64,000 nt of DNA from Devosia soli (GTDB lineage Bacteria; Pseudomonadota; Alphaproteobacteria; Rhizobiales; Devosiaceae): positions 124,001-188,000 of the forward strand of contig NZ_LAJG01000024.1 in NCBI RefSeq assembly GCF_000970455.1, read 5' to 3'. The notes beneath the pieces are model-generated. The model had not been told where the DNA came from. It ran no database searches and worked only from the letters and a program-made list of their open reading frames with translations. Of the stretch, positions 1 through 64,000 are shown in pieces. The position numbers and the translations under genes are program-made. Numbering within the stretch: position 1 is the stretch's first letter; every line of letters starts with the position of its first letter.

Positions 1-964
1 TCAGCATCATGCGGCTTTGTTCGTAAAGATTGATCGCTTCGGTATTGGCCTGCTGCATCTGCTCGTCATTGAGAGCAATGATCGAATTGAGCGCATCGAC
101 CGAGACCTGGCGGGCTTCGCGGGCTGCACCATTGGCAAGGGCTGTCGCAGCGAAGTCGCCGTTTTCGATAGCAGTTGCCTGGGCGCTCATGACGCCATTG
201 AGCCAGCCATTAACCTGGTCGCGATATGTAGAGAAAGCCGCCCGTTCGCCTGCCGGCAGGCTCTTGCCCACCTCATCGATGGCGCTGAGGAGCCCCGCCT
301 GGCGATCGGCGAGCGCCGCCACATAGCCCTTCTGCCGCTCCGGATCGCCCATATTGAGAACGACATTTCGGATATCGCGCGAGATTTCGAGCATCTGGGT
401 ATCGAGCCTCTTGAGGAGGCGATAGCTCGCAAAATCAGCGCTCGGCGAACCGTTCGCGACGTCGGCTTCAAGACGGCCCTCGATAGCGTGCAAAGTATCG
501 AAGGCGCCCTTTTGGACAGCGCCCGCAGCCTCGATCTGCTCGCTCGCGACCATATTGGAATTGAGTTTTGCAAGACGCTGCACTTCGCCGTGCTGGACGA
601 GATAATCGTCCCAGGCCTTGGCAAAGCCATCGACGCGCTGCTTGCCGGCCTCGCTCGAAAGATCGCGTAGCGTTGCGATCTCCCCGACGATCGCCGCCTT
701 TTCAGTCTCGATCTGGCCAGAAAACTGCGCGAAACCTGCTTCGTCTGATGCAAGGATCAGGTTCTTTTCATCCCTTGCGACGCGCAGGGTGCGCGCATTG
801 AGATCGGCGGCGATCTGGATGCGCTGAACATTGCCTTCGATGATGGCTTCCATCGATTGGCTGAGGGAGCCGAGGTTCTGGATTCCCATGAACATGCCCA
901 CGGCAGACATGGCGACAACCGCGACGAAAGTCGCCGCCAGCTTGGTCTTAATCGTTACTCTCAC
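1..964 (-). CDS. Methyl-accepting chemotaxis protein, N-terminal part (runs off window)
   Basis: This is the first 321 codons of a chemoreceptor; the signalling half lies beyond the window edge. The chosen start is GTG at 962-964, which overlaps the cheW stop as GTGA. The protein begins MRVTIKTKLAATFVAVVAMS, a membrane segment directly after a short basic cytoplasmic tail. A long, mostly helical periplasmic region follows, with a four-helix-bundle sensor look (runs such as TEKAAIVGEIATLRDLSSEA and DTQMLEISRDIRNVVLNMGD). Four-helix-bundle sensors of MCPs bind small ligands or partner proteins in the periplasm and signal to CheA through CheW. It is the last visible gene of the STAS-cheY-cheA-cheW operon, so it probably works with this particular kinase. 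The ligand cannot be read from the sequence. Confidence 0.85.
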   Translation of the reverse strand, partial: MRVTIKTKLAATFVAVVAMSAVGMFMGIQNLGSLSQSMEAIIEGNVQRIQIAADLNARTLRVARDEKNLILASDEAGFAQFSGQIETEKAAIVGEIATLRDLSSEAGKQRVDGFAKAWDDYLVQHGEVQRLAKLNSNMVASEQIEAAGAVQKGAFDTLHAIEGRLEADVANGSPSADFASYRLLKRLDTQMLEISRDIRNVVLNMGDPERQKGYVAALADRQAGLLSAIDEVGKSLPAGERAAFSTYRDQVNGWLNGVMSAQATAIENGDFAATALANGAAREARQVSVDALNSIIALNDEQMQQANTEAINLYEQSRMML

Positions 965-1458
965 GATGCAGCCCTTTCTTCTGAAGCAGCTCCGGCCTGG
1001 CTTCTGCCAGCCGGTGTCTCGAAAATCTTTTCCATGTCCGGAATGATGATGAAGCCGCCATTGCGCTTGCCGATGCCCTTGACGAATTCGGGGCGCCAGC
1101 GCATGCCGACCTTGGGTGCCTCTTCGATCGAGGCGGCCTCGATATCGGTGACATCGTGCACCTTATCGGCCAGGATCCCGGCAATGGTCGGCTCGCCGTC
1201 GATATCGACTTCCATGACGACGATGCGCGTGTCCTCGTCTGGCTCCGGCCGTTCCATGCCGAACATCACCCGCAGGTCCGCCAGCGGCACTACGCGGCCA
1301 CGTACGTTGATGAGACCGCCCACGAAGGAAGGCGCGCTCGGCACTTCGGTGATCGGCACGAGATCGAGGATTTCGCGAACCCGGCTCGCTTCGACGGCAA
1401 AGAGCTCGTCCTCGAGGCGGATGGTGAGCGCGGTCATGACGTCCTGGTTCTCGCTCAT
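961..1458 (-). CDS. cheW: Chemotaxis coupling protein CheW
   Basis: 165 residues, the usual CheW length. A single CheW-like SH3-type domain fills residues about 8-145, with family signatures EASRVREILDLVPITEVPSA, GGLINVRGRVVPLADLR and the late segment KGIGKRNGGFIIIPDMEKIF. CheW is cytoplasmic and bridges the tips of chemoreceptors to the CheA kinase. The start ATG overlaps the cheA stop by 4 bp (ATGA), and its own stop overlaps the downstream receptor start (GTGA), so translation of kinase, coupler and receptor is probably coupled. The last 20 or so residues are an Ala/Glu-rich tail outside the domain. Confidence 0.95.
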   Translation of the reverse strand: MSENQDVMTALTIRLEDELFAVEASRVREILDLVPITEVPSAPSFVGGLINVRGRVVPLADLRVMFGMERPEPDEDTRIVVMEVDIDGEPTIAGILADKVHDVTDIEAASIEEAPKVGMRWRPEFVKGIGKRNGGFIIIPDMEKIFETPAGRSQAGAASEERAAS

Positions 1459-3542
1459 GCGGCTCTCCCGAGATTGCGTTCGACATAGGACTGGCCAGAG
1501 GCCACGAGGTGCGCCGTATCGAGGATCAGCGCCACCGTGCCATCGCCGAGAATGGTGGCGCCGGAGAAGGACTTGATGCCCGAATGCAGTTTCGAGAGCT
1601 GCTTGATGACGGTCTGGTTGTTGCCGATGATCTGATCGACCACGAGCCCGACCCGGCCCTCACCGGAAGAGACGATGACCACCTTTTCGTGCTCGTCGCC
1701 CTGGCCCTTGAGCCCAAAAACTTCGCGAAGGCGGAGATAGGGCACGAGCGAGCCGCGGATATCGAGAAAATTGCGGCCCTTGGCATTGGCTTCGACGCCC
1801 GCCGGCAATTCGACGCATTCCTCGACGGCGGCGAGCGGGATGGTGTAGCGCCCGCCCCCGACCCGGATCAGCATGCCATCGATGATGGCCAGGGTCAGCG
1901 GCAGCCGCAGGGTAAAGACCGAACCCTTGCCTGGCGTCGTTGCGACATCGATCGTGCCGCGAAGCCCGTCGATGGTGCGCTTGACGACGTCCATGCCGAC
2001 ACCTCGGCCGGAAAGGGCAGTGACTTCCTTGGCCGTCGAGAAGCCGGGCGCGAAGATCAGGTGATTCAGTTCCTGCTCGGTCAGCTTGGCCTCGGGCAGG
2101 ATCAGCCCATTTTCCTCGGCCTTGGCGCGGATGCGCTCGTGATTGAGGCCGGCACCGTCGTCGATCACCGAGATGGCGACTTCTGCGCCTGAATACACGG
2201 CCGAGAGACGCACGGTGCCCTTGGGGTCCTTGCCTGCGGCCACGCGCTTTTCCGCGCTTTCGAGACCATGGTCGACCGAGTTGCGGATCAGGTGCACCAG
2301 GGGATCGGCGAGGCGCTCGATCACGGTCTTGTCGAGCTCGGTTTCTTCGCCGGTCGTGATGAATTCGATCTGCTTGCCCAGTTCATTGGACAGATCGTGC
2401 ACGAGGCGGCGGAAGCGGGAGAAGATGGTCCCGATCGGCACCATGCGGATGCCCATGGTGGTGTCACGCAGTCCCGAAGACAGGCGCTCGAGCTCCTCGG
2501 CAATGGTCTTGAGGCCGGCATCGGAGGAGCTCGCCGCGATCTGGCTGAGGCGGGCCTGGGCAATGACGAGTTCGCCCACCCGGTCCATCAGTTCGTCGAG
2601 CCGTTCCGCCGGCACGCGGAGCGAGGTCGCCTGCGGCTTGTCCGCCTCCGCCTTTTCTGCGGGCTTGGTTTTCTTCGCTACCGGCGCGGGCTTGGCAACC
2701 GGGGCCACTTCGCTCGCCACGGCAGGAGCCGGCGCCGGGGGCTCGGCGACGAACGGGGCTTCGGGCATGACATCTTCGAGGCTGATCTCGACGCCTGCGC
2801 CCGAGGGAGCCTCCGCCGCCAGCGGCACGAGGGTCAGGTCCATATTGTCGCGCAGGAACAGGAAGACATCGTCGATCGCCGCCGTCGGATCGTCGGCCAC
2901 GGCAAGATCGACCTGCCAGCCGAGATAGCTGACTTCGGGATCCATCACTTCGAGATCGGGAATGCGATCGGTGAGCGCGAGCACGTTCGTCGGCCCGATC
3001 TGGGCCAGTTCGGCCAGCAGCAGCTCCGGATTGGTGCCATAGATCAGCGCATCGGCAGGCAGATAGAAGGTCAGCCGCCAGCCCTTGGCCTGGCTCGTTG
3101 CTGTGGACGCTGCAGCGGGCGCTGCAACCGCGGGCTCGACAGGGGCCGGTTCGGCGTGAGCGCCGCTCGTGCCGCCATCGAGGCTAGCGCGCAGCGCCAT
3201 CAGGATCGCCGCGCCGCCGTCGATAGGCGCATCGGGATTTTCGATCAGGAGATGAATGTGATCCTTGGCATCGAGCGCCACCCCGATCAGGGCGGCATTG
3301 GCCTCGCTCTCGCCCTTGCGCACCCGGTCGAAGGCCGTTTCGAAATCATGGACGAACTCGGCAACGGCGGTGAAGCCGAACATGGCGCCCGAACCCTTGA
3401 TCGTATGAAGGGCGCGGAAGGTCGAGTTGATCAGGTCCGCATTGGAGGGATCCTGCTCGAGGTCCAGAAGGCCGGCTTCGAGCTGGTCGAGCAGCTCGCG
3501 CGCCTCCTGGCGGAATGTCTCGGTGGGGTCGGAGATGTTCAT
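1455..3542 (-). CDS. cheA: Chemotaxis histidine kinase CheA
   Basis: 695 residues, normal for CheA. Domains in order: Hpt/P1 at about 1-105, with the phosphoryl-accepting histidine at 46 in RALHTIKGSGAMFGF; an Ala/Pro linker; a P2-like response-regulator docking region at about 150-250; a second Ala/Pro/Lys linker; the dimerisation domain from about 300 (LRVPAERLDELMDRVGELVI); the GHKL ATPase with N box HLIRNSVDHGLE and G boxes DDGAGLN and GRGVGMDVV; and a C-terminal CheW-like domain. CheA autophosphorylates in response to receptors and passes phosphate to CheY. It overlaps cheY upstream and cheW downstream by 4 bp each. No cheR or cheB is visible here; they may lie beyond the window start. 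Confidence 0.97.
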   Translation of the reverse strand: MNISDPTETFRQEARELLDQLEAGLLDLEQDPSNADLINSTFRALHTIKGSGAMFGFTAVAEFVHDFETAFDRVRKGESEANAALIGVALDAKDHIHLLIENPDAPIDGGAAILMALRASLDGGTSGAHAEPAPVEPAVAAPAAASTATSQAKGWRLTFYLPADALIYGTNPELLLAELAQIGPTNVLALTDRIPDLEVMDPEVSYLGWQVDLAVADDPTAAIDDVFLFLRDNMDLTLVPLAAEAPSGAGVEISLEDVMPEAPFVAEPPAPAPAVASEVAPVAKPAPVAKKTKPAEKAEADKPQATSLRVPAERLDELMDRVGELVIAQARLSQIAASSSDAGLKTIAEELERLSSGLRDTTMGIRMVPIGTIFSRFRRLVHDLSNELGKQIEFITTGEETELDKTVIERLADPLVHLIRNSVDHGLESAEKRVAAGKDPKGTVRLSAVYSGAEVAISVIDDGAGLNHERIRAKAEENGLILPEAKLTEQELNHLIFAPGFSTAKEVTALSGRGVGMDVVKRTIDGLRGTIDVATTPGKGSVFTLRLPLTLAIIDGMLIRVGGGRYTIPLAAVEECVELPAGVEANAKGRNFLDIRGSLVPYLRLREVFGLKGQGDEHEKVVIVSSGEGRVGLVVDQIIGNNQTVIKQLSKLHSGIKSFSGATILGDGTVALILDTAHLVASGQSYVERNLGRAA

Positions 3543-3907
3543 GCCCCTGTGACCTTCTTGATGACGGCCAGCAACTGGTCCTGCTTGAAGGGTTTGACGA
3601 TCCAGCCGGTGGCGCCGGCTTCCTTGGCCTGGCGCTTGAGCTCCTCATCGGATTCGGTGGTGAGCAGGATGATCGGAATGCCCTTGCTCGAGGGGTGCTG
3701 GCGATATTTGCGGATGAACTCGATGCCGTTGAGCACCGGCATGTTGAGGTCGGTGATGACAGCATGGACCGTGTTGGCGGTCGCCTTGTCGTAGCCATCC
3801 TGGCCATTCACCGCCTCGATCACATCAAGACCGGCAGAGGTCAGCGTCATCGAAACCATCTGGCGAATGGAGGCGGAGTCATCAATGGTGAGAATTGTCT
3901 TGGTCAT
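3539..3907 (-). CDS. cheY: Chemotaxis response regulator CheY
   Basis: 122 residues forming one receiver domain and no output domain, as expected for CheY. The phosphorylation pocket is intact: D9 and D10 in TILTIDDSAS, phospho-acceptor D53 in AVITDLNMPVLNG, a Thr pair at 83-84 (LLTTES) and K105 in IVKPFKQ. Phospho-CheY binds the flagellar motor switch. The stop overlaps the cheA start (ATGA). The STAS protein lies 19 bp upstream on the same strand. Alphaproteobacteria often carry two CheY proteins, one acting as a phosphate sink; the sequence alone does not tell which role this one has. Confidence 0.95.
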   Translation of the reverse strand: MTKTILTIDDSASIRQMVSMTLTSAGLDVIEAVNGQDGYDKATANTVHAVITDLNMPVLNGIEFIRKYRQHPSSKGIPIILLTTESDEELKRQAKEAGATGWIVKPFKQDQLLAVIKKVTGA

Positions 3908-3926
3908 GCCGTCGCGTCCCGTCGTG

Positions 3927-4238
3927 TTAGGTGTGTGCGGTCCAAAAGTGCGCCGCCGGCTGCGCGGGGTTCAGGAAACCCGCGCCCTCGAGCACCGCTT
4001 GCAGCTTGGGGCCCGGCGCCCCCGCCAGGGTCAGGGCTTTGCCCGTGGCCGCAGCCTTTTTCCGCGCCGCTAGAATGGACTGCACGGTGGTCACGTCGGC
4101 CTGGGTGATGTCCTTGGTGTCGAGCGCGACAGCGGCATTGGCGGCTAGCGCCTCCTTAAGGCGGCCGAGCACGTCTTGAGCGGACTTGACCGAGACATCG
4201 CCGGTCAAAACAAGCGTGAAGATACTGGTCCCGGTCAT
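3927..4238 (-). CDS. STAS-domain protein at the head of the chemotaxis operon
   Basis: 103 residues. The fold signature is that of a STAS domain (anti-sigma antagonist type): a short beta start (IFTLVLTGDVSVKSAQDVLG), a helix, a strand ending VALDTKDITQADVTTVQSIL where SpoIIAA-type proteins carry the phosphorylatable Ser/Thr region, then KALTLAGAPGPKLQAVLEGA. STAS proteins bind partner proteins or nucleotides. Small STAS proteins recur at the head of che operons in Rhizobiales, but their role there is poorly defined. It starts the operon, 19 bp upstream of cheY. A direct role in chemotaxis is inference from position only. Confidence 0.75.
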   Translation of the reverse strand: MTGTSIFTLVLTGDVSVKSAQDVLGRLKEALAANAAVALDTKDITQADVTTVQSILAARKKAAATGKALTLAGAPGPKLQAVLEGAGFLNPAQPAAHFWTAHT

Positions 4239-4885
4239 GGTGACGACCGGGTCGGAGTAGATATCAGCGATGTCATAATGCTCTCAGGCGTTGGGGTGTT
4301 AACAACCGATAAACGGTACGAAGTATTCAGGCGGCGCGCGAACCCGTCCCAAAATTCTGCGACGATGTCTGCAGCCGTATTCCCATCCGGCCTTGCTAGG
4401 ATAATTCCATTAATGGCTTAATCATTGGTTACAGCATCAAGATTTTTACTAATCTAGATAGCCATCTGTTAGTATAAACAATTATCCAATACTGGAATCT
4501 AGAAGAGGATCGGAGCAGCCCGATTCAGAATCCAGCCTGCGCCGTGCAGAATCAAAGCAAATAGACTCTGAGTCGATTCAGAGTCCTTTCCGCGCCAATA
4601 CTGTTTGATTCATTGCCCGGCCTACTGCGTCCGGGTCTTGCGACGCCGTCAATCAATGCAATTTTATGGGACGACACGGCGTTCAGGAACGCATGGCGAC
4701 TGCCTTTATTGCGCCGCATTCCACGCATCGAGCACCAGCTCCGTAAAATTACGGAAGAGGCCTCTTAAGCAGTCCGCAGCAGAAATGATCGATATCAGCC
4801 ACTTAACCGCGGGACACGAACGAAATCCACTCAGAAGGCGGATTTCGCGTCGGATGCTTTCCCGTTTCGGATCATTGTCCGGTGG
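4239..4885. other. Intergenic region with chemotaxis operon promoter side, no convincing gene
   Basis: A 647 bp stretch lies between the STAS gene (leftward) and the end of the LacI gene (also leftward). The part near 4400-4500 is visibly more AT-rich than its surroundings and should hold the promoter of the chemotaxis operon. A 106-codon plus-strand reading frame at 4605-4925 has poor, Arg/Ser-rich composition, no family features and overlaps the 3' end of the LacI gene; I do not accept it. Two inverted repeats are visible: 4564-4585, and 4740-4755 with 7 bp arms around AA. Confidence 0.6.
4564..4585. repeat. Perfect inverted repeat, 8 bp arms
   Basis: Arms GACTCTGA and TCAGAGTC are separated by 6 bp (GTCGAT). 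It could be a regulator site for the chemotaxis operon about 330 bp away, or a small hairpin. No T-tract follows, so a terminator is unlikely. Function unknown. Confidence 0.4.
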
Positions 4886-5944
4886 TCAGTCAACGTTCTT
4901 GTTCGCCCAGGAAAATTGCGGCTGAGCGATATAGTTGAGCCCGTCCGTTTCGCCGGCAATCCGCCGCAGCAGGATTTGTCCGAGCTGGCGGCCGGCATCG
5001 ACGAAATCCTCCGGCACGGTTTCCGCCGCCGGCTGGAATTGCATGAACATCGATGATGATTGTTTGGTCACGACATGGGCAGTTTCGCCCACCTTGTGCC
5101 CGGCTTCATTGAGCCCGCCAAGAATAGCCAGCGCCGAGACTTCGGAAGCGCAGATATAGCCATCGGGCCCATCGGGGCGCTTGGAGCGCTTGATGACATA
5201 GTTGCGGATCGCGTCGGTCGGACTGGCCAGGTTGATGTCGGCCGCGAATTCATAGGCGATCCCGGCTTCGCGCGCCGCCCGCTCGATGCCGCTCTTGAGG
5301 TGATCAGTATAGGTCAGTGCGCTGTCGGGCAGCACGATCGAGACCTTCTTGCAGCCCAGCGACGCCAGCCGCAGCGTCGCCCCATAAGCGTAGCTTTCAT
5401 TGTCATAGTCAACAAATGGGTGCGGCTCGGGCCAGTGGCTGCGGCCATGGCTGACAAAGGGAAAGTCGTTGTCGATGAGGAAGCGGATGCGCTCGTCGAA
5501 GCTCTCGGCTTTCGAGAAGATGATGCCGTCGGCCATGCGATTGCGCACGATATGGCGGATCGGCTCGATCGGCTGCACATTGCGAAAGAGCGGTGCAATG
5601 ACGAGGTGATACGAGGTGTCGCGTAGTGACTCGCTGATCCCCGTCACCAGCGACGTGCCGAACCCATAGATCTGTTCGTCGGGCTCGAGAACGAGCGAAA
5701 TGACGTTGGTGCGCCCGGTTTTGAGGCGAAGCGCCGCGCGGTCCGGCAGGTAACCGATCTCGGCGGCGATACGCTGGACGCGGTCGCGCGTCTCCTGGGC
5801 CAGTTCCGGCGCATTGTTGAGCGCGCGTGAAATGGTGGTGACCGCAAGGCCCGTCATCTGGGCAATGGTCTTGAGCGTCGGCTTGCCGGAAGGCTTCACG
5901 CCGCGCTTGTTGCGCCCGGCGGACGGCAAATCGTCTTGCGACAC
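4886..5944 (-). CDS. LacI-family transcriptional regulator
   Basis: 352 residues from the chosen GTG at 5944, which has AGGGG about 6 bp upstream; an upstream ATG at 6091 would add 49 residues of non-domain sequence before the DNA-binding helix. The N-terminal helix-turn-helix reads TLKTIAQMTGLAVTTISRAL, followed by the hinge region and a periplasmic-binding-protein-like effector domain (GRTNVISLVLEPDEQIYGFG to the C-terminus). The hinge region GYLPDRAALRLKTG closely resembles that of the second LacI protein at 43040, so the two are paralogs. It is divergent from a Gfo/Idh/MocA dehydrogenase gene, the likely target. The effector is probably a sugar or polyol; which one is unknown. Confidence 0.9.
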   Translation of the reverse strand: MSQDDLPSAGRNKRGVKPSGKPTLKTIAQMTGLAVTTISRALNNAPELAQETRDRVQRIAAEIGYLPDRAALRLKTGRTNVISLVLEPDEQIYGFGTSLVTGISESLRDTSYHLVIAPLFRNVQPIEPIRHIVRNRMADGIIFSKAESFDERIRFLIDNDFPFVSHGRSHWPEPHPFVDYDNESYAYGATLRLASLGCKKVSIVLPDSALTYTDHLKSGIERAAREAGIAYEFAADINLASPTDAIRNYVIKRSKRPDGPDGYICASEVSALAILGGLNEAGHKVGETAHVVTKQSSSMFMQFQPAAETVPEDFVDAGRQLGQILLRRIAGETDGLNYIAQPQFSWANKNVD

Positions 5945-6260
5945 TTTTATCCCCTGACACGTCCTCTTGGGGACGCCCTTAAAGACGGGAACAACACCAG
6001 ATTGGCCCGGATAGATCAAGAAAAAGCGCGCATCTCTGGGATGATCCGCATGTTCTTTGAAAAGAATACGACGCCATCGATCGTGCTGCACGCTCTGGAC
6101 GAGCCTGATGTACGTATGTCACCATACCGAGGAAGAGTCTCGCCCCGTCCATTGCAAAGGTTTCCGGCAAGGACCGGAACATGGCGGAAGCGATCTCGGA
6201 TGCTGCCAAAGGCGGCGGGAGTTGGAATTCGTGCCGATCGGCACGGCGTGAGGAGACAAG
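5945..6260. promoter_or_regulatory. Divergent control region between LacI gene and oxidoreductase
   Basis: 316 bp without a gene between two divergent starts. It holds a perfect 16 bp palindrome at 6230-6245 and a smaller CGTGC-T-GCACG repeat at 6082-6092 sharing the same half-site. The ribosome-binding site of the rightward gene (GAGGAG) is at about 6250-6255. I could not assign -35/-10 boxes with confidence. Confidence 0.5.
6230..6245. promoter_or_regulatory. Candidate LacI-family operator, 16 bp perfect palindrome
   Basis: CGTGCCGATCGGCACG is fully self-complementary. It lies 15 bp before the ATG of the oxidoreductase and just upstream of its ribosome-binding site, where a bound repressor would block transcription or early elongation. 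LacI-family operators are palindromes of this size. The half-site CGTGC recurs, inverted, at 6082-6092. That the neighbouring LacI protein binds here is inference. Confidence 0.45.
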
Positions 6261-7361
6261 ATGCGCAAGGTTGGCATCGGCATTATCGGCTTGGGCAATA
6301 TTTCGGCGGCTTACCTGAAGGCGGCCAAGGATTTTCCGGTTCTCGACATCAAGGCAGTGGCGGATCTCAATCCGGCAGCGGCCAAGGCCCGCGCCGATGA
6401 GTTCGGCCTCAAGGCAGTCAGCATCGAGGAGATCTTTGCTGATCCCGAAATCGAGATCATCCTCAATCTTACCATCCCGAAAGCCCATGTGGAGGTCGGT
6501 CTACGCGCGATCGAGGCGGGCAAGCACGTTTATTCCGAAAAGCCGCTCGGGGTTGTCTTTGCCGAAGGCAAGAAGCTCATCGAGGCCGCCAAGGCGAAAA
6601 ATCTTCGTGTCGGTTCAGCGCCCGATACATTCCTCGGCGGCTCCCACCAGACGGCCCGCCGCATCGTCGATGAAGGCAAGCTCGGCCAGGCTGTCGGCGG
6701 CACGGCTTATTTCATGTGCCCCGGCCACGAGCGCTGGCACCCCAATCCTGCCTTCTACTATGAAGAAGGCGGCGGCCCCATGCTCGACATGGGCCCCTAT
6801 TACATCACCGATCTCGTCAATCTCCTCGGCCCTGTCGCCAAGGTCTCGGGCTTCGGCACCATGCTGCGCAATACGCGCACCATCACCTCCGAAGCGCGTA
6901 ATGGCGAAGTCATCCCCGTCCACGTCGCGACCCACGTGTCCGGCACGCTGGTCTTTGCCAATGGCGCGGTCGTCCAGATTTCGATGAGCTTTGACGTTGC
7001 CGGACACAGGCACGTACCGCTCGAAATCTATGGCACCGACGCGACCCTGATCGTGCCCGATCCGAACCATTTTGGCGGTCAAGTCGAGATCATGGAAAAG
7101 GGCGGGCAATGGACTAATGTCGACACCGACCAGCCCTATGCCGATGGCAATTACCGCTCGATCGGTCTGGCCGACATGGCCCACGCTATCGTCGAAAACC
7201 GTCCCCACCGCGCCAATGGCGATCTGGCGCTCCATGTGCTCGAAGTCATGGAAGCGTTCGAAACCTCATCAAAGACCGGCCAGGTGGTCGAAATCACGAC
7301 ACCCGTCACCCGCCCCGCGCCTCTGGCGACCTCGATCGTCGATGGGAAGCTGGGGCGGTAA
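6261..7361 (+). CDS. Gfo/Idh/MocA-family oxidoreductase
   Basis: 366 residues, cytoplasmic. The N-terminal Rossmann fold binds NAD(P): KVGIGIIGLGNISAAYLKAA (GxGxxS-type glycine motif), and the EKP motif common in this family is at HVYSEKPLG. The C-terminal half carries the GFO/IDH alpha-beta domain with GGGPMLDMGPYYITDLVNLL. Members oxidise or epimerise sugars, inositols and related polyols. Start ATG is preceded by GAGGAG at 6-7 bp. It stands alone downstream of a likely LacI operator and divergent from the LacI gene, which suggests induction by a sugar or polyol. The substrate cannot be read from sequence. Confidence 0.88.
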   Translation: MRKVGIGIIGLGNISAAYLKAAKDFPVLDIKAVADLNPAAAKARADEFGLKAVSIEEIFADPEIEIILNLTIPKAHVEVGLRAIEAGKHVYSEKPLGVVFAEGKKLIEAAKAKNLRVGSAPDTFLGGSHQTARRIVDEGKLGQAVGGTAYFMCPGHERWHPNPAFYYEEGGGPMLDMGPYYITDLVNLLGPVAKVSGFGTMLRNTRTITSEARNGEVIPVHVATHVSGTLVFANGAVVQISMSFDVAGHRHVPLEIYGTDATLIVPDPNHFGGQVEIMEKGGQWTNVDTDQPYADGNYRSIGLADMAHAIVENRPHRANGDLALHVLEVMEAFETSSKTGQVVEITTPVTRPAPLATSIVDGKLGR

Positions 7362-7380
7362 AACCAGCGTCCACCATCAC

Positions 7381-7497
7381 CCCCTCCCTACACCTCCCCC
7401 AATCAAGGGTGAGGTGTAGGGCCGGCGCTTGGACCAGATTTCCCTCCAAAACTCGATGCGTACCTCACCCTAGATGGGGGAGGCTAGGGGGGTGGGC
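7381..7497. repeat. C-rich/G-rich extragenic palindrome cluster (family A)
   Basis: Between the convergent oxidoreductase and hmuV genes. It contains a hairpin with 10 bp arms (CCTACACCTC at 7387-7396 and GAGGTGTAGG at 7411-7420) followed by a second G-rich copy near 7465-7497. Related elements occur at 19427, 31288, 62246 and 62326. It may act as a bidirectional transcription barrier. Confidence 0.6.
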
Positions 7498-7513
7498 AAC
7501 GCCTACGAAAGGG

Positions 7514-8326
7514 TTAGGCGACACTCGCTCTTGCAGCCATCTCCACCGACTGCGGCAAAACGAACCGCGTCCCCGCCCGCGGCGCCACGCCGACCCGCAG
7601 CGGCACATCGAACACTTGCTCCAGCACCGCATCGGTCAGCACCTTTTCCGGTCGCCCGCTCGCCACGACCCGCCCATCGCGCAACGCCAGAATCGCATCG
7701 GCATACAGCGCGGTCAGGTTGAGATCGTGCAGTACGGCGATGACGCCGCCGCCCAAGCGGGCGAAGCGCTTGGCGACGTCCATGATCATCAGCTGGTGTT
7801 TTATGTCGAGGCTCGAGACCGGCTCGTCGAGGAAGAGATACCTCGGCACGCCATCGATCACCGGCTCCCAGACCTGGCAGAGGACGCGCGCCAATTGCAC
7901 GCGCTGCTGCTCGCCGCCCGAGAGTTCGCCATAAAAGCGCCCGCCAAAGCCGCCGAGATCGACGCGGTTGAGCGCTTCTTCGGGCAGGTGGTGCAGCGCG
8001 CGGCGATCGACACCTGGCCGCCCGGCGGTCAGCCCCATGGCGACAACTTCGCGCACAGTGAAGGGAAAAGGCAGGTTGGACGATTGCGGCAGGACGGCGC
8101 GGAGGCTCGCGATTTCTAGCGGGCTCATGCCGGCAATATCGCGGCCATCGATCGAGATGACGCCGGAATAGGCATGGTCTCGGCAAAGGGCTTTGAGCAG
8201 CGTCGACTTGCCCGAGCCATTCGGCCCGATGATTGCCGTCAGTTTTCCGGAAGACGCGCTCAGCGACACGTCGTGGAGGATTTGCCGCGTGCCGAGCTTT
8301 ACCGAGACGCTATCGATGTCGATCAT
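7514..8326 (-). CDS. hmuV: Hemin ABC transporter ATP-binding protein
   Basis: 270 residues from ATG 8326, chosen because the reading frame's earlier starts lie inside hmuU. All ABC ATPase motifs are present: Walker A GPNGSGKST (34-42), Q-loop Q81, signature LSGGEQ (135-140), Walker B FLDEP (165-169) and switch histidine H200. HmuV powers hemin import across the inner membrane with the HmuU permease. The gene starts 4 bp after the hmuU stop and closes the hemP-hmuSTUV unit. Family assignment as hemin rather than vitamin B12 or siderophore rests on the adjacent hmuS and hemP. Confidence 0.93.
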   Translation of the reverse strand: MIDIDSVSVKLGTRQILHDVSLSASSGKLTAIIGPNGSGKSTLLKALCRDHAYSGVISIDGRDIAGMSPLEIASLRAVLPQSSNLPFPFTVREVVAMGLTAGRPGVDRRALHHLPEEALNRVDLGGFGGRFYGELSGGEQQRVQLARVLCQVWEPVIDGVPRYLFLDEPVSSLDIKHQLMIMDVAKRFARLGGGVIAVLHDLNLTALYADAILALRDGRVVASGRPEKVLTDAVLEQVFDVPLRVGVAPRAGTRFVLPQSVEMAARASVA

Positions 8327-8330
8327 GGTG

Positions 8331-9422
8331 TTACCAGGCAAAGGCGCTGCGGCGATGCAGCAGGATCCAGAGGAAGAACGGCCCACCGAAGGCTGCCGTG
8401 ACGATGCCGATCGGCAGTTCCGCCGGCGCAACCACGGTGCGGCTCAGGGCATCGCAAAAGAGCAAGAAGGTCGCGCCGAGGAGGGCGCTGGCGGGCAGCA
8501 GATAGCGATGATCCGGCCCGATCGCGAGCCGCAGAAGATGCGGCACGACGATGCCGACGAAACCAATGCCGCCGCTGACGGCGACGGAGGCGCCGGTCGC
8601 TGCAGCCACAGCGACAATGGTGATGCGCTTGAACCGCTGCACGGGCACGCCAAGATGGGACGCCGTCGCTTCGCCAAGCGTCATGGCATTGAGGCCCTTG
8701 GCGAGGAAACCGGCGAAGACCAGCGCTGCAAAAATGATCGGCCCGGCGGCAAGAACCTTGATCCAGGTGGCGCCGGCCAGCGACCCCATGCCCCAGAAAG
8801 TCAGGTCGCGGAGCTGGTTTTCGCTGGCGATATAGGTGAGCACACCGGAAAAAGCGCCGGCCAGCGCACCGATGGCGATGCCTGCAAGGAGCATGGTGGC
8901 GATCGCGGTCTGTCCGCCGCGCGTTGCGACGCGATAGAGGACGAAAGTGGTGACGAGCCCACCGCCAAAAGCTGCGGCCGGCAATGACCAGATGCCGAGC
9001 GCGGTCGTGAAGGGGGCCATTGCCGTGCCGCCGAGCACGATGATGACAACCGCCCCCAGTGCCGCGCCGCTCGACACGCCCACCAAGCCCGGATCGGCCA
9101 GCGGGTTGCGGAAAAGGCCCTGCATCAACAGGCCTGACACCGCCAAGCCCGCGCCGATGAGCACGCCGAGCACCATGCGCGGCAGGCGGATATTGACGAT
9201 GACGGCATAGTCGCGCAGCGCATCGGCTCCCTCGGACCCCGAGATCAGGGCACCGAGAAAATTGCCCAGCGAGGCGCCCGAGGCGCCCGTGGTCATGGAC
9301 AGGACCATGGCCGCAAGGAGCGCAAAGACCAGGGCGATGACGGTGATGCGGCCGATATGGCTGCGATCGCCGTCGGGCCGGGTCCGCGCGCCGCTTGCGG
9401 CAAGTGGCATGGTGCTGTCCAT
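8331..9422 (-). CDS. hmuU: Hemin ABC transporter permease (FecCD family)
   Basis: 363 residues, inner membrane, with the many hydrophobic segments of a FecCD/BtuC permease. Recognisable family stretches are NIRLPRMVLGVLIGAGLAVS, GLLMQGLFRNPLADPGLVGV and the ATPase-coupling region GFVGIVVPHLLRLAIGPDHR. It forms the channel through which hemin released by HmuT passes, driven by HmuV. It lies between hmuT (11 bp upstream) and hmuV (4 bp downstream). About 25 residues before the first membrane segment are polar and variable. Confidence 0.93.
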   Translation of the reverse strand: MDSTMPLAASGARTRPDGDRSHIGRITVIALVFALLAAMVLSMTTGASGASLGNFLGALISGSEGADALRDYAVIVNIRLPRMVLGVLIGAGLAVSGLLMQGLFRNPLADPGLVGVSSGAALGAVVIIVLGGTAMAPFTTALGIWSLPAAAFGGGLVTTFVLYRVATRGGQTAIATMLLAGIAIGALAGAFSGVLTYIASENQLRDLTFWGMGSLAGATWIKVLAAGPIIFAALVFAGFLAKGLNAMTLGEATASHLGVPVQRFKRITIVAVAAATGASVAVSGGIGFVGIVVPHLLRLAIGPDHRYLLPASALLGATFLLFCDALSRTVVAPAELPIGIVTAAFGGPFFLWILLHRRSAFAW

Positions 9423-9433
9423 GGCAAGACCCC

Positions 9434-10318
9434 TTAGTGCGCGGCGGGACCATAAAGATGGTCGGCAAGCTCGGTGGCTGCAGCCGCGGTGCGCGGACCG
9501 AAGCCGAGGAGATAGGCGCCATCCATGCGATAGATCGCCTTGTTCTGCCCCGCTGGGGTCAGGGCGATCGCCGGATGTTCGAGGAGTTCCGTTTCCGTCG
9601 CGCCATGGTCGCCACCGCGATCCATGAGGAGGATCGCGTCAGGCGCTGCGGCGGTGATGGCCTCCTCGGAGAGCGGGCGATAACCTTCATATTCGGTGAT
9701 GGCGTTTTCAGCGCCGGCCAGCGCGATGATGCCATTGGCCGCCGTGCCGGTGCCCGAAGCCTGGATCTGGCCGCCCTGATTGGAGAGGATGAACAGCACC
9801 TTCTTTGGTGTTTCCACCGCATCGGTGCGGGTCTTCAGCGCCGCAAATTCGCCCTCAAGCTTGGCCGCGAGCGCCTCGGCTTTGTCTTCAAGCCCCAGCG
9901 CATCGCCAACGGCCCGCACCTTTGTAAGAACGCCCTCAGCCGAATAGCCTTCCGGCACGGTCTGGTAGTCGACGCCGGCATGGGAGAGCACTTCGAGCGC
10001 CTCCGGCGGGCCGCTGCCTTCGATAACGAGCAAACCAGTCGGATTGACCGAAAGCACGCCTTCAGGCGCAAGAGCGCGCATATAGCCAACATCAGGCAGG
10101 CCCAAGGCCGCCTCGGGATAAAGCGCGGTCTGGTCGCGGGCGACCAGCGTGCCCTCGGCACCGAGCTCATAAATGATTTCGGTCAGCGAACCGCCGATCG
10201 ACACCAGGCGGCTCGCATCGGCAAACTTGTGCAGTTCCGCGGCCGAAAGCGGCGCCACGGAAAGCGAAGCTGCAATTAGCACCGCAGCAAAAGAGGTAAA
10301 AATGCGCATGGTTGACAA
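9434..10318 (-). CDS. hmuT: Periplasmic hemin-binding protein
   Basis: 294 residues with a signal peptide (MRIFTSFAAVLIAASLSVAP, cut near SAA-E). The rest is a class III periplasmic binding fold as in HmuT/ShuT: an N-lobe starting RLVSIGGSLTEIIYELGAEG, a long connecting helix, and a C-lobe. A candidate heme-ligand tyrosine is in DVGYMRAL. It hands hemin to HmuUV. It lies 3 bp after the hmuS stop. A start at MRIF, three residues later, is equally possible. Confidence 0.92.
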   Translation of the reverse strand: MSTMRIFTSFAAVLIAASLSVAPLSAAELHKFADASRLVSIGGSLTEIIYELGAEGTLVARDQTALYPEAALGLPDVGYMRALAPEGVLSVNPTGLLVIEGSGPPEALEVLSHAGVDYQTVPEGYSAEGVLTKVRAVGDALGLEDKAEALAAKLEGEFAALKTRTDAVETPKKVLFILSNQGGQIQASGTGTAANGIIALAGAENAITEYEGYRPLSEEAITAAAPDAILLMDRGGDHGATETELLEHPAIALTPAGQNKAIYRMDGAYLLGFGPRTAAAATELADHLYGPAAH

Positions 10319-10321
10319 ATC

Positions 10322-11389
10322 TCAGGCAGCGTTGGGGGTGGAGAACAGCGGCAATTGCTCGACGACGGCGCGCCATTCGTCGCGCTCCCCATGGCCTTCG
10401 TGGCGCTTGCCAAAGAACTGGATGATCAGTTCGCGGTTCGCGTCATAGAGCTCGACCGAGGTGACATGGCCATCCTTGGTGGGCTTGCGCACCGCCCAGG
10501 CCGCAACGACATGGTCAAGCCGCAGGTGGAGGTGGAAGGTTTCGTCCATCACGTTGAGCCATGGCCCCATGGGCGAGACCTTATGGATCGGCCCCGAGTG
10601 GATCTGGATGCAGCCTTCATTGCCGGCAAAGACCATGATCGGCAGGTCTGTGCCCGCCACCTTGCGGAACATGCCTTCGACGGCAGCATGATCGAGCTGC
10701 CACGCCAGATCCTCACCCACGGTTTCGAGCGCATCAAGCCGGGGATAGTTGAGCTTTTTCAAGAGCCCGAAGAACTGGTGCGTGTCCGTCATCGCTTCCC
10801 AGCCCGCGCGAAGCTCGGAGAGCGGCGCGGGCGCGGGCGCGGGCGCGGCTTCCGGCGCGGATTTCACATAGGGCGTGACCTCGAGCGTATCGACCTGTTC
10901 GTCGTGGCGCAGTTCGCCGACGAGCTTGGTCCAGGCCGCAATATCGGTTGCGGGGCGCGCATGCACCTTGTGGACCGCATTGCCCGCACGATCGAAAAAC
11001 TGCAGCGAGCGCTTGGTCGTGCCGTCTTCCATGGCTTTTTCCAAGGCATAGCCATGTACCCAGCGGCTCGGGAAAATGCGGAGGTCGATCTGCTCACCCA
11101 AGACGATCGAGGCATGGGCATTGACCGACACGCCTTCATAGACGCCGATCTTTTCGTGCACCGCGCTTTCATTGCGTGTAAGCGCCATGACTTCGCCAAC
11201 GCCTGTCAGGCCATGAAGCAGCGTTGACATCTCGACCTTGAGGCGCGTTGCCGTATGGCCGACTTCAGCGGCCACCAACTGCCCTTCGCTGATCGAATGA
11301 ATGCGCGCAAAATCGCGCTCGCGCATCTGTGGATTAAGTGCCCGCAGGCGGCGGATGTCTTCGGCGGTTTTGGATGTCGGTTCGGTCAC
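10322..11389 (-). CDS. hmuS: Hemin-degrading / hemin transport factor HmuS
   Basis: 355 residues, cytoplasmic, two tandem HemS/ChuX-like repeats, as expected (family about 340-360). The first repeat starts near residue 14 (RRLRALNPQMRERDFARIHS) and the second near 205 (RAGWEAMTDTHQFFGLLKKL); the second carries GNEGCIQIHSGPIHKVSPMG, a conserved HemS stretch. HemS-type proteins bind imported heme and, in several bacteria, degrade it to release iron. A short Ala/Pro linker joins the repeats. It lies between hemP (9 bp gap) and hmuT (3 bp gap). Confidence 0.93.
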   Translation of the reverse strand: MTEPTSKTAEDIRRLRALNPQMRERDFARIHSISEGQLVAAEVGHTATRLKVEMSTLLHGLTGVGEVMALTRNESAVHEKIGVYEGVSVNAHASIVLGEQIDLRIFPSRWVHGYALEKAMEDGTTKRSLQFFDRAGNAVHKVHARPATDIAAWTKLVGELRHDEQVDTLEVTPYVKSAPEAAPAPAPAPLSELRAGWEAMTDTHQFFGLLKKLNYPRLDALETVGEDLAWQLDHAAVEGMFRKVAGTDLPIMVFAGNEGCIQIHSGPIHKVSPMGPWLNVMDETFHLHLRLDHVVAAWAVRKPTKDGHVTSVELYDANRELIIQFFGKRHEGHGERDEWRAVVEQLPLFSTPNAA

Positions 11390-11398
11390 AGCGCGGGC

Positions 11399-11554
11399 CT
11401 ATTTGGTGAGAATGAGCTTGTCCTGCCGGGTGACGCGCAGCCGATAGATCATGCCCTTGTGCTCGATCTGCAGCTCGGATGCCCCATCCAGAATCTCGGC
11501 GCTCGAGACGATTTTGATGGGGGAAACAGCGGAATCGGAGCCACCTGGCGGCAT
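11399..11554 (-). CDS. hemP: Hemin uptake protein HemP
   Basis: A 51-residue gene, easily missed because of its size. The product starts MPPGGSDS and ends in the HemP signature: SSAEILDG, then IEHKGMIYRLRVTRQDKLIL followed by TK. HemP/HmuP proteins are small and required for expression of hemin receptor genes in Bradyrhizobium and Sinorhizobium, where they act as regulators. The gene heads the minus-strand hemin operon, with GGAT about 6 bp before ATG, and faces the receptor gene across 197 bp. The end coordinate comes from the TAG at 11399-11401. Confidence 0.88.
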   Translation of the reverse strand: MPPGGSDSAVSPIKIVSSAEILDGASELQIEHKGMIYRLRVTRQDKLILTK

Positions 11555-11581
11555 GATTTATCCAACAACTTCATCGCCTTA

Positions 11582-11602
11582 GAGCATTCAGCACGAATGC
11601 TC
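11582..11602. promoter_or_regulatory. Inverted repeat in hemP leader
   Basis: Arms GAGCATTC and GAATGCTC (8 bp) are separated by 5 bp. It lies 28 bp upstream of hemP, so it would sit in the hemP mRNA leader or at its promoter. It could be an iron-regulator site or an RNA hairpin. It does not match the RirA or Irr box well enough to name. Confidence 0.4.
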
Positions 11603-11619
11603 CGGCAAGAGAATTAAAC

Positions 11620-11648
11620 TTGACTCACATAGCCATATTAAATTATCG
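11620..11648 (+). promoter_or_regulatory. Candidate promoter of the hemin receptor gene
   Basis: TTGACT at 11620-11625 is a good -35 match; an AT-rich segment with a weak -10 (ATTATC) follows at 16 bp spacing. It would give a leader of about 100 bp. The call rests on the -35 box only. Confidence 0.3.
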
Positions 11649-11661
11649 ACGCAATAGGTGA

Positions 11662-11686
11662 TTGAAAGAGTCATGAATTCTTTCAA
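11662..11686. promoter_or_regulatory. Inverted repeat upstream of hemin receptor, candidate iron operator
   Basis: Arms TTGAAAGA and TCTTTCAA (8 bp, perfect) flank a 9 bp AT-rich spacer. It lies 66 bp upstream of the receptor ATG in the divergent hemin control region. Hemin loci of Rhizobiales are controlled by Irr, RirA or HmuP; this repeat is a candidate target, but no consensus match is claimed. Confidence 0.4.
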
Positions 11687-11751
11687 CCGGTCAGCCCGCC
11701 TCCCGCCAGCCAGCCGATCACAAAAAGACTTTTAAAAAACTGGAGACAGAC

Positions 11752-13905
11752 ATGGGGCTGGTCAGGTCACGCACGGCCGCGCTTTTGGGCGGCGTCGCGC
11801 TGGCGCTCGTCGCGCAGCAGGCGGCGCAGGCGCAGAACGTCAACGCAACGAATATCACTCTTCTCGAACGCCTGGTCATCGGTGCGGGGGCGCCGAAAGT
11901 TGCCATCAACACACCTCAGGCGGTGACGGTGCTCAATCAGGCCGATATCGACAAGGAACAGGCCGACACGACCGGTGCGCTCTTTGCCACCGTTCCCGGC
12001 GTTACCGTCGTCGGCAGCCAGCGCCAGTTCGGCGAGGCCTTCAATATCCGCGGCATCGGCACGACCGAAAACTCGTCGGACGGCTCGCGCGTCATCATCA
12101 ACATCGATGGCGCACCGAAATTCAACGAGCAGTACCGCATGGGCTCGTTCTTTTCCGATCCGGAACTTTACAAGCAGGTCGAAGTGCTGCGCGGCCCGGC
12201 CTCGTCCACCCTTTATGGCGCAGGCGCCATTGGTGGCGTCATCAACTTCACCACCAAGGATGCGTCGGACTTTCTGCAGGACGGCAATTCCGGCGCCCTG
12301 CGCGTCAAAACCTCGCTCGACACCAATGGCTTGGGCACATTGACCTCGGCGGTGCTGGCCCAGCAGGTTACCGACACATTCGAAATTCTCGCCGCCGGCA
12401 ATTGGCGCCGCCGCAACAATGTCGAGCTCGCCAAGGGTGGCGAACTCGCCGGCTCTGGCTTTGACACATTGTCCGGGCTCATCAAGGGCACGGCCCATTT
12501 CGGCGACAATAACGAGCAGGAACTCAGCCTCTCCTACCAGCGCTGGACCAGCGATGCGAAGGATCAGGCCTATGCCCAGACGGGCACCTCCTCGCTTTTC
12601 GGCGTCACCGATCGCGCGGTGCTCGACCAGACCGCGGTGCTGCATTGGGAAAACCCGGCGACCGACAATCCCTGGGTCGATCTCAAAGTCAATCTCAGCT
12701 ATTCGGACACCCAGAACGACCAGACCAATCACCGCTACGCCCTCGGGGCGCCGCGGACCGTGATCGGGCCGGTCAATCCGGCCTTCCCTCAGAATGTGAC
12801 GGCCGACAGCATCCTTCTCGATACGCGCTATGGCTACAAGACCTGGCAGCTCACTGCCGACAACACGATCGAATGGATCGGCGACGGGTTCGAAAACTAT
12901 CTGACTACCGGTTTTGCCGCCTCGACGCAGGATCGTTCCGTGGTTCGCCCGGGCACTGCAGCGCCGCTCCCAGCGCATCCGCAGGGTACCGAGAACAAGC
13001 TCGGCATCTTTGCCCAGAACGAATTCATCTGGGCCGAGAAGCTGACCCTCATCGCCGGGGCTCGTGGAGACTTCCACTGGGTCAATTCAACGACTGGCGC
13101 CGCCAATATCGAAGGCAGCGCCTTCTCCCCGAAGCTCGCCGCCCATTATGAACTAACCGACAATATCGGTGTCTTCGGCTCCATCGCCCATACCGAGCGT
13201 CTGCCGACCATCGACGAGCTCTATTCCGTCGCTGCAGCCTCACCGGGCCGGTCTGCACCAAAATCAACGAGCCTTGGCCTTCTCAAGGAAGAAGCCAATA
13301 CGATCGAAGCCGGCTTTTCGCTTTCGGGCAACGATCTACTGACGTCCGGCGACACCGCCGCGCTCAAGACCACGGCCTTTTATAGCGACCTGACCAATCT
13401 CATCGCGTCCAACACCGCCCGTCCATTCGGCGGCGCCACGGTTCCCTACTATGGCAATATCGGCAAGGCGCGCATTTATGGCGTCGAGGTCGAAGCCTCC
13501 TATGACGCGGAACTGCTCTATGCGAGCCTCGCCTATGGCATCACGGTGGGTGATAATCTCGTCAACAACACGCCGCTGACCACCGTGCCGCAAAACAATC
13601 TGGCGCTGACCCTGGGCATCCGCAATGTCGAACATGATCTCGACATGGGCGCCCGCCTGACCATTGCCGATCAGGGCCGCTACATCGTCGCCGCCGGTCC
13701 GTTCGGCGCCGATGGCCCGGCCGATGCCTATGCGACGGTCGACCTCTTCGCCTCGTGGAAACCCCAGACCGGCCCTCTCGCCGGCACCGAGTTGCAGCTT
13801 GGCATCGACAACCTCTTTAACGCCGATTACCGCCCGAACCTCTCGATTGATCGCTCTACCGGCCGCACTTTCAAGATTTCGGTCGCCAAGCAGTTCGACT
13901 GGTAA
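11752..13905 (+). CDS. hmuR: TonB-dependent hemin receptor
   Basis: 717 residues, outer membrane. A signal peptide covers about residues 1-25 (cut near AQA-QN). The plug domain follows: PQAVTVLNQADIDKEQADTT, the GEAFNIRGIGTTENSSDG segment and VEVLRGPASSTLYGAGAIGG. A 22-strand barrel ends with LQLGIDNLFNADYRPNLSID and a terminal aromatic residue. The hemin assignment comes from the divergent hemP-hmuSTUV operon and from a stretch HTERLPTIDELYS at the place of the FRAP box of heme receptors; the FRAP letters themselves are not kept. GGAGA lies about 7 bp before ATG. A strong hairpin terminator follows. Confidence 0.9.
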   Translation: MGLVRSRTAALLGGVALALVAQQAAQAQNVNATNITLLERLVIGAGAPKVAINTPQAVTVLNQADIDKEQADTTGALFATVPGVTVVGSQRQFGEAFNIRGIGTTENSSDGSRVIINIDGAPKFNEQYRMGSFFSDPELYKQVEVLRGPASSTLYGAGAIGGVINFTTKDASDFLQDGNSGALRVKTSLDTNGLGTLTSAVLAQQVTDTFEILAAGNWRRRNNVELAKGGELAGSGFDTLSGLIKGTAHFGDNNEQELSLSYQRWTSDAKDQAYAQTGTSSLFGVTDRAVLDQTAVLHWENPATDNPWVDLKVNLSYSDTQNDQTNHRYALGAPRTVIGPVNPAFPQNVTADSILLDTRYGYKTWQLTADNTIEWIGDGFENYLTTGFAASTQDRSVVRPGTAAPLPAHPQGTENKLGIFAQNEFIWAEKLTLIAGARGDFHWVNSTTGAANIEGSAFSPKLAAHYELTDNIGVFGSIAHTERLPTIDELYSVAAASPGRSAPKSTSLGLLKEEANTIEAGFSLSGNDLLTSGDTAALKTTAFYSDLTNLIASNTARPFGGATVPYYGNIGKARIYGVEVEASYDAELLYASLAYGITVGDNLVNNTPLTTVPQNNLALTLGIRNVEHDLDMGARLTIADQGRYIVAAGPFGADGPADAYATVDLFASWKPQTGPLAGTELQLGIDNLFNADYRPNLSIDRSTGRTFKISVAKQFDW

Positions 13906-13936
13906 GCTTTTGAAAATCAGAGACTTACGAACTTTT

Positions 13937-13960
13937 CGGCGGCCTTCGGGCCGCCGTTTG
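13937..13960 (+). terminator. Rho-independent terminator after hemin receptor
   Basis: Perfect stem CGGCGGCC / GGCCGCCG with TTCG loop at 13937-13956, followed by a short T run. It lies 32 bp past the receptor stop. Confidence 0.8.
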
Positions 13961-13986
13961 CGCATCTGCTGCAAAGCCTCTTTACA

Positions 13987-14005
13987 TATAATAGTACTTT
14001 ATAAT
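13987..14005 (+). promoter_or_regulatory. Candidate promoter(s) of the sugar importer operon
   Basis: Two TATAAT hexamers (13987-13992 and 14000-14005) lie 58-76 bp upstream of the ytfQ-like start, in an AT-rich island after the receptor terminator. No good -35 is visible. AGTACT between them is a small palindrome that might belong to an operator for the FadR-type regulator downstream. Confidence 0.4.
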
Positions 14006-14062
14006 AGCGTCCCTCCATCGCCCGAAGCGAAAACGCCGGGCGGTCTTTTGGGAGGATCAATC

Positions 14063-15034
14063 GTGAGCATCATCACCAAGCTTGCCATCGCGGCAAGCCT
14101 CGCTACCGCCTTGTCTACCGCTGCCTTCGCGCAGGACCTGTCCGGCAAGGTCGTCGGCTTTTCGCAGATCGGCTCGGAATCGGGCTGGCGCGCTGCCGAA
14201 ACCTCGGTCACCAAGCAGCAGGCCGAAGAACGCGGCGTCGATCTGAAGTTTGCCGACGCCCAGCAGAAGCAGGAAAACCAGATCAAGGCCATCCGTGGCT
14301 TCATCGCCCAGGGCGTTGACGCCATCCTCGTGGCGCCCGTCGTCGCCACCGGTTGGGACGATGTGCTCAAGGAAGCCAAGGACGCCGAAATCCCCGTCGT
14401 GCTGCTCGACCGCGGCGTCGATGCACCGGAAGATCTCTACTTGACCTCGGTTGCTTCCGACCAGGTCGAAGAAGGTCGCGTTGCCGGTAACTGGCTCGTT
14501 GGCGATGTCGGCACCGAGCCGTGCAATATCGTCGAACTTCAGGGCACCGTCGGCTCCACCCCGGCGATCAATCGCAAGAAGGGTTTTGAGGAAGCCATCG
14601 CCGGCCACGACAACCTCAAGATCACGCAGAGCCAGACCGGCGACTTCACCCGCTCCAAGGGAAAGGAAGTCATGGAAGCCTTCATCAAGGCGACCAATAA
14701 CGGCGCCGATATCTGCGCTGTCTATGCCCACAATGACGACATGGCCGTCGGCGCCATCCAGGCGATCAAGGATGCTGGTCTCAAGCCCGGCACCGACATC
14801 AAGGTCGTCTCGATCGACGGCGTGCCCGATATCTTCACCGCCATCGCCGCCGGCGAAGCCAATGCCACGGTCGAACTGACCCCGAACATGGCCGGCCCCG
14901 CCTTCGACGCCCTCGCCAAGTTCTGGGCTGACGGCACGGAACCGGAAAAGTTCATCATCACCGAATCCAAGCTCTACACCTCGGCTGATGACCCACAGGG
15001 CGAATACGACCGCCGCAAGGGCCTGGGCTACTAA
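14063..15034 (+). CDS. Sugar ABC transporter periplasmic binding protein (YtfQ-like)
   Basis: 323 residues from GTG 14063, chosen for its GGAGG 8 bp upstream and because a signal peptide starts there (ITKLAIAASLATALSTAAFA, cut before QDL). The open frame reaches back to 13664, but that part overlaps the hemin receptor and is not coding. The mature part is a type I periplasmic binding fold: GKVVGFSQIGSESGWRAAET, then ALLVAPVVATGWDD-like and VLLDRGVDAPEDL stretches, close to E. coli YtfQ, the galactofuranose binder. It supplies the YtfR/YtfT/YjfF-type importer encoded downstream. With the sugar 1-dehydrogenase nearby, galactose or arabinose (furanose form) is the likely ligand. Confidence 0.88.
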   Translation: MSIITKLAIAASLATALSTAAFAQDLSGKVVGFSQIGSESGWRAAETSVTKQQAEERGVDLKFADAQQKQENQIKAIRGFIAQGVDAILVAPVVATGWDDVLKEAKDAEIPVVLLDRGVDAPEDLYLTSVASDQVEEGRVAGNWLVGDVGTEPCNIVELQGTVGSTPAINRKKGFEEAIAGHDNLKITQSQTGDFTRSKGKEVMEAFIKATNNGADICAVYAHNDDMAVGAIQAIKDAGLKPGTDIKVVSIDGVPDIFTAIAAGEANATVELTPNMAGPAFDALAKFWADGTEPEKFIITESKLYTSADDPQGEYDRRKGLGY

Positions 15035-15058
15035 GGCCGTCCCGTTCCAACCACTGGC

Positions 15059-15131
15059 TGTCATCCCGGCGAAGGCCGGGACCCATCCTGAGATCTCAAG
15101 ATGGGCCCCGGCTTAAAGCCGGGGTGACATC
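15059..15131. repeat. Extragenic palindromic element (family B)
   Basis: A long imperfect inverted repeat between ytfQ-like and ytfR-like genes. It opens TGTCATCCCGGCGAAGGCCG and closes with CCGGGGTGACAT; inner arms CCCAT and ATGGG flank an AGATCTCAAG-type centre. Elements of this kind are dispersed in many alphaproteobacteria. As a hairpin it may lower expression of the ATPase relative to the binding protein. Confidence 0.65.
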
Positions 15132-15173
15132 GTGGATGGGCGTCTACAATAATTCTCGGGGAGGGCAAGCGGC

Positions 15174-16687
<1,514 letters not shown>

Positions 16688-16691
<4 letters not shown>

Positions 16692-17692
16692 TCCGTCGCT
16701 CGCTCCTCAAACTCGCCAATCCCCAGCTCCTCGCGCTGATCGGCGTCTTGCTGATCAATTGGCTCCTCTTCCCCAATTTCTTCCGCGTCACCTGGCAAGA
16801 TGGCCGCTTTTTCGGCTCCTTGATTGACGTTCTCAATCGCGGCGCCCCGGTCGCCATTCTCGCCGTCGGCATGGTTGGGGTCATCGCCACCAAGGGCGTT
16901 GATCTCTCGGTCGGCGCCGTCATGGCCGTGGCCGGTGCAGTCGCCGCCACCATGGTCGTCGCCGGCTATCCCGCGCCCATCGCGGTCGTCGCCGCCCTCG
17001 TCGTCGGCCTCCTTTGCGGTCTCTGGAATGGCATTCTTGTCGCCATTCTCGATATCCAGCCGATCATCGCGACGCTCGTCCTCATGGTCGCCGGCCGCGG
17101 CATCGCTCAGCTCATCACCGAAGGCTTTATCGTCACCTTCACCGATCCGGTGCTCATCTATATCGGCACCGGCTCCTTCCTCGGCTTCCCCATGGCCGCG
17201 GTGATCGCGCTTGTCCTCATGATCATCGTGACGCTCATCGTCAGGCGCACCGCCATCGGCCTCTTCATCGAGGCCGTCGGGGTCAATCGCGCCGCTGCCA
17301 GCCTTGCCGGCATCAGAAGCCGCATGCTGCTGCTGCTCGTCTATTCCCTCTCCGGCCTTTGCGCCGCCATTGCCGGCATCATCGTCGCCGGTGACATCCG
17401 CGGCGCCGATGCCAACAATGCCGGGCTCTGGCTCGAACTCGACGCCATTCTCGCCGTCGTCATCGGCGGCACCTCGCTTCTCGGCGGTCGCTTTTCGGTG
17501 CCGCTCGCCTTTGTCGGCGCGCTCATCATCCAGGCGATGAACACCGGCATTCTGGTCTCGGGCTTCCCGCCCGAATTCAATCTCATCGTCAAGGCGGGGC
17601 TGATCTTCATCGTCCTCGTCATCCAGTCCCCGCTCGCGAGCCGCCTCGCGCCACCCCGCATCAAACCCGTCGCCAAGGCAGCCGCGAAATGA
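16688..17692 (+). CDS. Sugar ABC transporter permease (YtfT-like)
   Basis: 334 residues, inner membrane, of the RbsC/AraH (BPD_transp_2) family. Family segments are GMVGVIATKGVDLSVGAVMA, LVVGLLCGLWNGILVAILDI and NNAGLWLELDAILAVVIGGT. It pairs with the next permease as a heterodimer. ATGA overlaps occur at both ends, with the ATPase gene and with the second permease gene. Confidence 0.92.
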
Positions 17693-18663
17693 ACCGCTCG
17701 CTTCGACCCCTCGTCGCCACGGCGCTGATCTTTGCCATCGCCTATGCCCTGGCCGTCATGCAGTTTCCCTCGATGTTTTCGACCCGCGTGCTCGGAAACT
17801 TCCTCACCGACAATGCCTTCCTTGGCATCGCCGCGGTCGGCATGACTTTTGTCATTCTCTCGGGCGGTATCGATCTTTCGGTTGGCGCCGTCATTGGCTT
17901 CACCGGCGTGCTCGTTGCCGTGCTGATCTCCTGGGCCGGCGTTCACCCGCTCCTCGCCTTTGCCATAGCGATCGTGGTTGCCGGCGCTTTTGGCGCGATC
18001 ATGGGCCTCGCCATCCATTACCTGCAGGTGCCCGCCTTCATCGTCACCCTCGCCGGCATGTTCCTCGCCCGTGGCGGCGCCTCGGTGATCACGCGCGATT
18101 CCGTACCGATCAACCACGAATTCTATGCGTGGATTTCCGACCTCACCATTCGCCTGCCCGGTGGCGGCCGCCTCAGCATTATCGGCCTCACCATGGTCGC
18201 GATCTTCATCATTGGCGCCCTCGTCGCCCATCGCACCAAGTTCGGCTCATATGTCTATGCGCTCGGCGGCAATCCGGTCTCGGCCTCGCTGATGGGCGTG
18301 CCGGTGGCCCGTACGACCGTCGCGATCTATGCGCTGTCTTCCGTCCTTGCCGCCCTCTCCGGCATTGTCTTCTCGCTCTATACCTCCGCTGGCTATCCGC
18401 TCGCGGCGGTGGGGGTCGAGCTCGACGCCATCAGCGCCGTCGTCATCGGCGGCACGCTGCTCACCGGCGGCTATGGCTTTGTTCTCGGCACCTTTATCGG
18501 CGTCATGCTGCTCGGCCTTGTGCAGACCTACATCATTTTCGACGGCACGCTGTCGAGCTGGTGGACCAAGATCGTCATCGGCATTCTCTTGTTCCTCTTC
18601 ATCGTGCTACAGCGCCTGATCTTCGTCGCCTCTGCCCCCGGAGAGAAAACCTCGAAGGCCTAG
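17689..18663 (+). CDS. Sugar ABC transporter permease (YjfF-like)
   Basis: 324 residues, inner membrane, same family as the preceding permease: GMTFVILSGGIDLSVGAVIG, LQVPAFIVTLAGMFLARGGA and ELDAISAVVIGGTLLTGGYG. The order binding protein, double ATPase, YtfT-like, YjfF-like is that of the E. coli ytfQRT-yjfF operon for galactofuranose. It overlaps the previous gene by 4 bp. The regulator gene starts 15 bp after its stop, so the importer and regulator are likely co-transcribed. Confidence 0.92.
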   Translation: MNRSLRPLVATALIFAIAYALAVMQFPSMFSTRVLGNFLTDNAFLGIAAVGMTFVILSGGIDLSVGAVIGFTGVLVAVLISWAGVHPLLAFAIAIVVAGAFGAIMGLAIHYLQVPAFIVTLAGMFLARGGASVITRDSVPINHEFYAWISDLTIRLPGGGRLSIIGLTMVAIFIIGALVAHRTKFGSYVYALGGNPVSASLMGVPVARTTVAIYALSSVLAALSGIVFSLYTSAGYPLAAVGVELDAISAVVIGGTLLTGGYGFVLGTFIGVMLLGLVQTYIIFDGTLSSWWTKIVIGILLFLFIVLQRLIFVASAPGEKTSKA

Positions 18664-18678
18664 TGTAAAGACGCCATC

Positions 18679-19413
18679 ATGATAGAAGCTGGCAGCCTTA
18701 TCCGGTCCCTTTCCGGCCGGCACGCTGCGCGCAATTTCCATACGTTCGTGATCAACGAAATCGGCCGGGCCATCATCAGTGGTGAGTTCCCGGTCGGCTC
18801 CGTTTTGGCCAGCGACGCCGTCATGATGGAAACCTATGGCGTCTCCCGCACGGTCCTCCGGGAAGCGCTGAAGACGCTCGAAGCCAAGGGGCTCGTGGAA
18901 GCCCGCCCCAAGGTCGGGACCCGCGTCTCCCCCAAAAGCCGCTGGAATTTCTTCGATTCGCAGGTCCTCGCCTGGCATTTCCACGCCCCGGCCGACCCGG
19001 TCTTTTACAGCAATCTCTTCGCCGTCCGCGCCGCGCTCGAACTCCCCGCCGTCGAAGGCGCCGCCCGCCACCGCACCGCCGAAGACGTCCGCATCATGAA
19101 ATACTGGCTGCACCAGGCCGCCACCGCCGGCGACAGCGTGGAACAATTCGGCCTCGCGTGCCTCGAAATCCACGCCCAGATCGCCGAGGCCTCGCAGAAC
19201 ACGCTGCTGCGCGGCGTCGTCGGCGTCGTCGAACTGCTTCTGGCGCTGGCGCTGACCCGGCAGCCCGAAACGCTGCAGGCCTATTGCGCGCAAAGCATCG
19301 AGAATCTCGAAGCGGTTATTCAGGCGATTGAAGCGGGCAAGGTGGACATAGCTCGCGAGCGTTTAGCCGAAGGCATTGAGCTTGATCACAGACGGATCAT
19401 TGCAGGCTCATAG
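18679..19413 (+). CDS. GntR-family regulator, FadR/FCD type
   Basis: 244 residues. The winged helix-turn-helix is at about 20-85 (NEIGRAIISGEFPVGSVLAS, then MMETYGVSRTVLREALKTLE and KGLVEARPKVGTRV). The C-terminal FCD ligand-binding domain is all-helical, with the metal-type motif region RAALELPAVEGAARHRT and a late histidine in LDHRRIIAGS. FCD regulators of this type control sugar acid and sugar uptake genes and respond to a catabolic intermediate, for example DgoR with galactonate. Position after the sugar importer points to local control of that operon; the ligand is inferred only. Confidence 0.88.
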   Translation: MIEAGSLIRSLSGRHAARNFHTFVINEIGRAIISGEFPVGSVLASDAVMMETYGVSRTVLREALKTLEAKGLVEARPKVGTRVSPKSRWNFFDSQVLAWHFHAPADPVFYSNLFAVRAALELPAVEGAARHRTAEDVRIMKYWLHQAATAGDSVEQFGLACLEIHAQIAEASQNTLLRGVVGVVELLLALALTRQPETLQAYCAQSIENLEAVIQAIEAGKVDIARERLAEGIELDHRRIIAGS

Positions 19414-19426
19414 CCGCCCCACCCCT

Positions 19427-19447
19427 CCCTCCCCATCAAGGGGAGGG
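19427..19447. repeat. Extragenic palindrome (family A)
   Basis: Arms CCCTCCCC and GGGGAGGG (8 bp, perfect) with loop ATCAA, in the 65 bp gap between convergent genes. It may end transcription from both sides. Confidence 0.65.
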
Positions 19448-19478
19448 TGTCAGATCGAGGTTTTGGCGGGTCTCGCGC

Positions 19479-20417
19479 CTACCACTCAAACGCCGGCCCA
19501 GTGACCCGCGCGCCGAGGAAAAACACATCAAACATCAGCCGCAGCGGCGCTGCATCGACATCGCTTTCGTGGGCATCGAGCAGGTCCGCGAACCGGTCAT
19601 ACATGGCTGAATATTCGAGATCGCCGTGCTCGAGCACGACGTCGCCATTGACGCGCAGCGTGCGCCCGCCGCGCTCGAGCTTGATCTCGTTGCCCTTGCC
19701 GGTCGTAAACCGGATGGTCCAGATCTCGCCGCTCTCTTCCAGCCAGTTGAACCCGCAGGAAAGATCCGGCTTATGCGCCTGGCTCGATTTGAAGACGATT
19801 TCCACATCGACCGGGGTCTGCCGGTTTTCCGGGAAAGTCAGCGTCGCCTTGTCGACAAAAACCGGGAAGGGCATGACCTTGGTGAAAATCGAAAAAGCGT
19901 TGATACCGGGATCGCAGACGCCGAACCCGCCCGGCTCCCAGACCCAATCCTGGCCCGGATGCCACTTGCGCACGCTTTCGCGCCAGTCGATGCGCGCCGA
20001 GGTGACCCCCTCTTCGGCAAGGATCACCTTGGCCCGGTCGACCGCCGCGTTAAACTGGCTGTGCCAGGTCTGATAGAGCACACTATCGAGGCGCTTGGCA
20101 TGCGCGATCAGATCGTCGAGTTCGGAGATGGTCGTCGTCGGCGGCTTTTCCATCATCACGTCCTTGCCGGCGTCGAGCGCCTCGCGAACGTAGCTGTGGC
20201 GAATGCCGGGCGGGGTGCAGATGGAAACAAGGCTCACCTCGGGCATGGCCGCATAAAGCTCGCCCGGCGTCTTGAATACCGGCACGTTGCCATGGCCAAT
20301 GCCGCGCGTCGAAACGGTCGCGGCCAGTTCGAAATCATCCGAAGCATCGATCACCGGCAGGTGCTGGTCCTGCGCGATCTTGCCGACACCGATCACCGCG
20401 ATTTTGCGCTTGGCCAT
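19479..20417 (-). CDS. D-galactose / L-arabinose 1-dehydrogenase (Gfo/Idh/MocA family)
   Basis: 312 residues, cytoplasmic. Rossmann motif VIGVGKIAQDQHLPVIDA and the EKPP motif at DVMMEKPPTTTISELDDL are present. The middle part WRESVRKWHPGQDWVWEPGG and VCDPGINAFSI is close to Azospirillum L-arabinose 1-dehydrogenase and to D-galactose dehydrogenases, as I recall those sequences. These enzymes oxidise the aldose to the lactone, the first step of the non-phosphorylative (De Ley-Doudoroff or arabinose) route. It is convergent with the importer-regulator operon, which fits an imported galactose or arabinose. No lactonase or dehydratase is visible nearby. Confidence 0.85.
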   Translation of the reverse strand: MAKRKIAVIGVGKIAQDQHLPVIDASDDFELAATVSTRGIGHGNVPVFKTPGELYAAMPEVSLVSICTPPGIRHSYVREALDAGKDVMMEKPPTTTISELDDLIAHAKRLDSVLYQTWHSQFNAAVDRAKVILAEEGVTSARIDWRESVRKWHPGQDWVWEPGGFGVCDPGINAFSIFTKVMPFPVFVDKATLTFPENRQTPVDVEIVFKSSQAHKPDLSCGFNWLEESGEIWTIRFTTGKGNEIKLERGGRTLRVNGDVVLEHGDLEYSAMYDRFADLLDAHESDVDAAPLRLMFDVFFLGARVTGPAFEW

Positions 20418-20506
20418 AAGCAGTCTCCAAAAGCCTTCGGCAGGCTATAGAGCAGAGCCTGCAAACGCCGCCAAGGCCCCGCCATGCAAAAGTATGATTT
20501 TAATCC

Positions 20507-20859
20507 CTACTGTTGCGCCGGAGGCTCCCAAAGCTCGATCTGGTTGCCTTCCGGATCATGGATACGGGCAAAGCGCCCGGTCTCGGGCGTGTCCCACTCG
20601 TCTGGCCGCGTCTCGACCGCAATATCGGCCGCCTTGAGTTGGGCGATCATCCCGTCGAGATCATCGACGCGAAAATTGATCATCCATTGCTTGTCGGCCG
20701 GGAAATAATCGGTGCTCTCTTTGAATGGCGCGAAGACCGTCATACCGGCCTCCTGGCCCCAAAAGCCCGGCACGCCGAGATGGGTCTCATACCAATCCGC
20801 CAGCGCCTTCGTATCCGCGCGCGGAAGAAGATCCCGCCAATGCCTAGCGCTTTTGCCAT
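20507..20859 (-). pseudogene. Glyoxalase/VOC-family protein gene with a frameshift near the start
   Basis: The gene has a good ribosome-binding site (GAGGTGAG) before ATG 20859 and starts MAKALGIGGIFFRA, the usual beginning of small glyoxalase/bleomycin-resistance proteins. After that the reading frame is wrong: the expected continuation DTKALADWYETHLGVPGFWG, ending IHDPEGNQIELWEPPAQQ, is in another frame from 20815 on. The switch is in an 8-nt CG run at 20816-20823; one base is missing or one CG unit is extra. The continuing frame can only be opened from an unlikely start at 20917. It is either a recent pseudogene or a sequencing error. Joined, it would be about 117 residues. Confidence 0.7.
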
Positions 20860-20932
20860 TCTCACCTCTCCCGACCTCTCGATGGTCGTCACCACCAGGC
20901 TCGTCCCGGTGGTCCATGCCGCTCCAAGATGG

Positions 20933-20955
20933 ATTGCCCGGACAAGCCGGGCAAT
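20933..20955. repeat. Extragenic palindrome (family C)
   Basis: Arms ATTGCCCGG and CCGGGCAAT (9 bp, perfect) with loop ACAAG, in the short gap between the glycerate kinase and glyoxalase genes. One copy in this window. Confidence 0.55.
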
Positions 20956-20970
20956 GACGGCGGCGATCAA

Positions 20971-22227
20971 TCAGCGAATAAGAATCGCCCGGAAATCATT
21001 CACATTCGTGCCCGTCGGCCCGGTCACAAACAGGTCCCCGATCGCCTCAAACGCACCATAGGCGTCGTTATTCGCCAATGCCGCCAGCGGATCGACCCCC
21101 GCCGTCCGCATCCGCTGCGCCGAAGTCCCGTCGACAAAGGCCCCGGCATTGTCCTCGGACCCGTCGATCCCGTCGGTATCCCCCGCCATTGCCGTCACCC
21201 CCGCGACGCCATCGAGCGCAATAGCGAGCGACAGCAAAAACTCTCCATTCCGGCCTCCGCGCCCCTTGCCGCGCAGCGTCACCGTTGTTTCCCCGCCCGA
21301 AAGCAACACCACCGGCTTGGCAAAGGGCTGGTTGCGTTGCGCGATCTCCTTGGCGATCGCCGCATGCACCAGCGCCACATCCTTTGCTTCGCCTTCGATG
21401 GAATCGGACAAAATGGCCGCGGAAATCCCACGGCGTCGCGCATCATCGGCCGCCGCTGACAATGACAAAGCCGCCGAGGCGATGGTCACGACCGAATTTC
21501 CCACAAACCGTGGATCGTCCGAGCGCGGCGCAAGATTATCCTCGCCCGCCAGAACCTGTTTTACCGCCTCCGGCAGCTCCAGCCGATAAAGCGCCGCAAA
21601 TTTTCGCGCCTCTGCCCTTGTGCCGGCGAGCGAGATCGTCGGTCCCGAGGCCACCAGCGCCGGATCGTCCCCCGGCACGTCCGACACGACGAGCGTTGCA
21701 ACGCGTGCCGGTGCAGCCAGCGCCGCGAGCCGTCCGCCCTTGACGGTCGAAAACTGATTGCGAATGAGATTCATCACCCCGATCGGCGCGCCCGAGGCGA
21801 GAAGCGCCCGGTTGACTTCCCTCTCGTCCTCGAGCGTCAGACCCTCGGCCGGCGCCGGCAACAGTGCCGAACCGCCACCCGAAATCAGCGCCACGACGAG
21901 ATCGTCCGCCGTCAATCCACCGACCAGTGCCTTGAGCCGCTTCGCTGCCTCGAAACCCGCCGCATCCGGCACGGGATGCGCGGCCTCGACGATCTCGATC
22001 CTTTCGCATGTCTCGGCATAACCGTAGCGCGTCACGACGAGCCCGGCATGGATGTCATGCGGCCAGGCTTTTTCGAAAGCCCGCGCCATCTGCGCCGACG
22101 CCTTGCCCGCGCCAATGACGATCGTCCGGCCCTTGGGCGCCTCGGGCAAATGCCGCTCGACCGCCAGGGCCGGCTGCGCCCGCTCCACCGCAAGCTCGAA
22201 CAGCGATTGCAGAATTTTGCGATCCAT
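20971..22227 (-). CDS. Glycerate 2-kinase (GckA/TtuD type)
   Basis: 418 residues from ATG 22227, which follows GGAGAGGG; the longer frame to 22275 adds a basic tail without homology. The N-terminal DUF4147 domain contains RTIVIGAGKASAQMARAFEK, LVVALISGGGSALLPAPAEG and RNQFSTVKGGRLA; the C-terminal MOFRL domain contains VVLLSGGETTVTLRGKGRGG and AGDTDGIDGSEDNAGAFVDG. The enzyme phosphorylates D-glycerate to 2-phosphoglycerate, feeding glycolate, serine-cycle or tartrate breakdown into glycolysis. Divergent from the DUF1045-phnM-phnN unit; it stands alone, so the source of glycerate is not given by context. Confidence 0.9.
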   Translation of the reverse strand: MDRKILQSLFELAVERAQPALAVERHLPEAPKGRTIVIGAGKASAQMARAFEKAWPHDIHAGLVVTRYGYAETCERIEIVEAAHPVPDAAGFEAAKRLKALVGGLTADDLVVALISGGGSALLPAPAEGLTLEDEREVNRALLASGAPIGVMNLIRNQFSTVKGGRLAALAAPARVATLVVSDVPGDDPALVASGPTISLAGTRAEARKFAALYRLELPEAVKQVLAGEDNLAPRSDDPRFVGNSVVTIASAALSLSAAADDARRRGISAAILSDSIEGEAKDVALVHAAIAKEIAQRNQPFAKPVVLLSGGETTVTLRGKGRGGRNGEFLLSLAIALDGVAGVTAMAGDTDGIDGSEDNAGAFVDGTSAQRMRTAGVDPLAALANNDAYGAFEAIGDLFVTGPTGTNVNDFRAILIR

Positions 22228-22348
22228 TTGGCCCTCTCCCCGTTCTCCTCGGCGCCTTTGTGACGGGCGTGCCACGCATTGTCCAGCCTTGCCCTCGTGT
22301 CAAAACGCGGACACATAGAGGCGTTAGCGGCAGGCACCGGGAGTTTTC

Positions 22349-23038
22349 ATGTCCGAACGATTCGCCATCTATTACGCCCCCTCTGCCACCAGTCCGCTCT
22401 GGGACCGTGCCTCGGCCTGGCTCGGGCGCGATCCGCTGACCGGGGAAAGCTTTGATGGCACCGTTGCCGGCATCGAGCGCAATCGCCTCCTCAATCTGAC
22501 TCAGTCGGCAAGCCGTTACGCCTTTCATGCCACCATCAAGCCGCCCATGGCTCTGGCCCCGGGCATGACGCTCGACGATCTTCGCGCTGCCCTTGCCGGT
22601 TTTGCCGGACGACAGCAGCCGTTCGTCCTCGGTCAGTTGCAGGTCGCTTCGCTCGACGGCTTTCTGGCGCTAATCCCGGCTGAACCAAATGAAGCGCTTC
22701 AGGATTTTGCCGCTTACGTCGTTGAAGAGTTTGAGCCGTTCCGGGCTGAACTAACGCTCAAAGACCGCGCGGCCCGGCTCGCGCGCGGTTTGACGCCACG
22801 CCAGGAAGAATTGCTCGATTCTTATGGCTATCCCTACGTCTTCGACGAATTCCGCTTTCACATGACCCTGACCGACCGCCTCCCCGAAGAGGATCGCGCC
22901 GATATCCTGTCGGCGGCCCAGGCCTGGTTCGGCCCCGATCTGGTCGAACCGGTCAACTTCGACCGCCTCGTGCTCTTCCACGAGCCCGATAGCGGCGGAC
23001 CGTTCAAGCGGCTCGAAGACTATAAGCTGGGGGCCTGA
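22349..23038 (+). CDS. DUF1045 phosphonate-metabolism protein, 2H phosphoesterase type
   Basis: 229 residues. Two H-x-T motifs, H60-A-T62 in FHATIKPPMAL and H171-M-T173 in FHMTLTDRLP, are the catalytic pair of the 2H phosphoesterase fold. DUF1045 genes typically sit next to phnM and phnN in alphaproteobacterial phosphonate loci; a role in phosphoribosyl cyclic phosphate opening is plausible but unproven. phnM begins one base after its stop. Confidence 0.85.
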   Translation: MSERFAIYYAPSATSPLWDRASAWLGRDPLTGESFDGTVAGIERNRLLNLTQSASRYAFHATIKPPMALAPGMTLDDLRAALAGFAGRQQPFVLGQLQVASLDGFLALIPAEPNEALQDFAAYVVEEFEPFRAELTLKDRAARLARGLTPRQEELLDSYGYPYVFDEFRFHMTLTDRLPEEDRADILSAAQAWFGPDLVEPVNFDRLVLFHEPDSGGPFKRLEDYKLGA

Positions 23039-23039
23039 C

Positions 23040-24176
23040 GTGTCCGAACTCGTTCTGTCCAATGCGCGGATCGTTCTTGCCGATGACGTCGTCAATGGCA
23101 GCGTGCTCGTCCGCGATGGCCTCATCGCCGATATCGACGCCACCAATCGCGGCAGCGGAGAAGATTTCGAAGGCGATTATCTGATCCCCGGCATTGTCGA
23201 ACTTCACACCGATCACCTCGAAAACCACTACCGCCCCCGGCCCGGCGTCTTCTGGGATCCATTGGCCGCGCTCCACGCCCACGATGTGCAGATTGCCGGT
23301 TCTGGCATCACCACGGTTTTCGATGCCGTGCGCATCGGATCCGACCTCGACCTGCCCGACATGTTCGACCATGCCCAAAAGCTCGTCGACGCCATTCGCA
23401 TCGGACCCGACCAGGGCTGGCTGCGCGCCGATCATTTCGTGCACCTGCGCTGCGAGCTGCCGACAAGCGATGTTCTCGATCACTTCGAGGCCTTTGCCGA
23501 TCATCCGCAGACGCGCCTCGCATCGGTGATGGATCATACGCCCGGCCAGCGCCAGTTCCGTTCGCTCGAAGATTACAAGCGCTTTTATGCCAAGCATATG
23601 GGCCGCACCGAAAGCGAGATGCAGGCCTATCTCGATGCGCGGCAGGCCGAGCACGATCTTTATTCGGCTAAGAACCGCGCCGCCATCGTCGCGGGCGCGC
23701 ACAAGCTCGGTCTCGCGCTCGCGAGCCACGATGACGTGACCCTCGCCCATATCGAGCAGGCTGCCGACGAGGGCATTGCCATCGCCGAATTTCCAACGAC
23801 GCTCGAAGCTGCGGCAGCCGCGCACGATGCGGGCCTTGCCGTCTTGATGGGCGCCCCCAATGTCGTGCGCGGAAAATCCCATTCCGGCAATGTTTCGGCA
23901 AGCGATCTGGTCGCGGCGGGGCTGCTCGATATTCTCAGCTCCGATTACGTACCCTTTGCACTGCTCCAGGCCGTCTTCCTTCTGCCCCAGCGCATCGACG
24001 ATATCGGCCTGCCCGATGCCGTGGCGACCGTCACCCGCAACCCCGCCAAAGCTGCAGGTCTTGTGGACCGTGGCGAGATCGCCATTGGCAAGCGGGCCGA
24101 TCTGGTGCGAGTTTCCAATCATGCGCGCGTTCCAGGGGTGCGCGCGGTCTGGAAAGAGGGAGCCCGCATCAGTTGA
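23040..24176 (+). CDS. phnM: Alpha-D-ribose 1-methylphosphonate 5-triphosphate diphosphatase
   Basis: 378 residues, amidohydrolase superfamily. The start is GTG at 23040, one base after the DUF1045 stop. Metal-binding and family motifs: ELHTDHLENHYRPRPGVFWD near the N-terminus, VMDHTPGQRQFRSLEDYKRF in the middle, ALASHDDVTLAHIEQAADEG, and LSSDYVPFALLQAVFLL near the end. PhnM removes pyrophosphate from the triphosphate intermediate in the C-P lyase pathway. The gene overlaps phnN by 4 bp. The C-P lyase core (phnGHIJKL) is not in this window. Confidence 0.93.
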   Translation: MSELVLSNARIVLADDVVNGSVLVRDGLIADIDATNRGSGEDFEGDYLIPGIVELHTDHLENHYRPRPGVFWDPLAALHAHDVQIAGSGITTVFDAVRIGSDLDLPDMFDHAQKLVDAIRIGPDQGWLRADHFVHLRCELPTSDVLDHFEAFADHPQTRLASVMDHTPGQRQFRSLEDYKRFYAKHMGRTESEMQAYLDARQAEHDLYSAKNRAAIVAGAHKLGLALASHDDVTLAHIEQAADEGIAIAEFPTTLEAAAAAHDAGLAVLMGAPNVVRGKSHSGNVSASDLVAAGLLDILSSDYVPFALLQAVFLLPQRIDDIGLPDAVATVTRNPAKAAGLVDRGEIAIGKRADLVRVSNHARVPGVRAVWKEGARIS

Positions 24177-24739
24177 GCGATCGTCCGCCGGGGCTTCTGG
24201 TTCTCGTCATCGGCCCCTCCGGGGTCGGCAAGGACACGCTGATCACCGGCGCCCGCCAGGCGCTCGATGCCGACAAGCGTTTTAGTTTCGTGCGGCGCCT
24301 CGTCACCCGGCCCACCGACATCGATCTTGAAGACCATCTTTCGATCGATCCGGACGAATTCGACGAGGCCGAAGCCAATGGCCGGCTTGCCCTCACCTGG
24401 GAGGCCCATGGCCTCAAATACGGATTGCCGATGAGCGTCGATACCGATCTGACGCTCGGCCGCATCGTCGTCGCCAATGTCTCGCGCCATGTCGTGCGCG
24501 ACGCGATCGCCAAATATCCTACCTGCCGGGTCGTCATGATCACGGCCGAAATATCCTTGCGTGCCCAGCGCCTCGCCCAGCGTGGCCGGGAAAATCGCGA
24601 CCAGATCGCGGCGCGCCTCGCCCGCGACGGGGCCGCCCTGCCCGCTGACGTGTCCCCTGTCGTCATCGACAATTCCAAATCCATCGGCATCGGGGTCACC
24701 GCATTCGTCATGACGCTGCGCGCCCTCGCGGAAGAGTGA
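24173..24739 (+). CDS. phnN: Ribose 1,5-bisphosphate phosphokinase
   Basis: 188 residues, guanylate-kinase-like. Start is TTG at 24173, sharing TTGA with the phnM stop, which favours coupled translation. P-loop GPSGVGKDT is at 14-22, the RRLVTRPTD segment matches the nucleoside-monophosphate-kinase lid region, and LTWEAHGLKYGLP is a PhnN-like stretch. PhnN converts ribose 1,5-bisphosphate to PRPP, the salvage end of C-P lyase phosphonate breakdown. Confidence 0.92.
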   Translation: MSDRPPGLLVLVIGPSGVGKDTLITGARQALDADKRFSFVRRLVTRPTDIDLEDHLSIDPDEFDEAEANGRLALTWEAHGLKYGLPMSVDTDLTLGRIVVANVSRHVVRDAIAKYPTCRVVMITAEISLRAQRLAQRGRENRDQIAARLARDGAALPADVSPVVIDNSKSIGIGVTAFVMTLRALAEE

Positions 24740-24797
24740 ACTCTTTCCCTTCGCCTGCGTTGGACAAGCGCAGTTTTCTAAAGCGTCAGGAGTTCCG

Positions 24798-24947
24798 ATG
24801 AGCCGAAATGGACTTTACTCCCTGGTGGCCGTGCTCGCGCTCGCCGTCATCGGCTTTGCCATCTATACCTATCAGCAGCAGCAATCCCAACCGGGCCTCG
24901 AAGTGCGCATCGATCAGCAGGGAGTGTCGATCGATGGAAACGGCTAA
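24798..24947 (+). CDS. Small membrane-anchored hypothetical protein (49 aa)
   Basis: The product starts MSRNGLYSLVAVLALAVIGF, one membrane segment at about 6-25, then a short outside tail rich in Gln that ends EVRIDQQGVSIDGNG. GGAG lies 7 bp before ATG, and the good coding look (third-position GC) supports a real gene. It overlaps the next gene by 14 bp in another frame. No family is recognised beyond similar small proteins in related bacteria (recall, unverified). Confidence 0.55.
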   Translation: MSRNGLYSLVAVLALAVIGFAIYTYQQQQSQPGLEVRIDQQGVSIDGNG

Positions 24948-25131
24948 GGACAATCGCCGCAGCGCCATTGTCGAGGCGCTCTCCCACGAATTGCAGCGCC
25001 AGGCCGATACCGGCGCGCAGCGCATCGACGTCGAAGCGCTTGCGGACGCGGTCGAGCGCGCGCTTCACCCCATGCCGGTCGAAGCCGAAGGCCGCCGTCC
25101 GGACGAGCTCAATTCGAGCAATGACGGCTGA
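24934..25131 (+). CDS. Small hypothetical protein (65 aa)
   Basis: Starts METAKDNRRSAIVEALSHEL, followed by QRQADTGAQRIDVEALADAV and a Pro/Glu-rich end. It is a soluble, helical-looking protein of unknown function. The start is inside the 3' end of the preceding membrane-protein gene, with GGAG about 11 bp upstream. The frame stays open leftward but that part overlaps the previous gene and reads as low-quality sequence, so the METAK start is chosen. Confidence 0.55.
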   Translation: METAKDNRRSAIVEALSHELQRQADTGAQRIDVEALADAVERALHPMPVEAEGRRPDELNSSNDG

Positions 25132-25275
25132 AGAGCGCATATCAGTAGTCTGACCAGGGGGCCTGCGGGAAAACCGCTAGGCCCCTCGTAGTTTTGCGCG
25201 CTGCGTCAAAAACACGCCGCCAACCCCCTGTCGCCGACAATCGCTTCTGTCCTCTCACCGGTCAGGAGCCAGACC

Positions 25276-25554
25276 TTGGCGAGCTATGTTCGCGTTACCC
25301 CTGAACAGATCCCGCTCGGGCAAACGGCCCTCTTGCTGTTTGTCCATCAGGACCAGTTGTGTGCCGGTGTCGTGCAGCATCGATGCGACGGGCGCATCGA
25401 GCGGCGCATTCCCGAAAACCCTTCTCCGCACGATCTCGTCCTCGGCATCTGCAAGCTCATGGCAGACATGCCCGATGATGCCGACCTGCTCGTGGTCCTC
25501 GATCCTCTGGCCTACTGGCCCGAAGCCTTTCCCAAGCTGCGAAACCGCTGGTAA
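25276..25554 (+). CDS. Hypothetical protein (92 aa)
   Basis: TTG start with AGGAG about 7 bp upstream. The sequence is protein-like: TALLLFVHQDQLCAGVVQHR and DDADLLVVLDPLAYWPEAFP. No domain is recognised. A competing frame at 25286-25558 is Ser/Pro/Cys-rich and looks like a shadow. No neighbour explains its role. Confidence 0.45.
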   Translation: MASYVRVTPEQIPLGQTALLLFVHQDQLCAGVVQHRCDGRIERRIPENPSPHDLVLGICKLMADMPDDADLLVVLDPLAYWPEAFPKLRNRW

Positions 25555-25725
25555 TTAAATAAATCAATCTTCAAATATATCCAAATTTAATTAGTAATAT
25601 TCCGATAACCGACAAATCGATCCAAAACCCAAATACGTACAAGCACGAATATTATAAACTCAATGAAATCGCGAAACTTCTTCTCATGACAACGCAACAG
25701 GTCGTTGTTCCAGAAGGAGATAAGA

Positions 25726-26628
25726 ATGACCAAAAAATCTAAGTTGGCCTGCGCATTTTTCATTGCCGCTGCTTTGATGTCCAGCAGTGCAATTGCGGAC
25801 GATTTGCTTGGCGGCTTGCTTGGGGACAGCTCCTCGGGCGATTCGAGCTCCAGCGTGCTTGGCGTCATCGGCGGGTCCGATTCCGGCGCTCTCGTCACCC
25901 TGGGCAGTGGCAGCGCCGGGGATAGCGGCCTCGTCAATGTCGGGCTCGGCGGTGGCGGCGGCAACCTCGTCGATGCCAATGTCGGCGGCGGCTCCAATCC
26001 AATCGTCGATTCCAATGTCAGCCTCGGCGGCAGCAATGGCCTGCTCGATGTGAACGCCAATGTCGGCGGCATCGTCGATGCCAATGTCAATGTCGGGGGG
26101 TCCGGCGGCCTGCTTGGCGTCGATGTCAATATCGGCGGCGGTGGCGGCAACAACGGCAACAACGGGAACAACGGCAACAACGGCAATAATGGAAACAACG
26201 GGAACAACGGCGGAAACAATAACGGCAATAACGGAAACAACGGTGGCAATGGCGGCAACGGCAACAACGGCAACAATGGCAGCAACGGCTTCAACCGCTC
26301 GGGCGGCTCGGGCTCCATCGGTACCTTTGTGACCACCGCCGCCTGCGCCGGCACCAATCCTAACCAGCTGGTCAACCTCTTCGAATCGACCCGCATCCGC
26401 AACTGGAACCGCGCCACCAATATCCAGCTCGTTCCCGTCCCCGTCTGCGCTGAAGTGCGCAAGCAGATCAGCAACTGGCTCGCGACCAATGGCGATTATC
26501 ACCGTCTCGTCGGTGCCGTCTCCGGCGATGCGCTGATCAATGCAGCCCTCAGCCGCACCAAGTACCGGCCGGGCAATGTGCTCGGCGTGCAGTCCACTGG
26601 TTCGACCCTGACCGTCTACGTCTTCTGA
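25726..26628 (+). CDS. Secreted Gly/Asn-repeat protein
   Basis: 300 residues from ATG 25726, preceded by AAGGAGA. A clear signal peptide covers 1-24 (KLACAFFIAAALMSSSAIA, cut before DDL). The mature part has three zones: residues about 25-135, Gly/Ser/Val/Asp-rich with repeating ANVGG/VNVGG/VNIGG strands; about 140-190, a near-pure tract of Asn-Asn-Gly triplets; and about 205-300, a globular C-terminal domain with two cysteines (TAACAGTNPN and VPVCAEVRKQ) that could form a disulfide. It is exported to the periplasm or outside. Such low-complexity proteins may be matrix or surface components. No family is recognised. A strong terminator follows and an AT-rich promoter region precedes it, so it is monocistronic. 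Confidence 0.8.
   Translation: MTKKSKLACAFFIAAALMSSSAIADDLLGGLLGDSSSGDSSSSVLGVIGGSDSGALVTLGSGSAGDSGLVNVGLGGGGGNLVDANVGGGSNPIVDSNVSLGGSNGLLDVNANVGGIVDANVNVGGSGGLLGVDVNIGGGGGNNGNNGNNGNNGNNGNNGNNGGNNNGNNGNNGGNGGNGNNGNNGSNGFNRSGGSGSIGTFVTTAACAGTNPNQLVNLFESTRIRNWNRATNIQLVPVPVCAEVRKQISNWLATNGDYHRLVGAVSGDALINAALSRTKYRPGNVLGVQSTGSTLTVYVF
26145..26290 (+). repeat. Tandem GGCAACAAC-type coding repeat (Asn-Asn-Gly)
   Basis: About sixteen 9-bp units encode Gly-Asn-Asn inside the secreted protein gene. Units vary at third positions (AAC/AAT, GGC/GGG/GGA), and some carry extra Gly. The drift shows it is not a fresh expansion, but slippage could still change the length. Confidence 0.8.
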
Positions 26629-26653
26629 TCTCGCCCCGGATCAGATGTCGAGG

Positions 26654-26685
26654 AACCGGCTGCTCCCAGGCAGCCGGTTTTTTTT
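26654..26685 (+). terminator. Strong rho-independent terminator
   Basis: Stem AACCGGCTGC / GCAGCCGGTT with a 6-nt loop at 26654-26679 and a run of eight T. It ends the secreted Gly/Asn-repeat gene, 26 bp after its stop. Confidence 0.9.
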
Positions 26686-26715
26686 CGTGCCGTCCGAAGG
26701 AGACGATTTTCCAAT

Positions 26716-26739
26716 AAAAATCCCCGCTCGCGCGGGGAT
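26716..26739 (-). terminator. Rho-independent terminator for the leftward small gene
   Basis: Stem ATCCCCGC / GCGGGGAT with loop TCGC at 26720-26739; on the minus strand it is followed by TTTTTATT. It lies about 60 bp past the stop of the gene at 26801-27016. Confidence 0.8.
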
Positions 26740-26800
26740 GAATTGGGCCAGGCTGGAGTGTAGCGAGCGTCCAGAACAGGCGGACACAGGCTCTAAAGCG

Positions 26801-27016
26801 CTAAAGCTGCGGTCCGCTCTGGACGGCGTCACGCACCGCCTGGTGCGCCAGCTCGATCGTCGGGAAGTGTTGGCCATCGACGACGAAGGCAGGCAGCTTG
26901 ACGGCGAGAAAGCGGAAACCGCCATCTGCCGGCACCACCACGCCCTGCGGCTCGCCTGACACTTCGATCACTGTCGGCCGATGCGTCTCGGCCCTCTTGA
27001 AACTGTTTTCCTGCAT
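26801..27016 (-). CDS. Small conserved-looking hypothetical protein (71 aa)
   Basis: From ATG 27016, with GGAG about 8 bp upstream, the product reads MQENSFKRAETHRPTVIEVS through GGFRFLAVKLPAFVVDGQHF. It is soluble, beta-rich, without cysteine. A dedicated terminator downstream and a TGTGA-N6-TCACA site 108 bp upstream support a real, regulated single gene. The frame can start at 27067, but that part is less protein-like. Function unknown. Confidence 0.6.
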   Translation of the reverse strand: MQENSFKRAETHRPTVIEVSGEPQGVVVPADGGFRFLAVKLPAFVVDGQHFPTIELAHQAVRDAVQSGPQL

Positions 27017-27441
27017 CTGCGGATGCTCCACTTGCGCGGCAAAATGGAAAACACTGGCGACGGACAAATCCGCGCCGGTGAGGCCAATTCGCTGCGGGTC
27101 TTATCGAAACTGTGAGACGGGGATGTGACGGAGGTCACATTCGTTTCGAGTGACAGGACCCTTGCCAGCGTTTGGCATCGTTTCGGCGGGTTACTACGGT
27201 CGAACACACGGCATGGATGGTAATGGTCGTCGATGTCGTCATCGTCATTCCTCCCGCAGGTGTTGAACGCATTACTGACTGCCCTTTGCGGCGCAGTGAG
27301 GGCAAGATAGGCGAGCGCAGACGCTTTTGCCAGTAGGGCCCTGTGCGCAAAGGGCAAAAAAAGCGAAAAACCGTGCTCGACTTTCGTCTAGCCGCGAAAC
27401 CGCTTGAGGCGGGAGCCGAACTGGCCAACGCTAGCGCTTGC
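27017..27441. other. 425 bp intergenic region with a CRP-like site
   Basis: Between a leftward small gene and the end of the leftward reductase gene. Reading frames that cross it (27135-27623 minus, 27343-27738 plus) are shadows of the reductase gene or low quality. It should hold the promoter of the small gene. The only clear signal is the palindrome at 27124-27139. Confidence 0.5.
27124..27139. promoter_or_regulatory. CRP/FNR-superfamily-type operator, TGTGA-N6-TCACA
   Basis: TGTGACGGAGGTCACA has perfect CRP half-sites at the right spacing. It lies 108 bp upstream of the small gene at 26801-27016. Alphaproteobacterial CRP-like proteins use sites of this form. One chance occurrence in 64 kb cannot be excluded. 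Confidence 0.4.
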
Positions 27442-28185
27442 CTAGCCGTAGCGTTCGGTGCGGATGATTTCGGCAGGCAAACCTGCCTCGACAGCGCGGT
27501 CGGCGGCGACGTTGACGAAGGCATTGCTGCCGCAGATGAACACATGCTTCGGCGCCGCGCCGAATGTTCTGATCGTTTCGGAGATGATCGGTCCATCGAT
27601 ACGGCGGCCATAGTCGCTGGCACGACTTGGCGTGTCGCGCGTCAGGGCGAGGCGCAGGGTGAAATTTGGCCACTCGCGCTCGATGGCCAGAAGTTCATCG
27701 AGGAAAGGCGCTTCGGCCGCGGTGCGGGCGGAGAATAAGAGAACCACGCGGGCTTCGGATTTTTCCCGAAAGCCTTGGCGGACCATGGCCAGCAGCGGCA
27801 CAACACCCGAGCCACCGCCGACAAGGAGAAGCGGGCCGCCATTGGCCGGGCTCCAGACGAAATGCCCGCCAAGAGGCCCGCGCAGCTCGATATCGTCGCC
27901 GGCTTGCGCCACATCGTGAAAGAACGGGGAAACCTCGCCATCGTCCAGCCGGTCGATGGCAAGCTCGATCTCGGGCCCAGTATCGGGCGCCGAAGCGATC
28001 GAGTAGCTGCGCTGAGCCGTATAACCGTCGGGCGCCGTGAGGCGCACGTCGACATGCTGGCCGGCGCGATGGGTGAAAGGCTCGGGCGGCAGGAAGAAGA
28101 AGCTCGAAAGCGTCTTGGTACGCGGGACGATGCGCGTGATCCGGGCTTCCTGCCAGCGAATCTCGCGGTTGATGGTGTCAATCAT
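27442..28185 (-). CDS. FAD/NAD(P)-binding ferredoxin-reductase-like oxidoreductase
   Basis: 247 residues from ATG 28185. The FAD domain carries the RxYS motif (AQRSYSIASAPD) and the NAD domain carries LLLVGGGSGVVPLLAMVRQG and the late HVFICGSNAFVNVAADRAVE. The usual C-terminal 2Fe-2S ferredoxin domain of phenol-hydroxylase-type reductases is missing; the protein ends at TERYG. The start overlaps by 8 bp the stop of the molybdopterin oxidoreductase gene, so the reductase probably feeds electrons from NAD(P)H to that partner or takes them from it. Confidence 0.88.
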   Translation of the reverse strand: MIDTINREIRWQEARITRIVPRTKTLSSFFFLPPEPFTHRAGQHVDVRLTAPDGYTAQRSYSIASAPDTGPEIELAIDRLDDGEVSPFFHDVAQAGDDIELRGPLGGHFVWSPANGGPLLLVGGGSGVVPLLAMVRQGFREKSEARVVLLFSARTAAEAPFLDELLAIEREWPNFTLRLALTRDTPSRASDYGRRIDGPIISETIRTFGAAPKHVFICGSNAFVNVAADRAVEAGLPAEIIRTERYG

Positions 28186-28783
28186 CGGTATAGCGCTGCT
28201 CTTTCCACGGGTCGCCATAGATGTGATAGCCGCGCAATTCCCAGAAGCCAGCTTCGTCCCGCTCGGTGAATTGGAGGCCGTTGATCCATTTGGCCGACTT
28301 CCAGAAATAAAGATGCGGCACGAGGAGGCGGGCGGGGCCGCCATGGTCGCGCTCGAGCGGCTTGCCGCCATATTTGAGCGCAATCATCGCCTTGCCGGTG
28401 AGGAGATCGTCGGCCGGCACATTGGTCGAATAGCCATCATAGGAATGCGCAAGGAGAAATTTCGTCGGCGGCTCGATGAAGGCATCGGCCAGTAGATCGT
28501 CGATGAGGACGCCTTCCCAGGTGGTGTCGAGCAGCGACCAGGTGGTGACGCAGTGGATGTCCCTCACCATCTTGGTCATGGGCAGCGCATTGAACTCGGC
28601 CCAGGTCCAGGTTTTGACCGGGCGCGGTCCCACCTTGAGGGTGAACTTCCAGCTTTCGGTGGCAATATGGGGCGTCGGGCCGGCGGTGAGCACGGGAAAG
28701 TAATCGACGAGGTGCTGTCCGGGCGGGACGCGATCTCTTTGCTCGGGTTCGCGGGGGCGTCCGGTAAAACCGCGTGTTGCCAT
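28178..28783 (-). CDS. Sulfite-oxidase-like molybdopterin oxidoreductase (YuiH-like)
   Basis: 201 residues, a single Moco-binding (Oxidored_molyb) domain. The cofactor-binding cysteine is in VRDIHCVTTWSLLDTTWEGV. Other family parts are LAHSYDGYSTNVPADDLLTG, HGGPARLLVPHLYFWKSAKW and FWELRGYHIYGDPWKEQRY. No signal peptide or Tat motif, unlike periplasmic MsrP, so it works in the cytoplasm. The substrate is unknown; family relatives oxidise sulfite or reduce S- or N-oxides. It is in an operon with an FAD reductase, overlapping by 8 bp. Confidence 0.88.
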   Translation of the reverse strand: MATRGFTGRPREPEQRDRVPPGQHLVDYFPVLTAGPTPHIATESWKFTLKVGPRPVKTWTWAEFNALPMTKMVRDIHCVTTWSLLDTTWEGVLIDDLLADAFIEPPTKFLLAHSYDGYSTNVPADDLLTGKAMIALKYGGKPLERDHGGPARLLVPHLYFWKSAKWINGLQFTERDEAGFWELRGYHIYGDPWKEQRYTDD

Positions 28784-28865
28784 GATCGTTTCCTCGGGCG
28801 TGAAGCTGGAGGCAGTAGAAACCAGCGCGGCGTTTCAAGCAATCCGCGCTGGATGCACGAACTCT

Positions 28866-31178
28866 CTACTTCTTTTTCATGGCAGCGCTGAGCAGCGCCC
28901 CGAAGGCGCCCTGGTCGTTCGATTGAGGGCGCTCATTGCCCCGCTGTTGTGGCCTGCCGGCAGGACGCTGGGGTTCGCGCTGTTGAGGGCGCGTTTCGCG
29001 GGCCGAGGCGCCGCCATCGCGGCGCATGGTGAGGCCGATGCGTTTGCGGGGGACGTCGACTTCGACGACGGTGACTTTCACCACATCGCCGGCCTTGACC
29101 ACTTCATGTGGGTCTTTGACGAATTTGTCGGCGAGCTGGGAGACGTGGACCAAGCCGTCCTGATGCACACCGATATCGACGAAAGCGCCGAAGGCGGCAA
29201 CGTTGGTGACCGTGCCTTCAAGCTGCATGCCGGGTTTCAAGTCCTTGATGTCATCAATGCCGTCCGCAAAGGTCGCCGTCTTGAAGGCGGGGCGGGGATC
29301 GCGGCCGGGCTTTTCGAGTTCGCCGATAATGTCTCGCACCGTCGGAAGGCCAAAACGCTCGTCGACGAAGACGCGCGGGTCGAGCGCCCGCAGCGCCGTC
29401 GGGTCGCTCATCAAGGCGCGGACATCGCGGCCGCAGGCGGCAACGATCTTGCGGGCGACCCCATAAGCTTCGGGGTGAACCGAGGATGCATCGAGCGGCT
29501 CGGCGCCATCGGGAATGCGGAGGAAACCCGCGGCCTGTTCAAAAGTGCGCTGGCCGAGGCGGGCGACCGACAGCAGTTCTTTTCGCGTCTTGAAAGGGCC
29601 ATTGGCGTCGCGATGGGCGACGATGGCTTCGGCGATGGAAGCGCCAAGGCCGGAGACGCGCGCAAGGAGTGGCGCCGAGGCAGTGTTGAGATCGACGCCG
29701 ACGGCGTTCACCGCATCTTCGACGACGCTGTCGAGGGATTTCGCGAGCCGGTACTGATCGACGTCATGCTGGTATTGACCGACGCCGATGCTTTTCGGCT
29801 CGATCTTGACCAGTTCTGCCAGCGGGTCCTGCAGCCGCCGGGCGATTGAAACGGCACCGCGAAGCGACACGTCGAGCCCGGGAAATTCGGCGGCGGCAGC
29901 GGCGGAGGCGGAATAGACCGAAGCGCCGGCTTCCGAGACGATGACCTTGAGCGGCTTTGGCGCCGGCATATTGGCCAACATGTCGGCGACGAGCTTTTCG
30001 GTTTCGCGCGAGCCGGTGCCATTGCCGATGGCGATCAGTTCGACATTGTGGGCGCGGATCAGTGCCGCAAGCTCGGTCTGGGTGCCGCGGACATCATTGC
30101 GCGGCGGGAAGGGATAGACCGTCGAGGTGGTCAGCACCTTACCGGTGCCATCGACCACGGCGACCTTGACCCCGGTGCGGATGCCGGGATCGAGACCCAT
30201 GGTGGCGCGGGAGCCGGCAGGAGCCGCAAGCAGCAGGTCTTTCAAATTCCGGGCAAAGACGCTGATGGCTTCTTCGTCGGCGCGTTCGCGCAGATCGCGC
30301 ATCAGGTCGAGCGAGAGATGGACATAAAGCTTGGTACGCCAGGCCCAGCCAGCGACTTCGAGGAGCCACTTGTCGCCCGGAAGACTGCCGCCGACCTGAT
30401 ATGCCGAGGCGACCATGCGGACGGCGGGCTTTACAATTGAAGTGTCGTCGGCGTCGACTTCGATATCGACCGAGAGAACTTCCTCGTTGCGCCCGCGCAG
30501 CATGGCCAGTGCCCGGTGGCTGGGGGCCGTGGCCCAGCGCTCGGTATGGTCGAAATAGTCGGAGAATTTGGCCCCGGCTTCTTCCTTGCCCTTGATGACC
30601 TTTGCACGGAGCGTGGCGCGGTCCTTCATATAGGTGCGGAGGCGCCCCACCAGATCGGCGTTTTCGGCCATTTGTTCGACGATGATGTCGCGTGCGCCGT
30701 CGAGCGCGGCTTTTACGTCGGGAACATCGTCGGTGAGATATTTCGCTGCGAGGTCGGCAGGAACAAGCTTGCGGTCAGTGAGGATCGCGTCCGCCAAGGG
30801 GCCCAGACCCCGCTCGCGGGCGATTTCCGCCTTGGTGCGGCGCTTGGGCTTGAAAGGCAGATAGATGTCTTCGAGCTCGGCCTTGGTCGGCGCGGCGGCA
30901 ATGGCGGCGGCGAGGTCGGGCGTCAACTTGCCCTGTTCGGTGATGGATTTGAGGATCGCATCACGGCGGCCGTCGAGTTCGCGGAGATAGGCAAGGCGCT
31001 CTTCGAGCGTGCGCAGCTGGGTATCGTCGAGCCCGCCGGTCACTTCCTTGCGGTAGCGCGCGATGAACGGAACGGTCGCGCCGCCATCGAGCAATTCGAT
31101 CGCCGCCTTGGCCTGATCGGGCTTGGCGCCGATTTCCTGGGCGATACGGGTGGCAAGGTTTTGGTTGGGAAGCGCCAT
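28866..31178 (-). CDS. tex: Tex-type RNA-binding transcription accessory protein
   Basis: 770 residues, family-typical. Domains in order: Tex N-terminal helical domain (about 1-190), central YqgF/RNase H-like fold ([20 protein letters not shown]), helix-hairpin-helix pairs ([20 protein letters not shown]) and a C-terminal S1 domain ([20 protein letters not shown] through [10 protein letters not shown] at about 650-720). The last 45 residues are Arg/Gln/Pro-rich and disordered. Tex binds RNA and affects transcription and stress tolerance. It stands alone; a family A palindrome lies upstream. Confidence 0.95.
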
Positions 31179-31287
31179 GGGTCAGCCAAGTTGAGTCGAA
31201 TTGGTGCGACCATAATGGGGAATTTGGCCAAAACCCAAACGGAGGTCAGGCGGGGTGTGGAAAGCGTGGGTAACCCATCGCGAGAAA

Positions 31288-31308
31288 CCTCCCCCTTAAA
31301 GGGGGAGG
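31288..31308. repeat. Extragenic palindrome (family A), perfect
   Basis: CCTCCCCCTT and AAGGGGGAGG, 10 bp arms with a 1-nt centre. It lies 10 bp past the stop of the leftward ABC permease gene and upstream of tex. Confidence 0.7.
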
Positions 31309-31318
31309 ACGCGTCGGG

Positions 31319-33874
31319 TCAGACGCTCGACATTTCGCGCAGGAGCAAAGCGGGGCGGATCGAGAGTACGCGGAGGAGCGTTGTGGCGCCGAGGATCGCC
31401 GTCACTGCGATGAGGCCGGCGACGACGAGGCCGATGGTCGTGGCGTCAACGGTAAAGGCGACGTTGAGGAGGACCTGGGTAAGCAGCCATGCCGTAAAGA
31501 TGCCCGAGGGAATGGCGATGAGCGCAGCAAACAGCGAAAGCAGCAGGAATTGGAGGAGGGCGGCGACGAGGATTTCACCACGCCTCGACCCCAAAACCTT
31601 ATAGAGCACCGCATCGGATTCGCGCTGGCGCCGGCCTGCGGCGAGGCTGCCAATGAGGATGAGAAGACCATTCAGCACGGCGATGCCGCCAACGCTCGCG
31701 ACAGCAAAGGAAAGCTGGCTCAGCGCTTCGGTGATGCGGGTCAGGGTCGCGCCGATTTCGATGAATTTGATGTCGAGGAATTCACTGGCGAGGAACCGCT
31801 CGACGTCTTCTTCGCGGCCCGGTGTGGCAGTGACGGCAGCAAGGAGCGTCGAGGGATAGGCATCGAGCGCGCCGGGCGAGAAGGTGACGAGGAAGTCGAT
31901 GCCGCCCTGCCAGGCATAATCGCGGAAATTGCTGACTTTTGCGGTGATCGTCTCGCCAAAGATCTCAAAGGTGATCTCATCGCCGAGTTTGACCCCGAGG
32001 CCCTGGCGCAGGTTCTGGTGGAGCGAGACGAGGGGTTCGCCGGAATAATCCTGTGGCCACCAGGTGCCTTCGACAAGGCGCGAGGCGGGCGGCAGGATGG
32101 CGCGATAGGTCATCGGGATTTCGCCCGAAAGGAGAAACGAAGCTTCCGGACCATTGGCCGAAAGGGTGTCGACCGGCGTGCCGGCGACAGCCGTGACCGC
32201 ACCGCGCAGCATGGGCGTCGAGGTAACCAGCGCAATGCCGTGTTCGGGGCCGACATCGGCCTGCAAAGCTTCCATTTCGTCGGGAAAGAGATCGGAGGCG
32301 ACGAGGGTCGGCGCATCGAACACCGAGGCGCCCAAAAACTCGTTGCGGAGGTTGATGGCAAGAACCTGAACGACCACAAGGATAACCATGGCAAGGCCGA
32401 CCGCGGTGACGACGGCTGATGAATTGCCCGCCGAGCCGATAATCGCACGCAGGCTTTGCCGCAGGGGCCGCCAGCGCGGCGAGGGCAAGCGTGAGAGCCC
32501 GGCAAGCGCAACGCGGCTGCCAAGCTGCAGAAGCAGCGCCGCGCCGGTGGCGGAGCCGATAAAGGCAAGGACCAGCAGCCAGTCGCCCGTCAGGATGACG
32601 GCGAGCCAGAAGAACAAAAGCACGGCCACGGCAAGCGGCAGGAGTTCGGCGGAGCGGATAAAGCGCCTCCAATCGATCCGCGGCGCGCCAAGCCCCTTGG
32701 AGCGGAAGAGGCTTGCGGGCGACACCATCTGCGCCTGGACCAGAGGCAGATAGGAAAAGGCAAAAGCGGTGAGAAGGCCCACGGCGGCAGCAACGAGAAT
32801 GGCCAAGACGTCGATGTTGCGCGTCAGCGGAATGCCAATGGCGGTGCCAACGGCAGGAAGCACGAAAAGGCCGATGGTGACACCGACGACAACGCCGATG
32901 CCAACGCCGATGAGGCCAAGGGCCAGCACCTGGACGAGAAAATGCACGAGGACGCGCCAGCGGGCGGCGCCAAGGCTACGAAGGACGGCGATCACGCCGG
33001 CGCGCTCGGCGATATAGGCCGACATGACGCTCCAGACGCTGACGCCGCCGATCAGGAGGGAGCCGAGGCCGACGACGAGGAGGAAGCCGGTAAAGAGCTC
33101 GTAATAGCGCAGCATCGGACCGAGACCATCGAGCGCAGAGCGGACTTCCCAGCCGGAATCGCCGAGTTCGCCGACGAGGCGGGCGCGTTCGCCTTCGGTG
33201 TCGCTGCTCGTCAGAAGCAGTTTGTAGCGGAAATTGGTGCCGAGGCCGGGCAGCGGAGACGTCCGGTCGGAGACGTGGGCAAAACCATCGGTGCTGAGGA
33301 GAGTCGCAAGACCCAGGCGAAAGCCGCGCACGGGACCATCCGGAAAGCCGGTAAGCCCGCCGCGGACTTCGAAATCGGTGCCGCCGATGGTGATGGTGTC
33401 GCCGGTTTTGAGGCCCAGTTGGTCGAGCATCACCGGATCGACAAGGGCGCCGAACATGCCGTTGCGTTCTTCGAGCGCGGCAAAGGGCGCGATCTGGGCT
33501 TCGGCATTATCGGTGTAGACACCGCCAAGCAGCGGATAGTTCGGACCCGCCGCGACAAGATCGACAAAGGCTTCGCCCGTCGCGGATTCGGCTCCGAGAT
33601 TGGTTTCGATGGTGCTCGCGAGCGTGCCGGCCCCTTCGAAAATGGCAATTTCGCTCGCCGTTGCCGGGCGGTCCGAGCGGGTAAATTCGAGGTCGCCGCC
33701 CATGAGCAAGGCCGCGTTCTGGTCGACGGCGCGGGTAATGGCCGACGACACCGAGGAGACGCCGGCGATCAGCGCCGTGCCGACGGCAAGGCAGATGATG
33801 AGGAGGGAAAAGCGGGCCCAATCACCCGCCATTTCCTTAAGACCCACACGGGCCGCGGCAAGGAAGGCGCGCAT
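31319..33874 (-). CDS. FtsX/MacB-like ABC transporter permease (YbbP-like)
   Basis: 851 residues, inner membrane. It has the layout of large FtsX-family permeases: an N-terminal segment (FSLLIICLAVGTALIAGVSS), a periplasmic domain, three segments around 260-400, another group near 410-500, a second large periplasmic domain, and a last three-segment FtsX core (SVGGIAVLNGLLILIGSLAA to the end). YbbP-type proteins act with a YbbA ATPase; proposed roles include lipid, lysophospholipase or lipoprotein-related export, not settled. The start shares one base with the ATPase stop, so the two are co-translated. Confidence 0.9.
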   Translation of the reverse strand: MRAFLAAARVGLKEMAGDWARFSLLIICLAVGTALIAGVSSVSSAITRAVDQNAALLMGGDLEFTRSDRPATASEIAIFEGAGTLASTIETNLGAESATGEAFVDLVAAGPNYPLLGGVYTDNAEAQIAPFAALEERNGMFGALVDPVMLDQLGLKTGDTITIGGTDFEVRGGLTGFPDGPVRGFRLGLATLLSTDGFAHVSDRTSPLPGLGTNFRYKLLLTSSDTEGERARLVGELGDSGWEVRSALDGLGPMLRYYELFTGFLLVVGLGSLLIGGVSVWSVMSAYIAERAGVIAVLRSLGAARWRVLVHFLVQVLALGLIGVGIGVVVGVTIGLFVLPAVGTAIGIPLTRNIDVLAILVAAAVGLLTAFAFSYLPLVQAQMVSPASLFRSKGLGAPRIDWRRFIRSAELLPLAVAVLLFFWLAVILTGDWLLVLAFIGSATGAALLLQLGSRVALAGLSRLPSPRWRPLRQSLRAIIGSAGNSSAVVTAVGLAMVILVVVQVLAINLRNEFLGASVFDAPTLVASDLFPDEMEALQADVGPEHGIALVTSTPMLRGAVTAVAGTPVDTLSANGPEASFLLSGEIPMTYRAILPPASRLVEGTWWPQDYSGEPLVSLHQNLRQGLGVKLGDEITFEIFGETITAKVSNFRDYAWQGGIDFLVTFSPGALDAYPSTLLAAVTATPGREEDVERFLASEFLDIKFIEIGATLTRITEALSQLSFAVASVGGIAVLNGLLILIGSLAAGRRQRESDAVLYKVLGSRRGEILVAALLQFLLLSLFAALIAIPSGIFTAWLLTQVLLNVAFTVDATTIGLVVAGLIAVTAILGATTLLRVLSIRPALLLREMSSV

Positions 33875-34629
33875 CAGGGCTGGCCCGTGGTTTCGGTCAG
33901 CTGACCCTGTTCCATGGTAAACTTGCGGTCGGTGCGCTCGGCCAGATGCGGGTCATGGGTGATCATGACGATGGCAGTGCCGTTCTGGCGGGCAAGATCG
34001 AACATCAATTCGACAACGACGGCGCCGGTCTTCTGGTCGAGATTGCCGGTGGGTTCGTCGGCAAGAAGGAGCTTTGGCTTGGTAACAAGCGCGCGAGCAA
34101 GGCCGACGCGCTGCTGCTCGCCGCCCGAGAGCGCGGCGGGGCGATGGTCGAGCCGCTTGCCCAAACCGACGGCATCGAGCGCAGCGGCCGCTTCCTTGCG
34201 TACTTCGGCGAGCGGCAGATCTGGCCGGGCGATTTCGAGCGCGAGGCCGACATTGTCGAGTGCGGTCAGGGATGGAATGAGGTGGAAACTCTGGAAGACG
34301 ATGCCGAGCGTCTGGCGGCGGAAGACAGCCATGGCGTCTTCGTCGCGCCTAGTGATGTCCGTACCCGCAATCGTGATCGAGCCCGCACTGGCGCGCTCAA
34401 GGCCCGCAAGCAGCATCAAAAGCGAGGTTTTCCCACTGCCCGAGGGTCCGACGATGGCGACGACCTCGGCCGGACGGACGGTCAGATCGACACCCCGCAA
34501 AATGTTGAGCGGCTTGCCGGCGACTTCTACACTATAGTCGACTTTGGACGCCGTGATGAGGGGAAGAACCGGCGGGTGTGGCGCTTGCGCTTTGTCCATG
34601 GATAGCGGGGACTGTTCGGGAGCCTGCAC
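33874..34629 (-). CDS. ABC transporter ATP-binding protein (YbbA/LolD-like)
   Basis: 251 residues. Motifs: Walker A GPSGSGKTS, signature LSGGEQQRVGLARALVTKPK, Walker B LLLADEPTGNLDQKTG and H-loop MITHDPHLAERTDRKF. GTG 34629 is chosen because GGAGG precedes it by 5 bp; the alternative ATG ten codons later lacks one. The MacB/LolD-type fold powers mechanical export or periplasmic processes rather than import. It pairs with the permease overlapping its stop. Confidence 0.92.
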   Translation of the reverse strand: MQAPEQSPLSMDKAQAPHPPVLPLITASKVDYSVEVAGKPLNILRGVDLTVRPAEVVAIVGPSGSGKTSLLMLLAGLERASAGSITIAGTDITRRDEDAMAVFRRQTLGIVFQSFHLIPSLTALDNVGLALEIARPDLPLAEVRKEAAAALDAVGLGKRLDHRPAALSGGEQQRVGLARALVTKPKLLLADEPTGNLDQKTGAVVVELMFDLARQNGTAIVMITHDPHLAERTDRKFTMEQGQLTETTGQP

Positions 34630-34761
34630 GCTGCCTCCGGCGTTCTTGGTTTATTGTGCGTTAATGCCGTATCTTTGCGAGATCATATTAAACTGGCATT
34701 GTTGGATGAAATACTAAAGATGCTTGCCCACAGGGCAGGTTTTGGGACGAGAGGGTACGAC

Positions 34762-35286
34762 GTGGTAATGGGCGGAAAGACGATTGCTGGTCTGGCTGTG
34801 GCACTGATCGGCTTGATGGGAATGGCTGCGCCGGCATTTGCCGGTCCGACCGAGGAAGCGCTGCTGTCCTCTTATGTCGGCAGCTGGCGCGGGGAAAGCA
34901 CGCTCGAGGGTGGCGAAAAGCCCGAACCCTTCCGCTGCCGCTTGTCGGTCAGCCCGGGCAATGCCGGCAAGATCAACTATACCGGCCGCTGCACGCTCGT
35001 GAACATGAACCTCTCCGTCAGCGGCACCATCGCCTATCAGGATGCCAGCAAGCAGTATGAAGCGGTGATGACTTCCAATGCCGGTTTTTCGGGCATCGCG
35101 GTCGGCCGCCAGCGCGGCAACCAGATCGGCTTCGATCTCGTCGAACGGCAGAAGGATCGCGGCGGAAACGACGTCGAGATCGGCTCGCGCCTGTTCCTGA
35201 TCGGCAATTCGATCACCGTCGAATTCCAGGTCGAGTTCAACAATTCAGGCGACGTACTCACCGCCAGCGTGCCGTTCGCGCGCTAA
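34762..35286 (+). CDS. Secreted hypothetical protein, about 170 aa
   Basis: GTG 34762 is preferred for the GAGAGG 5-6 bp upstream; ATG 34768, two codons later, is the alternative. A signal peptide is clear (TIAGLAVALIGLMGMAAPAF, cut near AFA-GP). The mature part is about 150 residues and beta-rich: SYVGSWRGESTLEGGEKPEP, FRCRLSVSPGNAGKINYTGR, ending NSGDVLTASVPFAR. Two cysteines (RCRL and GRCTL) could form a disulfide. It looks like a small periplasmic lipocalin-like beta barrel, inferred from the strand pattern. Convergent with the ABC ATPase gene downstream. Confidence 0.75.
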   Translation: MVMGGKTIAGLAVALIGLMGMAAPAFAGPTEEALLSSYVGSWRGESTLEGGEKPEPFRCRLSVSPGNAGKINYTGRCTLVNMNLSVSGTIAYQDASKQYEAVMTSNAGFSGIAVGRQRGNQIGFDLVERQKDRGGNDVEIGSRLFLIGNSITVEFQVEFNNSGDVLTASVPFAR

Positions 35287-35327
35287 ACCGGACCGGGGCC
35301 GTGCCCAACCATCTTTCCCGCGAGAGT

Positions 35328-35347
35328 GACCAACCTCACGGTTGGTC
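35328..35347. terminator. Hairpin between convergent genes
   Basis: Perfect stem GACCAACC / GGTTGGTC with TCAC loop in the 72 bp gap between two convergent genes. No T-tract follows, so it may work with Rho or only protect 3' ends. Confidence 0.5.
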
Positions 35348-35358
35348 CTCGAACCGGA

Positions 35359-36414
35359 TTACCGGATCACGCGTCCCTCGCCATCGAAGAGATGCACCTG
35401 CCCTTCGGGCAGCGCGATGTGCATCGGCTGATGCAGTTGCAGGCCCGGCGCGCCGTCGAGCTTGATCGTCACAGTCTCGCCGTTGGGCAGTTCGACATAG
35501 GCCAGCGCATATTCGCCGAATTGTTCGATGACCGCGAGCGTGCCACTCAGATGCGCGGTTTCGGGGGTCGCCAGATTGAGGTGTTCGGGCCGTGCGCCGA
35601 TGGTTCTGACCTTCGACACATCCACGCCGCTCAATGTTAACGCAATGTTACCCGGAAGGCGCAGCTGAGTGCCCTCGGGCGCCACCTTGATAAAGTTCAT
35701 CCGCTGGCTGGCAATGAACCCGGCAACGAAGGTGTTGACCGGGTTTCGATAGAGTTCGAGCGGCGAACCCACCTGCTCGATATTGCCGGCATTGAGCACC
35801 ACGATCCGGTCCGCCAGCGTCATCGCCTCGACCTGGTCATGGGTGACGTAAATCATTGTGGCATCAAGCGTATCGTGCAGCCGCGCGATCTCGACCCGCG
35901 TTTGCGCACGGAGCGATGCGTCCAGATTCGACAGCGGCTCGTCGAACAAAAACACTTTTGGATTGCGCACGATCGCGCGTCCGATGGCCACGCGCTGCCT
36001 CTGCCCACCGCTCAGGGCCTTAGGCATGCGATCAAGATAAGGCTCGATCTGCAAAATCCGCGCAGCTTCCCTAACCCTTTGATCTACCTCTTCTTTGGGT
36101 GTCTTCTTGAGCTTGAGGCCAAAGGCCATGTTCTCATAAACCGTCATATGCGGATAAAGCGCATAAGACTGAAACACCATGGCGATGCCACGCTGGGGCG
36201 AGGGCACGTCGTTGACCACCCGCCCCTCGATCGAAATCTCGCCGCCCGTAATCGGTTCGAGCCCCGCAATCATGCGCAGAAGAGTCGATTTTCCGCAGCC
36301 CGAAGGCCCGACGAAAACCACGAATTCCCCGCTTTTGATGTCGAGATCGACCCCATGGACCACTTCGAGCGATCCATAGGATTTTCTAACCTGGCGGAGC
36401 GTGACATCGGCCAT
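35359..36414 (-). CDS. Sugar ABC transporter ATP-binding protein (UgpC/MsmK-like)
   Basis: 351 residues. Walker A GPSGCGKST (36-44), signature LSGGQRQRVAIGRAIVRNPK, Walker B VFLFDEPLSNLDASLRAQTR and H-loop YVTHDQVEAM are all present. The C-terminal TOBE region (IGARPEHLNLATPETAHLSG) is that of MalK/UgpC proteins. It energises the carbohydrate importer encoded upstream on the same strand (binding protein and two permeases), separated from them by the mannosidase gene; it starts 10 bp after the mannosidase stop. Confidence 0.94.
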   Translation of the reverse strand: MADVTLRQVRKSYGSLEVVHGVDLDIKSGEFVVFVGPSGCGKSTLLRMIAGLEPITGGEISIEGRVVNDVPSPQRGIAMVFQSYALYPHMTVYENMAFGLKLKKTPKEEVDQRVREAARILQIEPYLDRMPKALSGGQRQRVAIGRAIVRNPKVFLFDEPLSNLDASLRAQTRVEIARLHDTLDATMIYVTHDQVEAMTLADRIVVLNAGNIEQVGSPLELYRNPVNTFVAGFIASQRMNFIKVAPEGTQLRLPGNIALTLSGVDVSKVRTIGARPEHLNLATPETAHLSGTLAVIEQFGEYALAYVELPNGETVTIKLDGAPGLQLHQPMHIALPEGQVHLFDGEGRVIR

Positions 36415-36424
36415 GAAAACCTCC

Positions 36425-39400
36425 TCAGACGTCCAGCAGAAGCGTTACGATTTCGAAGGGGCGCAGCTTCAAGGTGACGCTATTGTCCTTGATTGGCAAA
36501 GGCTTGCTGGGCCCCTCTTCCATCAGGTTGACCGTCCGCACGCTCTTGACCTTGACCCCAAACCGTATCGTCGCCTCGGCGCGGATATTGGCGTGCTCGA
36601 AGACGCGCAGCACCAAGGCATCGGATTTTTCGGCCTTTTTCACCGTTTCGATGGTAACGTTATCCACGTCCACTTGGGCGAAGCTAAACTGGGCGAGTTC
36701 ACCAGCCTTCGCCGCCGAAGGCGTCAGATTGCCGATGACGGCGAGGGGGTTATTGAAGCGTTCGGCCGCGCGATGCACCTGGGCCAGATCCGCGACACCT
36801 TCATGGATGAAGAGCGCATAGCGGATGCGATGTTCGCCCAGATCGGCATCGGGCGCCGGGAAGGTCGAACCACGCACCAGTGTCAGGCGCACCGATTGCT
36901 CGTGGCAATCATAGGCGTATTTGCTGTCATTGATCAGCGCCGCGCCGAAGTCACTTTCCGAGATATCGACCCAGCGATGCATCGAGGCCTCGAAGCGGGC
37001 GCGGTCCCAGGTGGTGTTGCGATGGGTCGGCCGCTTGACGTGACCGAACTGGATTTCCGAGCGGATTTCGGAGGTGTTGAGATCGAACGGGAACTGGGCC
37101 TTGATGACCTGCGCCCGCTCCTGCCAGTCGATAAAGGTGTCGAACTCGACCTGACGTGCACCGGCGGCAAGCGAAATCACCTGTATGATCAATGACTTCT
37201 GGTATTTTCGCTCGACCCGGATAGCCGCGCGGTGCGGCCCGGTTTCCACAACCGAGATCTTGGTCGGGCAATCTGCCAGCGGCCAGAACTGCTCTTCGAA
37301 ATAGCGGTCGATATCCCAGGCGTCCCATTCCATGGGCTTATCTTCATAGGCAACGAGCCGGTTGGCCGTCTTGCCCGGCGTTAGCACATCGCGCTGCCGC
37401 TTCTTGTCGAAAATACCGGAAATCTCGCCTAATTTGTCGAAGTCGACGCGGATCATCTCGTTTTCGAGATGCTTTTCGGAGACCGAGACGCTGCTGGTCA
37501 TGACCAGCGGCCCTGCCACGACCTGCGCCGCGGTCCAGCCAAGCGCGGCGATATTGCGCACCGGCGCCACAGCTTCCGTGCTGCCATCTGCACGGGTGAT
37601 AGTCTGGATCGGCGTCGAGCCGCTTGCCGTCGCAAGACTATTGCCATCGGCCACCTGACCGAGGCTCACCAGCTCCGCGCGGTTCTGGCTCGTGAAATTG
37701 AGCACCCGAAGCTGATCCGTGCCAGGCTTGGCGAAAGCCTGTGCTGCCGCATGCCACGGCCCGTTCTGCGAGGCGAGGGTCGAGAAGATTTGGGCATATT
37801 CAGCGTCGCTATCGACATAGACTTCCGGAATGGACGTGCCCGGCAGGATGTCGTGGAACTGGTTGATCAGCACCAGCTCCCAAAATTCGGCAAGCGTTTC
37901 AGAGGGATAGGCATGGCCCGCCTGCGTTAAAGCCATGACGCCGACAAATTCGAGTTCCCGCAGACGCCGCTCGGCATTGCGGTTGTTCGCCTTGTTCTTG
38001 GCAACCGAGGTCAGCGTGCCGCGGTGATACTGCAGGTAAAGTTCGCCATTCCAGGTCGGGAATTTGGTCGGATTGGCGTCCATCGCCTTGCCCAGGCGAT
38101 CAAGGAAGGGGACGATCCCTTCGAGCTTCACCTTTGGCGCACCGGGAATGCCGCGTTCAAGCCGCGTGCCGCGCTCGATCATGGCGCGGGTCGGCCCGCC
38201 ACCGCCGTCGCCATAGCCATAGGACATGACGACTTCATTGTATGCGGCCTTGGGCTCGTATCGCTTCCACGCGCCCATGGTCTCGGAGACCGAAAGATCG
38301 CCGTTATAGGTCGTAAAAATCTGTTCGCTGTCATACCTTTGCGCAGTGATGAGCTGCGCCTTGGTCACTGTTCCGTCGATGCCGCGCCAGAAGAACGTGT
38401 CATAGGGATGCCGGTCGGTATCGTTCCAGGAAAGCTTCGAGGTCACGAAATATTCGAGCCCGGATTTCTCCATGATCTGCGGCAGGTTGGCCGAATAACC
38501 GAACGTGTCCGGCAGCCAGACCGTCTTCGGCGTCACCTTGAAATGCTCGATATGGAAGCGACGCCCGCGCATGATCTGGCGGACCAACGACTCGCCTGAA
38601 GCGATATTGACGTCCGGCTCCACCCACATGGCGCCTTCGATTTCGAACTGCCCGGACTTCACCCTCTTGAGCATGCGCTCCCAGATTTCGGGGTAGTCCT
38701 TCTTCAAGAAGTCGAAGAGCACCGACTGGTTGTACATGAAGACGAACTGCGGATATTCCTCCATCAGGGCAAGTACGGTCGCGAAGCTGCGCCCGGTCTT
38801 GTCGCGGGTATGCATCACGCGCCAGAGCCAGCCAACATCGAGATGGGTGGAGCCCACCGCTGTAATTTGCGGCTGCACTTCGGTATCGACGAGATCGTAG
38901 ATTTCCTTGGCGATTTTTTCAGCCGCGGGCAGGCTCGCCTCGAATTCCGGCGTATGCCCATCGCGCCGATCAAGCGCGCGCAGAGCGCGATCGACGATAT
39001 TCAAAATCGCCTGTCGCCGTGGATCGTTCTGATAGAGGCGAACCGCCACATCAAGCGGGGTCTGCAGGTCATAGTAAAGCTTCTCGGCGCGCTCATTGCG
39101 CACGAAGAAATCGACCTCGAACCCGACCAGAGGGCGATCGAAGAAGGTAAAGGCGTTGACGAGAATGATATGCTTGTTGCCCGGCTTGGCATTGCGCTCG
39201 ATCACCAGTTCGGTGTGATTGCCATCGATCGCCTGGGCAATCTTGCCGTCGAGATAAGCGAGACATTGCGGATCCGTCGCGCCTGGCCGATCCTGCCACT
39301 GGCTGGTGAAATGCGCGACGAAAACCTTACCCTTGGCTTCCTCGGGCACAGTGATTTCAGCGGCAAACCAGGTGTGTTCCTGATGCTTGGCCCAGACCGA

Positions 39401-39619
39401 ATGCCGGCCGAACTTTTCCCAAGTCCGCCAGTCGGCCTTCAGCGCCTCTGCAGCCGAAAAGCCATCGGCGCGCTGCACGTGCCACTGGAACGGCACATTG
39501 GCGAGCGGGGTACGGATCTTCTTTTCAAGGTCCTTGCATAGACGGAGGAGTTTTCCCTCCATCTTGAGGTCGTCGTCGAGAAGACCGAGTTTTGTCGATT
39601 GGGGGTTGGAATAGGTCAT
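36425..39619 (-). CDS. Alpha-mannosidase, glycoside hydrolase family 38
   Basis: 1064 residues, no signal peptide, so cytoplasmic. The catalytic domain starts near residue 250 with the zinc-binding HLDVGWLWRVMHTRDK; the nucleophile aspartate is in VWLPDTFGYSANLPQIMEKS. Further family parts are RQIMRGRRFHIEHFKV and QFHDILPGTSIPEVYVDSDA, followed by the GH38 C-terminal beta domains. It removes alpha-mannose from oligosaccharides or glycans. It lies inside an ABC importer operon under a LacI-family gene, so imported mannosides are the likely substrate. It overlaps the permease gene upstream by 4 bp. Confidence 0.94.
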   Translation of the reverse strand: MTYSNPQSTKLGLLDDDLKMEGKLLRLCKDLEKKIRTPLANVPFQWHVQRADGFSAAEALKADWRTWEKFGRHSVWAKHQEHTWFAAEITVPEEAKGKVFVAHFTSQWQDRPGATDPQCLAYLDGKIAQAIDGNHTELVIERNAKPGNKHIILVNAFTFFDRPLVGFEVDFFVRNERAEKLYYDLQTPLDVAVRLYQNDPRRQAILNIVDRALRALDRRDGHTPEFEASLPAAEKIAKEIYDLVDTEVQPQITAVGSTHLDVGWLWRVMHTRDKTGRSFATVLALMEEYPQFVFMYNQSVLFDFLKKDYPEIWERMLKRVKSGQFEIEGAMWVEPDVNIASGESLVRQIMRGRRFHIEHFKVTPKTVWLPDTFGYSANLPQIMEKSGLEYFVTSKLSWNDTDRHPYDTFFWRGIDGTVTKAQLITAQRYDSEQIFTTYNGDLSVSETMGAWKRYEPKAAYNEVVMSYGYGDGGGGPTRAMIERGTRLERGIPGAPKVKLEGIVPFLDRLGKAMDANPTKFPTWNGELYLQYHRGTLTSVAKNKANNRNAERRLRELEFVGVMALTQAGHAYPSETLAEFWELVLINQFHDILPGTSIPEVYVDSDAEYAQIFSTLASQNGPWHAAAQAFAKPGTDQLRVLNFTSQNRAELVSLGQVADGNSLATASGSTPIQTITRADGSTEAVAPVRNIAALGWTAAQVVAGPLVMTSSVSVSEKHLENEMIRVDFDKLGEISGIFDKKRQRDVLTPGKTANRLVAYEDKPMEWDAWDIDRYFEEQFWPLADCPTKISVVETGPHRAAIRVERKYQKSLIIQVISLAAGARQVEFDTFIDWQERAQVIKAQFPFDLNTSEIRSEIQFGHVKRPTHRNTTWDRARFEASMHRWVDISESDFGAALINDSKYAYDCHEQSVRLTLVRGSTFPAPDADLGEHRIRYALFIHEGVADLAQVHRAAERFNNPLAVIGNLTPSAAKAGELAQFSFAQVDVDNVTIETVKKAEKSDALVLRVFEHANIRAEATIRFGVKVKSVRTVNLMEEGPSKPLPIKDNSVTLKLRPFEIVTLLLDV

Positions 39620-40428
39620 CCTTTGACTCCGACACCGGCGAACCCTGTGTTCATGTTCCGCCGCAACAAGAAATAGACGGCGATGGCAGGCGCCGCATAG
39701 AGAATGGAAAAGGCCGTCAGGAAGCCATAGTTGATGGCGCCTTGTTGGCCGAACGCTGCATAGAGCCCCACCGACATCGGAAAGGCATCCTGCACGCGCG
39801 CAAAGATCAGCGGCAGCAGGAACTCGTTCCAGGCTCCCGTGAAGCTGAAGAACCAGACCACCGCGATCCCCGCGCGCGACATGGGCAATACGATTTTCGT
39901 GACGATCTGAAGAAGGCTCGCGCCTTCCACATAGGCCGCTTCTTCAAGCTCGATCGGCACCGTGTCAAAGAAATTCTTGAGGAGCAGCAGCGTGAAAGGC
40001 AAATTGAGAATGGTCAGCGCGATGATAACGCCAAGCTGATTGAGGAGGCCCGAGCGCTGCGCCGCAAAGTAGAGCGGCACGAGCACGCCTGCCGATGGCA
40101 ACATGCGCAGAAGGACGAGCGTCCAGAGAAAGGCATTGCGTCCCGGAATACGCAGGCGTGATAGCGGATAGGCCGCTGAAATCCCAACGACGACCGAAAG
40201 CGTCGCCGTGCCCGCCGCGATGATGATCGAATTGAAAAACTGCCGCCCGGCATTGCCGCTCACCGCGAGCCCAAAGTTGTCGAAGCCGAAGGCTTTCGGG
40301 ATTTCGAGCTGACCGGTCGAGAGCGGATTGAAGGCGTTTAGTATCAGCCAGGAAAAGGGGCTGACCCAGATCACGGCCATGAAAGTCAACGCAATGGCGG
40401 TCAGGCGCGAGGTGCCGGTATTGTCCAT
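39616..40428 (-). CDS. Carbohydrate ABC transporter permease (MalG-like)
   Basis: 270 residues from ATG 40428, which shares one base (TAATG) with the stop of the first permease gene; the frame before it overlaps that gene and is not coding. Six membrane segments and the ATPase-contact loop EEAAYVEGASLLQIVTKIVL (EAA motif) are present. It is the second half of the importer's channel. Its stop overlaps the mannosidase start (ATGA). Confidence 0.92.
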   Translation of the reverse strand: MDNTGTSRLTAIALTFMAVIWVSPFSWLILNAFNPLSTGQLEIPKAFGFDNFGLAVSGNAGRQFFNSIIIAAGTATLSVVVGISAAYPLSRLRIPGRNAFLWTLVLLRMLPSAGVLVPLYFAAQRSGLLNQLGVIIALTILNLPFTLLLLKNFFDTVPIELEEAAYVEGASLLQIVTKIVLPMSRAGIAVVWFFSFTGAWNEFLLPLIFARVQDAFPMSVGLYAAFGQQGAINYGFLTAFSILYAAPAIAVYFLLRRNMNTGFAGVGVKG

Positions 40429-41318
40429 TATTTCGGCTCCCGCAGAAGACGAAGATAGAAGAGTGACAGGAAGCCGACGATCAGCAGCATGGCGACCGAG
40501 ATCGCCGAGCCAAAGCCCAGATTGCCGCGCGAAAAGCTCTGATTGTAGAGGAAGACGGCGAGCGTTTCCGTCTGCCGCCCCGGCCCGCCGCCAGTCATCG
40601 CAAAGATCAGCGGGAAGTATGTAAAGGTCCAGATGGTGATGAAGAGCATATTGGTCGCGATATGCGGCCGGATGATCGGCAATTGCACCAGCCATATGCG
40701 CTGGAACGGGGTTGCGCCATCGACCTTGGCTGCTTCCACGACTTCACGGCTGACCGAATCGAGCGCAGCGGAAAACAGCAGGTAGGACCAAGCCGTGCCC
40801 TTCCAGATATTGGCGATGGTCACGACCGGCAGGGCGTAACTGTTGATGAAATTGATCGGCGGGAAGCCGAGCGGCACGACGATCAATTGGTTGATGAGGC
40901 CCGTCTGGCTTGTCGTCGCCGACCAAAGAAACGCCGCAACGATATCGGGCAAAAGCCAGCCAAGCATGATGCAGACTTCGACCACCGTGCGCAGTGTCGA
41001 TTGCGTGCCGCGCAGCGTCGCCGCAAGCAGGAACCCCAGCACCGATTGGCCGACAATGGCCGAGAAGAAAACGAAGATAACCGTGGTCCAGAGCGATTCA
41101 AGAAAACCCCGGCGGGTAAAAAGCCGCTCGAAATTCTCAAGCCCGACCCAGCTCCACTCGACGCTCTTGCGACCGACGAGCGCGAGATCGGTGAACGAAA
41201 AGGCAAAGGCCCAGGCGGTAAAATAAAGCAGCGCGCAGATCAGGACGATGGCGGGCAACATGCCGATGATCAGCACGGTCAGATTGCCGGTGAGCCAAGG
41301 ATTAACCTGATTTTTCAT
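40428..41318 (-). CDS. Carbohydrate ABC transporter permease (MalF/UgpA-like)
   Basis: 296 residues, inner membrane. The EAA loop reads EVVEAAKVDGATPFQRIWLV, followed by LPIIRPHIATNMLFITIWTF. It pairs with the permease encoded next. It lies 128 bp downstream of the binding-protein gene; that gap shows no gene, and contains GC-rich sequence that could hold an attenuating hairpin, as is common after binding-protein genes. Confidence 0.92.
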   Translation of the reverse strand: MKNQVNPWLTGNLTVLIIGMLPAIVLICALLYFTAWAFAFSFTDLALVGRKSVEWSWVGLENFERLFTRRGFLESLWTTVIFVFFSAIVGQSVLGFLLAATLRGTQSTLRTVVEVCIMLGWLLPDIVAAFLWSATTSQTGLINQLIVVPLGFPPINFINSYALPVVTIANIWKGTAWSYLLFSAALDSVSREVVEAAKVDGATPFQRIWLVQLPIIRPHIATNMLFITIWTFTYFPLIFAMTGGGPGRQTETLAVFLYNQSFSRGNLGFGSAISVAMLLIVGFLSLFYLRLLREPK

Positions 41319-41446
41319 GGATTTTTCTCACTGGCAGAAAGCCGGTCGCGCATCCCGCGTCAGCCCCATGGGGCCACAATCGAGAATAAACCCCCGTCAC
41401 GGCGGCACCCGGAGGACATTTGGGCGCCGCCGCGTCGGGAGGAACC

Positions 41447-42763
41447 TTACTCGTAAGTGATCACGTTCTCTTCGCCGAACTCGTCGACCAGAGCATCGTG
41501 GTAAGTCTGAATGGCTTCCTCGACCGATACGCCGTCCAGAATATCAGATGTTGCCTGCTGGATAAGGGCAGAGACAGTCTGATAGCCGGGAACGGTATCG
41601 CGGCCCGTCGTATCGGCTGCCAGTTTGGTCGCTTCGGCAAGGAAGGGGTCGGCGGTATATTCCGGAGACTCAGAGATATCGGTACGGACCGCCATGCGGT
41701 GATTGGCGAGCGTCCAGGCCTTGAAGTTGGCTTCGTCGAAAATCGCCGTCACGAGCTTGAAGGCCATATCCTTGTCGGCCGCATTGGCATTGATGCCAAG
41801 CGTCCATCCGCCCGAAATATTGGTCGTGGTCTTGGCGCCCGGCTCGCCCGAACCCGGCCATGGCGTCCAGGCGACCTGTGCGTCTCGGTCTTCGCGGCTC
41901 GGCGGGTTGTTGCAATCCCACAGGCACGCATCTTCCCATGAGCCGGAGGCGAGAATGCCTAGCTGATCGTCGGCAAGCGCCTGACGAACCGCAGCGGAAA
42001 TGTCAGTCGCGTAGTTCAGGTCTGCCGGGTTGAGTTCCTTTTCCACATAGACCTGGTGATAAAGATCGAACGTGCGGCGAAGCGCCGGGCTGTCGCCGAT
42101 CCACTGATTGGTTTCGCGGTTGAGGAGGCGATTGCGATCGCCCTCGGGCACATCGGCACCGAGCAGAGCCATGTAGACGCCCTGCATGGTGGTCGCTTCG
42201 CCCTGCTTAATGCCGGCGGGAAGCTGGAAGGGGTATTGCACCCCGGCTTCCTTGAGCTTGGTCGCGGCATCGAGAACATCTGCCCAGGTCTTGGGCTGCC
42301 ACGGCGTCGGGATGCCGGCCTTTTCGAAATTGGACAGATCGTACCAGAGCATGCGCACGTCGGTGTCGGTGGGCAGCGCATAGACTTCGCCCTGATAGGA
42401 CGCGACTTCGAGAAGGCCGGGCAGATAATATTGGAACTGGTCCCAGCCCCCGAGTTGCTCCTTGAGCGGATGGAGATAACCGGCCGAAGCCAGTTCGCTC
42501 ACCATGAAGCTATCGATCAGATTGACGTCCGCTGCGGTGCCGGCGCTGAGATCGAGCGCGATGCGCTGGTCATAGCCTTGGCCCGGAAGCTTGATGGCGT
42601 TGACGGTTTCGCCCGTCTCGGCTTCGAATTTTTCGATGCCTGCCTCAATCAGGGCCGCAAAGGATTCCATGTACATGACCGACACTTCGGCACGTGCCGG
42701 AATGGCGGATGCGGCCATGAGCGACATGGCAGCCACCGTCGTCAGAAAACCCGTCCTGAGCAT
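41447..42763 (-). CDS. Carbohydrate ABC transporter binding protein (family 1 extracellular)
   Basis: 438 residues from ATG 42763, after AGGAGG at 5-6 bp. Signal peptide GFLTTVAAMSLMAASAIPAR is cut after ARA. The mature protein has the family 1 sugar-binding form: VMYMESFAALIEAGIEKFEA, ALPTDTDVRMLWYDLSNFEK, and GGWTLGINANAADKDMAFKL in the C-lobe. It first captures the glycoside in the periplasm for the MalF/MalG-like permeases. It heads the leftward operon and faces the LacI gene across a control region with two candidate operators. Confidence 0.92.
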   Translation of the reverse strand: MLRTGFLTTVAAMSLMAASAIPARAEVSVMYMESFAALIEAGIEKFEAETGETVNAIKLPGQGYDQRIALDLSAGTAADVNLIDSFMVSELASAGYLHPLKEQLGGWDQFQYYLPGLLEVASYQGEVYALPTDTDVRMLWYDLSNFEKAGIPTPWQPKTWADVLDAATKLKEAGVQYPFQLPAGIKQGEATTMQGVYMALLGADVPEGDRNRLLNRETNQWIGDSPALRRTFDLYHQVYVEKELNPADLNYATDISAAVRQALADDQLGILASGSWEDACLWDCNNPPSREDRDAQVAWTPWPGSGEPGAKTTTNISGGWTLGINANAADKDMAFKLVTAIFDEANFKAWTLANHRMAVRTDISESPEYTADPFLAEATKLAADTTGRDTVPGYQTVSALIQQATSDILDGVSVEEAIQTYHDALVDEFGEENVITYE

Positions 42764-42853
42764 CAACTCCTCCTTTGCTGCTCTTGCCGCCCGGAAGGTG
42801 CGGCCCGGATTGGAAACTCCTCGTTCCGATCCGCCGACAGGTAAGCACAGGGT

Positions 42854-42867
42854 GTGCAACGTTGCAA
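42854..42867. promoter_or_regulatory. Candidate LacI-family operator O1
   Basis: GTGCAACGTTGCAA matches the palindrome TTGCAACGTTGCAA at 13 of 14 positions, with the central CG typical of LacI-family operators. It lies 91 bp upstream of the binding-protein start, between the divergent importer operon and LacI gene. Confidence 0.6.
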
Positions 42868-42971
42868 TTGTATTTCATCATTCGTCACCCATACTGACCC
42901 TTCGCATTTTTTGCATATAGATTTCCGCTGCTTACAAAATCCATATCGATTTCGCTGGCATCGCTTGGTTA

Positions 42972-42985
42972 ATAAAACGTTGCAA
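42972..42985. promoter_or_regulatory. Candidate LacI-family operator O2 (one good half-site)
   Basis: ATAAAACGTTGCAA: the right half CGTTGCAA equals that of O1, the left half is degenerate. It is 118 bp from O1 (about eleven helical turns) and 55 bp before the LacI gene start, a spacing that would allow looping and autoregulation. Confidence 0.4.
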
Positions 42986-43039
42986 ATAATTTGGCATTGG
43001 TTTGAGCGCGGTGACGTGTAAAATTGAGCAGCCCCCACC

Positions 43040-44068
43040 ATGAGCCAGACTATCTTGACCAAACCAGCCGCAGGCGGAAGACGCGTTACGCTCAAGACGA
43101 TCGCCGAGATGACCGGGCTCAGCCTCTCGACGGTTTCCCTATCGCTGCGCGGCGGCACGACCCTAAAGCAGGAGACGCGGGACAAGGTCAACGAGGCGGC
43201 CAAGGCGCTTGGTTATGTGCCGGATCGCGCCGGTGTGCGTCTGCGTACGGGCAAGACCAATGTCATTGCGCTCGTGCTCGATGGCGCCGAGGATTCGATC
43301 GATTTTGCACGCAACATGATCCAGGGGATCGGACAGGCTATCCAGGGAACGCGCTACCACCTGACGGTCATTCCCGAATTCGAGCGGCATCTCAACACTA
43401 GCACAATCGACAATATTCTGACCAATCGCACCGCGGACGGCGTCATCATCACCCATACCGGGCCGCGCGATCCGCGCGTGCAGATGATGATCGACGCCGA
43501 TTTCCCCTTTGTCAGCCACGGCCGCACGGAGTTTTACACGCCGCACGCCTATCACGACTTTCATTCCGAAGAATTCGCCGCGATGGCGGTGCAGCGCCTC
43601 GCCGAGAAAGGCTGCAAGAGCGTGCTCCTGGTTATCGGCGATGACCGGACCACCAATTACCACAACATCGTCACGAGCTTCCGCAGGGCCGCAGCGCGAG
43701 CCGGCATCGAGGCGCGCGTGCTCGAAGGCACAGTCAAGATGACCCCGGCCGAGATGCGTCGCAAGGGCATCGAACTTGCCGGTGAAGAGGGCCGGCCCGA
43801 GGGCATCATCAGCGACAGCGAAACACGCACCATTGCCCTTGTGGGCGGCCTTGCCGAAGGCGGCGTCAAGCTCGGGCGTGACATGCAACTGATCTACAAG
43901 CAGACCTCAGGCATCCTGCCGACGCTCTTTCCGGACATGGACAGTATCCGCGAGGATGTGTTTGCCGCAGGGGGCGAACTCACGCGGCTGCTGTTGCAGC
44001 GGATCGAAGGCGTGCCTGTCGCCGAGCTCCAGACCCTTGCCGAACCGCAGCCCCACTGGCGCAGCTAG
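43040..44068 (+). CDS. LacI-family regulator of the mannoside importer operon
   Basis: 342 residues. Helix-turn-helix: TLKTIAEMTGLSLSTVSLSL; hinge GYVPDRAGVRLRTGKTNVIA; then a periplasmic-binding-like effector domain ending near VPVAELQTLAEPQPHWRS. It is divergent from the binding-protein gene, with two candidate operators between. It is a paralog of the LacI protein at 4886-5944 (same hinge pattern). The effector is probably a mannoside or related sugar. Its 3' end overlaps the end of opgC by 4 bp, tail to tail. Confidence 0.92.
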   Translation: MSQTILTKPAAGGRRVTLKTIAEMTGLSLSTVSLSLRGGTTLKQETRDKVNEAAKALGYVPDRAGVRLRTGKTNVIALVLDGAEDSIDFARNMIQGIGQAIQGTRYHLTVIPEFERHLNTSTIDNILTNRTADGVIITHTGPRDPRVQMMIDADFPFVSHGRTEFYTPHAYHDFHSEEFAAMAVQRLAEKGCKSVLLVIGDDRTTNYHNIVTSFRRAAARAGIEARVLEGTVKMTPAEMRRKGIELAGEEGRPEGIISDSETRTIALVGGLAEGGVKLGRDMQLIYKQTSGILPTLFPDMDSIREDVFAAGGELTRLLLQRIEGVPVAELQTLAEPQPHWRS

Positions 44069-45231
44069 CCGGCCTTGGCCTTGAGGGCCGCACGCATGGC
44101 GACAGTGTGATTGAGCGCATAGGCCAGGCCCAACTGCACAAGCAACCCGAAAGCCAGCAGGAAGCCGTCGCTGACGTCGTTTCCGGGATTGGCGAATTTT
44201 ATGGCCTGGAAAAGCAGGCTCAGCGCCGTACCCGTCGCAAAGACCGCAAGCCCCTGGCGGCCCATCGCCCGCAATGGCGCTGCCCAGCGCGAGGCAGCGA
44301 CGCGTTGCATGGCAGGGATCGATGCCAGAACGTAAAACAGCGCCAAGGCGTGCAGAAGTCTCGGCAGGCTTAAAAAGGTCTTGTCGAAGGAATGGATATG
44401 AAACGGCGCCCCGGCCTTCCACAACAGATGGAGGCCGTAATTACCGGCCTGACCGACCGGTGGAACTTTGACCCAAAGCACAACGAGAATGAGAAAGGCG
44501 AGCGCTGCGAGAAAGGCCAAAGGATTGGTGGGGAAGAAACGCTTGCCCTGCTTCATGCCCATGCCGGCGATGAGCCCGATGACGAATATCAGCTGCCAGG
44601 AAAGCGGGTTGAAGAACCAGCCGCCTGAATTGGGGTAATTGGGGAAGTTGAGACGGAACAGCCCGGCCGCGCCCCAGACGAGAAGCGACCCAGCCAGCAG
44701 CCAATAGGGCTTTTTCAGCCCCACCATGATCAGGGCCGGCGTGGCTAGGAGCAGCGTCAGGTAAAGCGGCAGAATATTGAGATAGCCGAACTGATGCGTC
44801 AGGAGCGGGATGCCGATCAGCACGCCCAGGGGCTCGCGTGAGAGCGGCCTCAAATTATTGGTCAGCAGCAGCTCATAAAGGCCGAACCAATGGGCCGCCG
44901 CGGCGAACGTTCCGAGGAAAATGAAGGTCAGCGTCAGATGGACGAAATAGAGCTGCCGGGCGCGCGCCCATGGCCGGGCGATCGAGAGCCACAGCGGCAT
45001 CTTCTTGAGGAATGAACCGGAATAAGCGAGCCCGGCCGCGACCCCGGACATGAAGACAAAAGCCTCCGCCGCGTCGGAAAAGCCGTAATTTCGGTTGGTG
45101 AAGAGCTCGTAGACCGTACCCGGCACGTGGTTGATGAAGATCATCACCAGAGACAGGCCGCGGAACATGTCGAGGCGCTCGTCCCGGGCGCCAGGCGGCA
45201 ATGGCGCAGGACCGGCGATAATCGCACGCAT
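44065..45231 (-). CDS. opgC: OpgC protein, glucan succinyl-substitution acyltransferase
   Basis: 388 residues from ATG 45231, which has GGGAG about 11 bp upstream; starts at 45273 and 45291 would overlap opgH and lack a site. The protein has about ten membrane segments and the OpgC family stretches RDERLDMFRGLSLVMIFINH, GFSDAAEAFVFMSGVAAGLA, and LLTHQFGYLNILPLYLTLLL. OpgC transfers succinyl groups to osmoregulated periplasmic glucans. It follows opgH by 28 bp. Confidence 0.9.
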   Translation of the reverse strand: MRAIIAGPAPLPPGARDERLDMFRGLSLVMIFINHVPGTVYELFTNRNYGFSDAAEAFVFMSGVAAGLAYSGSFLKKMPLWLSIARPWARARQLYFVHLTLTFIFLGTFAAAAHWFGLYELLLTNNLRPLSREPLGVLIGIPLLTHQFGYLNILPLYLTLLLATPALIMVGLKKPYWLLAGSLLVWGAAGLFRLNFPNYPNSGGWFFNPLSWQLIFVIGLIAGMGMKQGKRFFPTNPLAFLAALAFLILVVLWVKVPPVGQAGNYGLHLLWKAGAPFHIHSFDKTFLSLPRLLHALALFYVLASIPAMQRVAASRWAAPLRAMGRQGLAVFATGTALSLLFQAIKFANPGNDVSDGFLLAFGLLVQLGLAYALNHTVAMRAALKAKAG

Positions 45232-45259
45232 AAATGAAATGCGCTCCCAAAGGAGCGGC

Positions 45260-47017
45260 TTACGCTGGAGCATGGACGCCTGTTTCAACACGGCCAGACA
45301 TTAGCACGGGCTCGGTGGCCCGCCAGCTTGAAAGGATGGCGTTTGCTTCCGTGATGATCGGGCTCGGCGCCCGTTCGCTCGGCACGCTGAACAGCCATTG
45401 GCTGACGGGGCTGTCGCCGCCACGCGAGGTTGCCCAGATCACGAGCGGGGCAGCCAGCGCCGGCGCAGCAACGGGGAGCAACCAAGGGAGAAAGGCCGGA
45501 CCGACGAAAGCCATGAAGGCGATGGCGCCGATTGCAGTGACGACAATCCACCAGCTCGCCGCAAAAGCGGTGTTGAGCGAAACCGCGCGCGCATCGCGCT
45601 CGGTGGCGGGCCATCCCCCGTCGAACCCAAAGAGGATCTGGAATACCGCACGGCTCTGGAAGGCGAGAAGCACCGGCGCGATGATCGTCGACAGGATGAT
45701 CTCGCCGAGGACCGACGGGATGATCCGCCAATTGCCGAAGCGGCGATTGTTGCCGTCGAGGGCGCCGCGAATGGCGATTGCGATCTTGGGAAGGAGCAGC
45801 GTGGTCAGGACCCCGATGCCAATGAGCCAGGGCGTGACACCCCAGCGCTCGCCACCGCTGTCGGGTAGGACGCTCGCGATCAGGCTCGCCGCCAGAAGCA
45901 GCAGCCAGAGCGGCGAGGCGAGATAAGCCATGATGCCCTGAACAAAGGTAAAGCGGCTCCAGAACTTGAGCCCGGGCGCCGCAATAAGGCGGCGATGCTG
46001 CAGGTTACCCTGGCACCAGCGGCGATCGCGCTTGGCATATTCGATCAGATTTTCCGGACCCTGCTCGAAGGAGCCACCAAGCTCAGGATCAACTTCGACC
46101 TTCCAGCCGCCGCGGGCGAGAAGGGCGGCTTCCACATAATCGTGGCTGAGGATGTGTCCGCCGTAGGGCGGCTTGCCCGAGAGGACCGGCAGGCCGCAGC
46201 AGGAGGCAAATGCCCGGACGCGGACGATAGCGTTATGGCCCCAGTAGGGTCCATCTTCGCCCTGCATCATGGCTGCGCCACGGGAAAAGTATTTCGAGAA
46301 ATAGGCGGATGAATAAGCCATCATCCGTCCGAAAAGGGTCCGCGCGCCGATGACGACTGGAACGGATTGCAGCAGGCCCAGGCGCGGATCGTCATCCATG
46401 CGTTGCGCCATAGTCAGGATCGTATCGGCTTCCATCAGGCTATCCGCATCAAGAATGAGCGCATAGTCATAGGCGCCGCCGGAGCGGGCGATGAAATCCT
46501 CGATATTGCCTGCCTTGCGGCCGACATTTCTTTCGCGCCGGCGATAAAAAATCCGGCCGGGCGCTTCCGGTTCGACGATAAGGCGCTCGAATTCACTCGC
46601 TTCTTCCGCCGCAACCTCGAGCGAGGTAGTGTCGGAAAGGATGGCGAAGTGGAATTGCGATGCAAAGCCGCGCGCAACGATCTGCCGGTTCATGGCGGCA
46701 ATGCGCGAAAAGGTCTCCAGCGGATCCTCGTTATAGATCGGTACGAGGATCGCGGTCTTGCCTTGCGGCATGGGCCGCTTTTTCGGCGCGCGCGGGGCGG
46801 GCGACAGCGCGCCCAGCAGCCCGATCGTGCCGCCCCACACCAGCCAGAAGCCGGTCAGAACAAGCAGGATCGTCCGCACCCAGTCGATCAGGACCGGTCG
46901 GTTGCCGCCGACGAGATCGAGAAAGGCGATACCGGCTGTCAGGCTCACAGCCGCGGCAAAACTCAGCGTGAGCAGCCGGAGCCACCACGCCTGCCCATTG
47001 GTCACCCGTTTTTCCAT
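45260..47017 (-). CDS. opgH: Glucan glucosyltransferase OpgH, N-terminally shortened by an amber codon
   Basis: 585 residues from ATG 47017. The GT2 domain is complete: TAILVPIYNEDPLETFSRIA, the DAD motif at LILDADSLMEADTILTMAQR, the acceptor aspartate in GHILSHDYVEAALLARGGWK, and RRWCQGNLQHRR (Q/RxxRW-type). Membrane segments flank it. OpgH makes the beta-1,2 backbone of periplasmic glucans and moves it across the membrane. The same frame continues upstream through a TAG at 47030-47032 into a 44-codon stretch that starts on the opgG stop and resembles the normal OpgH N-terminus, so the present start may be a re-initiation site. AGGG lies about 10 bp before it. Confidence 0.88.
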   Translation of the reverse strand: MEKRVTNGQAWWLRLLTLSFAAAVSLTAGIAFLDLVGGNRPVLIDWVRTILLVLTGFWLVWGGTIGLLGALSPAPRAPKKRPMPQGKTAILVPIYNEDPLETFSRIAAMNRQIVARGFASQFHFAILSDTTSLEVAAEEASEFERLIVEPEAPGRIFYRRRERNVGRKAGNIEDFIARSGGAYDYALILDADSLMEADTILTMAQRMDDDPRLGLLQSVPVVIGARTLFGRMMAYSSAYFSKYFSRGAAMMQGEDGPYWGHNAIVRVRAFASCCGLPVLSGKPPYGGHILSHDYVEAALLARGGWKVEVDPELGGSFEQGPENLIEYAKRDRRWCQGNLQHRRLIAAPGLKFWSRFTFVQGIMAYLASPLWLLLLAASLIASVLPDSGGERWGVTPWLIGIGVLTTLLLPKIAIAIRGALDGNNRRFGNWRIIPSVLGEIILSTIIAPVLLAFQSRAVFQILFGFDGGWPATERDARAVSLNTAFAASWWIVVTAIGAIAFMAFVGPAFLPWLLPVAAPALAAPLVIWATSRGGDSPVSQWLFSVPSERAPSPIITEANAILSSWRATEPVLMSGRVETGVHAPA

Positions 47018-47029
47018 ACGAGGGGTGCC

Positions 47030-47164
47030 CTAGCTTCTTTGCCAAACAAGAAGGAAAGCGCGAAAGAACGCGCCGAAGGCGATAGGACGTTCGAGCGTCT
47101 GCTTGGGCATATGCAGAGGCGCATCTGGTAGGCCATCTAGGGGCTGAAAGGGCTGGTGTTTCAT
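47030..47164 (-). pseudogene. Detached N-terminal segment of opgH, ending in TAG
   Basis: ATG at 47162-47164 shares ATGA with the opgG stop and opens 44 codons in the same frame as opgH, ended by TAG 47030-47032. The product LDGLPDAPLHMPKQTLER resembles the LPPEAPLAMPVQ-type start of alphaproteobacterial OpgH (recall). Only four codons separate the TAG from the ATG of the downstream frame. The simplest reading is a nonsense mutation in opgH or a base-call error. Confidence 0.65.
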
Positions 47165-48795
47165 GCCTGTTCTCCACGCCACTGATAAAGCCAAGCTTCC
47201 GTCAACGGCTCTCCGCCTGAGCCGATGCTTGCTCTCAGCTCAATCAGTGTCTGACCCTCGGTTTCCACGTCCAGCACAAGACGCCAAAGTCCGTTGGCAT
47301 CTATACGTGAGAAGGTCGACGATGTGATTTCACCTGCCGATGCGGTTGCATCGACTTCGAAGACTGTTTCCGGCGAGAGGTCCGCCAGACGTCCGCCATC
47401 AAAGTCGATGACGAACTTGCGCAGGCTGGCGACATTTTCGACGCCAGATACGCCCCCCTGGCCGATGCGGGTTTCAACCACATGGGCCAATTCGGAATTA
47501 TTGTCCGGAACGAGGTCCCCCCAGATCAGACGATAGCCGTATTCGCGGGCTTCGCCTGCCTTGGGGGGCTCGTTTGGAATCCAGAACGCTGCAATGTTGT
47601 CATCGGTTTCCGACTTGGCCGGAATTTCGATGAGCCGGACCTGTCCCTGCCCCCAATCGCCCTTCGGTTCGACGCGCATGGAGGGACGGCGTTCGTAATG
47701 TGCTCCGGCGTCCTGATAATTTTCGAAATCGCGATTGCGCTGATAAAGCCCAAAGGCGCGAATGTTGGCATCCCAGAAGAACGAATTGCCGAGCTGGGGC
47801 GTGTTGTTGAGCTGCCGCCACTGCGGCAGGCCCGCTTCGGGTTCCACCACGAGGCCGCTGCAATCGTGTACCTGCGGACGGAAATCGTCGAACTGGTGGC
47901 GATTGGTTTCGGCAAAAAGGAACATCGAGGTCAGCGGCGCGATGCCGACCTCGCCGATATCGGAGCGAAAATAAAGCCGCGCCGTCACATCCATGATGGT
48001 TTCCTGCTGCTCTGCATTGGCAGGCGAGATCAAGAAACGATAAGCGCCAGTGACGCTCTGGCTTTCGAGCGCCGCGTAAACGGTCAACGGGCCATCGCCA
48101 GAGGGACGCTCGACATAGAATTCGGAAAAGCGCGGAAATTCTTCCGGGCCTTCGCGCCAGGAATTGATCAGCAGGCCACGGGCACTCGAGCCATAGATAT
48201 TGCCGCGACCCAGCGCGCGGAAATAGCTTGCGCCAAGGAACGCGACCAATTCGTCCGCAACTTCGGGCCGGTTGACAGGATAGTTGATACGAAAGCCCGC
48301 GATGCCGGGAAACTCGGCGCTCTCGATTGCCTTGCGCTCTTCGGCGTCATCGAAATGATAGATGAAGTCGTCACTATCGAAAGCGAATGGGTGAGCATCA
48401 CCATAGGTGATCTCGTAGACGGAAACGGTTTCCTTGAAGAGCCAGCCGGGCGGAAACGCCTGGATCTGAAAGCCATGGCCATCGTCACGCCAGCGCGCTT
48501 TCTTGGTATCGAACTGGACGCGCCGGTACCCATCATAGTTGAGACCGGTATAGACCGCCGAGTCGACCAGGACGGGACTTTGATAGGGTTGTGCCGCCAA
48601 GTCCTTCATGCGCGCCGAAAAGCTCTCGAAGTCGAAAGCGCCGGACATCGGCTCGATAGCAAAGACAGGGCGGGTCAACGATGTGGAGGATAGCAGAGCG
48701 AAAGATGCCGCAGCGCCCGCTAAAAAGGCGCGACGAGACAAAATGGTGGGGTGAGCTAAGGACATGGGTGACGCTACAGGTTCTTCGCTATCCAT
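47161..48795 (-). CDS. opgG: Periplasmic glucan biosynthesis protein OpgG/OpgD (MdoG family)
   Basis: 544 residues from ATG 48795 (GGA 7 bp upstream; ATG 48765 is possible but has none). A Tat signal is visible: SRRAFLAGAAASFALLSS, as in OpgD-type proteins. The mature MdoG domain starts FDFESFSARMKDLAAQPYQS and contains YDGYRRVQFDTKKARWRDDG, HDCSGLVVEPEAGLPQWRQL and NNTPQLGNSFFWDANIRAFG. OpgG/D act on the periplasmic beta-glucan made by OpgH. Its stop overlaps the original opgH start codon. Confidence 0.92.
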   Translation of the reverse strand: MDSEEPVASPMSLAHPTILSRRAFLAGAAASFALLSSTSLTRPVFAIEPMSGAFDFESFSARMKDLAAQPYQSPVLVDSAVYTGLNYDGYRRVQFDTKKARWRDDGHGFQIQAFPPGWLFKETVSVYEITYGDAHPFAFDSDDFIYHFDDAEERKAIESAEFPGIAGFRINYPVNRPEVADELVAFLGASYFRALGRGNIYGSSARGLLINSWREGPEEFPRFSEFYVERPSGDGPLTVYAALESQSVTGAYRFLISPANAEQQETIMDVTARLYFRSDIGEVGIAPLTSMFLFAETNRHQFDDFRPQVHDCSGLVVEPEAGLPQWRQLNNTPQLGNSFFWDANIRAFGLYQRNRDFENYQDAGAHYERRPSMRVEPKGDWGQGQVRLIEIPAKSETDDNIAAFWIPNEPPKAGEAREYGYRLIWGDLVPDNNSELAHVVETRIGQGGVSGVENVASLRKFVIDFDGGRLADLSPETVFEVDATASAGEITSSTFSRIDANGLWRLVLDVETEGQTLIELRASIGSGGEPLTEAWLYQWRGEQA

Positions 48796-48988
48796 CAATT
48801 TCCGGCAACGCCGCCAAGACGGTAAAGTTGTCGCATAGAGCCCATGCGCGGTACGCATAGCGCTGCCTATATGCCGTTGCCCGTAAATTCCGGGTTTTTG
48901 CCGTCTGAGGATGCCGGCCCGTACGACCTAAAGCGCAAATCGGGCGAAAGCCGGGCACGGAATTGTGATCGCGATGAAAAACGGTTCG

Positions 48989-50440
48989 TTAACTGATCCC
49001 GCCGAGCGAAACGTATTTGATTTCAAGGTAATCATCGATGCCGTAGCGCGAGCCCTCGCGGCCGAGACCCGAAGACTTGACGCCCCCGAATGGCGCCTCT
49101 GCGGTCGAGATAAGGCCAGTATTGACCCCGACCATGCCATATTCGAGCGCTTCGGCGACCCGCCATACCCGGCTCAGATCGTTGGCGTAGAAATAAGCGG
49201 CCAGGCCGAACTCGGTGTCATTGGCCTGGGCGATGACATCGGCTTCGTCGACAAAGCGGAACAGGGGGGCGACCGGGCCAAAGGTTTCCTCACGCGCCAT
49301 CAGCGCTTCCGGCGGCACGTCGGCCAGTATCGTCGGCTCGAAGAAAGTGCCGCCGAGTGTGTGCGGCTTGCCGCCGCGCAAGATTTTGGCGCCCTTTTCG
49401 ACAGCATCGGCTATGTGCTGCTCGACCTTTTCGAGCGCAGCTTTATCGATGAGCGGACCAAGATTGATGCCTTCATCAAAGCCGTGGCCCGTCTTGAGCG
49501 TAGCCACCGCGGCCCCGAGCTTTTCGGCAAACGCGTCATAGACCTTATCATGCACATAAAGCCGATTGGCGCAGACGCAGGTCTGTCCGTTGTTGCGAAA
49601 CTTGGCGATGAGGGCACCATCGACGGCCGCGTCGAGATCGGCGTCATCGAAAACGATAAAGGGCGCGTTGCCGCCAAGCTCTAGGCCGAGCTTCTTGATG
49701 GTCGGCGCGCTCTGCCGGTAGAGCTCGGCGCCGACTTCGGTCGAACCGGTAAAGGTGAGCTTGCGCACAATGGGATTGGCCGTCATCTCGCCGCCGATCT
49801 CGCGGGCCGAGCCCGTGATGACGCTGAAAAGACCCGGCGGCAGGCCGGCGCGTTCCGCGAGGACGGCAAGAGCGATAGCCGAAAACGGGGTCTGGGACGC
49901 GGGTTTCAAAACCATGGCGCAGCCCGAAGCCAGCGCTGGTCCGGCCTTGCGCGTGATCATCGCACTGGGGAAATTCCACGGCGTGATGGCGGCGACAACG
50001 CCGATCGGCTGCTTCATCACCATGATGCGCGCATCGGGCCGATGACCCGGGATGAGATCGCCATAGACCCGGCGGGCCTCCTCGGCGAACCATTCGATAA
50101 AGCTCGCGCCGTAGGCGATTTCACCGATGGCTTCGGCAAGCGGCTTGCCTTGCTCCCGGGTCAGGATCCGGCCGAGATCTTCCTTGTTCTCGATCATCAG
50201 ATCGAACCAGCGGCGGAGGATGTTCGAGCGTTCCTTGGCGGTGCGCGCAGCCCAGCTTTTCTGCGCTTTTTCGGCAAAACCGATCGCAGTTCGCGTTTCC
50301 GCAACGCCGAGCTTGGGGACATAACCGATGGATTCACCGGTCGCCGGATCGGTCACCGCGATGCCGGTACCATTGGCCTCGGTCCAAGTTTCACCAACCA
50401 GGGCCGCCTGACGAAACAGGCTCGGATCCTTAAGCTGCAT
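48989..50440 (-). CDS. gabD: NAD(P)-dependent succinate-semialdehyde dehydrogenase
   Basis: 483 residues from the ATG at about 50440, which follows AAGGGG. ALDH motifs: cofactor loop PWNFPSAMITRKAGPALASG, GSTEVG in RKLTFTGSTEVGAELYRQSA, general base Glu in LGLELGGNAPFIVFDDADLD, and catalytic Cys in NNGQTCVCANRLYVHD. The double-cysteine CVC pattern and the overall sequence fit GabD. The enzyme oxidises succinate semialdehyde to succinate, the last step of GABA breakdown. No gabT is next to it. Related aldehydes such as glutarate semialdehyde are possible substrates. Confidence 0.88.
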   Translation of the reverse strand: MQLKDPSLFRQAALVGETWTEANGTGIAVTDPATGESIGYVPKLGVAETRTAIGFAEKAQKSWAARTAKERSNILRRWFDLMIENKEDLGRILTREQGKPLAEAIGEIAYGASFIEWFAEEARRVYGDLIPGHRPDARIMVMKQPIGVVAAITPWNFPSAMITRKAGPALASGCAMVLKPASQTPFSAIALAVLAERAGLPPGLFSVITGSAREIGGEMTANPIVRKLTFTGSTEVGAELYRQSAPTIKKLGLELGGNAPFIVFDDADLDAAVDGALIAKFRNNGQTCVCANRLYVHDKVYDAFAEKLGAAVATLKTGHGFDEGINLGPLIDKAALEKVEQHIADAVEKGAKILRGGKPHTLGGTFFEPTILADVPPEALMAREETFGPVAPLFRFVDEADVIAQANDTEFGLAAYFYANDLSRVWRVAEALEYGMVGVNTGLISTAEAPFGGVKSSGLGREGSRYGIDDYLEIKYVSLGGIS

Positions 50441-50523
50441 GCTGTTCCCCTTCGCAAAGGATAATAACACCGCAACGGCCCCATGTGGTTCCGCTGGCAA
50501 GTGCCATCTTGGAAAGGAATAAA

Positions 50524-50613
50524 TGGCGGAGAGAAAGGGATTCGAACCCTTGAGACGGTTCCCCGCCTACACACTTTCCAGGCGTGCGCCTTCGACCACT
50601 CGGCCATCTCTCC
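50524..50613 (-). tRNA. tRNA-Ser (anticodon GGA)
   Basis: 90 nt including an encoded CCA end. The acceptor stem GGAGAGA pairs with TCTCTCC, followed by discriminator G and CCA. Anticodon arm: CACGC-CTGGAAA-GTGTG, anticodon GGA at 50577-50579. A long variable arm and the T arm AGGGTTCGAATCCCT are present, as in class II tRNAs. Confidence 0.95.
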
Positions 50614-50832
50614 GCATCGCCGTGGCCGGTTCGTTGCCGAACTGCCGAGCCACCACCGGGGCCTTGCGAGCGTGGCGCACTATACTGATGAACTTCCCTG
50701 GCGCAAGCACGAGTTCCGTTTATCATCGAGGTTTTTGAACAAGCGTGCCCGGCTTGTGAACAAGCGCTGCCAATGGCACAAGGGAAACGCGCTGGGCGGA
50801 ACGGTGGCCGCCCCTCGGCCAAGGACGGGTGA

Positions 50833-51156
50833 ATGCGGATAGCCTTGCGAATAATCGGCACCTGGTTGATCGGCCTGGCGCTGGTGCTGCTTGTGATCGA
50901 TGGCACCAAATCCCTGGCAGCCAACGAAATTGTCATGACGAGCCTTGGCGACATCTGGATGCAGATCCACGCGCAAAGCCTTGAGGGCATGCGGGCTTTT
51001 CTTGATAGCCGGTTTTTTGCGAGCCTTCTCGATACGGTGCTCAATGCGCTGTTGACCTATCCGGCCTTCGCCGTCATCGGCGTGCCGGGCATCGTTCTGG
51101 CGATCCTGGGGCGGAGGACGCGGCGCGAGCGTTTTTTGCGGACCGAAGAGATCTGA
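50833..51156 (+). CDS. Small conserved membrane protein (107 aa)
   Basis: Two membrane segments: [20 protein letters not shown] near the N-terminus and [20 protein letters not shown] near the C-terminus, with a periplasmic-looking loop between them ([20 protein letters not shown]). Ends in a basic tail. Similar short proteins with [15 protein letters not shown] are common in Rhizobiales (recall). GGGTG precedes ATG. Function unknown. Confidence 0.7.
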
Positions 51157-51208
51157 CCTAAAAATCGGGGACCGGAGTTCCCATATTACGCGGCGAAAGG
51201 AGACTTCC

Positions 51209-51865
51209 ATGTTCTTCCGCACCAAGCCGACTTCCATTCCCACCGCTGACGAGGCCCTGCCGGGCCGGTCGACGGAAATGCCTGTCGCGCCTCAACATTT
51301 CGTCAATGGCGAAAGCCTCAAGGGGCCCTATCCCGAGGGCGCAGAAACCGTCTATTTCGGTCTCGGCTGCTTCTGGGGCGCCGAGCGGCTTTTCTGGAAG
51401 CTGCCGGGCGTGATCGTCACGGCTGTCGGGTATCAGGGTGGCCATACGCCGAATGCCTCCTATGAAGAGGTCTGCTCGGGCCGGACGGGGCATACCGAGA
51501 GCGTCAAGGTCGTTTATGACCCCAAGCGTATCTCATTGGAAACGCTGCTGAAAACCTTCTGGGAAGAGCACGATCCGACCCAGGGCATGCGTCAGGGCAA
51601 TGACGTGGGGACGCAATATCGGTCCGCCATCTATACGACGACGCCGGAACAGGCGGAAATCGCGGCCCGCAGCAAGCAAGCTTACCAAAATGCCTTGCGC
51701 GAAAAGGGATTAGGCCCGATCACGACAGAAATCGCACCTGCTGGTCCGTTCTATTATGCCGAAACCTATCACCAGCAATATCTGGCCAAGAACCCCAATG
51801 GCTATTGCGGGCTGAATGGTACCGGCGTGTCTTGCCCGATCGGGCTGGGCGTTGCAGCCGAGTGA
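51209..51865 (+). CDS. msrA: Peptide methionine sulfoxide reductase MsrA
   Basis: 218 residues. The catalytic cysteine is in [20 protein letters not shown]; further family parts are [31 protein letters not shown] and QYRSAIY. The resolving cysteines are in [17 protein letters not shown] at the C-terminus. It reduces methionine-S-sulfoxide. The first 40 residues are a family-typical extension ([20 protein letters not shown]). AAAGGAG precedes ATG. A terminator follows. Confidence 0.95.
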
Positions 51866-51873
51866 CAATCCTG

Positions 51874-51905
51874 ACGGCGTAGCGGTTATCCGCTGCGCCG
51901 TTTCT
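51874..51905 (+). terminator. Rho-independent terminator after msrA
   Basis: Stem ACGGCGTAGCGG / CCGCTGCGCCGT (one G-T pair) with TTAT loop at 51874-51901, followed by a T-rich end. It lies 9 bp past the msrA stop. Confidence 0.8.
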
Positions 51906-51947
51906 GTTAGCAGTTCGTTAACATTGAACATCCCCTATCCCACGATC

Positions 51948-52316
51948 ATGACACGGACGGGCTTTGAAGCCTTCGTCAGCCGCTTGCCGGCGGTTTTTGT
52001 CGTGCGGCAATGGCGCGACGATTCGGTTGCCAAGGTCGGGGATAAGATTTTTGCGCTGCTCGATCGCGACCCGGGCGAGGTCTGGTGCAAGGTGTCGGAC
52101 ATGTCCTTCGATCTTTTGACCGAACTGCCCGGCATCCGACCCGCGCCCTATTTCGCTCGTGCAGGGTGGGTGGCGATTTCACACGAGAGCCCGCTAGCCG
52201 GTGATGAAGTCGAAGCCTATGTCGTCGAGGCGCATCGGCTAATCGCGGCCAAGTTGAGCAAAAAGCGGCGCCTGGCCTTGGGCATCGACCACCTGCCGAT
52301 CCACGCGCCGCTTTGA
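51948..52316 (+). CDS. MmcQ/YjbR-family protein (DUF419)
   Basis: 122 residues from ATG 51948; the frame reaches back to 51816 but overlaps the msrA end and its terminator. Family parts: GFEAFVSRLPAVFVVRQWRD at the start, DKIFALLDRDPGEVWCKVSD and a late AHRLIAAKLSKKRRLAL. YjbR has a double-wing DNA-binding-like fold; no molecular role is established. Convergent with the HtrA-like gene, 3 bp apart. Confidence 0.85.
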   Translation: MTRTGFEAFVSRLPAVFVVRQWRDDSVAKVGDKIFALLDRDPGEVWCKVSDMSFDLLTELPGIRPAPYFARAGWVAISHESPLAGDEVEAYVVEAHRLIAAKLSKKRRLALGIDHLPIHAPL

Positions 52317-52319
52317 ATT

Positions 52320-53222
52320 CTATTGAAGCTGAGGCTTCAGAAGGAAATCGTTGCGGTCTGCGGTCTTGACCCGAACCCACGACTCCCGGCCCGAACGGAC
52401 GATGCGCAGCGAAAATTCCGAACCCGGCGGAGCCTTGGCCCAAAGCTTGCGATAAAAATCGCCGAGGCTCTCGACTTCTTCGCCGTCGAGTTCGGAAATG
52501 ATGTCACCGCTCTTGAGCCCAGCTTCATCTGCGGGGCCGCCATCGGAAACGTTCATCACCACGACGCCATTGTTGCGTTCGGCCGAAAAGACGCCCAGCC
52601 ACGGCCGGGCTTCGCGCTTGGGACGGCCGGTCGTGACCATGTCATCAAGAACGGGTTTGAGGAGATCGATCGGCACGATCATGTTGATATCGGTGGTGTC
52701 GCCGGCATGCAGCATCTGGAGGCGCAACGAGCCGATGCCGATGAGAGCATCGTTTTCGTCGAGCAGCGCTGCCCCGCCCCAGGATGGATGGAAGGGCGCG
52801 GTAAAAAGCGCTTCTTCAAGCATATATTCCCAATAGCCGGCAAATTCCTGCTTGGCGACGATCTCGTTGAGCACCTCTTCGCCCTGCCCATCGATGATGC
52901 GACCGATATCCTTCACCCGCGCGCCGGCGGAACTGCCGAGGCGCAGGGGCGGCAGGTCGAGATCGCCAAGGGCCTGAACGAGGCCGAAGCCGGTTTCCTG
53001 ATCAAAGCCGACGACATGGGCAGGCACGACGCGTTCGTCGTGGGTCGTCAGCCAGACTTCTTCAGCTTCGGTGATGAGATAGCCGATGGTGACGACCAGA
53101 CCCTGATCGTTGATCACGGCGCCGCTGCCTTCGCGCAGCGTGCCGAGGGTCGAGGCCGTAAAGGCCGTTTCCGGAATGTGGGTTCGCAGCGCGACGACGG
53201 AGTGGCGCGGATTGGTGGACAT
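52320..53222 (-). CDS. HtrA/DegP-like protein with PDZ domain, catalytic triad lost
   Basis: 300 residues. Layout is that of a HtrA protein: trypsin-like fold at about 30-190 and a PDZ domain at about 210-295 (WLGVFSAERNNGVVVMNVSD, GPADEAGLKSGDIISELDGE). Yet none of the triad is kept. The histidine of the TNNHVV motif is replaced (VVTIGYLITEAEEV, around 47-50), the aspartate of DIALLK is replaced (ETGFGLVQAL, around 76-85), and GNSGGP is FHPSWGGAALL, with Trp148 at the serine position. No signal peptide is visible. It probably binds peptides or works as a scaffold rather than cutting. Confidence 0.82.
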   Translation of the reverse strand: MSTNPRHSVVALRTHIPETAFTASTLGTLREGSGAVINDQGLVVTIGYLITEAEEVWLTTHDERVVPAHVVGFDQETGFGLVQALGDLDLPPLRLGSSAGARVKDIGRIIDGQGEEVLNEIVAKQEFAGYWEYMLEEALFTAPFHPSWGGAALLDENDALIGIGSLRLQMLHAGDTTDINMIVPIDLLKPVLDDMVTTGRPKREARPWLGVFSAERNNGVVVMNVSDGGPADEAGLKSGDIISELDGEEVESLGDFYRKLWAKAPPGSEFSLRIVRSGRESWVRVKTADRNDFLLKPQLQ

Positions 53223-53415
53223 GTCTTATCCCCCTGATGTGTTCTTTATCCATTAGATAGGCCCGAACGGGTCTGGCGCAAGCATGGCTCCAACTCTCGC
53301 CACGTGCAGAGCAGAACGCCTATTCAATCCTGAATAGCTGATCGCCAAAACTACCCAATCCAATTCACCTCCATGGGGAGGTATCGTTCTTCTCGTGAAC
53401 AAGAAGGACATTATC

Positions 53416-53820
53416 ATGACCACCATCGCGACCCGCCGCCCAGCCCTTTCCCTGACGACGCCCATTTTCCTCCAACGCCTGGAAGGCCTCGCGGCGATGG
53501 GTTTCGGCATAGTTGCTTACGCGTTCCTCGATCAATCCTGGCTGGTTTTCGCTCTTTTGTTTCTGTCTCCCGATCTTTTCATGCTGGGCTATCTTCGATC
53601 GATCCGGACGGGTGCGGCGCTCTATAATCTCGGACATAGCTATGCAGCACCGGCGCTGCTGGCCCTTGGCGGGCTTTTCGCTGGCGAGATCTTTTATGGG
53701 CTGGCAGCCATCTGGGTCGCCCATATCGGTTTTGACCGTATGCTCGGCTATGGGCTCAAGCTCGATGGCGGCTTCGATCAGACCCATCTCGGACCGATCG
53801 GCAAGGCCAAGGCGCGCTGA
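53416..53820 (+). CDS. DUF4260 membrane protein
   Basis: 134 residues from ATG 53416 (GAAGGA 7 bp upstream); a GTG start seven codons earlier is the alternative. About four membrane segments: LEGLAAMGFGIVAYAFLDQS, WLVFALLFLSPDLFMLGYLR, YNLGHSYAAPALLALGGLFA and EIFYGLAAIWVAHIGFDRML. The end YGLKLDGGFDQTHLGPIG is a DUF4260 hallmark. No function is known for the family. The GST gene follows after 45 bp. Confidence 0.85.
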   Translation: MTTIATRRPALSLTTPIFLQRLEGLAAMGFGIVAYAFLDQSWLVFALLFLSPDLFMLGYLRSIRTGAALYNLGHSYAAPALLALGGLFAGEIFYGLAAIWVAHIGFDRMLGYGLKLDGGFDQTHLGPIGKAKAR

Positions 53821-53865
53821 GCGCCTTCGCGGAACGCCAAGCCCCATGGCGGCATTTTGGCTTGC

Positions 53866-54573
53866 ATGACTTACGAACTTTATTATTGGACCGGTATTCA
53901 GGGCCGGGGCGAATATGTGCGGCTGGCGCTCGAAGAAGCAGGCGCGGCCTATACCGACATGGCGCGGGTCGAAGGCGATGGAGTGATCGAGGCCCTCGCC
54001 GAAGCCATCGACACACCGAGCTTTGCGCCTCCGGTGCTCAAGCATGGCGATGTGGTGGTGGGGCAGACCAGCGCCATTCTATTCTATCTTGGCGGTACCC
54101 TCGATCTGGCGCCGCTAGACGAACGGCTCAAGCTCTGGACACACCAGACTCAGCTGACCATCGCGGACTTCGTTCTTGAGGGACACGACGTGCATCATCC
54201 GCTCGGGGCGGGAAAATATTACGAAGAGCAGAAGCCGGAAGCGCTGCGGCGTGCAAAGGAGTTTCGTGACGAGCGAGTGCCGAAGTTTCTTAAATGGTTC
54301 GAGACGATCCTGGCGCGCAATCCGGCCGGGCCGGAATTTTTGGCCGGCGATCGGCTGAGCTATGCCGACCTGTCGCTGTTTCAGGTGATGGAGGGGCTGC
54401 ATTATGCCTTCCCCAAACTAATGGGTCGGATCGGCCGGGAGTTTGAACGGGTGGAGGACCTGCGCGAGCGCGTGCGGGCGCGGCCGAATATTTCTGCGTA
54501 TCTGCGGAGCGAGCGGCGGCTGGCGCCGAATGAGAACGATCTGTTCCGGCATTATCCGGAGTTGGATGGGTAG
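53866..54573 (+). CDS. Glutathione S-transferase family protein
   Basis: 235 residues from ATG 53866; no clear ribosome-binding site, and TTG 53857 is an alternative. The thioredoxin-fold N-terminal domain is at about 1-85 (YELYYWTGIQGRGEYVRLAL, candidate catalytic Tyr7 or Tyr8) and the cis-proline stretch APPVLKHGDVVVGQTSAI, with the helical C-terminal domain from about 95, including EFLAGDRLSYADLSLFQVME. It is of the sigma/mu-like GST type. The substrate is unknown. Confidence 0.88.
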   Translation: MTYELYYWTGIQGRGEYVRLALEEAGAAYTDMARVEGDGVIEALAEAIDTPSFAPPVLKHGDVVVGQTSAILFYLGGTLDLAPLDERLKLWTHQTQLTIADFVLEGHDVHHPLGAGKYYEEQKPEALRRAKEFRDERVPKFLKWFETILARNPAGPEFLAGDRLSYADLSLFQVMEGLHYAFPKLMGRIGREFERVEDLRERVRARPNISAYLRSERRLAPNENDLFRHYPELDG

Positions 54574-54683
54574 GGACGCTTCAATGGCCCTCATGGGGGC
54601 AAGTCACCGCGCTTCCCTCGGGTCAAGCACGAGGGAAGAACGGCGGTCTTGAAAGCGTCTGGGCAGGCGTGCGAGGTTCGGTG

Positions 54684-55403
54684 CTATCCCTTCGCCTTCG
54701 GCGTCAGGCCGTGCAAGAAGAGCTGTTCGAGGTATCGTGCCGCATCTTCGAACCGCCCTTCCCCGCCGCGGCCCTTGCCCAAAATCGCCCGCACCTGCAC
54801 GTCGAAATCGGCATAGTGCTGGGTGGTGGCCCAGATCGAAAAGATCAGGTGATAGGGGTCGGTGCGGGAAATCTTGCCTTGGTCCATCCAGGCCATCAGC
54901 ACCTGGGCTTTCTCATCGACCAGTGCCTTCAGATCCACTTCCAGCATATCGATGATATGGGGGGCGCCGCGCAGCATTTCGTTGGCGAAAAGCCGGCTTT
55001 GGCGGGGGAAATCGCGCGCCATTTCGAGTTTTCGCCGGATATAGGAGCGGATTTCGACGAAGGGGTCGCCGTCGGCGCGCATTTCCTCGAGCGGGGCAAG
55101 CCAGGTGACGAGGAGTTCGGACATCAGGCGCCGGTGGATCTCTTCCTTTTTCGGGAAGTAATAGAGCAGGTTAGGTTTGCTCATGCCGGCCACTTCGGCG
55201 ATCTGGTCGATGGTGGCGCCGCGAAAGCCGTGGACGGAGAAAACTTCGAGCGCGGCCTCGAGAATGATGTCCTGCTTTTCCCGCTGAATGCGCGTTTGCG
55301 GACGCGGCTTTGCAGGGGCTGTGGCGACTTTGGCGTTCGCCTTGTGCTGGCGCTTCGCCTGGGTCTTCGAAGCCTCGACCGTTTTCACCTTTTTGGGCGC
55401 CAT
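54684..55403 (-). CDS. rutR: TetR-family regulator, RutR type
   Basis: 239 residues from ATG 55403; the frame before it lies in the control region. An N-terminal Lys/Ala-rich tail of about 35 residues precedes the helix-turn-helix: DIILEAALEVFSVHGFRGAT and DQIAEVAGMSKPNLLYYFPK. The C-terminal domain (TetR_C_6/YcdC) includes LMAWMDQGKISRTDPYHLIF and SIWATTQHYADFDVQVRAIL, as in E. coli RutR, which binds uracil and thymine. A near-perfect RutR operator lies 36 bp upstream, and pyrimidine degradation genes are divergent. Confidence 0.88.
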   Translation of the reverse strand: MAPKKVKTVEASKTQAKRQHKANAKVATAPAKPRPQTRIQREKQDIILEAALEVFSVHGFRGATIDQIAEVAGMSKPNLLYYFPKKEEIHRRLMSELLVTWLAPLEEMRADGDPFVEIRSYIRRKLEMARDFPRQSRLFANEMLRGAPHIIDMLEVDLKALVDEKAQVLMAWMDQGKISRTDPYHLIFSIWATTQHYADFDVQVRAILGKGRGGEGRFEDAARYLEQLFLHGLTPKAKG

Positions 55404-55438
55404 TTTCGTCTTGCGGGAATGAACAGGAGTGCTAACAT

Positions 55439-55454
55439 TTTTCCAACTGGTCAA
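55439..55454. promoter_or_regulatory. RutR-type operator
   Basis: TTTTCCAACTGGTCAA matches the E. coli RutR consensus TTGACCA-NN-TGGTCAA at 12 of 14 fixed positions; only two bases of the left half differ. It sits between the divergent rutR-like gene and the pyrimidine cluster, where it could control both. Confidence 0.7.
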
Positions 55455-55529
55455 AAATCTTGGTCGCATAAACGCTTCGTCTGCGCCAGCGCAAAATGAC
55501 CGGACAACATCCAAGGGAGCGCCTTCGCC

Positions 55530-56855
55530 GTGTCCACCTCAACCGTCGTGCCGAACGATCTCAGTGCGTTCTGGATGCCGTTTACGGCGAACCGGCAATT
55601 CAAGAAGGCGCCGCGCATGTTCGTCGCGGCCAAGGACATGCATTATACGACCTCGGACGGCCGGCAGGTGCTCGACGGCACGGCGGGACTGTGGTGCGTC
55701 AATGCCGGCCACGCGCGGCCGAAAATCGTCGAGGCGATCGCTAACCAGGCGGCCGAACTCGACTATGCGCCGGCCTTCCAGATGGGGCATCCCAAGGCGT
55801 TTGAACTCGCCAACCGCATCATCGACATCGCCCCCAAGGGGCTCGACCACGTACTTTTCACCAATTCCGGTTCGGAATCGGTGGAAACGGCGCTGAAAGT
55901 GGCGCTCGCCTATCAGAAGGTGAAGGGGCAAGGCTCACGCACCCGCCTGATCGGCCGCGAGCGCGGCTATCACGGGGTCAATTTCGGCGGCATTTCGGTG
56001 GGCGGGATCGTCACCAATCGCAAAATGTTCGGCACGCTGCTCACCGGCGTCGACCATATGCCCCATACCCATAACATCGCCAAAAACGCGTTCTCAAAGG
56101 GCCTGCCCCCGCATGGGGTCGATCTCGCCGACGAACTCGAGCGCATTGTTACCCTTCATGACGCCTCGACCATCGCGGCCGTGATCGTCGAGCCGGTGGC
56201 CGGATCGACCGGCGTGCTCATTCCGCCGCCGGGCTATCTCAAGCGCCTGCGCGAAATCACCAAGAAGCATGGCATTCTGCTGATTTTTGACGAAGTCATC
56301 ACCGGCTATGGACGCCTCGGGACGGCATTTGGCGCCGATTATTTCGACGTCGTGCCCGATATCATGGTGACGGCCAAGGGCCTGACCAATGGCGTCATCC
56401 CGATGGGTGCGGTGCTGGTTTCGGCCGAGATCCACGATGCCTTCATGGATGGGCCGGAACACGTCATCGAATTTTTCCACGGCTACACCTATTCGGGCAA
56501 TCCTGTGGCCTCGGCGGCGGGCCTTGCGGCCCTTGCCACCTATAAGGAAGAAGGGCTTTTCGAACGCGGCGCGGCGCTGGCGCCCAAATGGGAAGAGGCG
56601 CTGCACAGCTTGAAGGGCCTGCCGCATGTGATCGACATCCGCAATATCGGCATGGTGGGCGCCATCGAACTGCAGCCGATTGACGGGCAGCCGACCAAGC
56701 GGGCATTTTCGGCCTTCCTCAAGGCGTTCGAGCAGGGGCTACTGATCCGCACAACGGGCGATATCATCGCGCTGTCGCCGCCGCTGATCATTTCGGAAAG
56801 CCAGATCGACGAGATCGTCACCAAGCTTGGCGGCATCCTCAAAACGCTTGAGTGA
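55530..56855 (+). CDS. Beta-alanine (omega-amino acid)--pyruvate aminotransferase
   Basis: 441 residues, class III PLP aminotransferase. GTG 55530 follows AAGGGAG at 9 bp. Motifs: MPFTANRQFKKAPRMFVAAK at the start, SGSESVETALKVALAYQKVK, the PLP aspartate in LLIFDEVITGYGRLGTAFGA, and the Schiff-base lysine in DIMVTAKGLTNGVIPMGAVL. This family moves the amino group of beta-alanine or 3-aminoisobutyrate to pyruvate. It comes first in the cluster after the RutR-type operator and so handles the end products of uracil and thymine breakdown. Confidence 0.9.
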   Translation: MSTSTVVPNDLSAFWMPFTANRQFKKAPRMFVAAKDMHYTTSDGRQVLDGTAGLWCVNAGHARPKIVEAIANQAAELDYAPAFQMGHPKAFELANRIIDIAPKGLDHVLFTNSGSESVETALKVALAYQKVKGQGSRTRLIGRERGYHGVNFGGISVGGIVTNRKMFGTLLTGVDHMPHTHNIAKNAFSKGLPPHGVDLADELERIVTLHDASTIAAVIVEPVAGSTGVLIPPPGYLKRLREITKKHGILLIFDEVITGYGRLGTAFGADYFDVVPDIMVTAKGLTNGVIPMGAVLVSAEIHDAFMDGPEHVIEFFHGYTYSGNPVASAAGLAALATYKEEGLFERGAALAPKWEEALHSLKGLPHVIDIRNIGMVGAIELQPIDGQPTKRAFSAFLKAFEQGLLIRTTGDIIALSPPLIISESQIDEIVTKLGGILKTLE

Positions 56856-56915
56856 AATGGAACAAATATTCTACAGATAGAAATATAGAATTTTTGTTCC
56901 CAGGGAGGATCGCGC

Positions 56916-58412
56916 ATGCAGATCATCGAGAATGCCGTAGGCGGCAAGCGCTACACATCGACTTCGACGCGGCGCGTTCCGGTCTTCAATCCGGCAACCG
57001 GCGAGCAGAGCGCAGAGCTGCCGCTGTCGACGCTGAGCGAACTGAACGAGGCCGTGGCTTCAGCCAAGAAGGCGCAGGTGGCCTGGGGCAACACGCCGCC
57101 AATGAAGCGGGCGCGCGTCATGTTCAAGTTCAAGGCGCTGCTCGATCAATATGCCGACGATCTCGCCCGCGAGATTTCCAAGGAACACGGCAAGGTGCAT
57201 GACGATGCCTTGGGAGAAGTGGCGCGCGGCATCGATTGCGTCGACTTTGCCTGCGGCATTCCGCATCTCCTCAAGGGCGAATTTTCGCGCAATGTCGGGC
57301 CCTCGATCGACTCTTATTCCGATCGTCAGCCGCTCGGCGTCGTCGCCGGCATTACCCCGTTCAACTTCCCGGCCATGGTGCCGATGTGGATGTATCCGGC
57401 CGCGATCGCTTGCGGCAATGCGTTTATCCTCAAGCCATCCGAGCGCGACCCGTCTGCGCCCATGCTGGCCTGGAACCTCTTTATGGAAGCCGGGCTCCCC
57501 GAAGGCATTCTCAACGTCGTTCATGGCGACAAGGAAATGGTCGACGGGATCTTAGATCACCCCGACATTAAGGCCGTCAGCTTCGTCGGGTCGACGCCGA
57601 TTGCGGAATATGTCTACCAGCGCGGGACGCAGGCGGGTAAGCGCGTGCAGGCGCTCGGCGGCGCCAAGAACCACATGATCATCATGCCCGATGCCGATCT
57701 CGACCAGGCGGCCGACGCGCTGATGGGCGCGGGCTATGGCTCGGCCGGCGAGCGCTGCATGGCGATTTCGGTGGCGGTGCCGGTAGGCAAGGCGACGGCG
57801 GATGCGCTGGTCGCAAAACTCAAGCCGCGCGTCGAAAGCCTCAAGATCGGTCCGGCGACCGACAAGGACGCGGAAATGGGTCCGGTGGTCACCAAGATGC
57901 ACCGGGACAAGATTCTTGGTTACATTGATTCCGGTGTCGAACAGGGCGCCTCGCTCGTCGTCGACGGCCGCGGGTTCAAGCTGCAGGGCTATGAGAACGG
58001 CTACTATGTGGGGGGTACGCTCTTCGACAATGTCGAGCCGGAGATGAAGATCTATAAGGAAGAGATCTTTGGGCCCGTGCTTTCCGTCGTACGCCGCGAC
58101 AGTTTCAAGGACGCGGTCGACCTGATCCACGGGCATGAATATGCCAATGGCACGGCGATCTTTACCCGCGACGGCGATGCGGCGCGGGAATTTGCCGACA
58201 AGATTGAAGTTGGGATGGTGGGCATCAACGTGCCGATCCCGGTGCCGGTGGCGTATCACAGCTTTGGCGGCTGGAAGCGGAGCCTTTTTGGCGACCATTC
58301 GATCTATGGGCCCGAAGGCATCCACTTCTATACGCGGCTCAAAACCGTCACCACCCGCTGGCCAGCCGGCATCAAGGGCGGGGCGGAGTTCACCTTCCCG
58401 AGCTTGAAGTAA
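56916..58412 (+). CDS. mmsA: CoA-acylating methylmalonate-semialdehyde dehydrogenase
   Basis: 498 residues, ALDH6 family. Start ATG follows GGGAGG. Catalytic Cys is in GSAGERCMAISVAVPVG. The general-base glutamate of other ALDHs is absent at VQALGGAKNHMIIMPDADLD, as is usual in ALDH6. Other parts: GVVAGITPFNFPAMVPMWMY and the C-terminal WKRSLFGDHSIYGPEGIHFY. It converts malonate semialdehyde (from beta-alanine) and methylmalonate semialdehyde (from 3-aminoisobutyrate) to acetyl- and propionyl-CoA. It directly follows the aminotransferase. Confidence 0.94.
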   Translation: MQIIENAVGGKRYTSTSTRRVPVFNPATGEQSAELPLSTLSELNEAVASAKKAQVAWGNTPPMKRARVMFKFKALLDQYADDLAREISKEHGKVHDDALGEVARGIDCVDFACGIPHLLKGEFSRNVGPSIDSYSDRQPLGVVAGITPFNFPAMVPMWMYPAAIACGNAFILKPSERDPSAPMLAWNLFMEAGLPEGILNVVHGDKEMVDGILDHPDIKAVSFVGSTPIAEYVYQRGTQAGKRVQALGGAKNHMIIMPDADLDQAADALMGAGYGSAGERCMAISVAVPVGKATADALVAKLKPRVESLKIGPATDKDAEMGPVVTKMHRDKILGYIDSGVEQGASLVVDGRGFKLQGYENGYYVGGTLFDNVEPEMKIYKEEIFGPVLSVVRRDSFKDAVDLIHGHEYANGTAIFTRDGDAAREFADKIEVGMVGINVPIPVPVAYHSFGGWKRSLFGDHSIYGPEGIHFYTRLKTVTTRWPAGIKGGAEFTFPSLK

Positions 58413-58418
58413 TATCCT

Positions 58419-58455
58419 GGCCCTGCCCTCGCTGCGCGACGGCGGGGCCTTTTCT
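58419..58455 (+). terminator. Terminator-like hairpin after mmsA
   Basis: Stem GGCCCTGCC / GGCGGGGCC (one wobble pair), a 12-nt loop, then TTTTC. It lies between mmsA and the amidohydrolase gene, so it may split the cluster into two units or cause partial read-through. Confidence 0.6.
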
Positions 58456-58483
58456 TTGACCACCCTAGACGAATGAGCAAACG

Positions 58484-59734
58484 ATGACCTCTCCCGGCGA
58501 AAACCTTCGGATTAACGGCGACCGGCTCTGGGAGAGCTTGATGGACATGGCCAAGATCGGGCCGGGGATCGCGGGCGGTAACAACCGGCAGACGCTGACC
58601 GATAGCGACAAGGAAGGGCGCGAACTGTTCCAGCGCTGGTGCGAAGATGCGGGGCTCAGCATGGGCGTCGATAAGATGGGCACCATGTTCATGACGCGCG
58701 CCGGGACGGACCCGGATGCGCTGCCTGTTTATATCGGCTCGCACCTCGATACGCAGCCGACAGGCGGCAAGTATGATGGCGTGCTGGGGGTTCTGGCTGG
58801 ACTCGAAGTCGTGCGCTCGATGAATGACCTGGGGATCAAGACCAGGCACCCGATCGTCGTCACCAATTGGACCAATGAGGAAGGCGCGCGGTTTGCGCCG
58901 GCCATGCTCGCTTCCGGCGTCTTCGCGGGCGTCCACACCATGGACTATGCGTACAACCGCAAGGACATGGACGGAAAGCTCTTCGGCGATGAGCTCAAAC
59001 GCATCGGCTGGGTGGGCGAGGAAGAAGTGGGCGCGCGCAAAATGCACGCCTATTTCGAATATCACATCGAGCAGGGGCCGATCCTTGAGGCCGAAAAGAA
59101 GCAGATCGGCGTCGTCACCCATTGCCAGGGGCTGTGGTGGCTTGAATTCACGCTGACCGGCAAGGAGGCGCATACCGGCTCGACGCCGATGACCATGCGC
59201 GTCAATGCCGGGCTCGCCATGGCGCGCATCATGGAAATGGTGCAGGCCGTGGCGATGGGCGAGCAGCCGGGTGCAGTGGCGGGCGTGGGCCAGGTGAAGT
59301 TCTCGCCCAATTCGCGGAATGTGTTGCCGGGAACGGCGGTGTTCACGGTGGATATGCGCACGCCGAGCCAGGAAAAGCTCGATCGCATGCGCGCGACGAT
59401 CGAGGCCAAGGCCGCCGAGATTTGTTCCGAGCTCGGGGTCGGGTGTTCCGTGGAAGCCGTGGGACACTTTGACCCGGTGACCTTTGATCCGACGCTGGTC
59501 GGCCGCGTGCGCTCAGCGGCGGAGAAGCTGGGGTATTCGCACATGAACATCATTTCCGGCGCCGGGCACGATGCCTGCTGGGCGGCGAAGGTCGCGCCAT
59601 CGACCATGATCATGTGCCCCTGCGTCGGCGGCTTGAGCCACAACGAGGCGGAAGAGATTTCAATGGAATGGGCGGCAGCGGGCTGCGACGTGCTGTTCCA
59701 TGCCGTGGTGGAGACGGCGGAGATCGTCGAATAA
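58484..59734 (+). CDS. Zn-dependent N-carbamoyl-amidohydrolase (beta-ureidopropionase type, HyuC/AmaB family)
   Basis: 416 residues, M20-type metal hydrolase. Metal ligands: GSHLDTQPTGGKYDGVLGVL (HxD and D), NWTNEEGARFAPAM (EE), the YHIEQGPILE histidine and a final histidine in ISGAGHDACWAAKVAPSTMI. The lid domain has ETHTG-like GKEAHTGSTPMTMRVNAGLA. This family splits N-carbamoyl-beta-alanine or N-carbamoyl-amino acids to ammonia, CO2 and the amino acid, the third step of reductive pyrimidine breakdown. It lies directly before dihydropyrimidinase. No strong ribosome-binding site is visible. Confidence 0.9.
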   Translation: MTSPGENLRINGDRLWESLMDMAKIGPGIAGGNNRQTLTDSDKEGRELFQRWCEDAGLSMGVDKMGTMFMTRAGTDPDALPVYIGSHLDTQPTGGKYDGVLGVLAGLEVVRSMNDLGIKTRHPIVVTNWTNEEGARFAPAMLASGVFAGVHTMDYAYNRKDMDGKLFGDELKRIGWVGEEEVGARKMHAYFEYHIEQGPILEAEKKQIGVVTHCQGLWWLEFTLTGKEAHTGSTPMTMRVNAGLAMARIMEMVQAVAMGEQPGAVAGVGQVKFSPNSRNVLPGTAVFTVDMRTPSQEKLDRMRATIEAKAAEICSELGVGCSVEAVGHFDPVTFDPTLVGRVRSAAEKLGYSHMNIISGAGHDACWAAKVAPSTMIMCPCVGGLSHNEAEEISMEWAAAGCDVLFHAVVETAEIVE

Positions 59735-59805
59735 CGAAACAACAGACCTGCCGAAAGCGCTGAGGGGTGCGCGGCGGGTCTTCAAGACTGCAAGGGAACG
59801 AAGAT

Positions 59806-61257
59806 ATGAGCAAGGTTATCAAGGGCGGGACGGTCGTTACGGCCGACTTGAGCTATGTCGCCGACGTCAAGATCGAGGGCGACGTCATCGTCGAGATCGG
59901 GCAGAACCTGTCGGGCGATGAGATTCTGGATGCGACCGGTTGCTACGTCATGCCCGGCGGCATCGATCCGCATACCCATCTCGAAATGCCCTTCATGGGG
60001 ACCTATTCCGCCGACGATTTTGAGAGCGGCTCGCGCGCCGGCCTTGCCGGGGGCACGACGATGGTCGTCGATTTCTGCCTGCCCAATCCGGATCAGAGCC
60101 TTCTTGAGGCGCTCAAGATGTGGGACAACAAGACCGGCAAGGCGAGCGCGGATTATTCGTTCCATATGGCGATCACCTGGTGGGGCGAGCAGGTGTTCAA
60201 TGAGATGGCCGAGGTGGTCGATCGCGGCATTACCTCGTTCAAGCATTTCATGGCCTATAAGGGCTCGCTGATGGTCAACGACGACGAGATGTTCGCTTCG
60301 TTCCAGCGCTGCGCGGCGCTCGGCGCACTGCCCCTCGTCCATGCCGAAAATGGCGATGTGGTTGCGGCGATGACCGCGAAGCTTCTCGCCGAAGGCAATA
60401 ATGGGCCGGAGGGTCACGCCTATTCCCGCCCGCCGGAAGTGGAAGGCGAAGCGACCAATCGCGCCATCATGATCGCCGATATGGCCGGCGTGCCGCTTTA
60501 TGTGGTGCACGTCTCCTGCGAACAGGCGCATGAAGCCATCCGCCGGGCGCGTCAGAAGGGGATGCGCGTTTATGGCGAACCGCTGGTGCAGCATCTCACC
60601 CTCGATGAGACCGAATACTTTAATGCCGACTGGGATCATGCGGCGCGGCGCGTGATGTCGCCGCCGTTCAGGAACAAGGCGCATCAGGATTCGCTCTGGG
60701 CCGGGCTACAGGCGGGGTCGCTCTCCTGCGTCGCGACGGACCATTGCGCCTTCACCACCGCGCAAAAGCGGAACGGGGTCGGCAATTTTGCGAAAATCCC
60801 CAATGGGACGGGCGGACTCGAGGATCGTCTGCCGGTGCTCTGGACGGCTGGGGTCAATACCGGGCGGCTGACGCCGAACGAGTTCGTGGCGGTGACGTCG
60901 ACCAACATCGCCAAGATTTTGAACATGTACCCGAAAAAGGGTGCGGTGATGGTCGGGGCGGATGCGGACCTCATCGTCTGGGACCCGAAGCGCAAGAAGA
61001 CCATTACGGCGAAAAGCCAGCAATCGGTCATCGACTACAACGTGTTCGAAGGTTTTGAGGTGACGGGGATGCCGCGCTTCGTGTTGAGCCGGGGCAAGGT
61101 GTCCATCATCGAGAACGAGGTGAAGGCCGAGCCTGGCCACGGCAAGTTCGTGGCGCGCGAAGCCAAGAACCCGGTGAACCGGGCGCTGAGCCAATGGAAG
61201 GAGATCGTTGCGCCACGAAAAGTGGAGCGTGCGGGCATTCCGGCGACGGGCGTTTGA
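59806..61257 (+). CDS. hydA: Dihydropyrimidinase / D-hydantoinase
   Basis: 483 residues from ATG 59806 (AAGGGAA upstream); an earlier start at 59767 only adds a basic tail. Metal site: HTH in MPGGIDPHTHLEMPFMGTYS, carboxylated lysine in SFKHFMAYKGSLMVND, histidines in PLVHAENGDVVAAM and YVVHVSCEQAHEA, and aspartate in CVATDHCAFTT. It opens dihydrouracil or dihydrothymine (and hydantoins) to the N-carbamoyl acid. The amidohydrolase, aminotransferase and mmsA upstream complete the route. The first-step dehydrogenase PreTA is not in the window. Confidence 0.94.
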   Translation: MSKVIKGGTVVTADLSYVADVKIEGDVIVEIGQNLSGDEILDATGCYVMPGGIDPHTHLEMPFMGTYSADDFESGSRAGLAGGTTMVVDFCLPNPDQSLLEALKMWDNKTGKASADYSFHMAITWWGEQVFNEMAEVVDRGITSFKHFMAYKGSLMVNDDEMFASFQRCAALGALPLVHAENGDVVAAMTAKLLAEGNNGPEGHAYSRPPEVEGEATNRAIMIADMAGVPLYVVHVSCEQAHEAIRRARQKGMRVYGEPLVQHLTLDETEYFNADWDHAARRVMSPPFRNKAHQDSLWAGLQAGSLSCVATDHCAFTTAQKRNGVGNFAKIPNGTGGLEDRLPVLWTAGVNTGRLTPNEFVAVTSTNIAKILNMYPKKGAVMVGADADLIVWDPKRKKTITAKSQQSVIDYNVFEGFEVTGMPRFVLSRGKVSIIENEVKAEPGHGKFVAREAKNPVNRALSQWKEIVAPRKVERAGIPATGV

Positions 61258-61394
61258 CGGCAGCATGATGAAAATGCAGGCACATCGCCGCGACACTGGC
61301 CGGAAATCCACCGAATTGGTGGATAGGCGGTACGCGGCATGCGCCTTGCATCAGGCATTGCAGGCCCATCCATAGGCTGAGAAAGGCACCACCC

Positions 61395-62222
61395 TTGTCC
61401 GTCACGACCACCACATCAACGACAGGCACGGGTGCTGCACTCGCTGTCGTCCAGGCCCAAAACCTCGGCCTCACTTTTCCCACCGCCGATGGCGATGTCG
61501 TTGCTTTGTCCGACGTCAACCTGACCATCGAAAAGGGTGACTTCGTTTCATTCATCGGGCCGTCGGGCTGTGGCAAGACGACGTTTTTGCGCACCATTGC
61601 CGATCTCGAACAGCCGACCTCGGGCACGCTGCGCATCAACGGCCAGACGCCGGAAAACGCACGAAAAGACCGGGCCTATGGCTATGTGTTCCAGGCACCA
61701 GCACTCTATCCCTGGCGGACGATCGAGAAGAACGTGGCGCTGCCGCTCGAAATCATGGGGCATTCGCAGGCCCAGCAGACCGAGCGGATCAAGCGGACGC
61801 TCGATCTCGTCAATCTTTCCGGGTTCGAAAAGAAATATCCCTGGCAGCTTTCGGGCGGCATGCAGCAGCGAGCCTCCATTGCGCGCGCCTTGGCTTTCGA
61901 TGCCGATCTCCTGCTTATGGATGAGCCCTTCGGGGCGCTCGACGAAATCGTGCGCGACCATCTCAATTCTGAGCTGCTGAAGCTCTGGGACAGGACCAAA
62001 AAAACGATCTGCTTTGTGACGCATTCGATTCCCGAGGCGGTGTATCTCTCGACCAAGATCGTCGTCATGTCGCCGCGGCCGGGGCGGGTGACGGATGTCA
62101 TCGAGAGCAATCTGCCGCGCGAGCGACCGCTCGATATTCGCGAGACGCCGGAGTTTCTGGCGATAGCGGCGCGGGTCAGGGATGGTTTGAGGGCCGGGCA
62201 TAGTTATGAGGAGGTGGTGTGA
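61395..62222 (+). CDS. ABC transporter ATP-binding protein (SsuB/TauB/NrtD-like)
   Basis: 275 residues, TTG start at 61395, AGAAAGG about 8 bp upstream. Walker A GPSGCGKTT, signature LSGGMQQRASIARALAFDAD, Walker B LLLMDEPFGALDEIVRDHLN and H-loop CFVTHSIPEAVYLSTKIVVM. The family imports sulfonates, nitrate, thiamine precursors or pyrimidines. Position right after dihydropyrimidinase suggests uptake of a pyrimidine or hydantoin; this is inference. Confidence 0.9.
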   Translation: MSVTTTTSTTGTGAALAVVQAQNLGLTFPTADGDVVALSDVNLTIEKGDFVSFIGPSGCGKTTFLRTIADLEQPTSGTLRINGQTPENARKDRAYGYVFQAPALYPWRTIEKNVALPLEIMGHSQAQQTERIKRTLDLVNLSGFEKKYPWQLSGGMQQRASIARALAFDADLLLMDEPFGALDEIVRDHLNSELLKLWDRTKKTICFVTHSIPEAVYLSTKIVVMSPRPGRVTDVIESNLPRERPLDIRETPEFLAIAARVRDGLRAGHSYEEVV

Positions 62223-62245
62223 TGTTTTGGGCACCTCAGGGTTAC

Positions 62246-62279
62246 CCCCTCCCAGCCTCCCCCTTGCAGGGGGCGGGAC
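62246..62279. repeat. Extragenic palindrome copy (family A), imperfect
   Basis: C-rich start CCCCTCCCAGCCTCC and core CCCCCT-TGC-AGGGGG, in the gap between the ATPase and first permease gene of one operon. A second copy follows at 62326. Confidence 0.6.
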
Positions 62280-62325
62280 CGGCCGGTGAGCTGGGCGCCA
62301 ATGCGGCAGAGCCACTGGAGCAGCC

Positions 62326-62346
62326 CCTCCCCCTTAGAGGGGGAGG
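62326..62346. repeat. Extragenic palindrome copy (family A), perfect
   Basis: Arms CCTCCCCCT and AGGGGGAGG (9 bp) with TAG loop, followed by G-rich sequence up to the permease start at 62368. With the copy at 62246 it fills the 145 bp between two transporter genes. Confidence 0.7.
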
Positions 62347-62367
62347 TAGGGTGGGGGTGTTGCCACG

Positions 62368-63234
62368 GTGAACCGCATCCTCCCAATCCTCACCATTCTT
62401 CTCGCCATCCTCGCCTTCTGGTATGCCGCTGCCATCTGGATGAATGCGCCGTGGCAGAACACGCTCAATGGTCGCGCAGACCTGACGGACGTGCCCTTCC
62501 TGACCTTCGCCCAGCAGACCTGGGGTCAGGACAAGCCGGTTTTGCCGGCGCCGCACCAGGTGTTTGCGGAAATCTGGAATGCGACGATGGGGCTCGAGTT
62601 TACCTCGCGCCGATCCTTGGCGCTTCATGCCTGGATCACGTTGTCGGCGACGCTTTTGGGCTTTGTGTTCGGGACGGCGCTTGGCGTGGGTCTGGCCGTC
62701 GCCATCATTCACAATGATGCTTCCGACCGGTCGCTGATGCCCTGGATCATTGCGAGCCAGACCATTCCTATTTTGGCGGTGGCGCCGATGGTGGTGGTGG
62801 GGCTTGGGGCCGTCGGAGTGACGGGGCTGGTGCCCAAGGCGCTGATTTCGATGTATCTGTCGTTCTTTCCGGTCGTCGTCGGCATGGTCAAGGGCTTGCG
62901 CTCACCCGAGCGCATTCAGCTCGATCTGATGCGGACTTATGACGCCAATCCCTGGCAGGTCTTTTGGAAGCTGCGCTGGCCCTCCGCCCTGCCCTTTCTT
63001 TTTGCCTCGATGAAGGTCGGCATCGCGATTTCGCTGATCGGGGCGGTGGTGGCCGAGCTCTCCAATGCCGCCGGGGGTGGCCTCGGGGTCCGGCTGCTCA
63101 CGGGCTCCTACAATGGCCAGACAGTGCAGATCTGGGCAGCGCTCTTTATCGCAGCGGGCCTGGCAGCGGTGCTGGTGGCGATCGTCGGGATGGCCGAGCG
63201 CGCGGTCAATGCGCCCAATGGGGTGCGGGCATGA
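62368..63234 (+). CDS. ABC transporter permease (SsuC/TauC-like)
   Basis: 288 residues, GTG start at 62368 directly after the palindrome pair; no clear ribosome-binding site beyond the G-rich repeat tail. Six membrane segments; the EAA loop region is GLRSPERIQLDLMRTYDANP with QVFWKLRWPSALPFLFASMK, and GGLGVRLLTGSYNGQTVQIW near the end. It overlaps the next permease gene by 4 bp (ATGA), so the importer probably uses a heterodimeric channel. Confidence 0.9.
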   Translation: MNRILPILTILLAILAFWYAAAIWMNAPWQNTLNGRADLTDVPFLTFAQQTWGQDKPVLPAPHQVFAEIWNATMGLEFTSRRSLALHAWITLSATLLGFVFGTALGVGLAVAIIHNDASDRSLMPWIIASQTIPILAVAPMVVVGLGAVGVTGLVPKALISMYLSFFPVVVGMVKGLRSPERIQLDLMRTYDANPWQVFWKLRWPSALPFLFASMKVGIAISLIGAVVAELSNAAGGGLGVRLLTGSYNGQTVQIWAALFIAAGLAAVLVAIVGMAERAVNAPNGVRA

Positions 63235-64000
63235 TTTTTCGGCATCGCATCCTTGCCACTCTGGGGACGCTGTCTGCGCTGCTGGCTATCGTAACGCCAG
63301 AGGTGGTGCTGGCGGACGGCGCGGCTGCTCCGGCTGGGCGCCTCCTCCTGTTGCCCATCATTGGCCTTGTTCTCGCTGGCGGAATCGGGCTTTTGACCCG
63401 CTGGACGCTGTGGCAGCCGCTGGTCAGCCTGGTGCTGCTCTTTGGTTCGGCGCTCATGCTGCCCGGCGCGGTGGCTGGCTTTGCCGGGGCTATTGGCGGG
63501 CCGGCTTACTGGCAGAGCCTTATCGCATTCTGGCTGCTGACCTGGAATTTTGCCGAGCGGCTTTCGGCGGCCATTCGCGATGGGCGATTGCCCGAGACGG
63601 GTACAGGCGTCATCATTCCCATTACCTTCGGGCTGACGCTGCTGATCCTCTGGGAAGCGATTACACGCGGCGCCAATGTGCCACCCGTGTTGCTTCCCGC
63701 CCCGTCGGCGATCGGGACACAATTGGCCAATTCGGCGCCGATCCTCTGGGCCGATTTCGTCCAGACTTTTATCAAGTCGGTCATTCCCGGCTACGTCATC
63801 GGCTGCCTTGCCGGGCTGGTCGTTGCCATAGCCGTTGATCGCTCGCCCTTCCTGAAAGCCGGGCTCCTGCCGATCGGCAATTTCATGTCGGCGCTGCCGA
63901 TCATCGGCATCGCGCCCATCATGGTCATGTGGTTCGGCTTTGATTGGCAGAGCAAAGCCGCCGTCGTCGTCGCGATGACGTTTTTCCCCATGCTGGTCAA
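63231..64000 (+). CDS. Second ABC transporter permease with N-terminal membrane extension (partial)
   Basis: 256 codons are visible; the end is beyond the window. The start ATG shares ATGA with the first permease stop. The first 110 or so residues form about four extra membrane segments (RILATLGTLSALLAIV, LLLLPIIGLVLAGGIGLLTR, LVSLVLLFGSALMLPGAVAG, LIAFWLLTWNFAERLSAAIR), and only then does the usual BPD permease domain begin (GVIIPITFGLTLLILWEAIT, KSVIPGYVIGCLAGLVVAIA, and MSALPIIGIAPIMVMWFGFD). The extension is longer than in SsuC-type permeases. A binding protein is expected downstream. Confidence 0.85.
   Translation, partial: MIFRHRILATLGTLSALLAIVTPEVVLADGAAAPAGRLLLLPIIGLVLAGGIGLLTRWTLWQPLVSLVLLFGSALMLPGAVAGFAGAIGGPAYWQSLIAFWLLTWNFAERLSAAIRDGRLPETGTGVIIPITFGLTLLILWEAITRGANVPPVLLPAPSAIGTQLANSAPILWADFVQTFIKSVIPGYVIGCLAGLVVAIAVDRSPFLKAGLLPIGNFMSALPIIGIAPIMVMWFGFDWQSKAAVVVAMTFFPMLV

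Follow-up and report, generated by a model that had tools for sequence, protein, structure and literature searches.

The locus at the end of this stretch of Devosia DNA (64 kb, called the window below) raises two questions. Does a RutR-like protein, acting through a RutR-type operator, control the reductive-type pyrimidine genes that lie next to it, and what would such a switch sense in a genome in which the first enzyme of the pathway is not found?

Genes of the locus

The regulator gene is divergent to a series of enzyme and transporter genes, which we treat as an operon (bit scores are given with the family cut-offs):

54684-55403, minus strand: RutR-like regulator of the TetR family, 239 aa, with TetR_N and TetR_C_3 domains; RutR is the closest family and equivalents of the uracil contacts are present
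55530-56855, plus strand: aptA, AptA-type omega-aminotransferase with a probable beta-alanine:pyruvate role (NF052567, 755.6 bits, cut-off 500)
56916-58412, plus strand: mmsA, CoA-acylating methylmalonate-semialdehyde dehydrogenase (TIGR01722, 713.9 bits, cut-off 448.5)
58484-59734, plus strand: M20-family amidohydrolase, here called hyuC (NF006769, 696.2 bits, cut-off 452; TIGR01879, 381.7 bits, cut-off 204; Peptidase_M20)
59767-61257, plus strand: dihydropyrimidinase (TIGR02033, 599.2 bits, cut-off 393.25)
61395-62222, plus strand: ABC transporter ATPase (best match a taurine-type ATPase, 219.8 bits; all 25 families listed are under their cut-offs)
62368-63234, plus strand: ABC transporter permease 1 (weak matches, all under cut-off)
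63231-64000, plus strand: ABC transporter permease 2, running past the window end

Judged by its context, the hyuC product would be a beta-ureidopropionase. The dihydropyrimidinase start is taken at the first GTG of the open reading frame; the true start may instead be an internal ATG 39 bases downstream. A gene for an NMT1/THI5-like binding protein follows permease 2, outside the window.

An earlier note on this DNA had placed a RutR-like gene beside the operator, and the closest named families of the protein are indeed those of RutR. The best is TIGR03613 (236.1 bits, E 3e-70, under the equivalog cut-off of 368) and NF011584/PRK15008 reaches 215.8 bits (under the cut-off of 230); the next family after the RutR ones stands at 44 bits. 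Because both RutR equivalog cut-offs are missed, we name the protein RutR-like rather than RutR. TetR_N (50.4 bits) and TetR_C_3, the YcdC-type C-terminal domain (167.7 bits), are both over their gathering scores, and the best-matching solved chains (6z1b; 3loc, 4jyk and 4xk4; 4x1e) are all named RutR. It is the most RutR-like protein of this genome (236 bits, against 57 for the next), and a relative is found at E 1e-30 in 129 of the 136 genomes of the family.

In E. coli RutR, uracil is described as being contacted by W77, W167 and Q171, by Y97 through a water molecule and by Q179' from the second monomer (PMC10891134). The window protein has all five equivalents: W101, Y121, W191, Q195 and Q203. 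The regulator gene was compared in 76 of the 129 genomes that have a relative, and the equivalents of Y97, W167, Q171 and Q179' are invariant among them; that of W77 is kept in 75, the only exception being an R in G061, a genome with frame-broken genes. All five contacts are retained in 47 of 47 genomes without preTA, the genes of the uracil-reducing first step, and in 28 of 29 that bear it. As a control, invariance was counted across 140 ligand-domain positions and found at 37, so that the kept contacts support uracil sensing and do not prove it.

The operator and its promoter-like neighbourhood

Three elements are predicted in the 126 bases that separate the start codon of the RutR-like gene (55403, minus strand) from that of aptA (55530):

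55410-55415, plus strand: putative -35 box of an aptA promoter (CTTGCG); CTTG is conserved in an ungapped stack of 39 upstream regions
55432-55437, plus strand: putative -10 box of the same promoter (CTAACA), within a conserved TGcTAaca block
55439-55454, plus strand: predicted RutR/PydR-type operator TTTTCCAACTGGTCAA, conserved upstream of aptA and paired with a preT operator in preTA-bearing relatives

The candidate operator matches 12 of the 14 fixed positions of TTGACCANNTGGTCAA, the symmetric E. coli sequence used for scoring, which we take to be the RutR consensus. This score is reached at two places in the window, 26360 and 55439. In the whole genome (4.14 Mb) 48 places lie within two mismatches of the palindrome, and at up to three mismatches it has 369 forward matches against 139 for a reversed control, the palindrome being over-represented genome-wide in general. 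A single match somewhere in 64 kb is therefore weak evidence. A score of 12/14 arising by chance within the regulator-aptA gap is unlikely: in first-order Markov samples of 330-base aptA upstream regions, at least 12 matches were reached in 0.1% and at least 11 in 1.5%.

CTTGCG and CTAACA are separated by 16 bases, and a single base separates CTAACA from the operator. The alphaproteobacterial promoter consensus is CTTGAC-CTATAT, and the arrangement looks like such a promoter with a repressor site over the start point; promoter activity is a likely reading of these boxes.

Conservation of an asymmetric motif

The RutR-type operator that had been read upstream of aptA in this one genome recurs in such regions of its relatives. 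A score of at least 11/14 is found in 39 of 39 aptA upstream regions from 39 genomes and 13 genera (11 in 7, 12 in 31 and 13 in 1), 21 of the 39 coming from the window's genus. In the window's genus, all of the 30 best loci, with that of this genome among them, carry a 12/14 site, which is identical in 28 (the exceptions are L035 and L038), an identity that partly reflects the shared ancestry of close relatives. When the 39 regions are stacked without gaps, the flanks have diverged and the CTTG box, the TGcTAaca box and the operator are kept. Conservation of the site across genera is decisive against a chance match.

The aptA-side sites, and the preT-side sites described below, point to one asymmetric pattern, TTTWYCAANTGGTCAA. 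To judge from these sites, the motif of this family is asymmetric, about TTTWYCAANTGGTCAA, and is not the symmetric E. coli consensus. The exact pattern occurs in 111 of the 136 family genomes, against two matches in total for the reversed control pattern. The 25 genomes with no exact copy include all 13 of one genus (g15), since the sites there read TTTTCCAATCGGTCAA or near it, with one or two changes each in the five examined.

Copy number was compared with the presence of preTA. In the window's genus, two exact copies are found in 12 of the 13 preTA-bearing genomes (the broken copy of G061 counted) and one in the other, G048, whose aptA site is TTTTCCATATGGTCAA; the 62 preTA-less genomes have one copy in 56, two in 2 and none in 4, and all four of the last group are also without the regulator. 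The other genera comprise 48 preTA-bearing genomes, with at least two exact copies in 33, one in 6 and none in 9, and 13 preTA-less genomes, with one copy in 1 and none in 12. Both exact copies of G113 lie elsewhere in its genome, and the single exact match of G059 is inside a coding frame taken for a transporter, its aptA site being the variant TTATCCAGATGGTCAA. The second exact sites of the two preTA-less genomes of the genus were set aside: that of G066 is the same site on overlapping contig ends, and that of G025 lies where cydB and a YbaK-type gene converge, between their 3' ends.

A scan of this genome for the motif, as the earlier note had suggested, recovers the TTTTCCAACTGGTCAA site as the sole exact copy of TTTWYCAANTGGTCAA and supports no wider regulon. 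Allowing two mismatches gives 9 matches on the forward and 10 on the reverse strand, against 6 and 4 for the reversed control; in view of this and of the single exact site, at 55439, a genome-wide regulon was dropped.

The missing first step and its operator

Compared with the PreTA/dihydropyrimidinase/beta-ureidopropionase pathway, the locus has the second-step enzyme, a candidate third-step enzyme, the aminotransferase and the semialdehyde dehydrogenase; the first step, PreTA, is missing. In this genome, which is 99.95% complete, the best match to PreA scores 41.5 bits against a cut-off of 335, and the protein concerned, encoded on contig C30, belongs to the quinone-dependent dihydroorotate dehydrogenases (473 bits, cut-off 366). 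The window and the stretch just beyond it hold no match to PreT or PreA better than E 0.66 and no preTA remnant. The pathway thus lacks its uracil-reducing step, and the genes could start only from dihydropyrimidines or later intermediates. The idea of a reductive pathway under a RutR-type site therefore holds in part: a conserved operator does precede reductive-type genes, but with PreA missing the pathway is incomplete. As a caution for annotation, uracil breakdown should not be concluded from finding genes of the dihydropyrimidinase and beta-ureidopropionase types.

PreA is over its cut-off in 60 of the 136 family genomes: 48 of 61 in other genera and 12 of 75 in the window's genus (13 with the pieces of G061), where 63 genomes are thus without PreA over cut-off, one of them (G061) only through a fragmented copy; some genomes are 55-85% complete, and some of these absences may be gaps. 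On a tree of regulator and AptA from 76 genomes, the preTA label needs at least nine changes, six of them forced by well supported branches; this quick gene tree, made with no bootstrap, implies that preTA has changed repeatedly in the family. G075 and G076 lack preTA, and their sister genomes G043 and G083 bear it. In G076 about 0.56 kb stands in place of the 3.55 kb that carries preTA with its operator in G083. Several enzyme genes of G061 (locus L117) and G011 (L119) appear as adjacent BLAST pieces, probably through sequencing frameshifts.

For the preT side, 23 preTA-bearing genomes were fetched. In 20 of them preTA is in the same stretch as the regulator (convergent, adjoining or up to about 7 kb off); it is farther off on the same contig in G001 and G103 and on another contig in G131. 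The motif is present at 10/14 or better in 22 of 22 preT upstream regions (12 in 18, 11 in 3 and 10 in 1). Markov samples for this side reach 12 in 0.45%, at least 11 in 2.2% and at least 10 in 13.5%, and the lowest-scoring region (10/14), taken alone, is no better than chance. The site is usually TTGACCAATTGATAAA, its opposite strand reading TTTATCAATTGGTCAA. It overlaps a TTGATA box, which is followed by a largely conserved ctgcgcTAgc; at preT as at aptA, then, the operator adjoins or overlaps promoter-like boxes.

For the regulator and the four enzyme genes, dN/dS is 0.02-0.19 over six genome pairs, and 0.03-0.13 in the three pairs that are preTA-less, every one of which includes this genome; from the latter values the operon appears to be in use without preTA. 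The sensor, the operator and the lower enzymes are under purifying selection despite the repeated change in preTA.

A model for control of the operon, and its alternatives

At a probability of roughly 0.8, we propose that a local RutR-like repressor acts on the aptA operon and probably on its own gene, and is released by a pyrimidine. The protein would sit on the asymmetric palindrome immediately after the aptA -10 box, blocking transcription of aptA, mmsA, hyuC and the dihydropyrimidinase and ABC transporter genes; its own gene, divergent and with its start codon 35 bases away, would probably be shut as well. Release would be by a pyrimidine base, most likely uracil, since the pocket residues are kept. 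Such control of reductive pyrimidine breakdown would be of the PydR type and would resemble that of Pseudomonas and Rhizobiales. In preTA-bearing relatives the same operator would serve preT too, and in this genome, where preTA and its operator are gone, the regulon would consist of one operon. Its substrates would be dihydrouracil, dihydrothymine, hydantoins related to these or carbamoyl-beta-amino acids, either taken up or derived from turnover, and its end products ammonia and semialdehydes or acyl-CoA.

The site, its conservation, its promoter-like neighbourhood, the pocket residues and the absence of preTA are read from sequence; from them we infer binding, repression, inducer and substrates. 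On the same footing the operator is, as far as its conservation can tell, real and functional-looking.

A wider interpretation, which we put forward tentatively and at somewhat less than even odds, is that of a 'headless' pyrimidine regulon. The uracil-reducing enzymes would have been lost repeatedly in Devosia, and the uracil-type sensor, the operator and the dihydropyrimidine-degrading operon would have been kept functional, with uracil or dihydrouracil signalling to a pathway fed by dihydropyrimidines. If this is true, the dihydropyrimidines may come, for example, from tRNA dihydrouridine turnover or be released by other organisms. With the first step alone repeatedly absent and the sensor kept, these genomes offer a natural experiment on the ligand sensed and on the substrates of the lower enzymes.

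It is odd that a cell unable to reduce uracil should conserve a uracil pocket, and the true inducer in a preTA-less cell may for that reason be other than uracil. Hence a possible, though doubtful, alternative, in which regulator and operator are as described but preTA-less Devosia have changed inducer, to dihydrouracil, dihydrothymine or some other compound of ring or carbamoyl type. It would fit the lack of PreA here and in most of the genus, which leaves uracil no longer a substrate of the operon, and the purifying selection on an operon without preTA; the five uracil contacts, unchanged in all 47 preTA-less genomes examined, argue against it.

Alternatively, a non-homologous or unrecognised enzyme may stand in for PreTA, so that the pathway is complete and starts from uracil. 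Such a substitute would account for the retained uracil-type sensor and make the repeated loss of preTA easier to understand. We consider it improbable, because the one exact operator copy in the genome would place the substitute outside the regulon as defined here, and the strongest PreA relative is the dihydroorotate dehydrogenase mentioned above. The Rut genes are likewise poor candidates. Three tandem RutA-like genes over the family cut-off do lie at C44:540372-543764 (locus L057, about 8333-11890), and their neighbours include an isochorismatase with a RutB score of 40.6 bits (cut-off 378) and a RutF-like reductase (147 bits against a cut-off of 255). The surroundings showed no canonical rut operon, and these genes have no exact TTTWYCAANTGGTCAA operator. 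RutA is over cut-off in only 4 of the 136 family genomes, the three besides this one having three to four copies in tandem each; RutB is over cut-off in none of the 136, with weaker matches (E 1e-30) in 36 and none in this genome. A replacement of PreTA by Rut genes was rejected on these two counts. ABC transporter genes also lie near the RutA-like genes, with an ATPase closest to PotA (322 bits, under cut-off).

The lower pathway might instead be kept for the supply of beta-alanine to pantothenate, a role reported for amaB, the beta-alanine synthase gene of Rhizobium etli (PMC7142369). In keeping with this, PanD is over cut-off in none of the 136 family genomes (one weaker match, in G017, has 75 bits against 106). 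PanC is found in 59 of the 136 genomes; it was not found in this one, which thus seems not to make pantothenate by that route, and without PreTA the source of dihydrouracil would be unexplained. As a reason for retention of the operon in this genome, where neither PanD nor PanC was found, beta-alanine supply was rejected, and the chance that it applies at all is slight. Least probable by far is that the motif is a chance match or the site of another regulator: the many near matches in the genome and the general excess of the palindrome would allow for it, but the site is kept at one and the same place in the promoter from genus to genus and has a twin at preT, which strongly disfavours it, and chance was rejected on the count of 39 in 39 aptA regions together with TTTWYCAANTGGTCAA in 111 of 136 genomes against two control matches.

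Relation to known systems

The proposed repressor resembles PydR of Pseudomonas putida, a RutR-like repressor of the reductive pyrimidine pathway (Hidese et al., 2012, J Biochem 152:341, as cited in PMC7332683), in that a RutR-like protein is found at reductive pyrimidine genes. By the title of that paper, the PydR target is the gene for dihydropyrimidine dehydrogenase; here that gene is absent, and the target would be the aminotransferase/dihydropyrimidinase operon. With E. coli RutR, the system shares the domains, the five uracil-contact residues, a divergent gene across an operator-bearing gap and a related 16-base palindrome, the rutA-rutR gap of E. coli holding TGGACTAAACGGTCAA (11/14). 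E. coli RutR controls the rutA-G operon, whereas here no rut operon is attached and the operator is the asymmetric TTTWYCAANTGGTCAA; in the helix-turn-helix region, the window protein has P where E. coli RutR has T53. For pyrimidine catabolism, a published reconstruction of RutR regulons covers 68 genomes from 13 groups and describes taxon-specific substitutions in the motif (Leyn et al., 2016, PMC5343134).

Among named genomes, the best 80 loci of a scan were examined; the closest of these are in Devosia and the others in Mesorhizobium, Rhizobium and relatives. PreA is present in the fetched stretch in 61 of the 80. Within Devosia, the stretch around the cluster is without preTA in, for example, Devosia crocina and D. 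subaequoris, and holds it in D. nitrariae and Devosia sp. LC5. Among the 63 loci with AptA, a site with at most two mismatches precedes aptA in 58 (13 of them exact) and is lacking in five. The site precedes preT in 55 of the 59 loci with PreT, and the amidohydrolase gene in 16 of the 17 without AptA. Among these best 80 loci, a RutR-like switch before reductive-type genes is ordinary in Rhizobiales. The earlier note had inferred that this sensor and site were joined here to the reductive pathway; this is no novelty, since PydR is published and the arrangement is usual among these loci; a RutR-like repressor on reductive-type genes is, on the sequence evidence, well supported and already known in kind. 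For Rhizobiales, the operator supplies a clear motif of pyrimidine control that can be carried over to other genomes. Less ordinary is that the sensor has been kept where the first enzyme is absent; the top-ranking results of a literature search contained nothing on a RutR-like regulator in Devosia or on preTA loss there, which is a weak negative.

Related palindromes occur at other places in this genome. A perfect TTGACCAAATGGTCAA palindrome at C17:24305-24320 (locus L015, about 4306) lies about 1.8 kb before a frame for a DppB-like peptide transporter permease (under the DppB cut-off). RutR-like palindromes are also found just past the cydB 3' end, both here, at C37:54973-54988 (L017), and in G025, at C1:1143667 (L199); these are perhaps part of a terminator.
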